Shown here: positions 1 through 39,577 of the stretch, in pieces
How positions within the stretch are numbered: position 1 is the stretch's first letter
Layout of the letters: the number at the start of each line of letters is the position of its first letter
Virus record (IMG/VR): IMGVR_UViG_3300008114_000203
Location: 1 to 39,577 of that record
Origin: a virus
Direction: 5' to 3' (one strand)
DNA length: 39,577 nucleotides
The notes under the pieces: model-generated
Told to the model about the DNA's origin: nothing
Database searches by the model: none
Seen by the model: the letters and a program-made list of their open reading frames with translations, nothing else
Made by a program: the position numbers and the translations under genes

Positions 1-83
1 TCTATGATAATGTTCTGATCCCAAAGACCCCACACATAGGCAAGGTTTGGCGCGGTTTCAATATCCAACAGTAAGATTTTCAT
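1..83 (-). CDS. RNase H-like fold 3'-5' exonuclease, N-terminal fragment
   Basis: Only the first 27 codons lie in the window; the gene runs off the left edge. The start ATG is at 83 on the minus strand. The visible N-terminus reads MKILLLDIETAPNLAYVWG, with the DIET motif that carries the first catalytic acidic pair of DnaQ/RNase H-like exonucleases, in the form common in phage and plasmid proteins. It directly follows the MazG gene (stop at 85-87) and ends the same operon. The fold call rests on this short motif alone; the exact substrate is unknown. Confidence 0.75.
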   Translation of the reverse strand, partial: MKILLLDIETAPNLAYVWGLWDQNIII

Positions 84-84
84 A

Positions 85-462
85 TTATTCCTTGAATAGG
101 ATAGGTGACAAGTCTGGCTTACTGTACAACTCAGACTTCAGGACTTTACCATCTTCACGGTAAATAGGTTGACCATTGGCATCAAGCTTCGACATATTGC
201 TTCTGTGCACTTCCTTAAAGCAAGCGTCCAGGTCAATACCAAACGAAGCAGCTGCGCCATAAGTGACATACAAAATGTCAGCAAGAGCATCAGCAACACC
301 AACGATATCCGCATGATCAATGGCTTCAGAAAGCTCAAACACTTCTTCTTGAATAAGGTCATAGCGTAAATCAACTATTTTATAATCAGGAAAAGCAGCT
401 TTTTCAGCAACAGGCTGTTTGAATGCCTTCATGAAAGCCTTTACATCATCGAAATTACTCAT
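85..462 (-). CDS. MazG-like nucleoside triphosphate pyrophosphohydrolase
   Basis: A 125-aa all-alpha NTP-PPase of the MazG/HisE type, which hydrolyses (d)NTPs to monophosphate and pyrophosphate. Seen: an EEVFEL helix (EExxE metal-binding motif) near residue 40 and DALADILYV (acidic-x3-D) near residue 63, the usual magnesium-coordinating pairs, then a Lys/Asp-rich tail. I chose the ATG at 462 because AAGGTGG lies just upstream; a longer in-frame start at 510 would reach deep into the methyltransferase gene. The start overlaps the upstream stop by 8 nt, so translation is probably coupled. Its place beside dCMP deaminase suggests nucleotide pool control. Exact substrate not predictable. Confidence 0.88.
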   Translation of the reverse strand: MSNFDDVKAFMKAFKQPVAEKAAFPDYKIVDLRYDLIQEEVFELSEAIDHADIVGVADALADILYVTYGAAASFGIDLDACFKEVHRSNMSKLDANGQPIYREDGKVLKSELYSKPDLSPILFKE

Positions 463-1099
463 TAGGAACCACCTTATAAATTGTGTCTGCGATAGTATGA
501 TCCACGACACTATAACCGAATTGTTTTAAGAAGTCAAGTATCAGGTCGTTACCAAGTTCACAGGAAATGACAGGTTTGAACTGTCGGATAGTGTTTACAG
601 CGCCCATCAACGCATACAATTCATATCCTTCAAGATCAAATTGAATGAAATCACAGGCATTAAGATTCAGGCTGTCAACAGTAAACATAGGAATGATTTG
701 ATGTTCTTCAGTGACAGTATTCATACCAACATTGTCTTGTACATTTCTGACAACAGAAATCAATTTGTTTTCAGCACCAAGAGCAGCTTGCATCTTGATG
801 ATGTTGTCTTTTTGACAATTAACATTGAGAACAAAAAAACTTAATGGATCTGGCTCGAAAGTATACACCCGCTGAAAGATCTCAGAGAAAATTCGTGGGT
901 ACATGCCCTGGCAACCACCAGCCTGAACCACAACATTCCAGTTCTCAATATGTTTCTTGTAGGCATGGATGTGGCTTTCCTCAAAGTCTTTCTTTGGACC
1001 ATCCCATGCACCAGTATCAGCTTGTAACCACCGCCAGGGTCCGATACCAGCCACGGTATCTTCTCTCGTATAGCATAACTTCTCATAATCACACATCAT
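455..1099 (-). CDS. FkbM-family SAM-dependent methyltransferase
   Basis: 214 aa. The Rossmann-type start VVQAGGCQGMYP near residue 57 is the SAM-binding loop (usually D/xGxxxG in FkbM enzymes), followed by VYTFEPDP (acidic end of strand 2 that binds ribose) and FIQFDLEGYE near residue 150, a typical FkbM motif (iDvEGxE). FkbM enzymes methylate sugars or small molecules; related proteins occur in T4-like phages, but the target here is unknown. It overlaps its upstream neighbour by ATGA and its downstream MazG gene by 8 nt. Two adjacent ATGs (1099, 1096) are possible; no strong ribosome binding site separates them. Confidence 0.85.
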   Translation of the reverse strand: MMCDYEKLCYTREDTVAGIGPWRWLQADTGAWDGPKKDFEESHIHAYKKHIENWNVVVQAGGCQGMYPRIFSEIFQRVYTFEPDPLSFFVLNVNCQKDNIIKMQAALGAENKLISVVRNVQDNVGMNTVTEEHQIIPMFTVDSLNLNACDFIQFDLEGYELYALMGAVNTIRQFKPVISCELGNDLILDFLKQFGYSVVDHTIADTIYKVVPNE

Positions 1100-1602
1100 G
1101 GATTATATTCTCTATCTATAATTTTTGTGTGTGGAATCAACTCAAGTTCTAAAAGGGTCATTGAATCTCTTCTATCTTTTCTTCTATACACTTTGTTTAA
1201 AGCATTCCTACAATAAGAAACTGTAGTGTTCTTGTCTACAACTGAATCACAATAATCAATTAATTTTTTCCTATCGACCATAGAAAATCCAGTTTTGGTT
1301 TCAAATGCAATATAATCTGCTTCACCGTATAACCATCCAGGTGCATTGTTCACATTCATAAACTCAACCCAAACATACTCGTCTTGAACCTCTTCATCTT
1401 CTTCTCTACATATTTTTTTCATTGCCTTAACATCAACAGTGAAATTGCTATCATCTGCAACAAACACTCGATAATCAAAATGTTCGTACATATCTTCAGA
1501 TTTGGTAGATTCTTGAACACGAGCTTTTCTAGATTCCATCATTCTTTTGAATCTATTTTCAGCTGCTTCCCCAGACTCTATCTGTTCTTCATTGCGCCTC
1601 AT
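1096..1602 (-). CDS. Putative PD-(D/E)XK-like endonuclease
   Basis: 168 aa, charged. The order FTVDVKAMKK (D-x-K, around residues 54-63), EYVWVEFMNV (around 75-84) and GWLYGEADYIAFE (around 90-102) resembles a PD-(D/E)XK nuclease core: an acidic residue, the D-x-K catalytic pair and a following strand with an exposed glutamate. Similar proteins occur in T4-like phages without an assigned role. The gene overlaps dCMP deaminase by 4 nt and FkbM by 4 nt, in one operon. The nuclease assignment is inference from motif spacing; a structural comparison would decide it. Confidence 0.75.
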   Translation of the reverse strand: MRRNEEQIESGEAAENRFKRMMESRKARVQESTKSEDMYEHFDYRVFVADDSNFTVDVKAMKKICREEDEEVQDEYVWVEFMNVNNAPGWLYGEADYIAFETKTGFSMVDRKKLIDYCDSVVDKNTTVSYCRNALNKVYRRKDRRDSMTLLELELIPHTKIIDREYNP

Positions 1603-2060
1603 ATAATAATAGTCCTGTATTTAATTTCAAAAGCATCAAACAGGGCAAATGTTTGATCAAAAGCATACCGCGCCCAGACTTCGGGCTGCGACATGTAATC
1701 ATGCTTTTCTTGGGTTGTCACTGTCACCACAGTAGTGACACCACGGTCAAAGATACGCTTAGCACACTTTGCACAGGGGTGTAACGGGTACACATAGATG
1801 GTTGATGTGGTTATGTTCTCATGGTCACAGAAGTTCAGAGCATTGTGCTCTGCATGAACCATCAGTTCCAGCTTCTTTGTTCTGTCGAGTAACCACTCAG
1901 GACGATCTTCCACGCCTGGTGGGAAGCCATTGTATCCAAGGGATGCGATAGACTTGTTCGGACGCACGATAACTGCGCCAACTTGAGTTGATGGATCTTT
2001 ACTCCAAGACGAAATGAGCTTTGCCATTTCACCGAAACGGTAATCCCATTTATTGTTCAA
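1599..2060 (-). CDS. dCMP deaminase (TTG start)
   Basis: 153 aa zinc deaminase converting dCMP to dUMP, the ThyX substrate. Seen: STQVGAVIV near residue 24, the HAEHNAL zinc/catalytic site (HAE) near residue 69, and HPCAKCAKR (PCxxC) near residue 93 giving two zinc cysteines. The reading frame opens with TTG at 2060; GGGGA lies 7 nt upstream and there is no in-frame ATG before the conserved WDYRFGEMA, so TTG is the likely start. It follows the 58-aa gene by 3 nt. T4 dCMP deaminase (cd) is the functional counterpart. Confidence 0.93.
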   Translation of the reverse strand: MNNKWDYRFGEMAKLISSWSKDPSTQVGAVIVRPNKSIASLGYNGFPPGVEDRPEWLLDRTKKLELMVHAEHNALNFCDHENITTSTIYVYPLHPCAKCAKRIFDRGVTTVVTVTTQEKHDYMSQPEVWARYAFDQTFALFDAFEIKYRTIII

Positions 2061-2063
2061 TTA

Positions 2064-2240
2064 TCATCCCCAATTGTCGTATGTTGAGTCAAGGGAAGCA
2101 TGTTCACGCAGCGAGTCAATGTAGTCTGTTGTGATTCGAACTCCGAAACGAACTGTAGTTTCATTAATGATATACATATCATCAGCATTATTGTCGATCA
2201 TTTCTTGAACAAACTGAATGAACTGCCCACTTCTACTCAT
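2064..2240 (-). CDS. Small conserved-looking acidic protein, unknown
   Basis: 58 aa, from MSRSGQFIQFVQEMIDNNA to the end DNWG, no transmembrane segment and no motif I recognise. The ATG at 2240 overlaps the last 8 nt of the upstream 173-aa gene, with AGGAGAAGT-type sequence just upstream, and the stop (2064-2066) abuts the TTG start of dCMP deaminase. The tight overlaps on both sides argue that it is a real operon member. Confidence 0.7.
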   Translation of the reverse strand: MSRSGQFIQFVQEMIDNNADDMYIINETTVRFGVRITTDYIDSLREHASLDSTYDNWG

Positions 2241-2754
2241 TTACTTCTCCTACGATTTCTTTCAAAAGTTGAATATAGCATAAAACTGCTTCATTGTAAA
2301 GACCCATTTCGAATCTTTTTTCTGTGGTTTGAGTGTCATCACCAACCACATAATCTTTTACAATACAGTAAACTTCGCTATCAACGGTTTTCTGATTGAC
2401 AGTCAATGCACAAGCATGACCCTGGTCGTTCTTGTATGATATGTAGTAGCACAGATAACGTTCACCCGTCTTCATCGGTCCACCCGCCTTGACACCATTC
2501 TTGACGTTGTTTCCGATCAGATCGAACTGTTCTTTCACCATGTTATATGTAGCTGTCAGAGTATCGACCACATCACGTTCTTTTGAGCCGAAGCGTTTGT
2601 TGGCTGCTCGTGGATGTTTGATACGAAGTTTTAGTTTGATTTTGTCGATGAGAACCGTATGGTTCTTTTCTATTGCGTTATTGAGAAGGCTTAGTAATTG
2701 CTTCTCGTCAAGACGATCTTCTTCGATGTTACGTAATGCATGTTCTATAGACAT
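2233..2754 (-). CDS. Hypothetical phage protein, first gene of metabolic operon
   Basis: 173 aa. The N-terminal 75 residues are helical, Leu/Lys/Arg-rich; the C-terminal half (ERYLCYYISYKNDQ onward) looks like an alpha/beta domain. I recognise no family. It is the first gene of the minus-strand operon that continues through dCMP deaminase to MazG. The start ATG (2754) is preceded by AGGAGTTTTTTT; this AGGAG forms part of an inverted repeat discussed at 2759-2807. Confidence 0.8.
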   Translation of the reverse strand: MSIEHALRNIEEDRLDEKQLLSLLNNAIEKNHTVLIDKIKLKLRIKHPRAANKRFGSKERDVVDTLTATYNMVKEQFDLIGNNVKNGVKAGGPMKTGERYLCYYISYKNDQGHACALTVNQKTVDSEVYCIVKDYVVGDDTQTTEKRFEMGLYNEAVLCYIQLLKEIVGEVNE

Positions 2755-2758
2755 AAAA

Positions 2759-2807
2759 AAACTCCTGTAAGTATCTCTACCATACAGGAGTTTCTGGTTT
2801 TTGTCAA
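2759..2807 (-). promoter_or_regulatory. sigma70-like promoter overlapping a terminator-like hairpin that contains the ribosome binding site
   Basis: On the minus strand TTGACA (2807-2802), 17 bp, TATGGT (2784-2779) forms a promoter for the operon starting at 2754. An inverted repeat AAACTCCTGT/ACAGGAGTTT (2784-2793 and 2759-2768, 15-nt loop) followed by a T run covers the -10 and the Shine-Dalgarno AGGAG. Transcripts started here (about 2772) lack the 5' arm, so AGGAG is free. Read-through RNA from upstream would form the hairpin. Confidence 0.6.
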
Positions 2808-2817
2808 TGTGTACAGG

Positions 2818-2958
2818 TTATAACATGTATGTTACCATACCACCTAATGAACACAAAAGACTGGTTACTGCTAATGGTTTAAACCATTTTGTGGTTTTGT
2901 TAATGAAATCCAAATAGATTCCTATTCCAAACCCTATTAGTAATAATGATATAGTCAT
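2818..2958 (-). CDS. Small membrane protein, unknown
   Basis: 46 aa with two hydrophobic stretches, residues 3-15 (ISLLLIGFGIGIY) and about 30-45, joined by a Lys-rich link (NKTTKWFK). It fits a two-span or hairpin membrane peptide. No clear Shine-Dalgarno precedes the ATG at 2958, but a near-perfect sigma70 promoter lies directly upstream, which supports it being expressed. Family unknown. Confidence 0.55.
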   Translation of the reverse strand: MTISLLLIGFGIGIYLDFINKTTKWFKPLAVTSLLCSLGGMVTYML

Positions 2959-2990
2959 AAGCTTTTAGTAATATGAAGGAGAACATCCCA

Positions 2991-3018
2991 ATTATACCAG
3001 GATTTTTGGGTTTGTCAA
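2991..3018 (-). promoter_or_regulatory. Consensus sigma70 promoter
   Basis: Minus strand TTGACA (3018-3013), 16-bp spacer, TATAAT (2996-2991): both hexamers match consensus exactly. The -35 sits in GGGGGC-TTGACA-AACCC, the same G-run/C-run setting seen at 11182 and other early promoters. It drives the small membrane gene at 2958 and perhaps the operon beyond. Confidence 0.8.
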
Positions 3019-3024
3019 GCCCCC

Positions 3025-5418
3025 TTACTGTGGTCTTTTTAGAACACCATAACCAGCTGGTAGATCTCTTCTTCTTACTCGATCAAGTGCGCTTTCTGGT
3101 TTGACTGTAGTATTTTGCTGTCTTTTCTTGTCCATTGCAGCTTTCATCTTGGCACGTTCTTCTGCACCTTGGTCGCGTATATCACGGGTCAGTGGGTAAC
3201 CAAGTGCTTTATCCGCAGCTTCAATACCACGGCTTACATATTCACCAACATCACTATCACCAACTTTGATTTTGTTTATTTCACTACCAATACCAACACC
3301 GAAACCAGCAGCTGCGCCAATCCCTGCTCCTGGTTTGCCACCAAAACCAGCACCGTAACCACCACCAACTAATGTTTTGTTAGCAATTCTGCCCAAAGGT
3401 GCATATGGTGTGTTTGCTGTTTTAGCTGTTATGTAGTCACCAGCGCCAAGACCAACAGCAACAGCTGCGCCTCTGGCGAGATTGCCTTTTACTGGAACAC
3501 GGCGAATTTTATCAAAAACAGCACCACCAGTAGCCCAACCCAAACCTGTTGGAACATTTTTAAGGGCAGCACTAGCCAAATCATCACCACGGGCTTTTGC
3601 AACATCTGCGTTATAATCAGTGTTAGCAATCTTACTAGCAATAGCATTCCCAAGATATGTAGCAGCAACATCCGTACCATATCCAACTAAACTACCAACA
3701 CCAGCACCAGCACCAAATCTTGCGACTTTACCAGGGGTTAAATTTGTTTTTGCCCAATTTTTTGTTTTTGTCCAATTCATACCACCAGTTGGCGACCCTG
3801 TGGCTCTTGATGCCGAGCCACCGCCACCACCGCCACCACCGCCACCACCGCCACCAGCGGTTCTTTTGGCTGAGTACCCAAACCCGCTGTACCTAGCTTG
3901 TGCTTGAGCACTCCGTGAGTTACGGGCTGCTTGTTCACGAGCTGCTCTGTCGGTTTTAGAATCAACATTATCACGGGTTTGTTGTGCAGCGCCTTGTGGA
4001 CGTGTTGTGCCTTGCGGTTGTGAAGCAGCCTGTGGACGTGCAGCACCCTGTGGCTGTGTAGCAGCCTGTGGTTTTGCTGCATCGTTAACGTAACGACCTC
4101 GTGCTTGATGATATTTTCTCAGAGCATCAGCTTTTTTTTTATGTTCTGGGTTGTTTTTATCATATTTTTGACCAAGACCGTGACTAACTTGTCTTTCAAT
4201 ATCATAATCTGTGAATTTTTGATCACTAGCTTCAGCCAATACAGCACGGAATGCTTCTTTGTAGTGTTCAATACTTTCTTTAACGGTTGGAGAACCAGAA
4301 CGCCAAGTAGGTGCAGCACTGTCTTTATAGGTTGGTTTTCCCGCTTTTACTCGTGCTGCTGCCACTAGAGCGTCAGCATCAGCCTTGTCTTTGGCTTCAT
4401 CTGCTGCTTTTTCTGTTGGTGTTCTTGTATCATTTAATTTTATTTCAGTCGTACCACCACCACTAACAGATCTTGTGCTTGTCTTTCCGCCATTTCTTGT
4501 AGTTGTGGTTGAGTTCTCGCCTGGAGTTCTTGTTGTAGTCGTGGAAACTTTTGTATCGTAGAATCTAAAAGAATCGGGGTTCTTTTGTATAACACCACGC
4601 TCATCATATGTCCTACCCATACTTCTTTTCATACCACCAGCGATTATATCGTCTAACATTCGACCACCAACTTGAGCTGGGGGAAGAAAAGATATAAGAT
4701 TTGCAGTCCCCGTTTTGCCAATGTCTTTTTCTCTTTGAATTGCTGCACTTTCTTTATCTGATAATGGTGGTTCTTGCGGTGATCCAGCAGATGCTTTTGA
4801 TGCTGCTGGTACTGCTGCTGGTTTTGCTGCTGATGCAGCACCCGCACCTGGACGTTTTTCGCCAGCTTGATATGAATGATATTTCTTACCACCAAACTCA
4901 AATGTATCGCCACCTTTACCGCTTAATCTAGCTTCTCTAGCTGCTTTGAATGCTGCTCCGAATGAACTCAGTTTAGGTGCTGCTGATTTATCTTTGACAT
5001 CTTGTGATGGTGTTCCAGCTGCTGGTGTTCCAGCTGCTGGTGTTCCAGCTGCTGGTGTTGCTGGTGTTGCTGTTGCTGATGCTGTATCAGCTGTTCGTTT
5101 TGGATCTCTACCAACCTGTGTGCCCATGTAAAGGCGACCTGTTTCTTTATCCATGCGTGGGATAAAAAGATTAGCCAGTTTACCACTAAATGTATCAGCT
5201 GGATCACGACCTGGTTGAACGCCAAGAAAACCTTTTTTAGTTGTTGGATCAACACCACCAAGACTAAAGTTTGCGCCCTTTTTCTCTGGCTGTGGAGTTC
5301 CAGATGCAGTAGTGCTTGCTGCGGGGGCATCTGGTGCCTGATCATCACCTGGCTTTTTGCCAACATACAATTTGCCAGTCACTGGGTCTCTGCTGATTTT
5401 TTCGCTGATATAGTCCAT
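3025..5418 (-). CDS. Large Gly/Ala-rich low-complexity late protein with glycine-zipper segments
   Basis: 797 aa. Start ATG at 5418 has GAGG upstream; a TTG four codons earlier is less likely. The first 130 residues hold three copies of a motif like DPxTGKLYxGxxxGRDP. Low-complexity linkers follow: AAGTP repeats near residue 125, Thr/Arg-rich near 300, (R/S)PQGAA(T/R)PQ repeats near 450, and 13 consecutive glycines at about 522-534. Residues about 550-725 contain Gly/Ala-rich hydrophobic stretches (AGAGVGSLVGYG, AAVAVGLGAGDY, GIGAAAGFGVGIG) like glycine zippers of membrane-inserting proteins. YKEAFRAVLAEAS near residue 390 resembles a T4 prohead protease site (LxE then small residue). A TATAAATA octamer precedes it, so it is a late, probably virion gene. 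Function unknown; an ejected or membrane-active virion protein is inference. Confidence 0.85.
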   Translation of the reverse strand: MDYISEKISRDPVTGKLYVGKKPGDDQAPDAPAASTTASGTPQPEKKGANFSLGGVDPTTKKGFLGVQPGRDPADTFSGKLANLFIPRMDKETGRLYMGTQVGRDPKRTADTASATATPATPAAGTPAAGTPAAGTPSQDVKDKSAAPKLSSFGAAFKAAREARLSGKGGDTFEFGGKKYHSYQAGEKRPGAGAASAAKPAAVPAASKASAGSPQEPPLSDKESAAIQREKDIGKTGTANLISFLPPAQVGGRMLDDIIAGGMKRSMGRTYDERGVIQKNPDSFRFYDTKVSTTTTRTPGENSTTTTRNGGKTSTRSVSGGGTTEIKLNDTRTPTEKAADEAKDKADADALVAAARVKAGKPTYKDSAAPTWRSGSPTVKESIEHYKEAFRAVLAEASDQKFTDYDIERQVSHGLGQKYDKNNPEHKKKADALRKYHQARGRYVNDAAKPQAATQPQGAARPQAASQPQGTTRPQGAAQQTRDNVDSKTDRAAREQAARNSRSAQAQARYSGFGYSAKRTAGGGGGGGGGGGGGSASRATGSPTGGMNWTKTKNWAKTNLTPGKVARFGAGAGVGSLVGYGTDVAATYLGNAIASKIANTDYNADVAKARGDDLASAALKNVPTGLGWATGGAVFDKIRRVPVKGNLARGAAVAVGLGAGDYITAKTANTPYAPLGRIANKTLVGGGYGAGFGGKPGAGIGAAAGFGVGIGSEINKIKVGDSDVGEYVSRGIEAADKALGYPLTRDIRDQGAEERAKMKAAMDKKRQQNTTVKPESALDRVRRRDLPAGYGVLKRPQ
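3817..3855. repeat. Trinucleotide microsatellite encoding polyglycine
   Basis: Thirteen consecutive glycine codons on the minus strand (gcc/acc triplets on the plus strand) arranged largely as a 9-bp CCACCACCG unit. Length variation by slippage would change the hinge before the glycine-zipper domain without a frameshift. Confidence 0.85.
5011..5055. repeat. Three 15-bp tandem repeats encoding AAGTP
   Basis: Three exact copies of TGTTCCAGCTGCTGG at 5011, 5026 and 5041, inside the 797-aa late gene; they encode a Pro-Ala-Ala-Gly-Thr linker on the minus strand. Imperfect continuation follows to about 5085. Confidence 0.9.
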
Positions 5419-5444
5419 GTTTATCCTCAAGTTGGGTTCTATGC

Positions 5445-5452
5445 TATTTATA
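5445..5452 (-). promoter_or_regulatory. T4-type late promoter octamer TATAAATA
   Basis: The minus strand reads TATAAATA, the exact T4 late -10 consensus recognised by gp55-type sigma, 27 nt upstream of the ATG at 5418. No -35 element is expected for such promoters. It supports late expression of the 797-aa protein. Confidence 0.75.
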
Positions 5453-5497
5453 TTATTTTGAACCTTAAAATCTATGAACCTAAGCTTAACGGGGGGA

Positions 5498-5526
5498 TTG
5501 ACACGTTATTTGATATGATGTATCAT
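5498..5526 (+). promoter_or_regulatory. sigma70 early promoter of the long plus-strand operon
   Basis: TTGACA (5498-5503), 17 bp, TATCAT (5521-5526). Start of transcription about 5533; AAAGGAA precedes the ATG at 5552. Arms GGGGAT (5493-5498) and ATCCCC (5525-5530) bracket the promoter core as an inverted repeat. Confidence 0.75.
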
Positions 5527-5551
5527 CCCCATATTAATAAAAGGAACACCA

Positions 5552-5986
5552 ATGAATGTAGTAGTATTTGACCTGGACGGTACGCTTGCGGATTGCAGCC
5601 ACCGTCTTCATTATATCAAGGGCGAAACCAAAGATTGGGATGGGTTTTATGCTTCGGTGAAGTATGACACCCCGATCCCTGAGATGGTGAAACTTTATAA
5701 AAGCATTCATGTCCTGAACAAAATTGTGATTTGCACGGGTCGATCCGATGTGTGTAAAAACGATACACTTGACTGGTTATCCGATCATGGGTTAACCTGT
5801 GATGCCTTGTATATGCGCAAAGCCAATGACCGCCGTCCCGACTATGTGGTTAAGCTTGATTTACTGAACAGAATGCGTCATGATAAGTTCGACCCGTACA
5901 TGGTTTTCGAAGATCGTTCCCAGGTCGTAAAGATGTGGCGCGATGCTGGTATTCGTTGTTTACAAGTTTGTGAAGGAGAGTATTGA
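5552..5986 (+). CDS. HAD-family phosphatase, polynucleotide 3'-phosphatase-like
   Basis: 144 aa. VFDLDGTLAD (residues 4-13) is the DxDGT nucleophile motif of HAD phosphatases; ICTGRSD near residue 61 is motif II, and FEDRSQVVKMWRDAGIRC near 118-135 matches the DDRxQVVxMWRxxGxxC ending of the C-terminal phosphatase domain of T4 polynucleotide kinase (Pnkp). The N-terminal kinase domain (P-loop) is absent, so this is a phosphatase-only version. It would remove 3'-phosphates from DNA or RNA ends in the cytoplasm. First gene after the promoter at 5498. Confidence 0.88.
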   Translation: MNVVVFDLDGTLADCSHRLHYIKGETKDWDGFYASVKYDTPIPEMVKLYKSIHVLNKIVICTGRSDVCKNDTLDWLSDHGLTCDALYMRKANDRRPDYVVKLDLLNRMRHDKFDPYMVFEDRSQVVKMWRDAGIRCLQVCEGEY

Positions 5987-6291
5987 TGAAAGTTGTTTAT
6001 AAGTATGTGCTTGAGAAAACCGAAGTCGAATACAATGATTACCCTGTAATGCAAACGTTGATGCCAATAGGTTCTAAAATAATCAAGATCGGTTTCAAGA
6101 ACGCCAAGCTTTGTGTATGGGCGATTGTTGATAAAAATGAAACCAAAACTTATTTTCGTAGTTTCTTACCGCTTGGCACGGGCATTGATATTCCAGAAGT
6201 AAAGGATATCAATTTCGTCTACCAAAACTCCACTGAAAGTGGTCCATATGTTTTTCATGTTTTTGAAGTATTTAATTTTGGGGCTGCTTAA
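5986..6291 (+). CDS. Small conserved phage protein (DUF7352-like)
   Basis: 101 aa. The pattern MKVVYKYVLE, then MPIGSKIIKIGF, LCVWAIVD, LPLGTGIDIP and VFHVFEVF is typical of a small phage family of about 90-100 residues that I know as DUF7352; function unknown. I take the ATG at 5986, which overlaps the upstream TGA, with GGAG just before it. It continues the early operon. Confidence 0.8.
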   Translation: MKVVYKYVLEKTEVEYNDYPVMQTLMPIGSKIIKIGFKNAKLCVWAIVDKNETKTYFRSFLPLGTGIDIPEVKDINFVYQNSTESGPYVFHVFEVFNFGAA

Positions 6292-6500
6292 TGAATATTC
6301 TTTTGATTGTGGGTGTGTTGAGTATTCTTGGCGGATATGGGTATTGGGTGTATAATCAGGGTTACAACAGTGGTTTGTTTGATGGCGCTTTGAGTATCAT
6401 GGTAGCACTCTACAAGGACAAGCAAGTAACCAAAGTATACATCATGAAAAACATCCCGTCTTTGACTAATGAAGAGTTTAATGAAATTTTTAAGGAGTAA
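6291..6500 (+). CDS. Small membrane-anchored protein
   Basis: 69 aa, N-terminal transmembrane segment at residues 2-20 (NILLIVGVLSILGGYGYWV) followed by a soluble tail ending NEEFNEIFKE. The start overlaps the upstream stop (TAATG). Unknown function; one of about nine membrane peptides in this operon. Confidence 0.75.
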   Translation: MNILLIVGVLSILGGYGYWVYNQGYNSGLFDGALSIMVALYKDKQVTKVYIMKNIPSLTNEEFNEIFKE

Positions 6501-6503
6501 TAT

Positions 6504-6884
6504 ATGGCTAAGTGGAAAATTGAACCGACTGTAAAAAAATCTGTCGTTGACTTTGATTACTATGTCAATGGTGACAATAGGCTGCAAGTCGAAACTGGCT
6601 GGCGTTGGGGTAGCTTCTATGTCTATACCAAAGACGATAACCCGCCTGTCTTTGACCCTGAAGTGAGCATTTATAATCAGGGTTATGAAGTCGAACTGAT
6701 CGAAACGACTGACGGTTGTTGGACCGAAAATGATTACAGTAAATGTGATCAAGAATCCAGGGAGTTTCTGAGCGAATTTTTAGAAGACAATGATATCTTT
6801 GATCTTGAGAGTGAAGGTTGGGATCTTACGGACAGCGAAACCTATATCACCTGTGATCTCGACATTGAGATGGTAGAGGGGTAA
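6504..6884 (+). CDS. Acidic hypothetical protein, paralogue of the 8328 gene
   Basis: 126 aa, very acidic, Trp-rich. It shares an arrangement with the protein at 8328-8711: W-x2-GS(F/Y)xV near residue 36, DDNxPV near 47, a YxVxxI(E/D) strand, (Y/T)SKCD near 80, NDIFDL/WNIFDL, EGW and ETYIxCD near the end, and both end in EG. The two arose by duplication within this operon. A good ribosome binding site (AAGGAG) precedes the start. Confidence 0.8.
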   Translation: MAKWKIEPTVKKSVVDFDYYVNGDNRLQVETGWRWGSFYVYTKDDNPPVFDPEVSIYNQGYEVELIETTDGCWTENDYSKCDQESREFLSEFLEDNDIFDLESEGWDLTDSETYITCDLDIEMVEG

Positions 6885-6888
6885 TCAA

Positions 6889-7056
6889 ATGATCAGTCAA
6901 GTGATAGGTCTTTTGATATTGACATTTATTGTTTGGTTGATTTATAAGTTGGCTATTGAGCCGAGAGATTACGATGGACCGAAAAAAAAGGTTAATCGCT
7001 TTAAACCATATGAATACAAACCAAAACCCCGTAAAAGGAATAGACATGACAAGTAA
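6889..7056 (+). CDS. Small membrane protein with basic tail
   Basis: 55 aa; transmembrane segment at residues 4-19 (QVIGLLILTFIVWLIY), then a Lys/Arg/Tyr-rich cytoplasmic tail (EYKPKPRKRNRHDK). The stop overlaps the next gene's start by 11 nt. Starts 4 nt after the previous stop. Unknown function. Confidence 0.7.
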   Translation: MISQVIGLLILTFIVWLIYKLAIEPRDYDGPKKKVNRFKPYEYKPKPRKRNRHDK

Positions 7057-7195
7057 AGATGAAGCTATCAAATTGGCAATTCAATGGTTCGAGTGGTACT
7101 TTGATTTCTCTCACATAGAAGAACCATCTCACAATTCAACTTATGTCTACGATAAACTGCGAGAAGCAGTCAAGGAAATTAAAAATGAGTCTTGA
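7046..7195 (+). CDS. Small hypothetical protein
   Basis: 49 aa, from MTSKDEAIKLAIQWFEWYF to EIKNES; amphipathic helices with aromatic residues, no membrane span. AAGGAA 7 nt upstream supports the ATG at 7046 rather than a longer in-frame start at 6956, which would overlap the membrane gene over most of its length. Confidence 0.7.
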   Translation: MTSKDEAIKLAIQWFEWYFDFSHIEEPSHNSTYVYDKLREAVKEIKNES

Positions 7196-7508
7196 TATTA
7201 CATTAATGGTAACTAAACCTGTTGAAGTGCACAACACCAACATCACCCATAACCTGGGTAAAATGGCAGAAGCAGCGAATCTTTATAAACCGTTGTGGCG
7301 ACCCGAAGAGTTGTGTATCCAGTGGGCATACGAACTAACACCTTTGCTCGAAGAGGGTATTGCTTTGTTGGAGAGTGATCCCGAACAATTCCAGCAGTAT
7401 AACCCTGAGAATGGGTGGGGCAGCTATGATAGTTTTGTTGCTGCTTTGAAAACCCTTGTGCAAGCTTGCAAAGAAAACCCTGATGCCAACTTGGGAGTCT
7501 GCCGATGA
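7185..7508 (+). CDS. Conserved phage hypothetical protein
   Basis: 107 aa, starting MSLDITLMVTKPVEVHNTN. The pattern N(I)THNLGKMAEAANLY-x-LWRPEE and a later GWGSYDSFVAAL is typical of a conserved phage family found in many unrelated phages; no function known. AAGGAA precedes the chosen ATG at 7185, which overlaps the upstream stop by 11 nt. Confidence 0.82.
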   Translation: MSLDITLMVTKPVEVHNTNITHNLGKMAEAANLYKPLWRPEELCIQWAYELTPLLEEGIALLESDPEQFQQYNPENGWGSYDSFVAALKTLVQACKENPDANLGVCR

Positions 7509-7630
7509 TTGATGCCATATTTTTACTGTTCACTGCGACTTGCATTGTTGCATTTTGCTTGTTGGCTACTTACATTGTCATTAGAACTTTGGAAGCATTC
7601 TATGATATGCTGGATAAGAAAGATGAATAG
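7505..7630 (+). CDS. Single-span membrane peptide
   Basis: 41 aa: residues 4-26 are hydrophobic (AIFLLFTATCIVAFCLLATY), followed by an acidic/basic tail (DMLDKKDE). ATGA overlap with the upstream stop argues for translational coupling. The same DNA carries a longer reading frame in another phase (from 7509) of which only the last 30 codons look real. Confidence 0.65.
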   Translation: MIDAIFLLFTATCIVAFCLLATYIVIRTLEAFYDMLDKKDE

Positions 7631-7715
7631 GTGGCTAGGATCCAAGAATATCAACTGGATTGATGTTACCATCATTTCGGTTGCCTGTGGTTTATCCTTA
7701 TTTGTTGGAGTTTGA
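7623..7715 (+). CDS. Very small membrane peptide
   Basis: 30 aa, MNRWLGSKNINW then a hydrophobic stretch VTIISVACGLSLFVGV. It starts 8 nt before the stop of the upstream peptide and ends just before the next gene. Its ribosome binding site (AAGAAAG) is weak, so it is less certain than its neighbours. Confidence 0.5.
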   Translation: MNRWLGSKNINWIDVTIISVACGLSLFVGV

Positions 7716-7716
7716 T

Positions 7717-7851
7717 ATGGACGATGAACAACTTGCTATTTTGCTTTGTGACATGACTTCAACGCTTGAGAAGTTAGAAACCAGGGTTGATGCCCTGAAA
7801 ACCGATTATAGTGATATGCTTTATGATCTTCGAGATAGCGCATCGAGTTAA
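7717..7851 (+). CDS. Small acidic coiled-coil-like protein
   Basis: 44 aa, MDDEQLAILLCDMTSTLEK followed by LETRVDALKTDY; heptad-like leucines suggest one long helix. GGAG upstream of the ATG. Last gene before an 86-bp gap that holds a weak AAGCCT/AGGCTT hairpin near 7877-7902. Confidence 0.65.
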   Translation: MDDEQLAILLCDMTSTLEKLETRVDALKTDYSDMLYDLRDSASS

Positions 7852-7937
7852 TATACCACAATATTCAGTTCAAGTTCATTAAGCCTGGTGTAGATTAGGC
7901 TTTAATAGAAACACTCACCTATAAGATGGTATAAGAA

Positions 7938-8258
7938 ATGAAGACACTTGAAGAACATGTTGACGAAATGATGGAATGTTTCGATTTTGAAAAAGTCCAT
8001 CGTGTCATGACAATGCTTGATTGGAAATGGACGATGATCGGTGCGGTTCCAGGAATCCCTGACTTGAGAAAACAAGTTCGTGAACTAATGCGCCGTCTGT
8101 GGAATAGCGACAATCAATCCGTTGCAACTGGTGGATTCGTGGTTCGACTGTACCGCGAAGAAAACTGGGCGCGATTTAGCGTTGCATTTGAAGTGACGGA
8201 TTGGGTCTCAGAGGATGCGGAAAAAACTTTCGCCGTGGCAACGTACTGGAATGACTAA
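7938..8258 (+). CDS. Conserved phage hypothetical protein
   Basis: 106 aa. MDFxKVxxVMxxLxWxW-type start (residues 14-35) then VPGIPDLRKQVRELMRRLW and a strand-rich end GGFVVRLYREENWARFSVAFEV. I know this pattern from many phages, without function. No strong ribosome binding site is visible ahead of ATG 7938. Confidence 0.8.
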   Translation: MKTLEEHVDEMMECFDFEKVHRVMTMLDWKWTMIGAVPGIPDLRKQVRELMRRLWNSDNQSVATGGFVVRLYREENWARFSVAFEVTDWVSEDAEKTFAVATYWND

Positions 8259-8327
8259 TCGCAAAATACATTATCAGTCTTAACCGTATTAACAAATTTT
8301 TAATTAACTCTCGCAAAGGAGAATGAA

Positions 8328-8711
8328 ATGGCAACTTGGATAATGACACCTGTTGAATACAAAGCTATCAAAGATGTTGAGCATATTACCGATGGTAAGA
8401 ATGTTATTATGTACACTTCATGGTTCCGTGGTGGTTCCTATGAGGTCGAAACGCCCGATGATAACGAACCTGTTATTGAGAAGGGCACCGACATTTATTC
8501 CAGTCCTTATGAAGTCAAACAGATTGACACGGACGAGTGTTATTCAGAGGATTATGACACATCCAAGTGTGATGAAGCCGTTCTCCAGGAACTAGAAGAA
8601 AAATATGAAGGCAGCTGGAATATCTTTGATCTCATGGACGAAGGTTGGTACTCCGATGAACTTGAGACTTATATTTACTGTGATGTTGTCTATGAATTGA
8701 GTGAAGGTTGA
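8328..8711 (+). CDS. Acidic hypothetical protein, paralogue of the 6504 gene
   Basis: 127 aa, matching the 6504-6884 protein in length and in spaced motifs (GGSYEVETPDDNEPV, TSKCD, WNIFDLMDEGW, ETYIYCDV, terminal EG). AAAGGAG lies 8 nt upstream. The 70-bp gap before it has no clear promoter. A duplicated gene kept in the same operon suggests diverged partners or targets. Confidence 0.82.
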   Translation: MATWIMTPVEYKAIKDVEHITDGKNVIMYTSWFRGGSYEVETPDDNEPVIEKGTDIYSSPYEVKQIDTDECYSEDYDTSKCDEAVLQELEEKYEGSWNIFDLMDEGWYSDELETYIYCDVVYELSEG

Positions 8712-8712
8712 T

Positions 8713-8862
8713 ATGAAAGAGTTTGTTAATGTGGTGCTGACAGGGTTCTTGACTGCCTTTTTGCTTGCTTTATTGGGGCTGAATATCACCATGTGGAAGT
8801 GGTGGTTGTTTGCTAGTTGTGTGTGGGTTTGGTACTGGACACTGCCTGGGAAAGAGGAATAA
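8713..8862 (+). CDS. Trp-rich membrane peptide
   Basis: 49 aa, hydrophobic almost throughout: residues 4-23 (FVNVVLTGFLTAFLLALLGL) and 29-43 rich in Trp (WKWWLFASCVWVWYW). Likely two membrane spans. Starts one base after the previous stop; the GAAGG at its 3' side of the upstream gene may serve as ribosome binding site. Confidence 0.65.
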   Translation: MKEFVNVVLTGFLTAFLLALLGLNITMWKWWLFASCVWVWYWTLPGKEE

Positions 8863-8864
8863 AC

Positions 8865-9080
8865 ATGAATGAATTCGAAAATGGTTTCGGTTCTGGATTT
8901 ATTGTTGGTGTCTTGTTCGCTCTTTTCCTTGGTTGGGTAGTTATCGATCAAATCATCGATGCCCAGAGACCAGAAACTTGGTGCGAGAACATCGCGCTTT
9001 CGAGTAAGACAGAACCGTATAAAGTGGTCTATGACCGTTGCATGGAAGAGTATAAGGAACGAAAGAAAAATGAACGATGA
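8865..9080 (+). CDS. Membrane-anchored small protein
   Basis: 71 aa; residues 10-30 form a transmembrane helix (GSGFIVGVLFALFLGWVVI), followed by a soluble, cysteine-containing tail (WCENIALSS, YDRCMEEYKERKKNER). AGAGGAA precedes ATG 8865; an upstream in-frame start at 8817 lies inside the previous gene and lacks a site. Confidence 0.75.
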   Translation: MNEFENGFGSGFIVGVLFALFLGWVVIDQIIDAQRPETWCENIALSSKTEPYKVVYDRCMEEYKERKKNER

Positions 9081-9210
9081 TCTCAAATTCACTAATGCTG
9101 GAGACTATATGAACCGATACAAGAAACCACCCGCACCGCTTTGGGTCAATCTGCTCATTGTTGGGCTGTGTGTCCTGACAGGGTTATTCATTGTCTGGTG
9201 GAACGTGTAA
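9070..9210 (+). CDS. Small tail-anchored membrane protein
   Basis: 46 aa; soluble N-terminus MNDDLKFTNAGDYMNRYKK, then one transmembrane helix to the C-terminus (LWVNLLIVGLCVLTGLFIVW). The start overlaps the previous gene by 11 nt and its stop overlaps the next start (TAATG). Confidence 0.7.
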   Translation: MNDDLKFTNAGDYMNRYKKPPAPLWVNLLIVGLCVLTGLFIVWWNV

Positions 9211-9407
9211 TGTGGACTTTAATTCTAATTATATCGTTCAACACCTCGTATCATCAACCTAAATCTGCTGCCGTAGCCATTGACCATATCGATGGTTTCC
9301 ACACCGAGAGCGAGTGCGTAGAAGCATCACGTAAGATCGCAAGGGAACGCAAGGACAGGTCGTTGGGCATGTACTGTGTTCGTACCAATCAAAGTATATC
9401 ACCATAA
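9210..9407 (+). CDS. Small protein with N-terminal hydrophobic segment
   Basis: 65 aa, MWTLILIISFNTSY then HIDGFHTESECVEASRKIA and a final MYCVRT. Two cysteines near residues 37 and 57 and the GF-x2-E-x2-C-x2-A pattern fit a common small phage family with a signal-like N-terminus; function unknown. Start overlaps the upstream stop. Confidence 0.75.
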   Translation: MWTLILIISFNTSYHQPKSAAVAIDHIDGFHTESECVEASRKIARERKDRSLGMYCVRTNQSISP

Positions 9408-9427
9408 CCAATTCAGGAGAAAATAAA

Positions 9428-9622
9428 ATGGGACAATGGTTAATTGATGTTGGGGCGGATAAAGCTCTGGGAGTGCTTATTATCGTGGCATCCTTCTACT
9501 TTGGACTGAAAATGTTTTTAATGTCCAGGGATCCACGGAAAGACATTGTGCGTGATCCGCGACCAAAGGGTGAAGCCTTTTCTGATAGTAAAAAGCCACG
9601 CAAAGATAAACAAGATGATTGA
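9428..9622 (+). CDS. Small membrane protein with charged tail
   Basis: 64 aa; residues 10-32 form a membrane helix (DKALGVLIIVASFYFGLKMF), then a basic/acidic tail (RDPRKDIVRDPRPKGE, KKPRKDKQDD). AGGAGAAAATAAA precedes the ATG, an excellent ribosome binding site. Confidence 0.75.
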   Translation: MGQWLIDVGADKALGVLIIVASFYFGLKMFLMSRDPRKDIVRDPRPKGEAFSDSKKPRKDKQDD

Positions 9623-9643
9623 CCCCAGGACTAAGGTTTTTCT

Positions 9644-9913
9644 ATGAAATACGTTAACCAATCCGATAAAGAAAGAGAAGCGATAAACCAATTCAAGAGT
9701 ATCTTATTGATCAGTAATAAGGAAGACGAAATAATCTTCAACCTCTGGGATTATGAGATCGCTGCGCTTCTTAGAGAAAGAGTGATTGAACCCGAACCGC
9801 CAAAAGGTTGGTTCGAAAGGATCTTCTGGCATGGGAAGCAGTATCGCGTGGTAAAGGGCTACCCGAATGTGATTATCTACAAACGGGAAAGAATTGCTTA
9901 CGGTAATGCGTGA
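9644..9913 (+). CDS. Hypothetical protein, last gene before repeat island
   Basis: 89 aa, soluble, with GWFERIFWHGKQYRVVKGYP near residues 48-67. I recognise no family. Its last two codons and stop (AATGCGTGA) are the first copy of the ATGCGTGAAA repeat that fills the following 770 bp. Confidence 0.7.
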   Translation: MKYVNQSDKEREAINQFKSILLISNKEDEIIFNLWDYEIAALLRERVIEPEPPKGWFERIFWHGKQYRVVKGYPNVIIYKRERIAYGNA

Positions 9914-9960
9914 AAATAACGCATAGTGGTGTCTTCTGCACAGTTGTGGCGCAAATATAA

Positions 9961-10129
9961 AAATGTGTTGCGTAGGGGGTGGTGTGGTGTATCCCGCGCC
10001 CACACCCCACGCCAGCGCACCCTAGCACACCCGCCACGCCCCGTCAAGAGGCACTCCCTACGCCACGCGCTCCCCATTCATGCAAGGTTCAGACACTTGC
10101 AGCACTCGCAGGGGCTGGGTGGTGGCGAG
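9961..10129. other. C/G-rich non-coding stretch with inverted repeats
   Basis: Unlike its AT-richer surroundings this stretch is dominated by CCACNCC and GGTGG runs. GCGTAGGG (9970-9977) and CCCTACGC (10056-10063) form an 8-bp inverted repeat. It carries CGCGCCCACAC, an 11-mer also present in the other structured island near 22580. No credible gene. Confidence 0.55.
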
Positions 10130-10243
10130 ATGCGTGAAAATAATGCTTGCTTTTTGCGGTTTCGTGGTTTACAATATGCTCGAAATACGTAATATACTTA
10201 TGCAAAATGCGTGAAATATAAACTAAATGAAAAGGTCGAAAAA

Positions 10244-10420
10244 ATGACAGTAGTTCACATTCAATACCAGGATTATTCGGGCACTTGGGTCACTGTGCAG
10301 ACGGTGGACAACGAGCCTGTACGTATTCTTGATGCCATGAAGTCCTTGAAGGTCTCTATGCCTGATCGTAGGATCCGTGCAGTGGATGATAATGGTCGCC
10401 TGGTCGATTTCATGGGCTAA
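10244..10420 (+). CDS. Small hypothetical phage protein
   Basis: 58 aa, from MTVVHIQYQDYSGTWVTVQ to LVDFMG; a beta-strand-rich small domain with the pattern GTWxTVxxVxNxPxxI and RIRAVDDxGRLVD, seen in other phage small proteins without function. AAAAGG precedes ATG 10244; the in-frame GTG at 10211 lies in a repeat copy and is less likely. Confidence 0.75.
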   Translation: MTVVHIQYQDYSGTWVTVQTVDNEPVRILDAMKSLKVSMPDRRIRAVDDNGRLVDFMG

Positions 10421-10670
10421 AATGCTTGCATTCCTGAACGTCTCTTAACGTCTGTTAAGTGGAAGTGATCGTGGTTTGATCTGTTTTGATCTGCTTCGAA
10501 AAAAATGCTTGCTTTTAAAAATGCGTGAAATAAGAAAATGCGTATCCCTGGTGCTCTTTCTTCTATAAATGCTTGCTTTTAAATGCTTGCTTTTGAAAAT
10601 GCTTGCTTTTTGCACTGTTGTGGTGCAAAATGCGTGAAAATAATGCGTGAAATCAAAAGGTTGTAATAAA

Positions 10671-11195
10671 ATGCGTGAATATATCACTTCTTATGACGAT
10701 ATTCCAGGCTTTGCTGGGCATATTTGGAGTGCGCTGCACCAGGAGATGCGTGAAAAACCAGATGTGGCTCTCCTGGTCGAGGTGACTCCTGATCGTAGAC
10801 GCACAATGCACTACGGCGGGACGTATTTTGGCAGCGAGACGAGCATATCGATGAGTGGAGCCAAGAAGCTGACCGCCTGGTCGAAGCCTGGTATCCTGAT
10901 CGCCACCAATTGTTTTGATAAGATAAACCACCAGGACGGCTTCACGCACACGGAGTACCCGCAGATCGCAGAGCACTCCCTGGTGGGCAACGTCTCTGGG
11001 TGGCAGCGCATGATCCGTGCTGCCGTGTGCCACGAGGTAGCACATGCTCTCACAGACTACCACACCGAGGACACCCTTGTCAAGCACTTCCCCGCCATAG
11101 ACGCTAAGCCGTTCAGAGGTCATTCAGGTACCTGGCTGGCTGTTTATGCTTGGCTTCGTGAACGGTTCGTGAACGGGGGTCTTGACAAACCCTGA
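10671..11195 (+). CDS. SprT-like zinc metalloprotein
   Basis: 174 aa. CHEVAHALTDY near residue 120 is a HExxH zinc site, with HSGTWLAVYAWLRERF near 147-162 giving a possible third ligand, as in phage SprT-like proteins. The protein would be a cytoplasmic metallopeptidase or zinc-binding protein acting early. ATG 10671 lies within the last upstream copy of the ATGCGTGAA repeat; the alternative GTG at 10647 lies in the previous copy. Substrate unknown. Confidence 0.82.
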   Translation: MREYITSYDDIPGFAGHIWSALHQEMREKPDVALLVEVTPDRRRTMHYGGTYFGSETSISMSGAKKLTAWSKPGILIATNCFDKINHQDGFTHTEYPQIAEHSLVGNVSGWQRMIRAAVCHEVAHALTDYHTEDTLVKHFPAIDAKPFRGHSGTWLAVYAWLRERFVNGGLDKP

Positions 11196-11209
11196 AACCC
11201 TGTCATAAT
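11182..11209 (+). promoter_or_regulatory. sigma70 promoter
   Basis: TTGACA (11182-11187), 16 bp, CATAAT (11204-11209), inside the 3' end of the metalloprotein gene. The -35 lies between GGGT (11177-11180) and ACCC (11189-11192). It drives the five-gene block from 11235. Confidence 0.75.
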
Positions 11210-11234
11210 GGGACTTCCACAACGGGAGAACATT

Positions 11235-11510
11235 ATGGAAACGAAGTTCGCTGAAGATACAACGGAACAGCTGTTGACAAAGGTTGCCGACCAGCTCTGG
11301 GAGTCCATGCAAGAAGATGGTCTTGGTGAGAGTGATGCTTGGCACGGTTGGGGTGACTATGATGTGAATGTATACATCTGGGATGAAGTGGTCAAGGCAG
11401 TCGCCTACCCTATGAAGAATGTCTCGTTCTATGTTGATGGTGTACTCCACACCACGCTCAGTGGGCACAACTATGAGTGCCCCATCTATCTCTGGGAGAA
11501 ACCGCTATGA
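11235..11510 (+). CDS. Hypothetical early protein
   Basis: 91 aa, METKFAEDTTEQLLTKVADQ onward, acidic and Trp-rich in the middle (AWHGWGDYDVNVYIWDEVVK). The ATG at 11235 follows ACGGGAGAACATT, the recurring strong ribosome binding site of this region. Unknown function. Confidence 0.8.
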   Translation: METKFAEDTTEQLLTKVADQLWESMQEDGLGESDAWHGWGDYDVNVYIWDEVVKAVAYPMKNVSFYVDGVLHTTLSGHNYECPIYLWEKPL

Positions 11511-11764
11511 ATGACATACGGATAGCCGAAGAGTATTTCACTGGCTGGGATTGGGCTAGAATCGTTGCCATTCTTGAAGAGTATGATGATGGTACTGCTA
11601 TGGTGGTCAGGATATCACCGAAGTATCTGTCCAAACCATACAAGGTCAGAATGTACCAGTTGACAATCAGAACCGATAAAGATTATGTTGAGGGTTATAA
11701 GGCAAGACATAATAAAGAGATTAACCGAGCACTGGCTCTACTCACTACGGAGAACCAGCTATGA
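11507..11764 (+). CDS. Hypothetical early protein
   Basis: 85 aa, MNDIRIAEEYFTGWDWARI onward; alpha/beta, with a Lys/Arg-rich C-terminal half. ATGA overlap with the previous stop and TGGGAG 8 nt upstream make it an operon member. No recognised motif. Confidence 0.78.
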   Translation: MNDIRIAEEYFTGWDWARIVAILEEYDDGTAMVVRISPKYLSKPYKVRMYQLTIRTDKDYVEGYKARHNKEINRALALLTTENQL

Positions 11765-11976
11765 GCAAGCGACAAACATACCGACAGCTGTTAGAATCAT
11801 TGCAGTCATTCACGCAAGACGAACTAGACGCAGAAGCTTGTGTGTTCCTTGAGGATGTGGGAATCTTTGCGCCAATATTGCATGGTGTTTTTATTGCAGA
11901 TGCTGATACTGATATGATTCCGCAGGGCAACCCCTATTTCTTTGTTTTCGGTACCTACTCAGGAGAAGAGCAATGA
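11761..11976 (+). CDS. Hypothetical acidic protein
   Basis: 71 aa, MSKRQTYRQLLESLQSFTQD then an acidic strand-rich end (GVFIADADTDMIPQGNPYFF). Overlaps both neighbours by 4 nt (ATGA). Unknown. Confidence 0.75.
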   Translation: MSKRQTYRQLLESLQSFTQDELDAEACVFLEDVGIFAPILHGVFIADADTDMIPQGNPYFFVFGTYSGEEQ

Positions 11977-12149
11977 TATTCAAGCAAATCCAGGCAGTTC
12001 GTTGTGCCCATGTCGATCTGTGCCATGTGCTCAAAGCTCACGAGCTTGGTGAGCTTGCCGATGCTGATTGGGAAGCTGTCAAGCAAAGCATCATCGAGCT
12101 TGAGGATGCATTCGATTTCCTCACCGCAAAAGGATGGACTGAACAATGA
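11973..12149 (+). CDS. Small helical protein
   Basis: 58 aa, all-helical by composition (LCHVLKAHELGELADADWE, IELEDAFDFLTAKGW). ATGA overlaps at both ends; AGGAGAAGAGCA upstream is a strong ribosome binding site. Confidence 0.7.
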   Translation: MIFKQIQAVRCAHVDLCHVLKAHELGELADADWEAVKQSIIELEDAFDFLTAKGWTEQ

Positions 12150-12421
12150 GCCTGACTGTCGGAAAACTCAAAGAACTGCTGGCAACCTATCCTGATGATA
12201 TGGTCGTTGTCACCCACGAAGCCCAGGATATTGTTCACTTGGCTTCCCAGGGGGATAACTTGCTGGTGATCAGCCCCTTTAAGCCTATGGGGTACTGCAA
12301 ACGATCTGGTGAGTATGCCTACCCGACCTATGTCGAAGACTACTTTGCCGTGTGCCCTGCAACCAACGAGAACCTCTACAGGTTTGAAGTTGAGACCCGT
12401 GAGGAAGTGTCGTCTTATTAA
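12146..12421 (+). CDS. Conserved phage hypothetical protein
   Basis: 91 aa. The opening LTVGKLKELLATYPDDMVVV is a widespread start among small phage and plasmid proteins (LKxxLxxxPDDxxVv), followed by a second strand-rich half. Function unknown. Last gene of the 11235 block; no terminator is evident, but a new promoter follows at once. Confidence 0.82.
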   Translation: MSLTVGKLKELLATYPDDMVVVTHEAQDIVHLASQGDNLLVISPFKPMGYCKRSGEYAYPTYVEDYFAVCPATNENLYRFEVETREEVSSY

Positions 12422-12440
12422 CCGCAGCTGAACATCTTTT

Positions 12441-12479
12441 AATGGGGTCTTGACGGATCCCATTTCCTTTTGATAAGAT
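12441..12479 (+). promoter_or_regulatory. sigma70-like promoter with inverted repeat around the -35
   Basis: TTGACG (12450-12455), 18 bp, TAAGAT (12474-12479), upstream of the DUF932 gene. AATGGG (12441-12446) and CCCATT (12459-12464) are inverted arms enclosing the -35. Confidence 0.6.
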
Positions 12480-12519
12480 ATCCCTACAGTCACTTCCGAC
12501 TGGACAACGGAGAAAACAA

Positions 12520-13443
12520 ATGGCACACATGGTAGAGACAATGGCATACGCTGGCGAAGTACCTTGGCATGGTCTGGGTCACAAAGTCCCCAGCGATCTG
12601 AGCACCGATCAAATGATGCAAGCAGCTGGTCTGGACTGGACTGTACAGAAGATCCCTGCATTCGTCAAGATCGAAGACGAGTCCCAGGCAATCGATGCAG
12701 CAGCCCTGGTTCGATCCAGTGACAACAAGATCCTGGATGTGGTGTCCAGCGACTGGAACCCCGTTCAGAACCAGGAAGCGTTTGACTTCTTCCAGGACTT
12801 CGTGAACGCTGGTGACATGGAAATGCACACCGCTGGATCGCTCAAAGGTGGTCAGATCGTCTGGGCGCTGGCAAAGATCAAGGACAGCTTCGAGCTGTTC
12901 GGTGGTGACCAGGTTGACAGCTACATGCTGTTCACCAACCCGCACGTCTACGGTCAGTCCCTGGATATCCGCTTCACCCCGATCCGAGTGGTCTGCAACA
13001 ACACTCTCACCCTGAGCCTGAGCCAAAAAGGTGGTACCGCATTCAAGCTCAGCCACCGCCGTGAGTTCGTGGCGGATCAAGCCAAGCAAGCTCTGGGTAT
13101 CGCACACGCCAAGCTGGACGAGTACAAGAGCATGGCAAGCTGGATGGGATCGAAGCGTTATGACAATGAATCGATCAAGGCTTACTTCCAGGAACTGTTC
13201 CCGTCCCAGGGTGACAAGGATTCTCGTAACGCGATCAAAGCCCTGGAAGTTCTCGAACTCCAGCCTGGTGCAAAGTTTGCGGAAGGTTCGTGGTGGCAAG
13301 CTTTCAATGCCGTCACCTACATGACGGATCATCTGATGGGTCGAAGCAACGATGCGCGGTTGCAATCTGCTTGGTTTGGTGTCAACAAGAGCCTGAAGAA
13401 CAAAGCCCTGCAACTGGCTATTGACATGGCAAACGCTGCTTGA
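12520..13443 (+). CDS. DUF932 phage/plasmid-like protein
   Basis: 307 aa, the full length usual for the phage/plasmid-like family DUF932 (TIGR03299). Typical features seen: an opening with AYAGEVPWHGLGHKVPSDLS (residues 9-28), WTVQKIPAF, VSSDWNPVQNQEAFDFF near residue 80, DSYMLFTNPH near 130 and RVVCNNTLTLSL near 155. The cellular role is unknown; in plasmids such genes often sit near replication or stability functions. Codon use is richer in G/C than its neighbours, as in a highly expressed gene. ACGGAGAAAACAA precedes the ATG. Confidence 0.93.
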   Translation: MAHMVETMAYAGEVPWHGLGHKVPSDLSTDQMMQAAGLDWTVQKIPAFVKIEDESQAIDAAALVRSSDNKILDVVSSDWNPVQNQEAFDFFQDFVNAGDMEMHTAGSLKGGQIVWALAKIKDSFELFGGDQVDSYMLFTNPHVYGQSLDIRFTPIRVVCNNTLTLSLSQKGGTAFKLSHRREFVADQAKQALGIAHAKLDEYKSMASWMGSKRYDNESIKAYFQELFPSQGDKDSRNAIKALEVLELQPGAKFAEGSWWQAFNAVTYMTDHLMGRSNDARLQSAWFGVNKSLKNKALQLAIDMANAA

Positions 13444-13472
13444 TACAATCGGGGGTACCGCAAGGTGCCCCC
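13421..13472 (+). promoter_or_regulatory. sigma70 promoter with downstream GNRA-loop hairpin
   Basis: TTGACA (13421-13426), 17 bp, TACAAT (13444-13449), starting inside the DUF932 coding end. Directly after it, GGGGGTACC-GCAA-GGTGCCCCC (13451-13472) is a 9-bp hairpin with one G-U pair and a GNRA tetraloop. It has no T-tract, so it looks more like a 5' stabiliser or read-through block than a classical terminator. Confidence 0.7.
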
Positions 13473-13491
13473 ACTCTCTTTAGGAATTCTT

Positions 13492-13950
13492 ATGAAAAGA
13501 TTAATGCTTGCAGCATTGCTTGCATTCTCCGCCTCAGCCTCAGCTGAACTCTCCAACTGGTCCGTTGACGATAAGTGCACGGCATCAGCGGGTGTTGACT
13601 GGTCCACAAACAACACGGGACATGCATTGCTTGCATTTAATGGTATGGATAATACTTTGAATGTGGGAGTCACCAACCAGGATTGGAGCACCAACAACGA
13701 CATTGAAGAAAACGTAACCATTTTGCTTGGATCCAAATACAAGGTCCAGGCACGGGGCTATGGATTCGCCAAGACTAACTTGATCGTGCTTCAGATCCCC
13801 TACACTGAGGAGATGGAGCGTCAATTTATTTCTTCAAAATATTTTCGTGTATATGATTCACAAGGGTCGCTTTTAATTACGCTTGAATTAATTGATATCG
13901 ATCAAGCGATGGATCTCATCTACTCATGCTATACTGGAAGTAAGGCGTGA
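13492..13950 (+). CDS. Exported (periplasmic) protein, unknown
   Basis: 152 aa with a clear Sec signal peptide: MKR, hydrophobic LMLAALLAFSASA and a cleavage site ASA before ELSNW (after about residue 18). The mature part has two cysteines (near 28 and 147, possibly a disulphide), two WSTNN motifs and a strand-rich body. Own promoter at 13421. Early, exported phage proteins often act in superinfection exclusion or envelope changes; that role is inference. The start at 13492 is preceded by AGGA. Confidence 0.82.
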   Translation: MKRLMLAALLAFSASASAELSNWSVDDKCTASAGVDWSTNNTGHALLAFNGMDNTLNVGVTNQDWSTNNDIEENVTILLGSKYKVQARGYGFAKTNLIVLQIPYTEEMERQFISSKYFRVYDSQGSLLITLELIDIDQAMDLIYSCYTGSKA

Positions 13951-14011
13951 AAATCCGTCAAAAATTTGCTACAAAATAAAAGTTCATCCACCACTCCAAA
14001 GGAGTTTTGTA

Positions 14012-14098
14012 ATGCGTAGAGTAAAAGTGATCCGCCCGAAGAAGCCTTCTTATCCCGCTAAACCCAAGAAGTACAAACCTTCACCGAGTTACACATAA
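14012..14098 (+). CDS. 28-residue basic Pro/Lys-rich peptide
   Basis: MRRVKVIRPKKPSYPAKPKK and eight more residues: 28 aa, about one third Lys/Arg, repeated KP/PxKP units. AAAGGAG 7 nt before the ATG and an intrinsic terminator directly after the stop argue strongly for expression despite the size. It could bind nucleic acid or a host protein; no family recognised. Confidence 0.65.
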   Translation: MRRVKVIRPKKPSYPAKPKKYKPSPSYT

Positions 14099-14101
14099 AG
14101 A

Positions 14102-14131
14102 AAAACCCCACCGTGATTGGTGGGGTTTTTT
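14102..14131. terminator. Bidirectional intrinsic terminator
   Basis: AAAACCCCACC (14102-14112), loop GTGATT, GGTGGGGTTTT (14119-14129) with T-tracts on both strands. It lies between the convergent 28-aa gene and the minus-strand gene ending at 14133. Confidence 0.88.
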
Positions 14132-14132
14132 G

Positions 14133-14324
14133 TTACGGCAGCGGATCGAGTGGTTCTAGGTGTGGATCGTAGTAGATCTCCGAGGAGAGCATCAGGTTTT
14201 GTTTCAGATTCCAAACCTGGACTTCAATCCGATCACTGGTCGGATCATCTTTGACCAGAACACTGATACCACCCATTGTGACGGCAACCAAACCTTTTAC
14301 TTGAATCAGATCAACCTTTTTCAT
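14133..14324 (-). CDS. Small hypothetical protein
   Basis: 63 aa, MKKVDLIQVKGLVAVTMGG onward, strand-rich. AAGGATGAATT before the ATG includes the ribosome binding site and the 3' end of the upstream gene. ATGA overlap with that gene. Unknown function. Confidence 0.75.
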   Translation of the reverse strand: MKKVDLIQVKGLVAVTMGGISVLVKDDPTSDRIEVQVWNLKQNLMLSSEIYYDPHLEPLDPLP

Positions 14325-14479
14325 AATTCATCCTTCGGAAAGGCGCATAAGATCACGCCGTTTGGATACATATCCTGAGCCTGTTCACGAGCGTGTTCAG
14401 GATCATCAGCCCAACAGTCAAAGACTAGGGTGAAGTCATCATCCCGATCTTCTTTCAGAGTCACGCGATATTCTTTCAT
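14321..14479 (-). CDS. Small hypothetical protein
   Basis: 52 aa, starting MKEYRVTLKEDRDDDFTLVF, then DCWADDPEHAREQAQDMYP: two strands and a helix, a layout common in small phage beta-alpha proteins. GGGAGTGGTG precedes ATG 14479. It starts on the last base of the upstream stop (TGATG) and overlaps the next gene by 4 nt. Confidence 0.75.
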   Translation of the reverse strand: MKEYRVTLKEDRDDDFTLVFDCWADDPEHAREQAQDMYPNGVILCAFPKDEL

Positions 14480-14766
14480 CACCACTCCCTTACCAGTCGC
14501 CCAGTAACCATGTCGGGGTCAACCCACTTCTTGTTGGCATCGCGGTACGACACACAATTGTACTTCACACGCCACGGTTCGGGTTCGCAATCTTCATCAG
14601 GATTGTTACGGCACATGGAGATTTGCAGAACCTCTGCGTGTTTGCTTTCGTTCCAGTGTTGATCGAGATACGCTTGGGTATCTTCGATGTTGGTGAACTG
14701 CTTGAGCAACACCTTGTTGTTCACACAGGGACGGTAATCTTCCATCACTCTTACTTGGTCTACCAT
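14479..14766 (-). CDS. Hypothetical protein, first gene of a three-gene minus operon
   Basis: 95 aa, MVDQVRVMEDYRPCVNNKV onward, with CRNNPDEDCEPEPW and later WRVKYNCVSYRD: four cysteines, possibly metal-binding. GGGAG 7 nt upstream supports ATG 14766 over a longer frame from 14862 that would enter the opposing promoter region. Unknown function. Confidence 0.75.
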   Translation of the reverse strand: MVDQVRVMEDYRPCVNNKVLLKQFTNIEDTQAYLDQHWNESKHAEVLQISMCRNNPDEDCEPEPWRVKYNCVSYRDANKKWVDPDMVTGRLVREW

Positions 14767-14836
14767 ATCGCACTCCCATTTGATTGATGTAATGCTATGA
14801 TAACATAGTGACCTGAACCAAGCCTGAATGGGCGGG

Positions 14837-14865
14837 TTGACAATGTTATGATAATGATTCATACT
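14837..14865 (+). promoter_or_regulatory. sigma70 promoter
   Basis: TTGACA (14837-14842), 17 bp, CATACT (14860-14865), with GGGCGGG just upstream. It drives the five-gene block from 14891, whose first gene has the ACGGGAGAACGTT ribosome binding site. Confidence 0.75.
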
Positions 14866-14890
14866 GGTTCCACATCAACGGGAGAACGTT

Positions 14891-15175
14891 ATGGAATACA
14901 AGAAAATCCAGTACCGCACATTCAACAAGCTGTTCACCATCACACCAAACCACTTCCAGTCCAAAGAAGGCTATGAGCCTGTCGAGATGTTTGAAACCTA
15001 TGGCGAAGAAGTGGACTATGCTTGGGAAATGAGCAAGCAGAATCGCTGCTGGACTATTCTCGATTGTGATGGTAAGCTGTATCTGAATGCGGGTTATCAC
15101 TATGTGAATCGTCTGGGATACATCATCACCGACCAACCCTTTGACAAAGACTACGAACTAAGGTGGGACACATGA
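14891..15175 (+). CDS. Hypothetical early protein
   Basis: 94 aa, MEYKKIQYRTFNKLFTITPN onward; a Tyr/Trp-rich alpha/beta protein with a final strand set (LYLNAGYHYVNRLGYIIT). Standard region ribosome binding site. Unknown family. Confidence 0.8.
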   Translation: MEYKKIQYRTFNKLFTITPNHFQSKEGYEPVEMFETYGEEVDYAWEMSKQNRCWTILDCDGKLYLNAGYHYVNRLGYIITDQPFDKDYELRWDT

Positions 15176-15360
15176 GCAAGTATTTCGTGATTGAAGATGA
15201 TACTGGTGCATTACACGTTGTACCGCTGGCTGAATTGGAAATGGATATGCTACCCTGTATTCGCTTCCAACAAGATGGTGATAATGCTCTTGAAGTGTGT
15301 GAACATTGGGCATCATTGAACAGGAAGCGTCATCCCTACGAAAGTCATCTTTTAGATTAG
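15172..15360 (+). CDS. Small hypothetical protein
   Basis: 62 aa, MSKYFVIEDDTGALHVVPLA then an acidic helix and ASLNRKRHPYESHLLD. ATGA overlap with the upstream gene; AAGGTGGG upstream. Unknown. Confidence 0.75.
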   Translation: MSKYFVIEDDTGALHVVPLAELEMDMLPCIRFQQDGDNALEVCEHWASLNRKRHPYESHLLD

Positions 15361-15371
15361 GAGAAAGAATA

Positions 15372-15530
15372 ATGTCGTACCCGAAACTGAAATCCAAAGA
15401 CGAAGAAGGTGTGGTAGTATTCCCGAAAGAATTCGATCAAATGGACGGTCTGTGGAAAAAAGACCTGTTGCGTGATTGGATTTATGCGCTTCAAGAAAAG
15501 TACGATAACACAAGCATTTGGGAAGACTGA
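15372..15530 (+). CDS. Small hypothetical protein
   Basis: 52 aa, MSYPKLKSKDEEGVVVFPKE then WKKDLLRDWIYALQEKYD. TAGGAGAAAGAATA is a strong ribosome binding site for ATG 15372. Followed by the next gene after one base. Confidence 0.75.
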   Translation: MSYPKLKSKDEEGVVVFPKEFDQMDGLWKKDLLRDWIYALQEKYDNTSIWED

Positions 15531-15531
15531 T

Positions 15532-15912
15532 ATGGAACGGTACGAAGAAGAAGGTGGTTTCGATATCAAGTACGACAAACTGACCCGTGCGCCCCATGAT
15601 GGTGGTGAGTATGTTCGTATCACGGCTGACAGTAAGGTTGAAGGAAGTGCTTCTGCGTACTTCTTCATCTACCATGACCACGACCAAGAAGACAGAATGT
15701 ATGTGTGCATCAACCACACCATCTGTTATCTGGATGATATGGAAGAAGCGTACTTTCCTGTCTGCGAGTGCTGCGGTTCAAAGGCTGTCGAGATGCGTGA
15801 GTATAACAGCTGGAATACCGAAACGGGTGGATGGGGAATTCACGACTGTGATTACTACTGTCTGCATTGTGGTAGCGATGATGGTATCGACTTTGGAGAA
15901 GACAATGGTTGA
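15532..15912 (+). CDS. Putative zinc-binding protein
   Basis: 126 aa. The C-terminal half has CECCG (near residue 78) and CLHCG (near 114), each a CxxC(G) knuckle, plus HDCDYYC between, which is a typical zinc-ribbon layout. The N-terminal half is strand-rich and acidic (GEYVRITADSKVEG). Early cytoplasmic protein of unknown target. GGAAG precedes ATG 15532; a longer in-frame start at 15472 would lie inside the upstream gene. Confidence 0.78.
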   Translation: MERYEEEGGFDIKYDKLTRAPHDGGEYVRITADSKVEGSASAYFFIYHDHDQEDRMYVCINHTICYLDDMEEAYFPVCECCGSKAVEMREYNSWNTETGGWGIHDCDYYCLHCGSDDGIDFGEDNG

Positions 15913-16093
15913 GATAAATGCGTACTGGTACGCCAGGGGATACTACGATGGTAGATCCGAGGGTGTTGAACATGGTAGCGACCTGGCACCCCGTGCTAGG
16001 TCTGCCTACGAGCAGGGATATCAAGCAGGGGTGTCAGACCATTGTGTACTGGATATGAACGATGGTGTTGACAAACAGAAAGAAACGGTTTAA
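15905..16093 (+). CDS. Small hypothetical phage protein
   Basis: 62 aa. NAYWYARGYYDGRSEG (residues 5-20) and AYEQGYQAGVSDHC (35-48) form two copies of a Y-x-x-G-(Y/x)-x-x-G pattern known from small phage proteins. GGAGAAGACA upstream. Its last codons overlap the next promoter (16068). Unknown function. Confidence 0.78.
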   Translation: MVEINAYWYARGYYDGRSEGVEHGSDLAPRARSAYEQGYQAGVSDHCVLDMNDGVDKQKETV

Positions 16094-16096
16094 TAT
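16068..16096 (+). promoter_or_regulatory. sigma70 promoter
   Basis: TTGACA (16068-16073), 17 bp, TAATAT (16091-16096). The -10 and flank (TTTAATATnGnnTCAC) recur at 16632 and 17239, so three successive genes share nearly the same promoter. Confidence 0.8.
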
Positions 16097-16126
16097 CGTA
16101 TCACATTCACAACGGGAGTAAGTGCT

Positions 16127-16588
16127 ATGGGTTATTATGTTCGCGGTGACAGCTACAACTTCAAGCTGGAAGCTGGTCAAGAAGATGCGATTCGTGCAGC
16201 TATTCGTGAGTTGAACACGCACGATGAACTGAAGAACGGTGGTCAATCAAAAGCTGGTGTGACTGTGGAAAAATGGTTCAGCTGGATGAACGACTTCCCT
16301 TATGACAAGGATTTCACCACGGTTGAACTGCTTGAGCGTATCGGGTTCGATGATGTTGATACCGATGAAGAAGGCAACATCATTCACCTGTTCTATGACG
16401 GCAAGACTGGTCAGGAAAACCTGTTCCTTGCAACGCTTGCACCGTTCATCGAAGATGGTAGCATCATCGAATGGAAAGGTGAAGAAGATGAACGCTGGCG
16501 CTGGGTGTTCGAGGGTGGTGAGATGTTCCACGAGGAAGAGGACAGCGAACCGCATTATACTCGAACTGGTGTGGTAAAAGCATTCTGA
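16127..16588 (+). CDS. Hypothetical early phage protein
   Basis: 153 aa, MGYYVRGDSYNFKLEAGQED onward; acidic, with VEKWFSWMNDFPYDKDF near residue 45 and a final strand pair (ERWRWVFEGGEMFHEEED). Similar proteins occur in other phages' early regions without function. Monocistronic: own promoter upstream and terminator immediately downstream. Confidence 0.83.
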   Translation: MGYYVRGDSYNFKLEAGQEDAIRAAIRELNTHDELKNGGQSKAGVTVEKWFSWMNDFPYDKDFTTVELLERIGFDDVDTDEEGNIIHLFYDGKTGQENLFLATLAPFIEDGSIIEWKGEEDERWRWVFEGGEMFHEEEDSEPHYTRTGVVKAF

Positions 16589-16598
16589 ACGATTCGTG

Positions 16599-16637
16599 AA
16601 AGCCCCACTTGACTGTGGGGCTTTTTCGTTTTAATAT
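16599..16637 (+). promoter_or_regulatory. Fused terminator/promoter, copy 1
   Basis: Stem AAAGCCCCAC (16599-16608) and GTGGGGCTTT (16615-16624) with T-tract terminates the 16127 gene. The six-base loop is TTGACT (16609-16614), which is the -35 of the next promoter; 17 bp later comes TAATAT (16632-16637). So the 3' arm and T-tract are the promoter spacer. Confidence 0.85.
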
Positions 16638-16665
16638 GGTTTCACATTCACAAAGGGAGTAGATT

Positions 16666-17199
16666 ATGCCTAACTGGTGCAACAACATTGTCACCCTGAC
16701 ACACGAAGACCCTGCTCAGATCAAACGAGTGGTGGATTCGCTTCAGGTCGGTCTGTTCAACGAGTTCATTCCGATGCCCGACCAGCTCCGCAATACGGAA
16801 ATGTCCACCGCCACGCCTGAAGAAGTGTACGAAAAGAATGTCCAGGATTGTGGTTATCCGAGCTGGTATGAGTTTGCGATTGCCGAATGGGATACCAAGT
16901 GGGATGCCTGTACGCCTGAAATCTTGGCTCAGACCGACACTTCCATCAAGCTGGTTTTCGACACCGCATGGTCGCCACCGATTGCAGTATTCGACAAGCT
17001 CCATGAACTTGGCTTCGATGTTGAAGCATACTACCACGAAGGTGGTATGGCATACTACGGTGAATACATTGATGGTACTGATAATGGTGGGCAGTATGAT
17101 GGTACTTCACGCAAGGCATTGCGTGACACCTGTCCTGAGCATATCATCGAAATGTTCACGCTCGAAGACTGGTATGATGAGGAAGACGAAGCTGAATGA
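16666..17199 (+). CDS. DUF1281/YubB-type ferredoxin-like domain protein
   Basis: 177 aa. The opening MPNWCNNIVTLTHEDP, the central EWDTKWDA near residue 83, LVFDTAWSPPIAVFDKL near 102-118, and the end with EAYYHEGGMAYYGEY are hallmarks of the DUF1281 (YubB ferredoxin-like) family found in phages and plasmids. No enzymatic role is established. Monocistronic between two fused terminator/promoter elements; ribosome binding site AGGGAG. Confidence 0.9.
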   Translation: MPNWCNNIVTLTHEDPAQIKRVVDSLQVGLFNEFIPMPDQLRNTEMSTATPEEVYEKNVQDCGYPSWYEFAIAEWDTKWDACTPEILAQTDTSIKLVFDTAWSPPIAVFDKLHELGFDVEAYYHEGGMAYYGEYIDGTDNGGQYDGTSRKALRDTCPEHIIEMFTLEDWYDEEDEAE

Positions 17200-17205
17200 T
17201 TCATT

Positions 17206-17244
17206 AAACCCCCACTTGACGGTGGGGGTTTTTTGTTTTAATAT
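17206..17244 (+). promoter_or_regulatory. Fused terminator/promoter, copy 2
   Basis: Stem AAACCCCCAC (17206-17215) and GTGGGGGTTT (17222-17231) plus T-tract. The six-base loop is TTGACG (17216-17221), the -35 of the next promoter; TAATAT follows at 17239-17244 after 17 bp. Same design as at 16599 with different stem bases. Confidence 0.85.
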
Positions 17245-17268
17245 GGTTTCACCAACTGGGAGAACAGT

Positions 17269-17442
17269 ATGAAATTGCTTATTGAACGCACCTTGTATTC
17301 GGTCATTGAGGTTGATATCAAAGACGAGTCGGAAATAAATGCTATCATAGCATCTGCTGAGCGTGGTGAATATGATGAAGCGTTTGATGAAATGGGTAGT
17401 AATGAAAATAGCGGTTATTCCCTTGTGGAGATTATCGAATGA
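17269..17442 (+). CDS. Small acidic protein
   Basis: 57 aa, MKLLIERTLYSVIEVDIKDE then an acidic helix (EYDEAFDEMGSNEN). ACTGGGAGAACAGT ribosome binding site. ATGA overlap with the next gene. Unknown function; a beta-alpha small domain like several neighbours. Confidence 0.75.
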   Translation: MKLLIERTLYSVIEVDIKDESEINAIIASAERGEYDEAFDEMGSNENSGYSLVEIIE

Positions 17443-17780
17443 ACAAGGAAACTGAAAAGCTGCGGTCCACCATTGCTTTCATTGCCATTGGTTGCTTTCG
17501 GTATATGCAAGAGGCTATGAGAAACAACCCAAAAAATTACGAGTTTTTGATCGACACCTATAGTGGTCAAACTGGTGTTGTTGACATGGTTACTCAATAC
17601 TGCTACCTTATCGAGAAGGCATGGGAACGTAAAGAGAACAAAGACATTGACTATGTTTGGGAGTATGATGTTTGTGAGGAGTTTGGATATTTTGCGACAG
17701 GTAAACTTGCCGATGATATCCAACTGAATGTTGTTGCGATGATTGATAGTATTATTGATGAACTGGAGAATATCAAATGA
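17439..17780 (+). CDS. Hypothetical helical protein
   Basis: 113 aa, MNKETEKLRSTIAFIAIGCF onward; almost all helix, mildly amphipathic, three cysteines (residues 19, 55, 79). ATGA overlaps at both ends. Unknown family. Confidence 0.78.
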   Translation: MNKETEKLRSTIAFIAIGCFRYMQEAMRNNPKNYEFLIDTYSGQTGVVDMVTQYCYLIEKAWERKENKDIDYVWEYDVCEEFGYFATGKLADDIQLNVVAMIDSIIDELENIK

Positions 17781-18040
17781 ATACTGATGAAATGTTTAAG
17801 CGTTGGAACACCCAGGCTCGTGATGTTTTGGTCGGACGCACCATCACCAAGGTCATGTACATGAATGACAAGTGGGCGAAAGACCTGGGCTTCGATGAAT
17901 ACATGGGTCGCCCGTTGATGTTGCAACTGGACAACGGAACCATCATTATCCCCATGAGTGATGATGAAGGCAACGATGGTGGTGCTGTTCAGTATCTCAC
18001 CAAAGAAGGTGGGTTCGATGTTCTACCACTGCTGCGGTGA
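17777..18040 (+). CDS. Hypothetical phage protein
   Basis: 87 aa. LVGRTITKVMYM, GRPLMLQLDNGTIIIPMSDDEGNDGG: the pattern (LxLDNGxxI-xPxxDxExNxxG) is common to a family of small phage proteins of unknown function. Last gene of this three-gene unit. Confidence 0.82.
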   Translation: MNTDEMFKRWNTQARDVLVGRTITKVMYMNDKWAKDLGFDEYMGRPLMLQLDNGTIIIPMSDDEGNDGGAVQYLTKEGGFDVLPLLR

Positions 18041-18060
18041 ACCGAAGCTGAACGATCCTG

Positions 18061-18098
18061 GTATACCCCATTGACACACAGAAACTGTGGGGTATACT
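18061..18098 (+). promoter_or_regulatory. sigma70 promoter embedded in a 10-bp inverted repeat
   Basis: TTGACA (18071-18076), 16 bp, TATACT (18093-18098). GTATACCCCA (18061-18070) and TGGGGTATAC (18088-18097) are perfect inverted arms. The right arm contains the -10 and the -35 is at the start of the loop. There is no T-tract, so an operator is as likely as a terminator. Confidence 0.8.
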
Positions 18099-18142
18099 GT
18101 CAATAAGTGGGGCGCGGTGTCCCACCAAACGGGAGCAAAACA

Positions 18143-18418
18143 ATGTCTACTTATGGTAAAGTTATCGAACTGCTTGATTCCGATGATTTGACTGCCCAAC
18201 AACTTCATAGCATCGCTCGTTATGCTGTTGACGTAAGTCGCCGTACTGGTCGAGTCAATGTCAGTCAAATCGGTGTCGGTTCTGATGTTCAGTTCACCAA
18301 TCCGAAAACGGGTTCGACCTACAAGGGTCGGTTGATTAAAATCAATCGCACCAAAGCCCAGGTCAAGGTTGATGGAACGGTTTGGAATGTTCCGTTCTCA
18401 TTCTTGAAAGTTGCGTAA
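18143..18418 (+). CDS. Small basic protein with SH3/KOW-like end
   Basis: 91 aa, MSTYGKVIELLDSDDLTAQQ (helical) followed by VGSDVQFTNPKTGSTYKGRLIKINRTKAQVKV-type strands that look like a small beta-barrel binding nucleic acid. The barrel idea is inference from strand pattern. ACGGGAGCAAAACA precedes ATG 18143. Confidence 0.8.
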   Translation: MSTYGKVIELLDSDDLTAQQLHSIARYAVDVSRRTGRVNVSQIGVGSDVQFTNPKTGSTYKGRLIKINRTKAQVKVDGTVWNVPFSFLKVA

Positions 18419-18460
18419 TCATCTGATACAATGTTCATAGGTGGGGCATACCGCCCCACC
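18404..18460 (+). promoter_or_regulatory. sigma70 promoter with hairpin at the predicted mRNA 5' end
   Basis: TTGAAA (18404-18409), 17 bp, TACAAT (18427-18432). The expected start (about 18439) coincides with GGTGGGGC-ATACC-GCCCCACC (18440-18460), an 8-bp perfect hairpin that would cap the transcript 20 nt ahead of ATG 18480. Confidence 0.75.
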
Positions 18461-18479
18461 ACTTTTGGGAGAAAGTGTT

Positions 18480-18950
18480 ATGGGTCTTGATATGTATCTT
18501 TATGCGAAGCGTTATGTTTCGCAGTATTCCAGTCCTGAACTCGCTGCTGAGATTCACAAGTTGCTGGAATTTCCAATCACAGCACAAGGCGGTACAACGG
18601 TTCAAGTCACTTGCGCCTACTGGCGTAAGTCCAATCAAATCCACAATTGGTTCGTGGATAATGTTCAAGCTGGTGAAGACGATTGCAAGCCGTATTATGT
18701 TGGTCGTAAACAGCTGGTCGAACTGCGCACCCTTTGCGCCACGGTGCTGGAAGATGTTGCTGGTCTGACTGACAAAGATGAAATCGCCACCTACTGCGAT
18801 GAAAATCTGCCAACACAAGCTGGTTTTTTCTTCGGTAGTTATGAGTATGATGAATACTATTTCGATGATTTGAAAAGTACCATCAGGCAGATTGATTCTG
18901 TTTTGACGCTTTCCGATGAATATGATTTCGAGTACCAAGCAAGCTGGTAA
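18480..18950 (+). CDS. Conserved phage protein of the 'MGLDMYL / YWRKxNxIH' family
   Basis: 156 aa. MGLDMYLYAKRYVS at the start, CAYWRKSNQIHNWFVDNVQAG near residues 45-65, DDCKPYYVGRKQLVEL, and PTQAGFFFGSYEYDEYYFDD near 115-134 are the fixed points of a family widespread in phages and some bacteria. Some database entries label it phosphoglycerate kinase without basis; I would leave it as unknown. Own promoter and own terminator. Confidence 0.9.
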   Translation: MGLDMYLYAKRYVSQYSSPELAAEIHKLLEFPITAQGGTTVQVTCAYWRKSNQIHNWFVDNVQAGEDDCKPYYVGRKQLVELRTLCATVLEDVAGLTDKDEIATYCDENLPTQAGFFFGSYEYDEYYFDDLKSTIRQIDSVLTLSDEYDFEYQASW

Positions 18951-18962
18951 AAGGTCTCTCCC

Positions 18963-18997
18963 ACCCCTGCTGGTCTGCATGACAGCAGGGGTTTTTT
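18963..18997 (+). terminator. Intrinsic terminator
   Basis: ACCCCTGCTG (18963-18972) and CAGCAGGGGT (18983-18992), 10-nt loop, followed by six Ts. Ends the 18480 transcript. Confidence 0.9.
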
Positions 18998-19004
18998 ATT
19001 CAGG

Positions 19005-19030
19005 TTGAGTTAAGATCGGTTTGGTATAAT
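19005..19030 (+). promoter_or_regulatory. Extended -10 sigma70 promoter
   Basis: TGG-TATAAT (19022-19030) is an extended -10 with perfect hexamer. The only -35-like element, TTGAGT (19005-19010), is 14 bp away, shorter than usual. Confidence 0.65.
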
Positions 19031-19055
19031 GTATTCACAACAACGGGAGCACACT

Positions 19056-19358
19056 ATGTACGATGATGATGATTATGTTGACTTCGATGAATATAAGAAC
19101 ATGCAAGCTGCGATCAACACTGGCTATTGCTGGAGCATGGAAGGTTCTGTAGGTCGTGCCATGATGGGTGCGATTGAAGCTGGATACTGTATGCTGGGCA
19201 AAGAACGCGCCCGTGACTACTACGGCAACACCATCCCCAGCCGTAAAGATGTGAAAGCTGGCACGAAGGGTAGCTATCAGTTTGTCAAAGACCGCATGGG
19301 CAAGTCCTGGGCAGACCGTCTGAACCGCATGAAGGAAACCACACCCAGGCTGTACTGA
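19056..19358 (+). CDS. Hypothetical early protein
   Basis: 100 aa, MYDDDDYVDFDEYKNMQAAI onward. Acidic start, then a repeated-looking NTGYCWSMEGSVGRAMMGAI and EAGYCMLGKERARDYYG with two GYC motifs 27 residues apart, and a basic end. The name of any family escapes me. ACGGGAGCACACT ribosome binding site; monocistronic. Confidence 0.8.
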   Translation: MYDDDDYVDFDEYKNMQAAINTGYCWSMEGSVGRAMMGAIEAGYCMLGKERARDYYGNTIPSRKDVKAGTKGSYQFVKDRMGKSWADRLNRMKETTPRLY

Positions 19359-19365
19359 TCCTGAA

Positions 19366-19401
19366 CGGGGTGGTTGACACCCCGATTCATTGTGATATGA
19401 T
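19366..19401 (+). promoter_or_regulatory. sigma70 promoter with -35 inside an inverted repeat
   Basis: TTGACA (19374-19379), 16 bp, TATGAT (19396-19401). CGGGGTG (19366-19372) and CACCCCG (19378-19384) pair around a five-base loop GTTGA, so the -35 spans loop and arm. Confidence 0.8.
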
Positions 19402-19426
19402 GTAGGTTCAACAACGGGAGAACGTT

Positions 19427-19666
19427 ATGGACTACAAAGGTTATGATATTACTTTCTTGGCTAATATCCAAGAGCGTCAAGAGATTGACGAGAAGGGCAA
19501 CGCCATAGATTTTCGTGATTCGTGGTGTGTCGGTGATGGTGTCTATCAGGCTCATAGAAATGAGTTGGTTATCACCCGTAGTACCTTCGATGAAATCAAA
19601 GCAGAAGTTGACCGTTGGGTTAACTTCCAAGGTGTCCAAATCACATTAGGAGAACGTAATGAGTAA
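19427..19666 (+). CDS. Small hypothetical protein
   Basis: 79 aa, MDYKGYDITFLANIQERQEI then DSWCVGDGVYQAHRNELVIT and a helix. The layout (YKGY-DI at the start, strand pair, W-C-V, then a helix) resembles the 63-aa protein at 19886. ACGGGAGAACGTT ribosome binding site. Confidence 0.78.
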   Translation: MDYKGYDITFLANIQERQEIDEKGNAIDFRDSWCVGDGVYQAHRNELVITRSTFDEIKAEVDRWVNFQGVQITLGERNE

Positions 19667-19790
19667 AGATATCGTCAATACCCTGAAAGAGCGTGGATAC
19701 CCTGTCATTCAGGCAATCATCATGGACAATATGTGGTATGTGCTGTGGTCAAGACCTAGAGAAGGGAATCTATATCATGGTCGAAGCTGA
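19659..19790 (+). CDS. Small protein overlapping a zinc-finger-like frame
   Basis: 43 aa, MSKDIVNTLKERGYPVIQAI, then IMDNMWYVLWSRP. TAGGAGAACGTA is a strong ribosome binding site for ATG 19659. From 19693 on, another frame encodes a cysteine-rich protein; the two may be one gene broken or joined by a frameshift. Confidence 0.55.
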   Translation: MSKDIVNTLKERGYPVIQAIIMDNMWYVLWSRPREGNLYHGRS

Positions 19791-19884
19791 ACCGTTGTAT
19801 TACTGCGACACCCTGTGCTTGCGCAAAGACAAGATGGGTGTGTATAATAACAAGAAAGTCTACTTCACCTTAGCGGGGTATTGA
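19693..19884 (+). CDS. Putative zinc-ribbon protein, start uncertain
   Basis: Up to 63 aa. CGMCCGQDLEKGIYIM and LYYCDTLCLRKD give C-x2-C-(C) and C-x3-C pairs about 24 residues apart, like a zinc ribbon. There is no ATG before the first cysteine pair; a GTG at 19693 follows GAAAGAG. The frame differs from the well-initiated ORF at 19659, with which it overlaps by 98 nt. Either an overlapping gene with a GTG start or a frameshifted continuation. Confidence 0.5.
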   Translation: MDTLSFRQSSWTICGMCCGQDLEKGIYIMVEAEPLYYCDTLCLRKDKMGVYNNKKVYFTLAGY

Positions 19885-19885
19885 T

Positions 19886-20077
19886 ATGAAACAGCGATAT
19901 AAAGCACAGAAGATTGGTGGTTATCTGAACGAAGAAACGCTTGAGTATGATGCAGACCGTTGGTGCGTTATGGACGGTACTTATATCATATCCGAGTGTG
20001 ATGTTCAAGCCGATGCCCGTAAGATTGTATCGGCATTGAATATGGTTGATAATATCGTCAGCAAATGGGAGAAATAA
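19886..20077 (+). CDS. Small hypothetical protein
   Basis: 63 aa, MKQRYKAQKIGGYLNEETLE then DADRWCVMDGTYIISECDVQ and a C-terminal helix with VSALN. Two beta strands and a helix; a similar layout to the 19427 protein. GCGGGG upstream. Unknown. Confidence 0.75.
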   Translation: MKQRYKAQKIGGYLNEETLEYDADRWCVMDGTYIISECDVQADARKIVSALNMVDNIVSKWEK

Positions 20078-20078
20078 C

Positions 20079-20357
20079 ATGGCAGAGTATAATTTCAGCG
20101 TAGATGAAAAGCACACCGTGTGGCTTCGCACGACTACCGTGGTTGAAGCGAACAGCAAGGAAGAGGCGGATCAAAAGATGTTGGAGTATATCAAAAAACT
20201 CCATGCCGAGGGCGACCTGTCCGAGTTGTATGACTGCGGATACGAAACCAATACTGAATCGCTCGAAACCATGACGGTTGACGAGAACGATGGTTGTGCT
20301 ACCATTGAGGTGATGGATGAAGACTATCAAACCCTTTGGAGTAATCGAAATGGCTAA
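20079..20357 (+). CDS. Small hypothetical phage protein
   Basis: 92 aa, MAEYNFSVDEKHTVWLRTTT, then VVEANSKEEADQKMLEYIKK: a strand-strand-helix unit also seen in the next gene (VEVEADNREDAIDCAEQ). GGGAGAAATAAC precedes ATG 20079. The two adjacent genes probably share an ancestor. Unknown function. Confidence 0.8.
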   Translation: MAEYNFSVDEKHTVWLRTTTVVEANSKEEADQKMLEYIKKLHAEGDLSELYDCGYETNTESLETMTVDENDGCATIEVMDEDYQTLWSNRNG

Positions 20358-20532
20358 GTGGATTGTTACCGTGGTTGAAACCGTTACAAAGTATGTGGAA
20401 GTTGAAGCCGACAACCGTGAAGATGCAATTGATTGTGCTGAACAAGCAAACGATGAAGATTTTTACGGTCATTATTGGGATGAAACAAAGGCGATTGATG
20501 CCGAGACGATTGATTTCGAGGAAACAACATGA
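20350..20532 (+). CDS. Small hypothetical phage protein
   Basis: 60 aa, MAKWIVTVVETVTKYVEVEA then DNREDAIDCAEQANDEDFYG. The V-V/T-strand, VEVEADNxEDA, helix layout is common in small phage proteins and matches the gene before it. Overlaps the upstream stop by 8 nt and the next start by 4 nt. Confidence 0.8.
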   Translation: MAKWIVTVVETVTKYVEVEADNREDAIDCAEQANDEDFYGHYWDETKAIDAETIDFEETT

Positions 20533-20753
20533 AACCATTAACCAAACAGCAACTGGAATCCTTCGAGTGTCTGTATCTGCGCTTGGAGCCTGAGAACCTA
20601 ACCTGTGATGGTGAAGCATCACGCACCGAGGTGATGCACCGTGAACGCCAGATCAAGCGTGAATGGAAAGCCCTGGAAGCCCAGGTTGGTTATAAGGTTC
20701 CTTATGATCAGATCGAGCAGTTGATCTGTGATCATTGGCGAAAACGGGCGTGA
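20529..20753 (+). CDS. Hypothetical helical protein
   Basis: 74 aa, MKPLTKQQLESFECLYLRLE onward, all-helical and basic at the end (CDHWRKRA). ATGA overlap with the preceding gene. Last gene of the five-to-six gene unit started at 19374; terminator 50 bp downstream. Confidence 0.75.
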   Translation: MKPLTKQQLESFECLYLRLEPENLTCDGEASRTEVMHRERQIKREWKALEAQVGYKVPYDQIEQLICDHWRKRA

Positions 20754-20754
20754 A

Positions 20755-20794
20755 AAAAAGCTAGAAAATTTCGCTCGAAAAAGCTAGAAAATTT
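20755..20794. repeat. Two 17-bp direct repeats
   Basis: AAAAAGCTAGAAAATTT at 20755-20771 and 20778-20794, 23-bp period, between the last gene and its terminator. Possible protein-binding site or duplicated terminator-like sequence; nothing more can be said. Confidence 0.7.
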
Positions 20795-20802
20795 TGGTAC
20801 AA

Positions 20803-20829
20803 AAAAAGCCCCGTTGATCGGGGCTTTTT
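20803..20829. terminator. Bidirectional intrinsic terminator
   Basis: AAAAAGCCCCG (20803-20813), loop TTGAT, CGGGGCTTTTT (20819-20829). A/T tracts on both sides; it serves the plus-strand unit and the minus-strand gene ending at 20849. Confidence 0.9.
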
Positions 20830-20848
20830 CGAGTGAAGCATAACGGGG

Positions 20849-21082
20849 TTAGTACCCCGTCATGTCCTTCAGTTCCTTCTTGATACGCCTAGCGACTGCC
20901 CCTCGCCATGTGCCAGCGTTGGCGAGGAAGTACATGACCACCGATTTGGCGGAATCATCGTAGTAGTTTTCACGGATACTGCCGAGGGTAGCCATCGCCT
21001 GAAGATACGGGACGGCAGCGTAGTTGGGCTTTTTCCAGTCGGAACGGATTTCGCTTGCAATGACAAAGATCGGACGGCTCAT
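20849..21082 (-). CDS. Conserved small phage protein
   Basis: 77 aa. MSRPIFVIASEIRSDWKKPN, then AVPYLQAMATL, VVMYFLANAGTWRGAVARRIKKELK: the DWKK...PYLxAM...V.YFLxNAxxWRGxxAxxIKxEL pattern is a recognised small phage family, unknown function. TTTGGGAGAACACAC is the ribosome binding site. Confidence 0.85.
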   Translation of the reverse strand: MSRPIFVIASEIRSDWKKPNYAAVPYLQAMATLGSIRENYYDDSAKSVVMYFLANAGTWRGAVARRIKKELKDMTGY

Positions 21083-21123
21083 GTGTGTTCTCCCAAACAG
21101 TTAATGTGGATACAGCAAGGACA

Positions 21124-21163
21124 GCTTACAACGAAAAGACCCACCCCGTCAACAGGGTGGGTC
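21124..21163 (-). promoter_or_regulatory. Fused terminator/promoter on the minus strand
   Basis: Minus strand stem GACCCACCC (21163-21155) and GGGTGGGTC (21146-21138) followed by TTTT. The eight-base loop is TG-TTGACG, so the -35 (21152-21147) is again in the loop. A -10 candidate TGTAAG (21130-21125, spacer 16) is weak. It separates the 21186-21706 unit from the gene starting at 21082. Confidence 0.65.
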
Positions 21164-21185
21164 ATGATTGGTTCAGGTTGGGCGG

Positions 21186-21494
21186 TCACCCGTATACGCA
21201 ATGGGCGTGACCGTCTTCGTGGGCTTCCGCGATACCATCGCGCCATGACGCTGGGGCGCGATTCGCATACTGGCGAGGGGTCAACCGATGGACATAGGTC
21301 GCGCCCTCTGCCGAGTCGTACAGATAGTTTTCGAAGGCATCGAAGGCGGTGGCGTTCATCATGCGAGTGTAGGTGCGCGTACAGTGGTCGCAGTCAGTCG
21401 TACTGACATAGATGAAGATTTTGCCGTTCAAGGGAGCTAAGGAGTCCATGACGGACTCCTCAGCACGAGCATTGATGATCTGGTGGATGTTCAT
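21186..21494 (-). CDS. Conserved phage protein with CxxC motif
   Basis: 102 aa. KIFIYVSTTDCDHCTRTYTR near residues 25-44 contains a CDHC pair at the end of a strand, and the end reads RDGIAEAHEDGHAHCVYG with several histidines. The TDCDxC...EAHEDGHxH pattern is known from phages; a thioredoxin-like or metal-binding role is possible but unproven. It overlaps the upstream gene by ATGA. Confidence 0.82.
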   Translation of the reverse strand: MNIHQIINARAEESVMDSLAPLNGKIFIYVSTTDCDHCTRTYTRMMNATAFDAFENYLYDSAEGATYVHRLTPRQYANRAPASWRDGIAEAHEDGHAHCVYG

Positions 21495-21706
21495 GCTTCA
21501 CCCCGATTCAGTTTGGCGATCGCGTAGTCGAGGTGGGCAAGCACCTCAATGTCCTTCAGGGTGCGCTTCAGACCCAGCTCATCCTTCACGATGGCGGTGG
21601 CACTACGACCCCTACGGGTCATGCCCAACACTTCCATTTTGACTGCGCCACGCAGAACGGCGAGGCGGTAAATTTCGATAGCGGTTTGGTCATTCAATAC
21701 GGTCAT
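21491..21706 (-). CDS. Small hypothetical protein
   Basis: 71 aa, MTVLNDQTAIEIYRLAVLRG then RSATAIVKDELGLKRTLKD: helical with a basic centre, possibly nucleic-acid binding. Its leader TTGGGAGATAAACC is part of a 31-bp inverted repeat shared with the divergent gene at 21876. Confidence 0.78.
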   Translation of the reverse strand: MTVLNDQTAIEIYRLAVLRGAVKMEVLGMTRRGRSATAIVKDELGLKRTLKDIEVLAHLDYAIAKLNRGEA

Positions 21707-21878
21707 GGTTTATCTCCCAATGTGGCTTGGCGGATGTGCCTCACCTATGACCAGTATAGCCACCAATCTTGAACATTGTCTGAACGACTTTTAGACCCTA
21801 TTGCTTTTGTCCGAGATAGGACTATACTGTTCACAGGTCAAGGCAATTCCGCCTGACCACATTGGGAGATAAACCATG
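21704..21878. repeat. 31-bp inverted repeat of the leaders of two divergent genes
   Basis: 21704-21734 and 21848-21878 are inverted copies matching at 28 of 31 positions, ending exactly at the two ATG codons and including the ribosome binding site (GGGAGATAAACC). The two leaders therefore share sequence beyond what ribosome binding needs. Confidence 0.85.
21801..21828 (+). promoter_or_regulatory. sigma70-like promoter
   Basis: TTGCTT (21801-21806), 16 bp, TATACT (21823-21828), driving the 21876 gene. On the opposite strand TATACT (21758-21753 region) with a weak CAGACA-type -35 could serve the 21706 gene. Confidence 0.6.
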
Positions 21879-22397
21879 AACAATCAATCCGCTTTCATCG
21901 CAGACGCAACCGCCTTCACAGGTATCGGCACTTACGCTTCTATGACTCTGACCACCAATCCGAAACTGTTGGTCAAGAATCGCACCACCAAAGAACCGCG
22001 CCCTTTCATGTCGTTGACCAAGGTTCAAAAATTCGTGAATGCTTTACTTGGCGCGGAGTACGAAGCGCGTGTCCTGAAACAGCGTGAGCGTGAGAATGTC
22101 GAAGGCGAGTTCACCGCCGAAAAAGCATCAGGTCGCACTCGCATCAACAGCCTGTTGTCGCACAAAGACGACAACCCCGAACAGCTTTACCTGTCGGTTT
22201 ACATCGACAAAGCCACCTTTAAGCACACCACCTACCACGATGAAAACGGCAACCAGTACACCTACGAACAGGTGCAGGATTTCCTGCCACCGCCGAAGCG
22301 CGGAAACGACAAGCAAGGACTGGAACACGAGATTAAAGTCATTGCCCCGAAGCTTGAGAGCATCACAGAGATTACCACCTTCGGGAACACCTACTAA
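21876..22397 (+). CDS. Hypothetical early phage protein
   Basis: 173 aa, MNNQSAFIADATAFTGIGTY onward; basic centre (TKEPRPFMSLTKVQKFVNAL, QRERENVEGEF), Tyr-rich end (YLSVYIDKATFKHTTYHDE). I recognise no domain. Stand-alone gene with its own promoter and a strong terminator; G/C-rich codon use like the DUF932 gene suggests high expression. Confidence 0.82.
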   Translation: MNNQSAFIADATAFTGIGTYASMTLTTNPKLLVKNRTTKEPRPFMSLTKVQKFVNALLGAEYEARVLKQRERENVEGEFTAEKASGRTRINSLLSHKDDNPEQLYLSVYIDKATFKHTTYHDENGNQYTYEQVQDFLPPPKRGNDKQGLEHEIKVIAPKLESITEITTFGNTY

Positions 22398-22416
22398 GCC
22401 ACCAAACCGAGCCACC

Positions 22417-22445
22417 AAGCCCCGCGCCAAGCGGGGCTTTTTTTA
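22417..22445 (+). terminator. Intrinsic terminator
   Basis: AAGCCCCGC (22417-22425), loop GCCAA, GCGGGGCTT (22431-22439) and a run of Ts to 22445. Confidence 0.93.
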
Positions 22446-22832
22446 TGCGACTTTATGCAACAAATATGCCAGGCGATTTCGGCAGCACTACCCAATCCAC
22501 CAGACCGCACAGAACAGCCCACACGCCCACGAACCCCGACCCTGTACCCACCCACCACCCCAACCCTGATATGCCCACACGCGCCCACACAGTGCCACTA
22601 CGGGGCATATGACACCCCCCCATTGGGGCTGTGCCGAGAGGGGGGGTAGGGGGAAAATTCAGGTACTGTTCAGGTTGGGGGGTGGGGGCATAGCCAAATC
22701 GGGTGGTGTGACACTTAGAAACTTTTTTGGATCCCCACCCCACCAAAATTTTTTTGGGCAAAAAAACACCCCCACAGAATGAAACCCAACGCCCTCAAAA
22801 ATTTTTTTTGGGCAAAAATCTCGTCCCAGGAA
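22446..22832. other. Gene-free island with G-runs, C-runs, inverted and direct repeats
   Basis: No credible gene in about 390 bp between convergent genes. ATATGCCC (22569-22576) pairs with GGGCATAT (22603-22610); CCCCCCC (22615-22621) with GGGGGGG (22640-22646); GGGGTGGGG (22679-22687) with CCCCACCCC (22733-22741). Four G-runs of five or more (22640, 22649, 22677, 22684) could form a G-quadruplex. AAAATTTTTTT(T)GGGCAAAAA occurs twice, at 22745 and 22797. Such mixtures occur at replication origins, but nothing proves it here. Confidence 0.6.
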
Positions 22833-23117
22833 TCACCTATTCTTCTTATGAATCGCACCGATCTTGAACAGGGTCGCCCGATCTGGGTTCAGCGCAATAT
22901 AATGACGAGACAACCAGGGCGTGTGGTTATTACTGATCTTCCAAGCACCGTTACGTTCATACAAAGGGGTTTCGTGTCTGATATACTCGACAATCGCCTT
23001 ACTCGAATATTGTCTCAGACCACGGTCCCACGCCCTGTTCGCTTCGTCTTCGAAACGTTTCCATAAATGGGGGTTTTCTTCCAGAAACACCTGAAAGACT
23101 TCGGGGTAATTATTCAT
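22833..23117 (-). CDS. Conserved phage hypothetical protein
   Basis: 94 aa. LWKRFEDEANRAWDRGLRQYSSKAIVEYIRHET... with KISNNHTPWLSRHYIALNP: the pattern FxxxAxxxxxxGxxxYSxxxIxxxIRxET...NNxxxxxxxR is a familiar phage family without assigned role. AAGGAGAAATGAT upstream is a strong ribosome binding site. Last gene of the minus-strand unit that begins at 24317. Confidence 0.85.
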   Translation of the reverse strand: MNNYPEVFQVFLEENPHLWKRFEDEANRAWDRGLRQYSSKAIVEYIRHETPLYERNGAWKISNNHTPWLSRHYIALNPDRATLFKIGAIHKKNR

Positions 23118-23160
23118 ATCATTTCTCCTTGATCAGCAGCTTGTTTAGTTTTGATGTTCA

Positions 23161-23343
23161 TCACTTCTTTCCTCTGTATTCCCAATATTCACTCTCTGAA
23201 CCCAACAGGTTCCCCTTTCGCCACACACTCTCAAGCCAGCGACAACTCCCGTCTTCTACGACCACGGGATACCAGGCGAACCAGGTATGCCAGACTTTCA
23301 AGATTTTTTGTTTTTGCTCGTTTGTTCCGCAATAGAATCTCAT
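23161..23343 (-). CDS. Small conserved phage protein
   Basis: 60 aa. WHTWFAWYPVVVEDGSCRWLESVWRKG near residues 18-44 matches the common phage pattern (F)AW-P-x-V...(C/W)xWLExVxRKG, of unknown function. It starts 4 nt after the previous stop. Confidence 0.82.
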   Translation of the reverse strand: MRFYCGTNEQKQKILKVWHTWFAWYPVVVEDGSCRWLESVWRKGNLLGSESEYWEYRGKK

Positions 23344-23346
23344 CGA

Positions 23347-23526
23347 TCACTCGTCCCGATACACTTCATCGTTCATCTGGGGTGTGCGTATATTCGGTTG
23401 GTTTATCTTACTCAACAAAACATCACGTTCTGCAAGAAGCTGTTTGATGATCTCAAAGGCTTCTTCTTCGCTTTCGGTATACCGTGTATTGTAGCCCCAA
23501 ATTATTGCTCTTTCTTTAATGTTCAT
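23347..23526 (-). CDS. Small helical protein
   Basis: 59 aa, MNIKERAIIWGYNTRYTESE, then a long helix (EAFEIIKQLLAERDVLLSKI) that looks coiled-coil. GAGGTGACTTG precedes the chosen ATG 23526, which overlaps the upstream stop. Confidence 0.75.
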   Translation of the reverse strand: MNIKERAIIWGYNTRYTESEEEAFEIIKQLLAERDVLLSKINQPNIRTPQMNDEVYRDE

Positions 23527-23690
23527 CAAGTCACCTCGAATTGTTGGTAGGAGTGGTAGTTACAAAGAAGCCCTTCATGCCATGACTGGACCCAGGCATC
23601 TGCTTTTTCTTCAGTATCGACAACCGCGACCACATCCTTCCTGAAAGAGACATAATCATCATAAACCCTGAAGCAAATATAAACTGTCAT
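23526..23690 (-). CDS. Small hypothetical protein
   Basis: 54 aa, starting MTVYICFRVYDDYVSFRKDV, then VVAVVDTEEKADAWVQSWHE: a strand, strand, helix small domain like several early proteins here. Overlaps both neighbours by a few bases; AAGGTGACCAAAAA lies before the ATG. Confidence 0.72.
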   Translation of the reverse strand: MTVYICFRVYDDYVSFRKDVVAVVDTEEKADAWVQSWHEGLLCNYHSYQQFEVT

Positions 23691-24094
23691 TTTTTGGTCA
23701 CCTTGTATCCATTTTTCTCAAGATATGAAATGGTTTGTTGGATATCTTCTGCAATTGCCATTTCTTTTTGTTCCGTATCAAAACGCTTCTGCTCTTTCTC
23801 ACACTTGGTGACCCAGGGCTTCAATGCTTTTTGAAAGATTTCAACATCTGCTGCTTCGCTAATCGCTTCTTCCAGATCAATACGACCACTCTCCAGGTTG
23901 AATTTGATATCTTTAGTGAACTTCTTCATGAATGCCTGGTTGTTGAGCAGTTCAGTAATCAGAACATCCGCTGAGGGAACCCCAACCGCATCCAGAACCT
24001 CACAATCGAAGTCCTCATAAAGACACCATTCAAGACCATGACGAATACCGTCTTTTAAAAGTTTATTTGCAATGTCAATTTCAATTTTCATCAT
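23687..24094 (-). CDS. Hypothetical helical protein
   Basis: 135 aa, MMKIEIDIANKLLKDGIRHG onward. Long acidic/basic helices (ESGRIDLEEAISEAADVEIF, KEQKRFDTEQKEMAIAED) suggest a coiled coil. AAGGTGG precedes ATG 24094; a longer frame from 24163 would cross the upstream gene. Unknown family, though similar helical proteins occur among phage early genes. Confidence 0.78.
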   Translation of the reverse strand: MMKIEIDIANKLLKDGIRHGLEWCLYEDFDCEVLDAVGVPSADVLITELLNNQAFMKKFTKDIKFNLESGRIDLEEAISEAADVEIFQKALKPWVTKCEKEQKRFDTEQKEMAIAEDIQQTISYLEKNGYKVTKK

Positions 24095-24317
24095 CGTTAT
24101 CCACCTTTTCTCGTTTTTCTCGTGCTCTTTTGATCCAAAAATCTGCTGTCGATAGGCTTCCATCGATCACAGACTTCGAAACATCCAAATCAAACTCTGC
24201 CTGAAGTAAGGTTTCATGCAGCCCAATAAAAAAGTTACGCTGATCATCATCCAGGTTTTCGATATGTTTGTCAAATGCCCGACTTCTGACACAAACCCTA
24301 CAGTCACACTGCTTCAT
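24081..24317 (-). CDS. Small Cys-containing helical protein
   Basis: 78 aa. MKQCDCRVCVRSRAFDKHIE: the N-terminal C-x-C-x2-C is a plausible metal site, followed by LDDDQRNFFIGLHETLLQAEFDL helix. This CDCRVC...R...F..H...L start is seen in several phage proteins. First gene of the minus-strand unit; promoter at 24344. Confidence 0.8.
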   Translation of the reverse strand: MKQCDCRVCVRSRAFDKHIENLDDDQRNFFIGLHETLLQAEFDLDVSKSVIDGSLSTADFWIKRAREKREKVDNDDEN

Positions 24318-24343
24318 AAGCCATTCTCCGTGTACTAAATAGC

Positions 24344-24372
24344 AATATAACCCAAATAACGGCTTATGTCAA
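24344..24372 (-). promoter_or_regulatory. sigma70 promoter
   Basis: Minus strand TTGACA (24372-24367), 17 bp, TATATT (24349-24344). GGCTT (24375-24371) and AAGCC (24365-24361) are short inverted arms over the -35, again inside GGGGCTTGACA. Drives the 24317-22833 unit. Confidence 0.75.
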
Positions 24373-24383
24373 GCCCCAAAAAC

Positions 24384-24391
24384 CCTAAATA
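24384..24391 (+). promoter_or_regulatory. Possible late promoter (CCTAAATA)
   Basis: CCTAAATA resembles the T4-like late -10 octamer TATAAATA (6 of 8) and lies 23 nt before ATG 24415. A second ACTAAATA lies at 24333-24340. Weaker than the exact octamers at 5445 and 33116. Confidence 0.45.
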
Positions 24392-24414
24392 GTACACACC
24401 CCTGGAGAAACCCC

Positions 24415-25080
24415 ATGAATGACTTTATTAAAAACCTTGTTAACTATGTGATCGAAGCCAAAATTACGAACTACCGTGGCGATCAGAGCGCAGAAACCTA
24501 CCGTTTGTCCCGAATCAACCGTGAAATAAGCCCATCGGATGCCCCAGCCGACAAAGGCTCGAAATTCGCCAAAATCAATGCCGATTATAAAGAAGAAAAA
24601 CGCCTAGAACGCGCCCCTCGCGGTCCACAGACCCGTAAAAAGCCAATGGAAGAAGGCACAAAGTATGCAATTAGAGTACCAGCACAAGTAAAAGAACCTG
24701 TACGTGACACATCATCAGGTCAAGTAAAGTATGGTATTAAAGTACCAGCGAAACCTCAAGAAGAACCTGTACGTGACACATCATCAGGTCAAGTAAAGTA
24801 TGGTATTAAAGTACCAGCGAAACCTCAAGAAGAACCTAAAAAACCAGAACCCAGAAGAGGTTATTTGGTTCGTAAGCCAGTGGAAGAAGGCGCACAGGTT
24901 CCAAAGGGTGCAGTCACTGGTCCAGTACGTCAACCAACCATTATTCAGAAGCAACAAACCGCAAACCCGTCTTCATCTGGTTCAACACTCCCACTTGGTA
25001 AGAAAAAGGTAGGAGATCCAGCAAGCAGAGCAGACTGGGCTGCTCGTAAAGCTGCAATGGACAAGGCGATTGACGGCTAA
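24415..25080 (+). CDS. Putative virion-associated protein with tandem repeats
   Basis: 221 aa, basic. MNDFIKNLVNYVIEAK at the N-terminus is an amphipathic helix ending in E-A, similar to capsid-targeting peptides cleaved after Glu. The centre has two identical 23-residue repeats (PVRDTSSGQVKYGIKVPAK and four more) plus a degenerate third (TKYAIRVPAQVKE). The end (ASRADWAARKAAMDKAI) is a basic helix. CTGGAG precedes the ATG. Late virion role is inferred from context. Confidence 0.78.
   Translation: MNDFIKNLVNYVIEAKITNYRGDQSAETYRLSRINREISPSDAPADKGSKFAKINADYKEEKRLERAPRGPQTRKKPMEEGTKYAIRVPAQVKEPVRDTSSGQVKYGIKVPAKPQEEPVRDTSSGQVKYGIKVPAKPQEEPKKPEPRRGYLVRKPVEEGAQVPKGAVTGPVRQPTIIQKQQTANPSSSGSTLPLGKKKVGDPASRADWAARKAAMDKAIDG
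24697..24834. repeat. Perfect 69-bp tandem duplication
   Basis: 24697-24765 and 24766-24834 are identical at DNA level including synonymous positions, so the duplication is recent or kept uniform. It encodes two 23-residue units within the 24415 gene. Confidence 0.92.
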
Positions 25081-25082
25081 TA

Positions 25083-26207
25083 ATGGCTAGTGTCTTTACT
25101 ATTAAAAAAGACGATGATGCTATTCGCTATGGTATGAAAGAATCAGCATCGTTTGACCACGAAAAATATGACAAAAATATTTTAGATAAAGTAAAAAGCC
25201 CAAATGCTAGTCTAACAGATCTGATGAGTGGTGTAAAAAATTCAAGACCAGGAATAGCATTAGCTGCTCTAAAACATAAAAACGGAAAACAAGAACCGAC
25301 TAACATGCCGCATTACTCTGAATATGAAGGTTCTATTGCCGATGTAGCAGCAAAACATGAAGATCCTGAAGTAGCAATTGCAGCATTAAAACATCCAGTT
25401 GCTAATGAATTTACAGCATTAATCGCTGCACACCATAAAAATCCAACAGTTGTAATGTCAGCTGTAAAAAGTAAACACGCTAGTGAAGATGTTTTACACA
25501 CAGCTATAGATAGACATAAATCAAATAACTCTTATTCTAGTAATTATATCGTAAAATCAGCAATTGCGAAATTAAAAAATATTAAAAATAAAGAAGATGT
25601 TTTTGAACAGTCTGTCTATGACGCTAAACCAAAGCAAAAAACAGAAGTTAAAGTAACCAGAATCACAGATGGTAAAAATACAAACTACGTATATGCAATG
25701 CGCGGTAGACGATTAGGCGATAGCACTCCAGCACACCGTGAGTTTGCTCGTATTCGTATTGGTGATACAGAACTGAAGAAGAAAGAAAACCCTGGTCTGA
25801 AAGAAGAAAAAGAAATAACTTCTAAGGTAGTAAAGGGTGTTGTGCATATCAACGACAAACCACTTAATCATTCTTCCGTTGAAGTTGATGGTGTTGATAA
25901 GAGAGACTATCCAGATTTTGCAGATGCCTACACATCCCGTGCAGAGTTCAAAGATGGATCTGAGCTTTCTCACGAAGAACTCGAACACCTGGACATGAAC
26001 CACCCAGAAGTGGCTCATGAAGCAGCACACGAGTCTATTCGTGGTGGTTATACAAAATTAAGAGAGAATATCATCCAGGTCATGGAAGCCAAGAAAGCAT
26101 CAGGCACACCAAAAGAGAAAAGCAATCCTTGCTGGACTGGATACACTCAATACGGTATGAAGATGAAGAAAGGCAGAAGCGTACCAAACTGCGTTAAAGA
26201 CAAGTAA
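25083..26207 (+). CDS. Putative virion protein with HEAT/LRV-like repeats
   Basis: 374 aa. Residues about 30-150 hold four or five units of roughly 22-24 residues (DPEVAIAALKHPVANEFTAL, NPTVVMSAVKSKHASEDVL) like variant leucine-rich or HEAT repeats. The centre is charged (ELKKKENPGLKEEKE). The C-terminus has NIIQVMEAKKASG and then CWTGYTQYGMKMKKGRSVP, a motif (CWxGYxxxGMKxKxGxxVPNCV) frequent in marine T4-like phage proteins. Two bases after the 24415 stop. Function unknown; virion or ejected protein is inference. Confidence 0.78.
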   Translation: MASVFTIKKDDDAIRYGMKESASFDHEKYDKNILDKVKSPNASLTDLMSGVKNSRPGIALAALKHKNGKQEPTNMPHYSEYEGSIADVAAKHEDPEVAIAALKHPVANEFTALIAAHHKNPTVVMSAVKSKHASEDVLHTAIDRHKSNNSYSSNYIVKSAIAKLKNIKNKEDVFEQSVYDAKPKQKTEVKVTRITDGKNTNYVYAMRGRRLGDSTPAHREFARIRIGDTELKKKENPGLKEEKEITSKVVKGVVHINDKPLNHSSVEVDGVDKRDYPDFADAYTSRAEFKDGSELSHEELEHLDMNHPEVAHEAAHESIRGGYTKLRENIIQVMEAKKASGTPKEKSNPCWTGYTQYGMKMKKGRSVPNCVKDK

Positions 26208-26221
26208 AACACACTTTTATT

Positions 26222-26851
26222 ATGTACACAATTTATCTGATAGAAAATAGAGTTGATAGAACAAAGACGCTTGTTATTTCTGACAAGCGTTTTTCTTCGT
26301 TTGTGGCTGATATCGAGGATCGAAAGACAAAGAACATTGAAGAGCTTCAGTCCTCACCAGATCTGGCGTATTTGCAGAGTAGACTGCCATATTATCTGAA
26401 AACCTACAAGATAGATCAAACTGCAATCAAAAACCCGCACCACATAAGAATAACCTCAGAGGATCGCAGAAGGCTTCGAATTAAGATAAAAAGAAAGCCT
26501 TTATCCGAAGAATCAAGGAAAAGATATTCGGAAGTCAAGCTTGGTGAAAAGAACCCGTTTTACGGTAAAAAACACTCTGCCAGAGCAAGAGCCATAAACA
26601 GCATGAAGCGTAGGCAGAGAATTGCGCAGCCACACGCCATGCCACACAGACAAGAGTCGAAAGATAAATACAGAGAAAGCAGAAAAAACTGGAAGCCAAA
26701 CACGGGCAAGAAGTGGGCATATGACCCCTACACCCTGGAAGAGAAGTTTACAGATGCAAAAAATCCATTGCCACCTGGATGGGTTTACGGAAGATCTCCA
26801 GCTTTTGGCGATTTAATGGTTGAAGCAAACGCAAAAAGGAAAAAAAGATGA
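26222..26851 (+). CDS. NUMOD3-containing protein, homing-endonuclease relative
   Basis: 209 aa, strongly basic. LSEESRKRYSEVKLGEKNPF followed by YGKKHSARARAINS (around residues 98-131) is a NUMOD3 DNA-binding module of phage homing endonucleases. WAYDPYTLEEKF and PPGWVYGR near 163-190 match the C-terminal DNA-contact region of such enzymes. The N-terminus (MYTIYLIENRVDRTKTLVIS) does not show a GIY-YIG or HNH catalytic site, so the nuclease may be degenerate or of unknown type. No ribosome binding site is visible. It sits inside the late gene block. Confidence 0.8.
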   Translation: MYTIYLIENRVDRTKTLVISDKRFSSFVADIEDRKTKNIEELQSSPDLAYLQSRLPYYLKTYKIDQTAIKNPHHIRITSEDRRRLRIKIKRKPLSEESRKRYSEVKLGEKNPFYGKKHSARARAINSMKRRQRIAQPHAMPHRQESKDKYRESRKNWKPNTGKKWAYDPYTLEEKFTDAKNPLPPGWVYGRSPAFGDLMVEANAKRKKR

Positions 26852-27246
26852 AAACATTTAAAGAATTTTTTGTTGAATCAGTTGGTGGTAAATTAATCGG
26901 CAAAGTCGGTGATTATAATATCCATCATGATAAAGATAAAGAAACATACCATGTGCAAAATACAAAAAATCCAGAAACATCATTTCGTGTGACACATGAC
27001 GATTTTGATACAGATCGTGTTGAAATGCCAAGACGTGGTTCTGGTGATACGTTGACCGATGAAGTTAAACATTCTATGTACAAGCATGTTCACAATCAAG
27101 TTAAAGATTATATTTCAAATAAAATTGATTCTAGTTCGGTTGCTGAAAAGATCAATAGACACCTAGAGCCAGTTATCGCTGATCATGCTGATGCTATAGC
27201 CGATCAATATGATTATGAAGATACTCTGAGAAGACTACCACGATGA
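26848..27246 (+). CDS. Putative internal head protein with capsid-targeting-like N-terminus
   Basis: 132 aa. MKTFKEFFVESVGGK closely follows the shape of T4 internal-protein targeting peptides (MKTYQEFIAEA): basic start, amphipathic helix, Glu then a small residue. The rest is charged and His-rich (NIHHDKDKETYHVQ), suited to packing with DNA. Overlaps the previous gene by ATGA and the next by 4 nt. The cleavage rule L/I-x-E is met only loosely (F-V-E). Confidence 0.78.
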   Translation: MKTFKEFFVESVGGKLIGKVGDYNIHHDKDKETYHVQNTKNPETSFRVTHDDFDTDRVEMPRRGSGDTLTDEVKHSMYKHVHNQVKDYISNKIDSSSVAEKINRHLEPVIADHADAIADQYDYEDTLRRLPR

Positions 27247-27569
27247 TAACATTCAAACAATATCTAGAAGAATCCGATAGACAAGAAACTATCGACAAGC
27301 TAAAAGCACACCTGGATAGTGGTGCAACAGCACACATCACATTCCAGAAGGCAGATGGTTCAGAAACAACCCGTCATGCCACATTGAATCCAGAGCACAT
27401 CAACCAGGGTGGTGGTGACGGTAGAAAGACCGAAACAACACGACCTTCGTCAAAGACCTCAATGTCGTTCTACAGTATCGATGATAACGGCTGGAGAGCG
27501 TTTAACCATGATCGACTGGTCAACTGGAGACCACATCTTGGTGCAGTAAGACATAAACCAAAAGATTAA
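27243..27569 (+). CDS. Putative internal head protein with capsid-targeting-like N-terminus
   Basis: 108 aa, MITFKQYLEESDRQE: same start type as its neighbour, with L-E-E then Ser as a possible prohead protease site. The body resembles a small strand-rich domain: AHITFQKADGSETTRHATLN, a Thr/Ser/Arg-rich middle and FYSIDDNGWRAFNHDRLVNW. Its stop overlaps the stop of the convergent minus gene. Confidence 0.78.
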   Translation: MITFKQYLEESDRQETIDKLKAHLDSGATAHITFQKADGSETTRHATLNPEHINQGGGDGRKTETTRPSSKTSMSFYSIDDNGWRAFNHDRLVNWRPHLGAVRHKPKD

Positions 27570-28261
27570 GCGAACCTAAACCCTTCGTAGCCCAGGATGA
27601 TCTTCTTGATCTGATTGGGCTTTATTTTTGTGTAAATGGTGTCTTCTGGAAACCCCTTATATGGTTCGCCATTTACGTAATAACCTGATAGCGGTTTGAT
27701 CTCACCATCAACTTCTTTCATGGTGCAGCCGTACATGAAGGTTCCGTCTTCTTTGTAGACGTTTGCTAGGAACTCTCCATCACTGTATGGCTTACAACCA
27801 GTTTCATAAAGGTACTTGACATAAAGACCACGCTCTCTGCCGTGGGCTTCTATCTCCCAGGGAAGCTCGTGATAGTTTCCGTCAATGTTATCCATGACTG
27901 ACACATCGAACTTATTGGTTCGTTTCCAGACCATCGTGTTGTTTCGCATGTTCTGACGCAGCTCACCTTTGGCATACTGCTTGACATGAACCATTTCGTG
28001 GGTCAGACATTCGATGAATGGTAGGAGATTTAGATTCGAGTCGATGGTTATGGTGAACTCACGAGGTGGCGTGTTTCCATCAGGAAACTCCCAGTCGGTA
28101 AAACCATCGGTTAGCTGCTCGTGTAGGGTAGGGTCAAATACAAATTTAACCTCAACCAGGTCAGTTAGTTTTGGTCCGAGAAGGTAATTGCCGAGCCACT
28201 TACCATACTGACGGATAACCTTCTTTTGGAGCTTAGACCCGCCCTTGATCTTGATAAACAT
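27566..28261 (-). CDS. SprT-like / zinc metallopeptidase-like protein
   Basis: 231 aa. CLTHEMVHVKQYAKGEL near residue 87 is HExxH followed by Q-Y-A; LPWEIEAHGRERGL near 130 provides the downstream glutamate (E-x-E-A). This HEMxHVxQ...E(I/x)EA layout is common among T4-like phage proteins. The C-terminal 80 residues are strand-rich. It follows the exonuclease gene by 1 base in a minus-strand replication block. Substrate unknown. Confidence 0.85.
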   Translation of the reverse strand: MFIKIKGGSKLQKKVIRQYGKWLGNYLLGPKLTDLVEVKFVFDPTLHEQLTDGFTDWEFPDGNTPPREFTITIDSNLNLLPFIECLTHEMVHVKQYAKGELRQNMRNNTMVWKRTNKFDVSVMDNIDGNYHELPWEIEAHGRERGLYVKYLYETGCKPYSDGEFLANVYKEDGTFMYGCTMKEVDGEIKPLSGYYVNGEPYKGFPEDTIYTKIKPNQIKKIILGYEGFRFA

Positions 28262-28262
28262 A

Positions 28263-28934
28263 TCATGCCCCGTGATAGTTAGAGAAAACCTCTTTGACTC
28301 TATTTAGGTAATTCGCGGTTTTCCTGACAAATATCTGGGGCTGATTCTCAGTTTCCACAGCAATAATGACAACGATTTGTGGGAAAACAAGTCCTTTCAT
28401 CTCGTATACGCATTGGGCATAGGTGGCACACTGGATGAAGTAGTTTTCGATCCAGTCCTCTTTCTTTGGCTTGTCTGAGCTTTTGTAGTCCAGGATGCTG
28501 TTGACCCCATCGAACTGGCAAAGCAAGTCTGCTCGACCCGCAGTTTTCAGCCTGTGGGAAGCCAGACAAGATTCCATATTATAGACAAGGTTAAGACGCT
28601 CGTCCAGGACAGGTTTGATCTGCTTGAACAGCGGGATGATATTTGGCATATTTGCAGCCACAACTTGTTCCATGTTCGGTGTGTTACCAACATAGTCCTC
28701 ACAGAGCTTGTGCATGGCTGTACCACGCGATGCAGCACGTCTGGCGATGATCGCAGCTTCTTCTTCCCCAACCCTGGCTTTCCACTCGTCAAGCTGTTTT
28801 TTGCCCAATGTGGAAAGAACCGTTGTCACCGAAGGATAGTGTTTACCATCTACACTATAAAAGCGTTTGCCTTCAATGTATATTTGTGGGAAGTCTGGGA
28901 AATCGTATGGTTTATGCTCAAAAGTTTTATACAT
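28263..28934 (-). CDS. Cas4/RecB-like PD-(D/E)XK exonuclease
   Basis: 223 aa. SVTTVLSTLGKKQLDEWK near residue 35, SRGTAMHKLCEDYVG near 69-83 (motif with catalytic His), GRADLLCQFDG near 133 (D), ILDYKSSDKPK near 146 (D-x-K) and YFIQCATYAQCVYE near 164 (QxxxY) give the full RecB nuclease series. No four-Cys Fe-S cluster is evident, unlike true Cas4. A DNA exonuclease for recombination or host DNA breakdown; related genes occur in T4-like marine phages. Confidence 0.9.
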   Translation of the reverse strand: MYKTFEHKPYDFPDFPQIYIEGKRFYSVDGKHYPSVTTVLSTLGKKQLDEWKARVGEEEAAIIARRAASRGTAMHKLCEDYVGNTPNMEQVVAANMPNIIPLFKQIKPVLDERLNLVYNMESCLASHRLKTAGRADLLCQFDGVNSILDYKSSDKPKKEDWIENYFIQCATYAQCVYEMKGLVFPQIVVIIAVETENQPQIFVRKTANYLNRVKEVFSNYHGA

Positions 28935-29164
28935 TAAAAAGTATTCACTGTGTTGTTTTTTCCAGAACGTCCTTTGATAACCTTCAGTATATCACGAAAA
29001 CCCTGAGCTGGCTTTTGGCTCGTACCAGAAACAACCGCAGGGGTAGCTTCGTGGTGTCTTATGATATTTGGGTTTTCCTCTAGATAAGTATCCAGAGCAG
29101 ACATACTCATAAAACTATCGAAGATCTCTTCGGTTTCGGTGTTCTTGAATGTGTAGGTTGGCAT
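28934..29164 (-). CDS. Small conserved T4-like phage protein (FmdB-like without zinc cysteines)
   Basis: 76 aa. MPTYTFKNTETEEIFDSFMS at the start recalls FmdB-type zinc ribbons (MPxYxF.C..C) but the cysteines are absent; GFRDILKVIKGRSGKNNTVN ends it. This form (MPTYTFxNxETxExFxxxMS...GFRDxLKxIKxxxxxxxxNTF) is widespread in T4-like marine phages. TAATG overlap with the next gene. Role unknown. Confidence 0.82.
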   Translation of the reverse strand: MPTYTFKNTETEEIFDSFMSMSALDTYLEENPNIIRHHEATPAVVSGTSQKPAQGFRDILKVIKGRSGKNNTVNTF

Positions 29165-29352
29165 TAGTAATTCCAGTCAATGGTTTCATCATATTGATAT
29201 TCTGAGTGAGTTAAAAGTGAGTATGTATTCTTAGATCGCAGTGCGTTCTTCACATACTTCTCTTCCTTTGCCTCTGGTCTAACGTTTACAAATTTTGGAT
29301 CATCGATCCTATTTTTGTTCTGGTCGTTATACGATCTCTTTTTTATCGTCAT
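29164..29352 (-). CDS. Small charged protein
   Basis: 62 aa, MTIKKRSYNDQNKNRIDDPK onward to QYDETIDWNY. Highly charged, no membrane segment. Two ATGs are possible (29361 and 29352); I prefer 29352, with GGA 8 nt upstream. Overlaps the preceding gene's end by about 26 nt. Unknown function. Confidence 0.7.
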   Translation of the reverse strand: MTIKKRSYNDQNKNRIDDPKFVNVRPEAKEEKYVKNALRSKNTYSLLTHSEYQYDETIDWNY

Positions 29353-29776
29353 TTGTATCATCCATTTTTATTCTACCTTGCCAAGCTTTAGCGAACAAAG
29401 ACTTTGGAAGTCCTTTGTACGGAAGCTTGTTTGCCTTGACAGCTAGAATTAACTTAGCATCTTCAGGGTCAATACTTTCCAGAAATTCGATGAACAGAAC
29501 TTCTCTTCGGAGTTTAGTAAGATTTGGATTACCGTCTTTCATAAACAGATACATTCTACGGAACTCAGATTGCAGTCTGTTTTGTTGATCTGGATATGGG
29601 TTTGGCTTGTATGGTGGATCACCTTCTGGGAGATCCCAGGGCGCATTCTTGTCAAATGCCAGGTTGATAAGAGTGCATAGATTTTCAGAGCCATGCTTGC
29701 GAAGCATTCCAATCTTTGCTTCTTCAGTCTTTTGTTCGGATACTAATTTTAGTATCTCAGCGTAACCAAGTTTCAT
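29327..29776 (-). CDS. Conserved T4-like phage protein (DUF6433-like)
   Basis: 149 aa. The pattern ILKLVSEQKTEEAKIGMLRK, DPPYKPNPYPDQQNRLQSEFRRMYLF, LRREVLFIEFLESIDPEDAKL and YKGLPKSLFAKAWQG is conserved among T4-like marine phages directly downstream of RNase H; I believe it is the family named DUF6433. No function known. ATGA overlap with RNase H. Confidence 0.8.
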   Translation of the reverse strand: MKLGYAEILKLVSEQKTEEAKIGMLRKHGSENLCTLINLAFDKNAPWDLPEGDPPYKPNPYPDQQNRLQSEFRRMYLFMKDGNPNLTKLRREVLFIEFLESIDPEDAKLILAVKANKLPYKGLPKSLFAKAWQGRIKMDDTNDDKKEIV

Positions 29777-30645
29777 TAAAAGTCACCTATTGAATCCATA
29801 AGATTCTTGATATTGTGGTTGATAAAGTAATCAAACAGCATTCCTCGTCCTTTCGATTTCATGCTATCAAATGTATTTAGTATTTCATTTTTCACAGAAT
29901 CGGGAATACGCTTTAAATCCACCAGATCACGGTTCTGATACCAGCGGATAATCTGCTTAGAATCACAGAACTGCTCTGGGGTTTCACACTTTAACCACAA
30001 TTCTAGCTTTGTTTCAAAGATCGACTTGCAGCGTTTTTTGATCACATAGGAGTTTGCATCAGACAGGATATTCGGAACCCCATCACCTTTGTCACCACGG
30101 ATAATGTGCTCTTTCAGGTATCGCTCAGGATCATTCTCACGAAGGAACTTCTTCTTGACTGGATCATACTGATAGACATTCGGATAGACCTGGAGTTGCT
30201 TAAAGTCCTTGTCGCCAGAAAGAATCAACACTTTCTCACCGCCGAAGGTTTTACCGAAACGCTCGTGGACCAGTGTGCCAATGATATCATCAGCTTCTGC
30301 ACGATCAATCTGAATAACTTTGTAGGGGAAAAAGTCTTTGAGTTCCTGGCGGATCTTGTTCAGAGAATTAAACACCACAGTCCAGTTGATTTCAGACTTG
30401 TCACGATCTTCCGATCTGCTGGCTTTGTAGAAAGGAAAAATATCCTTACGCCAGTAGTTCTTATCATCACAAGCAATAACAAGCTCACCATATTCACTCT
30501 TGAACTTCATATTCAAGGCACGGATGGTGTTGAGAATCATATGTCTCAACAGATTCTCGTCAATATCAATGTTCGTGTGGTTTCCAATCTGTGCCATGAG
30601 ATTAGAAATCATTACTTGGTTAAGATCCAGGATTATCATCTTCAT
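29776..30645 (-). CDS. rnh: T4-type RNase H, 5'-3' flap nuclease
   Basis: About 289 aa, close to T4 RNase H (305). IILDLNQVMIS at the start carries the first Asp; ACDDKNYWRKDIFPFYKASR near residue 68-87 is the FEN/RAD2 arch region; DRAEADDIIGTLV near 135 (D/E-x-E-A-D-D) and LILSGDKDFKQL near 165 (SxDxDxxQL) bind the two metals; IRGDKGDGVPNILS near 205 is the H3TH-like GDxxDxVP site. It removes RNA primers from lagging strands. GAGGAAG precedes two ATGs (30645 and 30639). It overlaps the preceding gene by about 25 nt. Confidence 0.9.
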   Translation of the reverse strand: MKMIILDLNQVMISNLMAQIGNHTNIDIDENLLRHMILNTIRALNMKFKSEYGELVIACDDKNYWRKDIFPFYKASRSEDRDKSEINWTVVFNSLNKIRQELKDFFPYKVIQIDRAEADDIIGTLVHERFGKTFGGEKVLILSGDKDFKQLQVYPNVYQYDPVKKKFLRENDPERYLKEHIIRGDKGDGVPNILSDANSYVIKKRCKSIFETKLELWLKCETPEQFCDSKQIIRWYQNRDLVDLKRIPDSVKNEILNTFDSMKSKGRGMLFDYFINHNIKNLMDSIGDF

Positions 30646-30985
30646 CTTCCTCACCCAACATTCGTATGGATACCATACCCTTGTCGGAACTCTCAAGCAT
30701 AAAAACGCTATCGGCTAATTCGTGTAAAGCATGTTTTTTATTATACATTCTAAAAACAACACTTCGCATCGCTTCAAGAACCAACGCAACATCTTTGAAG
30801 TAATTATCGTTAGCATCTTCCAGGGAGAAACCATTCTCTATAAATTCAGCAATTAACATACTACAGATATTAGCAGAAACTTCAGACGCATAATCATCCA
30901 TTTGCTCTTCTGTCATTGGTGGCATACCGAGGTTTTCTGGCTTGGATGGTATCTTTTCCGATGGAAAGCGAACTACGTTTGTCAT
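30620..30985 (-). CDS. Conserved T4-like phage protein
   Basis: 121 aa, MTNVVRFPSEKIPSKPENLG, then MTEEQMDDYASEVSANICSM, a helix pair and an acidic end (LGEEDEDDNPGS). Known to me as a hypothetical protein near replication genes of T4-like marine phages. ATGA overlap with the upstream stop decides the start; a longer frame from 31090 would run through the neighbour. Confidence 0.78.
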   Translation of the reverse strand: MTNVVRFPSEKIPSKPENLGMPPMTEEQMDDYASEVSANICSMLIAEFIENGFSLEDANDNYFKDVALVLEAMRSVVFRMYNKKHALHELADSVFMLESSDKGMVSIRMLGEEDEDDNPGS

Positions 30986-32097
30986 TTGATTGCCTTTAAT
31001 AAAATTGTGTCTTCGTTGATTCGACCAGTTAACTTGGTTTCTGTAGTAGTTAGCGTACCAAGAAACTTCTTCAACTGCGGTTTGGTGCAAGCCAGCATAG
31101 CCTTGAGTGCTTCTTCGGGCTTTCTGAGTTTCTTTGCAGCAGACAGATCTGAATCGAAGTTCTGGATAGTCGTACCAGCAACACTCAACGACTTTCCAAT
31201 CTCAGCCTGGTACTTACCAAGCATTCGAGTTTCGGTATTGTAAACCCATAGCGTGTCACATCCGATAATGTCATGTGGCGCAACGCTGACAAGTCGCAGT
31301 GTTTCATCTGCTTTCTTGTACTTCAACTTAGACACCAACTGGACAGAAGACTTCTGCTTGACTTTCTTCGGCTTAACAGCACGGAGAACCTTCTTGTTGT
31401 TGACGTACCTATCGCAATCGTCAATGATAGCCTTGATAGTGTCCCTAAGAACTTTCAGTTCTTTGCTGGTAAATGACGAGTAGCCCTCAAATAGTTTTTT
31501 ATCACCACCCAACGCACCATTAAGTTCGTCAAGAGTAGGAGCGTAGCAACTGGCAACAATACGGACAACAGCACCAGAAAGATCATTAGACCTAAAATAG
31601 TCATAAGAAGAAAAGTCAGTTGCTTTGCGGGTTTTGAGAACCAGGTCAACAACCTGATCGATATCATTAATGACTTGATTCGCTTTGTTTTCGACTCGAT
31701 CACGGACGCTGACGGTATTGCCTGGTTGTTCATTAATTACTTCTACAGTGTCTAACTTTGAAATGATTGCGCTATTGATCATGTGGTGGACCATGTGAGT
31801 GTGTGCTTCACACAACTCAGTTCCATTTGTCAACATTCTGGCAAGGCTTGGGACAGTGATACCAAAATAGTTATCGCTGCAATTGCGAACACGCTGAAGA
31901 TCGTTCTTTGTGTAGAACGAGTTACTCTTCATATAATCGATGATGTATTCTTTAGCACTTTTGGCATCATACATGTAGTTGTACCAAGACAAAGCTTTAG
32001 CCAGTTCCACCTTATTCGGCTGTCCAATAATGACTGGTTCAGAACCAATATACTTATCAGTAATGGTCACTCGTTTTTTTGGAGACTTCGCTTTCAT
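30982..32097 (-). CDS. Conserved T4-like phage protein, unknown
   Basis: 371 aa. Helical N-terminal two thirds (ALSWYNYMYDAKSAKEYIID, VDLVLKTRKATDFSSYDYF), then a basic linker (RAVKPKKVKQKSS) and a strand-rich C-terminus (IIGCDTLWVYNTETRMLGKY, then RKPEEALKAML and TKLTGRINEDTILLKAI). The ending is conserved in marine T4-like phages. Basic linker plus position before RNase H suggests a role with nucleic acid; inference only. Confidence 0.8.
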   Translation of the reverse strand: MKAKSPKKRVTITDKYIGSEPVIIGQPNKVELAKALSWYNYMYDAKSAKEYIIDYMKSNSFYTKNDLQRVRNCSDNYFGITVPSLARMLTNGTELCEAHTHMVHHMINSAIISKLDTVEVINEQPGNTVSVRDRVENKANQVINDIDQVVDLVLKTRKATDFSSYDYFRSNDLSGAVVRIVASCYAPTLDELNGALGGDKKLFEGYSSFTSKELKVLRDTIKAIIDDCDRYVNNKKVLRAVKPKKVKQKSSVQLVSKLKYKKADETLRLVSVAPHDIIGCDTLWVYNTETRMLGKYQAEIGKSLSVAGTTIQNFDSDLSAAKKLRKPEEALKAMLACTKPQLKKFLGTLTTTETKLTGRINEDTILLKAIK

Positions 32098-32106
32098 AGT
32101 TATACC

Positions 32107-33078
32107 TTAGATAGAATAAGTAAAGTATTCAACATCGTCTTTCGGTAGATCGGTTGGTGAATCTTTCAGACTCAACAACAGGGCTTCCCATTGGCTTTTT
32201 CGATATTCCCAACTGTGTGCCATGTTAGCATAGGCTTGCTGAACGACAGCATTACGTTTGAAACCTTCGTTACTTTGTATAGTACCACGCATGATTTGAT
32301 AAAACAATCCCGCATGGCGGTTTTGATCTTCATCGAAGTGGTACATAGTAGTTAGGTTGGCAGCAGTTTCATACAGTGCCCCCAGATCGGAGTGTACGCA
32401 GTTCAGACCAGCAGACATGGCTTCCATCAGCACCAAGCACGAAGTCTCAACCCAGGTGCTTGGGTAAGCCAGAATGTGCATCTTCTTGATGTGCTCACGA
32501 AGCTCTGCGTTTGGTAGCGACCCGTAGTATTCGATCTTCGGGTGCTGACGGCAACGCTCGAATAGTTCTTCGTAGGGCTTGTCGCGTTCACCCCAGCCAT
32601 ACAGATTGAAGCTGGAGAACACATGCAGTTTAATATTATCGTGATCTTCGGCAAGCTTCTCGAACACTGGTATAAGGATATTCAACCCGCGATGCGGAGT
32701 GGACCAGTAAGCGATATTGATAACATCGTCTGGCTTCTCCAGGGCATCAGCACCGAAAGGCTCGATAGCATTGCGCATGACCACACAGTGGCTCCACGGA
32801 ATGTCGTAAGCTTGAATATAACGCTGCATCTGCCAGTTCGATACGAATACCAGCTTGTGAAACTTCTTCCAGCCACCGTTAGCCAGGTGAGCCGATTCAG
32901 GATCTTCGGGAAGGTCGTGGAGCCACAGGATTCTTACCTTGTCTTCCTTCAACTCCCTGACACGAGATCCGATGATCTGAAAACGATCCAGGAGATCTTG
33001 GTCAATGCTGTCGTGTAAACGCTTCATCATAAGTTCGGTTCCGCCCATAGCGTTCTTATTTAATTCGTTTAGTTCCAT
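32107..33078 (-). CDS. GT-B glycosyltransferase
   Basis: 323 aa. N-terminal NKNAMGGTELMMKRL near residue 7-21 is the usual opening of phage GT4-like enzymes; KLVFVSNWQMQRY near 80, INIAYWSTPHRGLNIL near 128 (start of the C-terminal Rossmann domain, with RGL), and ILAYPSTWVETSCLVLMEAMSAG near 205-227 (E-x7-E donor-binding motif) complete a GT-B fold. It would transfer a sugar to DNA, a virion or a host component; target unknown. First gene of the minus block, with a sigma70 promoter at 33107. Confidence 0.88.
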   Translation of the reverse strand: MELNELNKNAMGGTELMMKRLHDSIDQDLLDRFQIIGSRVRELKEDKVRILWLHDLPEDPESAHLANGGWKKFHKLVFVSNWQMQRYIQAYDIPWSHCVVMRNAIEPFGADALEKPDDVINIAYWSTPHRGLNILIPVFEKLAEDHDNIKLHVFSSFNLYGWGERDKPYEELFERCRQHPKIEYYGSLPNAELREHIKKMHILAYPSTWVETSCLVLMEAMSAGLNCVHSDLGALYETAANLTTMYHFDEDQNRHAGLFYQIMRGTIQSNEGFKRNAVVQQAYANMAHSWEYRKSQWEALLLSLKDSPTDLPKDDVEYFTYSI

Positions 33079-33106
33079 AAAAAGTCCATATTAATGCCTA
33101 TGAGCC

Positions 33107-33135
33107 ATTATAACATATAAATACTTTTGAGTCAA
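33107..33135 (-). promoter_or_regulatory. sigma70 promoter of the glycosyltransferase block
   Basis: Minus strand TTGACT (33135-33130), 17 bp, TATAAT (33112-33107). The spacer contains, on the other strand, the late octamer of the endolysin gene. Confidence 0.8.
33116..33123 (+). promoter_or_regulatory. T4-type late promoter octamer TATAAATA
   Basis: Exact TATAAATA 27 nt upstream of the endolysin ATG (33150), the same distance as at 5445. AAGGAG follows. Fits late lysis gene expression. Confidence 0.8.
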
Positions 33136-33149
33136 TAAGGAGAGATCAC

Positions 33150-33578
33150 ATGGTAACAAGTAAACAAGCATTAGCCAAGTATGGCGCACCTGAATTGGAA
33201 AAAGGCATGGTGGTCTGGGATGTCCCAGCAGATATTGAAGCTGCTATTCCAACTGCCCCAAAGAGAGTCTATTGCAATAGAGATCTAGTAAAACCATTAG
33301 AACAAGCATTCAGAAATTTGATTGCTCGTGGTCTAACTAAAGAACTTAAAACCTGGGATGGTTGCTTTAACATTCGTAAAAAGAAAGGCAATGCATCACA
33401 CAGCCTACACAGCTGGGGACTAGCAATTGATTTGAACGCAGCATGGAACGGTTGGAAGAAAAAGCCAACTCTGTCGGCTGGCTTCGTTAAGTGCTTCAAA
33501 GACGCTGGCTTCGATTGGGGTGGCGATTGGGTTTCAACACCAGATGGTATGCATTTCCAATTGGCTAAACTGCCATGA
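33150..33578 (+). CDS. M15 (VanY-type) peptidase endolysin
   Basis: 142 aa. SHSLHSWGLAIDLN near residues 87-100 gives the H-x6-D zinc site and DGMHFQLA near 131 the last His, as in peptidase M15 endolysins that cut the peptide stems of peptidoglycan. No signal peptide, so it needs a holin for release. TATAAATA late promoter and AAGGAGAGATCAC ribosome binding site upstream; ATGA overlap with the lipoprotein gene behind. Confidence 0.92.
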   Translation: MVTSKQALAKYGAPELEKGMVVWDVPADIEAAIPTAPKRVYCNRDLVKPLEQAFRNLIARGLTKELKTWDGCFNIRKKKGNASHSLHSWGLAIDLNAAWNGWKKKPTLSAGFVKCFKDAGFDWGGDWVSTPDGMHFQLAKLP

Positions 33579-33931
33579 GATTTCCCTGGGCTATAAGTGC
33601 AATAATTGCAGTTCTGTTACTTGCTTCTTGTGAGCAACAAAAATCATACACACCGATGCAAAAAGAGCACAATAGAACTGGTGTGCCAATAACCGTAACA
33701 GTATACGAGCACGAATCGTATGGCGATGTTACAAGAGCACTACAGCGTTTTCAGAGAGAAAACAAACAACCAAGAACAACGGATCCATCTTTAGGGTGGG
33801 CTGCTTGGGATCTACACGCACCATATCAGTGTGATATTCATATCAAACCACCAGATAAAATAAACGATGATGATGTTATGACCCTGGGACATGAAATGGC
33901 ACACTGTCTGTACGGATCATATCACAAGTAA
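33575..33931 (+). CDS. Lipoprotein with HExxH motif next to endolysin
   Basis: 118 aa. Signal peptide MRFPWAISAIIAVLLLASC with lipobox LLASC (Cys 19), so the mature protein would be anchored in the envelope. Near the C-terminus TLGHEMAHCLYGSYH has HExxH plus more His, a zinc peptidase signature. Two further cysteines. It stands where many phages have Rz/Rz1 spanins but does not look like either. Role in lysis is inference. Confidence 0.82.
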   Translation: MRFPWAISAIIAVLLLASCEQQKSYTPMQKEHNRTGVPITVTVYEHESYGDVTRALQRFQRENKQPRTTDPSLGWAAWDLHAPYQCDIHIKPPDKINDDDVMTLGHEMAHCLYGSYHK

Positions 33932-33936
33932 AAAGA

Positions 33937-33960
33937 AAGCCAGCTCAATGCTGGCTTCTT
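33937..33960. terminator. Bidirectional intrinsic terminator
   Basis: AAGCCAGC (33937-33944), loop TCAAT, GCTGGCTT (33950-33957), T-rich after and A-rich before. Serves the convergent endolysin unit and the minus-strand gene ending at 33961. Confidence 0.85.
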
Positions 33961-34188
33961 TTATTTGGCTTTCGGCTTTTTCTTGGTTGCTGTAATCTTA
34001 GCAGCAACTTTTGGTTTTTTGGCAGCTGGTTTTTTTGTTTTTGCTTTTGACGTAAGAAGGTAGTGCTCTTCAGCCACGCCCTCTTTTTTCTTTTCTACAA
34101 CAACAACAGGTGATGGTCTTTCATCACGGATATCATACTTTCTCAGACCCAGCGATTTGTATACCCACTTGATAATTGACTTAAACAT
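33961..34188 (-). CDS. Small protein with histone-like Lys/Ala/Pro tail
   Basis: 75 aa. MFKSIIKWVYKSLGLRKYD is an amphipathic helix; the last 28 residues are Lys/Ala/Pro/Thr-rich like histone H1 tails (AKTKKPAAKKPK). Likely to bind DNA. GAGGGAAC precedes ATG 34188; the longer GTG frame from 34215 starts in a hairpin. Possibly late: GCTAAATA lies at 34246-34239 on its strand. Confidence 0.78.
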   Translation of the reverse strand: MFKSIIKWVYKSLGLRKYDIRDERPSPVVVVEKKKEGVAEEHYLLTSKAKTKKPAAKKPKVAAKITATKKKPKAK

Positions 34189-34202
34189 AGTTCCCTCAAT
34201 AT

Positions 34203-34240
34203 TAGAAATGCCCACCAGACTATTCTAGTGGGCATTTCTA
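34203..34240. terminator. 13-bp inverted repeat, possible terminator
   Basis: TAGAAATGCCCAC (34203-34215) and GTGGGCATTTCTA (34228-34240), perfect, 12-nt loop, between two minus-strand genes. No strong T-tract, so termination is uncertain. Confidence 0.6.
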
Positions 34241-34257
34241 TTTAGCCTACACGAAGA

Positions 34258-34479
34258 TTAGCGGTTGCTTTTCTTGGCGGTGGTTGCACCTTTCAGCGAG
34301 TACGAAACAGTACCATCATTCTTTTTGGTGCGGGTAGCAACGATTCTGTTGTTGATGGTTTCATTCAGGTCAGAAACGGTTGCGCGAGGATTCGCAATGT
34401 TGAACTTGGTGCGGATCTGCTCGACAGTCATGGAACGACCACTTTGCAGGGCTTTCAGTAATTTTGCGGATTTTGTCAT
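34258..34479 (-). CDS. Winged-helix DNA-binding protein
   Basis: 73 aa. KLLKALQSGRSMTVEQIRTK then FNIANPRATVSDLNETINN is a helix-turn-helix, followed by a beta wing (IVATRTKKNDGTVSYSL) and a basic end. The family is frequent in T4-like marine phages, with a presumed regulatory role. ATG 34479 has GGAGTTTATC ahead; the alternative ATG at 34491 is part of that site. A consensus sigma70 promoter lies directly upstream. Confidence 0.85.
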   Translation of the reverse strand: MTKSAKLLKALQSGRSMTVEQIRTKFNIANPRATVSDLNETINNRIVATRTKKNDGTVSYSLKGATTAKKSNR

Positions 34480-34520
34480 GATAAACTCCATAGTTTAATT
34501 TGCCGTAATTGGCGAAGGGG

Positions 34521-34550
34521 ATTATAACACAATGCTATCGGCTTTGTCAA
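34521..34550 (-). promoter_or_regulatory. Consensus sigma70 promoter
   Basis: Minus strand TTGACA (34550-34545), 18 bp, TATAAT (34526-34521), inside the end of the GIY-YIG-like gene. Drives the winged-helix gene at 34479. Confidence 0.8.
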
Positions 34551-34959
34551 TCTTACCGATATTTTTCCTGGTAAACTTCACCAGGATGTTCCCATTATAC
34601 CATGCTGGCGATCCGTCTGCAAGTGTTTCTTCAAGAACGTTCAGATGAAACTGCAATTTGGCTTCCCAATAATTGGTTTCACCGCGAGTCTTGCATAAGC
34701 GTATGATCTTTCTGGTAAATTTATCTTTACCAAAAACATCAATATCTTTTAATAGGATTTCACTCGACCCGTAGTAGCCTTTCCAATCAGACTCAACACG
34801 GGACTTCTTTTTCTTACCTTTAACCTGGCGAGTCTTCGCAGCAGTGAAATATTTTCTGCCGATGTATTTCTTACCCGACTCGTTGTTTTCGATCAGGTAA
34901 ATAAAACCATAGTAACCATCAGGGATCTCTTCTATTGGCGATCCGTTATACAACCACAT
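34522..34959 (-). CDS. GIY-YIG-like putative endonuclease
   Basis: 145 aa. YGFIYLIENNESGKKYIGRK (near residues 18-37) is a GIY-YIG-like first motif (Y-x-I/x and YIG), then a basic loop KGKKKKSRVESDWKGYYGSS and an E-A-K helix (NYWEAKLQFHLNVLEE) with the catalytic-type glutamate. This form is common in T4-like marine phages, annotated as a putative Seg-like homing or resident endonuclease. Gene start ATG 34959. Confidence 0.83.
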   Translation of the reverse strand: MWLYNGSPIEEIPDGYYGFIYLIENNESGKKYIGRKYFTAAKTRQVKGKKKKSRVESDWKGYYGSSEILLKDIDVFGKDKFTRKIIRLCKTRGETNYWEAKLQFHLNVLEETLADGSPAWYNGNILVKFTRKNIGKIDKADSIVL

Positions 34960-34984
34960 GTGAAGCTCCAGACTAAATCAGTAT

Positions 34985-35116
34985 TTAGTCTTCGTCTTCA
35001 CCATCAGATACTTCTTCGCCACAGAAAGGGCAGTAGGAAACTACCCCATCCGATAGACCATCTACGAATTCAACTGTGAATAATGACTCACATTCTTCGC
35101 ATCTGTGTTCGTCCAT
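34985..35116 (-). CDS. 43-residue zinc-ribbon protein
   Basis: MDEHRCEECESLFTVEFVDG, then SYCPFCGEE: C-x2-C near residues 6-9 and C-x2-C near 29-32 form a rubredoxin-like zinc knuckle pair, followed by an acidic tail (VSDGEDED). GGGAAAACTA-type sequence precedes the ATG. It sits between nrdB and the GIY-YIG gene; related tiny proteins lie near nrd genes in T4-like phages. Role unknown. Confidence 0.75.
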   Translation of the reverse strand: MDEHRCEECESLFTVEFVDGLSDGVVSYCPFCGEEVSDGEDED

Positions 35117-35127
35117 TAGTTTTCCCT

Positions 35128-36099
35128 TTAAGCCCATACATCATCCCATTTTCCCGACAATGCACCACGAGCGTAGTCCGTTGCACGGTTTTCAAAGAAG
35201 TTTGTATGTGTTGGTGCGTTAATCATATGCTCGACCCAAGGTAGTGGATTCTTCTTGATACCAAAGATTCCTTTCAACCCCAAGGAAATGAGCCTACGGT
35301 CCGTAATATAACGAATGTAGTTCTTAACCTCATCTGATGTTAAATCTTCCATAGAACCCATATTGAACGACAGATCGATGAACTTGTCTTCCAGATCAAC
35401 CATCTTACTGGCGATTGTGTAGAGTTGTCCCTTCAATTCATCGTTCCATACTTCTCGGTTCTCTTCTATGTATGTTCTGAAGAGTTTCACCATGTTCTCG
35501 GTGTGCTGAGTTTCATCAACAATAGACCAGGTAATGATCTGCCCCATACCCTTCATCTTACCGTGACGTGGGAAGTTCAGAAGCATGATGAAAGATGAGA
35601 ACAACTGCATACCCTCAGTGAACGCAGAGAATACCGCGATGTTCTGAGCCATTTGGGATACATCACCAGTGTTCATACTCTCGACATACTCGTGCTTCTC
35701 TTTCATCGCAGTGTATTCCAGGAACTCGTTGTAGGTCGTTTCTGGAAGACCAAGCGTTTCGATCAGGTGCGAGTATGCAGCGATATGCAAGGCTTCACGG
35801 GCAGCGAAGCCAAGAAGCATCATTCTGACTTCTGGTTGCGGGAAGTGTGGCAGATAGCTGGTTACATAAGCGCCAGCAACGTCAATATCACCCTGGGTGA
35901 AGAAGCGGAAAATGTTGGTTAGAAAATATTTTTCTCCGCCAGTCAACTTGTGCTTCCAATCCTTCACATCTTCATTCATTGGTACTTCTGTGTGAAGCCA
36001 GTGGCTCTGTTCGTGCTTGAGCCACGCATCGTATGCCCACGCATACTGGAACGGCTTAAAGTACGAACGATTGTCTTGTAGCGTCAGCTGCTTTGTCAT
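35128..36099 (-). CDS. nrdB: Class Ia ribonucleotide reductase beta subunit
   Basis: 323 aa, the diiron/tyrosyl radical subunit that pairs with NrdA to make dNDPs. Iron ligands seen: REALHIAAYSHLIETL near residue 95 (E-x2-H) with the radical Tyr in AYSHL, the FTEGMQL helix near 155, and WSIVDETQHTENM near 190 (E-x2-H). The C-terminal GKWDDVWA is the usual tail that docks on NrdA. It overlaps the small gene before it by 44 nt. Confidence 0.95.
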   Translation of the reverse strand: MTKQLTLQDNRSYFKPFQYAWAYDAWLKHEQSHWLHTEVPMNEDVKDWKHKLTGGEKYFLTNIFRFFTQGDIDVAGAYVTSYLPHFPQPEVRMMLLGFAAREALHIAAYSHLIETLGLPETTYNEFLEYTAMKEKHEYVESMNTGDVSQMAQNIAVFSAFTEGMQLFSSFIMLLNFPRHGKMKGMGQIITWSIVDETQHTENMVKLFRTYIEENREVWNDELKGQLYTIASKMVDLEDKFIDLSFNMGSMEDLTSDEVKNYIRYITDRRLISLGLKGIFGIKKNPLPWVEHMINAPTHTNFFENRATDYARGALSGKWDDVWA

Positions 36100-36469
36100 T
36101 CTCTTTTTCTTCCTTTTCTTCTTTCTTGGGTGCTTCTTCTCGGATTACGGTTTTGCTTAGTGTTTTGATTCCAAGCTTCTTTAGGTTTTGTTGCATGGTG
36201 TAGCTGTTGGCATTATCGTCTAGATATAGATATGCCAGTTCATACTTACCTTTCGGTATAAACGCTGGGAAGTTCTGTACACCCGTTCCTGGCGGGAACT
36301 GAGTGTACTTCATGATCGCAGGGATTCTATAGAACGAATAGATATCAATATCATAGAAATTGCTCAAAAGATTTATCTGCCTGATGAAATCTTCTGCTTT
36401 CACATTATGAGTCCTGACAATAAAAGCCAAAGACTTACGTTGGTGTTTTACTTTATTATCAGGGTTCAT
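36056..36469 (-). CDS. Unknown protein between nrdA and nrdB
   Basis: 137 aa. MNPDNKVKHQRKSLAFIVRT, IDIYSFYRIPAIM, FPAFIPKGKYELAYLYL and an acidic/basic tail. The strand-helix-strand pattern with a Pro before the third strand might be a thioredoxin-like fold, but no CxxC is present, so it is not a glutaredoxin. AAGG 7 nt before ATG 36469; the start overlaps the nrdA stop, and the end overlaps nrdB by 44 nt. Likely co-translated with the reductase. Confidence 0.78.
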   Translation of the reverse strand: MNPDNKVKHQRKSLAFIVRTHNVKAEDFIRQINLLSNFYDIDIYSFYRIPAIMKYTQFPPGTGVQNFPAFIPKGKYELAYLYLDDNANSYTMQQNLKKLGIKTLSKTVIREEAPKKEEKEEKENDKAADATRQSFVL

Positions 36470-36470
36470 A

Positions 36471-38267
36471 TCAACCTTCACATGCTAAACAATCATTACC
36501 ATCGACAATTGATTTCAAATCAATCTCTTTAATGATCTGACGCTCGATACGCTTCGATACTTTATCAGCCTTACCGATCTTTTCGGAACGGCAGTAGTAC
36601 AGAGTCTTCAATCCCAACTTCCACGCCATAAAGTGTACAGCATGAAGATACTTAATGTTAGCATCTGGACGGAAAAATAAGTTAAGGGATTGACCCTGGT
36701 CAATAAAAGATTGACGATCTGCTGCATGTTCGACCAGCCAGCGTTGATCAATTTCCATTGATGTTTTAAATACATCTTTTGTATATTCATTCATCCACTC
36801 CAAGTGTTGTACAGAACCATCGTTTGCAGTAATAGAAGACCAAATATCTTCATAGTTTAATTTAGCATCCGACTCACACGCATCACGAATCACTTTGTCG
36901 AGGAACTTGTTCTTAGTGAAGTGTGCACCAGACAGGGTATCCTGGCGGTACGCATTGGCACGATAAGGCTCGATAGAAGGCGATGTGTTGCCCATGATGA
37001 TCGAACTCGAAGCATTTGGTGCGATTGCTTGCATATGCGAGAAACGTTGTCCAGTGCCTTCTGCGTCTGGTGCTTCACCACGTTCTGCACCAAGCTCAAG
37101 ATTAGCCACTTTTAAGAGTGATTGCATTCGACCAAAGATTCTCATGTTTGCTGACTTAGCCAAAGCAGACTCGAATGGGACACCATTCTTCTGCAAGTAA
37201 GCATGGAAACCCAAAGCACCGATACCAATAGAACGCTCACGAGCAGCCGAATACTTGGCTCTCTTGATTTCATTCGGTGCGTTATCAATGAAGTATTGTA
37301 ACACATTATCAAGCATTTCTGCAATGTCTTTCAGGAACAACGGGTTATCAATCCACTCATCAAAGTATTCCAGGTTGACAGAAGACAAGCAACACACGGC
37401 TGTACGCTTCTTGTCTGTCGGTAAAATGATCTCAGAGCAAAGGTTCGACTGATGAATCTTCAGACCACGGTCTTTCAGGAACTGTGGCATTGCACGATTG
37501 GATGCATCAATAAAATGAATGTATGGCTCACCAGTCATCATTCTCAGCTCAATGATTTTCATCCAAAGATCTTTGGCAGACACAACCTCACGCACTTCCT
37601 TGGAAGCTGGGTCGATCAATTTCCATGAATCGTCTTCATCTTTGTCCAGCATACAACGCTCGATGATCTGCATGAAATCATCGGTGATATTGATACCATG
37701 ATGAAGGTTCAGACAGCGAACATTCTGGTCACCAGTAGGCTTACGCATTTCCAGGAACTGAATAACGTCTGGGTGCGAGATATCCAGATAGGCAGCATAG
37801 GAACCACGGCGTGTCGTGCCCTGGCGATAAGCCAAACAAGATGCGTCATAGATCTTCAGGTGGGGCATGATGCCCGTTGATTTTTCATCAGACGCACGAA
37901 TACCAAGACCAATACCAACACCACCACCAAGCATCGACAGCCAATTGGTTTCAGATAAAGTATCGACAAGACCCTCTGAGGAGTCGTGCATGTAATTCAA
38001 AAAGCAACTAATCGGAAGACCTTTCTTGGTACGACCAAAAGAAAGAATTGGGGTTGCATATGACAACCAATGTTTTGATGAATAATCGTACAGGCGCTGC
38101 GCATGTTCTGGGTTGGACGAGAACTTCGATGAAACGAATGCAAAACGTTCCTGTGGTGAAACTTCATCTGGTGTCATATATGATTCTTTCAGGCGCTTGA
38201 TGCCAAGAGAATCGAACAACTGATCACGAGAATAGTCAATCTTTATCCCGTTAATTTTATCTTCCAT
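36471..38267 (-). CDS. nrdA: Class Ia ribonucleotide reductase alpha subunit, lacking ATP cone
   Basis: 598 aa, shorter than T4/E. coli NrdA (about 750): the N-terminal ATP-cone is missing, so dATP inhibition at that site is lost. Catalytic set seen: GLPISCFLNY near residue 85 (first redox Cys), NLCSEIILP near 280 (Asn, thiyl Cys, Glu), AVCCLSSVNLEY near 293 (second redox Cys), TLYYCRSEK near 562 (Tyr-Tyr pair) and C-terminal DCLACEG (swinging Cys pair). ATGGAGTAGTAA precedes ATG 38267. Confidence 0.95.
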   Translation of the reverse strand: MEDKINGIKIDYSRDQLFDSLGIKRLKESYMTPDEVSPQERFAFVSSKFSSNPEHAQRLYDYSSKHWLSYATPILSFGRTKKGLPISCFLNYMHDSSEGLVDTLSETNWLSMLGGGVGIGLGIRASDEKSTGIMPHLKIYDASCLAYRQGTTRRGSYAAYLDISHPDVIQFLEMRKPTGDQNVRCLNLHHGINITDDFMQIIERCMLDKDEDDSWKLIDPASKEVREVVSAKDLWMKIIELRMMTGEPYIHFIDASNRAMPQFLKDRGLKIHQSNLCSEIILPTDKKRTAVCCLSSVNLEYFDEWIDNPLFLKDIAEMLDNVLQYFIDNAPNEIKRAKYSAARERSIGIGALGFHAYLQKNGVPFESALAKSANMRIFGRMQSLLKVANLELGAERGEAPDAEGTGQRFSHMQAIAPNASSSIIMGNTSPSIEPYRANAYRQDTLSGAHFTKNKFLDKVIRDACESDAKLNYEDIWSSITANDGSVQHLEWMNEYTKDVFKTSMEIDQRWLVEHAADRQSFIDQGQSLNLFFRPDANIKYLHAVHFMAWKLGLKTLYYCRSEKIGKADKVSKRIERQIIKEIDLKSIVDGNDCLACEG

Positions 38268-38294
38268 TTACTACTCCATTATTTGATTGTATTA

Positions 38295-38849
38295 TTAAAG
38301 CCCTTCGGAATTATGCTCTATTTTGTTTTTTTCCAAGTTTCTTTTGTAATCTTTTAGATCTGGGACAAACTGTACGTTATGTCCATTTTGTTGCATAAAC
38401 TTCACAGGATTTTTAATTGTACTTTGTTTTTCTGGTTTCCCAGGGTTTTCAGAAAAAGATTCACCAGATGTTTCTATGTGTTTGAATCGTTCCTTTGGAA
38501 AAGATGATACAATAGGTCTATGAGCTTTAATTTTTTCTTTATCTTTCTCATCAAAAGCTAATTGCGAGTTTCCGTCTTGATCATAGTGTTGAACAAAATT
38601 AGTACCTCTTGGCGATGCATACGGAGCAACGCTATGAGCGTCTGTGGCAAATACACCAGTTGATTTTTTCCAACCTTTCTTTGGTGTATCTTCTTTATTT
38701 AACAAAGCAGATTCAGTCCAATCTTTTTTATGATGATATGTATTCATATTAGAACTAAAATCCGATATCTTGGTATTATCAATTCTATGAACATGTTTAT
38801 CATCTGAAAATTCTTCTTCGTTTAAGATAAAAGATTTAAATGATTTCAT
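38295..38849 (-). CDS. Putative internal head protein with capsid-targeting-like N-terminus
   Basis: 184 aa. MKSFKSFILNEEEFSDDK: like T4 internal proteins (MKTYQEFIAEA), with L-N-E then Glu fitting the L-x-E cleavage rule. The mature part is hydrophilic, rich in Lys, His and Asn (NMNTYHHKKDW, LDDKDKEK-like stretches, KDYKRNLEKNKIEHN). AAGGAAAACAA precedes ATG 38849; the longer frame from 38882 would overlap thyX. The start pattern resembles the genes at 26848 and 27243. Confidence 0.8.
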   Translation of the reverse strand: MKSFKSFILNEEEFSDDKHVHRIDNTKISDFSSNMNTYHHKKDWTESALLNKEDTPKKGWKKSTGVFATDAHSVAPYASPRGTNFVQHYDQDGNSQLAFDEKDKEKIKAHRPIVSSFPKERFKHIETSGESFSENPGKPEKQSTIKNPVKFMQQNGHNVQFVPDLKDYKRNLEKNKIEHNSEGL

Positions 38850-38863
38850 TTGTTTTCCTTGTT

Positions 38864-39577
38864 TTATTTTTTGTAAGACCAACAGCTATGATCATCAATC
38901 AACTGACGGTGCTGTATCCACTGTCGGAAGTTGCCAGACCACGCATTACCTTTATTGTCAAATCCAGTCGTTCCTTTCACCTGAATGTCACCAGCCATAC
39001 CATAGGTCAGCGGTGTAGCTTGATGCTCGAATGGCGAAGCGTGAACTGGTTTTGATTCTACCAGACGCTTGAAGATATCACGAGCCTTTTCAAGCGAATC
39101 ATCTAGTCTGCGGTACGATACCTGAGCGCAGCACGATGATGAAATAGCCAATGCGTCTTCTAGGCTTTCTTCCGTATTAGGCGACCAAAATCCACTTCTA
39201 AAATATGGAACATGCCATGCTCCTGGATTTAGCTTGATGGGAACGGATTTTGTGTACTCTTCCCACATCACTCGCGCCAGTTCGTGAATCTCTGGTTGCG
39301 CGTCAGGATGATTGCGCAGCCAGAAGAAGTTGTCAAACTCCGTAGCAGTACAAACAACTTTGATCATAGTGAATGGTTCAAGGATGCGATTGACTAGCTG
39401 TTTGTGATAGCCAGCAAACGCATAACGATTAGCGTATTCAACCGCAGACTTCATAGCCTGCAACCAAATCATCGTTCCTTCTTCTGCGCTTAGTTCTTCC
39501 TTCGCACTCATTCCTGGCTGGTTCTTGCCCCAGTGAATAGGTTTGGCTGTATTGCTTTCTACCAAGTCAATCATCTT
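38864..39577 (-). CDS. thyX: Flavin-dependent thymidylate synthase ThyX, 5' end outside window
   Basis: 237 residues visible; the frame stays open to the window edge, so the N-terminus is missing. Seen: GYHKQLVNRILEPFTMIKVV then TATEFDNFFWLRNHPDAQPEI (residue block typical of ThyX: T...NFFxLR...AQxEI), CCAQVSYRRLDDSLEKA (S-Y-R dUMP-binding region) and the final FRQWIQHRQLIDDHSCW seen in phage ThyX. Converts dUMP to dTMP with FAD and methylene-THF. It complements dCMP deaminase and NrdAB. Confidence 0.92.
   Translation of the reverse strand, partial: KMIDLVESNTAKPIHWGKNQPGMSAKEELSAEEGTMIWLQAMKSAVEYANRYAFAGYHKQLVNRILEPFTMIKVVCTATEFDNFFWLRNHPDAQPEIHELARVMWEEYTKSVPIKLNPGAWHVPYFRSGFWSPNTEESLEDALAISSSCCAQVSYRRLDDSLEKARDIFKRLVESKPVHASPFEHQATPLTYGMAGDIQVKGTTGFDNKGNAWSGNFRQWIQHRQLIDDHSCWSYKK

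Follow-up and report, generated by a model that had tools for sequence, protein, structure and literature searches.

T4-type phages reportedly carry, repeated before their small variable genes, elements in which a host-like promoter is joined to a stem-loop (the PeSL, ascribed to Arbiol 2010 and Comeau 2014), and the repeat copies could, it is said, serve recombination. In ordinary intrinsic (Rho-independent) terminators a G+C stem with a short loop is followed by a T-tract and stands after a stop codon. PeSL, for promoter-early stem-loop, are cited in PMC4503421 as composite promoter-terminator motifs of T4-type phages. Single-molecule work has found that, once intrinsic termination has occurred, RNA polymerase usually remains on the DNA and can re-initiate at promoters close by (PMC6978380, PMC6978322).

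We have analyzed a window of 39,577 nucleotides, an incomplete virus record. Because it encodes NrdA, NrdB, ThyX and a T4-type exonuclease (phrog_107), and because an overlapping 64-kb contig adds a UvsX-like recombinase, an SbcC-like subunit, a primase, a DnaB-like helicase and a DNA polymerase, we place the phage in the T4 superfamily. Like PeSL, the elements described here occur in a T4-type phage, combine an early-type promoter (by consensus) with a stem-loop (by folding) and are repeated. They share stem, short loop, T-tract and post-stop position with ordinary intrinsic terminators, but differ from them in that the loop doubles as the -35 box of the next promoter. With a probability of about 0.77, we read the element as a fused intrinsic terminator and host-type sigma-70 promoter, a space-saving arrangement that insulates single early genes. 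The first two elements and their surroundings are:

16068 to 16096, plus strand: promoter of the preceding gene, TTGACA-17-TAATAT, with the same -10 and leader cassette and no hairpin.
16127 to 16588, plus strand: 153-aa gene (phrog_38862, function unknown) lying upstream of the first element.
16585 to 16645, plus strand: copy 1 of a duplicated 61-nt cassette (copy 2 at 17192-17252, 89% identical).
16599 to 16631, plus strand: predicted terminator of copy 1, serving the gene that ends at 16588; 10-bp stem, read at 16599-16624 as AAAGCCCCAC-TTGACT-GTGGGGCTTT, then the T-tract TTCGTTT.
16609 to 16637, plus strand: predicted sigma-70-type promoter of copy 1; -35 TTGACT (the terminator loop), 17-bp spacer, -10 TAATAT at 16632-16637.
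16666 to 17199, plus strand: gene between the elements, 177 aa, with a weak DUF1281_C/Api92-like match just under the Pfam cut-off.
17206 to 17238, plus strand: predicted terminator of copy 2, serving the gene that ends at 17199; read at 17206-17231 as AAACCCCCAC-TTGACG-GTGGGGGTTT, then the T-tract TTTGTTT.
17216 to 17244, plus strand: predicted promoter of copy 2; -35 TTGACG (the loop), 17-bp spacer, -10 TAATAT at 17239-17244.
17269 to 17442, plus strand: gene downstream of the second element, 57 aa, matching no family above cut-off.

The sequence-only reading had described 10-bp stems, TTGACT and TTGACG loops and a TAATAT after 17 bp at 16599-16637 and 17206-17244, with stop and start signals packed into about 39 bp; re-reading the letters returns the same geometry and the same packing. 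The 17-bp spacer consists, in both copies, of the terminator's 3' arm and T-tract. The hairpins begin 10 nt (copy 1) and 6 nt (copy 2) after the stop codon and fold at -22.8 kcal/mol (z -5.9 against shuffles) and -22.0 kcal/mol (z -4.5), respectively; a possible U-G pair in copy 2 would leave a loop of 4 nt. Both copies thus have the make-up of an intrinsic terminator, that is, a stable G+C hairpin and then a U-tract just 3' of a stop codon. Both also have that of a sigma-70 promoter, with hexamers within the usual 16-18 bp of each other and TTGACT/G-17-TAATAT agreeing with the consensus at 9 of 12 positions, although promoter strength is uncertain because TAATAT agrees with TATAAT at 4/6 only. 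Transcription from copy 1 is predicted, by consensus, to start near 16644. Downstream of the -10, GGGAG follows after 17 nt (copy 1) and 13 nt (copy 2), and the next ATG after 28 and 24 nt. In the infected cell the terminator would stop transcription and the promoter would fire, both probably early. An N4-type single-strand hairpin promoter was also considered and is unneeded given the sigma-70 spacing and the T-tract.

The two copies are direct repeats of 61 nt that start at the upstream gene's end and extend past the -10, and because they are 89% identical they count as one event. This qualifies two earlier statements. The two tandem cases are both real, but stem from a single duplication, and further cases at 12450 and 19374, with a partial one at 21152 on the minus strand, had been overlooked. 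The pairing is indeed kept while the sequence changes, but the change amounts to a single compensated pair, G-C becoming C-G, between duplicates, which is weak alone. A 35-nt repeat also links copy 1 to the preceding gene: 16086-16120 matches 16627-16661, the -10 and leader of copy 1. As to a role of the cassettes as recombination points, the 61-nt repeat is 89% identical, and the single indel observed between contigs has its junctions elsewhere. At that indel (window 19740-19742) two otherwise identical contigs, L083 and L084, have about 390 bp extra (L083 8803-9193), in which one small gene ends and the next begins, together with a terminator and a promoter; the window junction shows short microhomology and may be a natural deletion or an assembly difference.

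We scanned the window for stems of at least 7 bp that enclose a TTGAC -35 in their loop and have a T-rich tail, the full motif having in addition a -10 at 16-18 bp, and took 300 dinucleotide-preserving shuffles of the window as the chance baseline. Four full motifs were found (12450, 16609, 17216 and 19374) against a mean of 0.007 per shuffle; dropping the -10 requirement gives five, adding 21152 minus, against 0.09. Besides the two copies these are:

12441 to 12479, plus strand: third composite element, AATGGGGTC-TTGACG-GATCCCATT, T-rich TTCCTTTTG, -10 TAAGAT, spacer 18.
19366 to 19401, plus strand: fourth composite element, CGGGGTG-GTTGA-CACCCCG, weak T-tract, TTGACA-16-TATGAT, the -35 being split between loop and 3' arm.
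21138 to 21163, minus strand: terminator-like hairpin whose loop contains TTGACG; a good -10 is missing and the promoter is doubtful.

None of the three elements at 12450, 19374 and 21152 has a stem related to those of the two copies. All the window cases sit at 12-22 kb, a region of small genes, and scanning the rest of the overlapping 64-kb contig, outside the window, gave none. A hairpin at 24372 on the minus strand was discarded, its fold being no better than shuffles, and an Rfam search of the window gave no match.

A second class of hairpin lies between the -10 and GGGAG in the 5' leaders of small genes, for example GGTGGGGCATACCGCCCCACC, and is possibly mRNA-stabilizing or translation-related:

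13451 to 13472, plus strand: leader hairpin.
18107 to 18125, plus strand: leader hairpin.
18440 to 18460, plus strand: leader hairpin, coordinates approximate.
21838 to 21860, plus strand: leader hairpin, coordinates approximate.
21740 to 21720, minus strand: leader hairpin, coordinates approximate.

Elsewhere in the window, a 221-aa gene (24415-25080) has a near-identical internal repeat at 24726-24837, seen in the protein as the repeat VRDTSSGQVKYGIKVPAKPQEE.

Other phages share the geometry: scanning viral contigs for the pattern CCCS-N-TTGAC-NN-SGGG-N-TTTT reveals it in many environmental phages, with at least 120 matches. Since the scans fix CCCS/SGGG, TTGAC and TTTT, they are biased by construction and their counts are no census; nor are raw counts the argument, because a control pattern, identical but for the scrambled loop CAGTT, gave 99 matches in a complete viral scan. 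What separates the two is the -10: a -10-like hexamer stands at 16-18 bp in 50/81 of the distinct TTGAC matches listed and in 2/55 distinct CAGTT controls (Fisher 3e-13, uncorrected for relatedness), and among the TTGAC matches listed the best -10 hexamers cluster at 17 and 18 bp. For bacterial genomes, among the matches listed, a -10 lies at 16-18 bp in 21/120, against 6-8/120 at other spacings.

Downstream of the viral matches lie several unrelated genes, including cyanophage psbA, a DUF7227 gene, and an hli-like and a helicase-like gene. Three Synechococcus phages have TTGACA in the loop of terminators with differing stems: S-SM1, S-SM2, where hli03 follows, and S-IOM18, where a DNA adenine methylase gene follows; Enterococcus phage SAP6 offers a similar, less regular case. 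The elements before hli03, dam and uncultured psbA share our geometry, with a TTGACA loop, arm and T-tract as spacer, and a -10, but have other stems, genes and hosts. In one uncultured cyanophage psbA region (L212:10678-10857) the Rfam PhotoRC-II RNA follows close downstream of the composite element and does not overlap the hairpin. Among the bacterial downstream genes, judged by eye from translations, are mraZ (Burkholderiales) and dnaK (alphaproteobacterial assemblies). In Burkholderiales and relatives (L412, L445, L447, L484, L499, L504, L517) a G+C hairpin with a T-tract encloses the -35 of the mraZ promoter in its loop; GTGG repeats resembling MraZ sites follow. The dnaK cases (L406, L473, L523; two of the assemblies carry the title Alphaproteobacteria and the third encodes a near-identical DnaK) combine a TTGAC-loop hairpin, a T-tract and CTATATT, 6-9 nt past the upstream stop codon.

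Among better-known T4-type phages, the strong promoters of RB49, KVP40 and Aeh1 are often hairpin-associated, T4 being the exception. The arrangement differs from ours: in RB49 and Aeh1 the hairpin mostly encloses the -10 or precedes the -35, whereas the window hairpins enclose the -35. Of 143 strong RB49 promoters, 16 have the -10 in a loop, eight a hairpin upstream and one the -35 in a loop; Aeh1 is similar, again with one -35 in a loop. The strict motif with a T-tract is absent from RB49 and Aeh1 when searched by the same script. In RB49 early promoters (L095, L104) hairpin and promoter are often fused in another way, with the loop enclosing the -10, as in CGGGAGTAGTAAGATACTCCC. No full motif was found in T4, KVP40, RB49, Aeh1, HMO-2011 or four environmental relatives, save one marginal case in G004; the core-gene relatives G003, G006 and G007 lack the -35-in-loop geometry. 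About 2.3 Mb from relatives gathered by their nrdA or DUF932 protein yielded almost no cases, and a megablast search with the region matched no named phage. The literature searched, which did not extend to the original PeSL papers, yielded no description of a -35 in a terminator loop, and the exact geometry may already be described in those papers. The window element is best read as the PeSL idea of T4 phages in a different geometry; it is real, and among known composite promoter-terminator elements it is probably a variant that saves space.

Covariation of the stems around an unchanging TTGAC, which had been proposed as a check in related phages, is strong in orthologues of the DUF7227 gene, with TTGAC kept. 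These come from another phage group than the window phage; no diverged relatives of the window's own copies were found, contigs with the same early genes being all identical. The DUF7227 relatives were gathered by protein only, and their 37 distinct upstream regions contain 20 distinct 26-nt hairpin segments. Standard pairs make up 95.7% of the stem pairs (80.8% when shuffled) and the covariation score is 0.385 (0.112 when shuffled), slid registers coming nowhere near; changes on both sides are seen in 5/7 stem pairs, to some of which the stem-less outlier L655 contributes. The TTGAC loop is present in 18/20 segments. In L629-L632, with the loop TTAATC, stem and T-tract are retained and the -10 is gone, that is, the terminator was kept and the promoter lost; L662 likewise retains the terminator, with the loop GTTT. 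L655 is the converse, with TTGAC and -10 retained and the stem gone. Terminator and promoter are thus lost separately, and the two functions are therefore separable; by sequence, loop conservation goes with the promoter and not with the hairpin.

These separate losses bear on the possibility that the two halves are coupled, with a polymerase that releases its RNA in the T-tract re-initiating in cis, or blocking the promoter while paused, so that expression of one gene would set expression of the next. A polymerase that terminates a few bp short of the -10 would be covering the promoter, and post-termination recycling, as published, is compatible with this and offers a possible mechanism (PMC6978380, PMC6978322). 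That recycling was, however, studied on separate terminators and promoters, with sliding over hundreds of bp, which makes exact overlap unnecessary (PMC6978380, PMC6978322); moreover, the sequence does not require a hand-over, space saving alone accounting for the geometry, and promoter and terminator are lost independently in the DUF7227 orthologues. We regard coupling as unlikely. We are similarly skeptical of the broader proposal that the -35-in-loop arrangement, as seen before psbA, hli, mraZ and dnaK, is a recurrent regulatory class of phages and bacteria, one where termination would pass the polymerase directly to the next promoter or gate that promoter.

That the element is only a terminator, with the TTGAC loop and TAATAT as relics or coincidence and the next gene served by read-through or another promoter, would fit the 4/6 match of the -10, the TTGACG loop at 21152 minus with no good -10 and the many pattern matches that lack a -10. 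We nevertheless give it little credence, as four motifs with a proper -10 stand against 0.007 expected, and the same -10 and leader occur at 16068 behind a full TTGACA. A protein operator, an inverted repeat over the -35 box with no RNA hairpin, is suggested by the G/C-run richness of all the window stems and by the recurrence of GTGGGG, but is very improbable: the inverted repeats lie just 3' of stop codons and have T-tracts, stem sequences vary between copies, and the DUF7227-gene orthologues show compensated pair changes. Chance followed by one duplication draws on the single origin of the two copies in one 61-nt cassette; the excess over shuffles and the -10 spacing in viral matches make it unlikely, and with the independent stems at 12450, 19374 and 21152 and the cases in other phages and bacteria we consider it barely credible.

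Under the fused terminator-promoter that we prefer, the terminator would end the gene just finished and the sigma-70 promoter would start the next, the loop serving as the -35 box and the 3' arm and T-tract as the 17-bp spacer ahead of the -10. Each small, separately transcribed early gene would be insulated and transcription restarted within about 40 bp. Economy is the most likely reason: the fusion would cost nothing and give insulated single-gene units. As the loop sequence is nearly free and arm plus T-tract naturally measure 16-18 bp, such a geometry could arise and persist repeatedly. It provides a searchable rule for fused stop-start elements, TTGAC in a terminator loop and 17 bp to the -10, which separate terminator and promoter predictors would report as unrelated sites. 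The elements would be natural constructs for asking whether a polymerase, having just terminated, starts again on the spot, and could serve as a compact part in genetic circuits; they precede genes as important as cyanophage psbA and hli and bacterial dnaK and mraZ.
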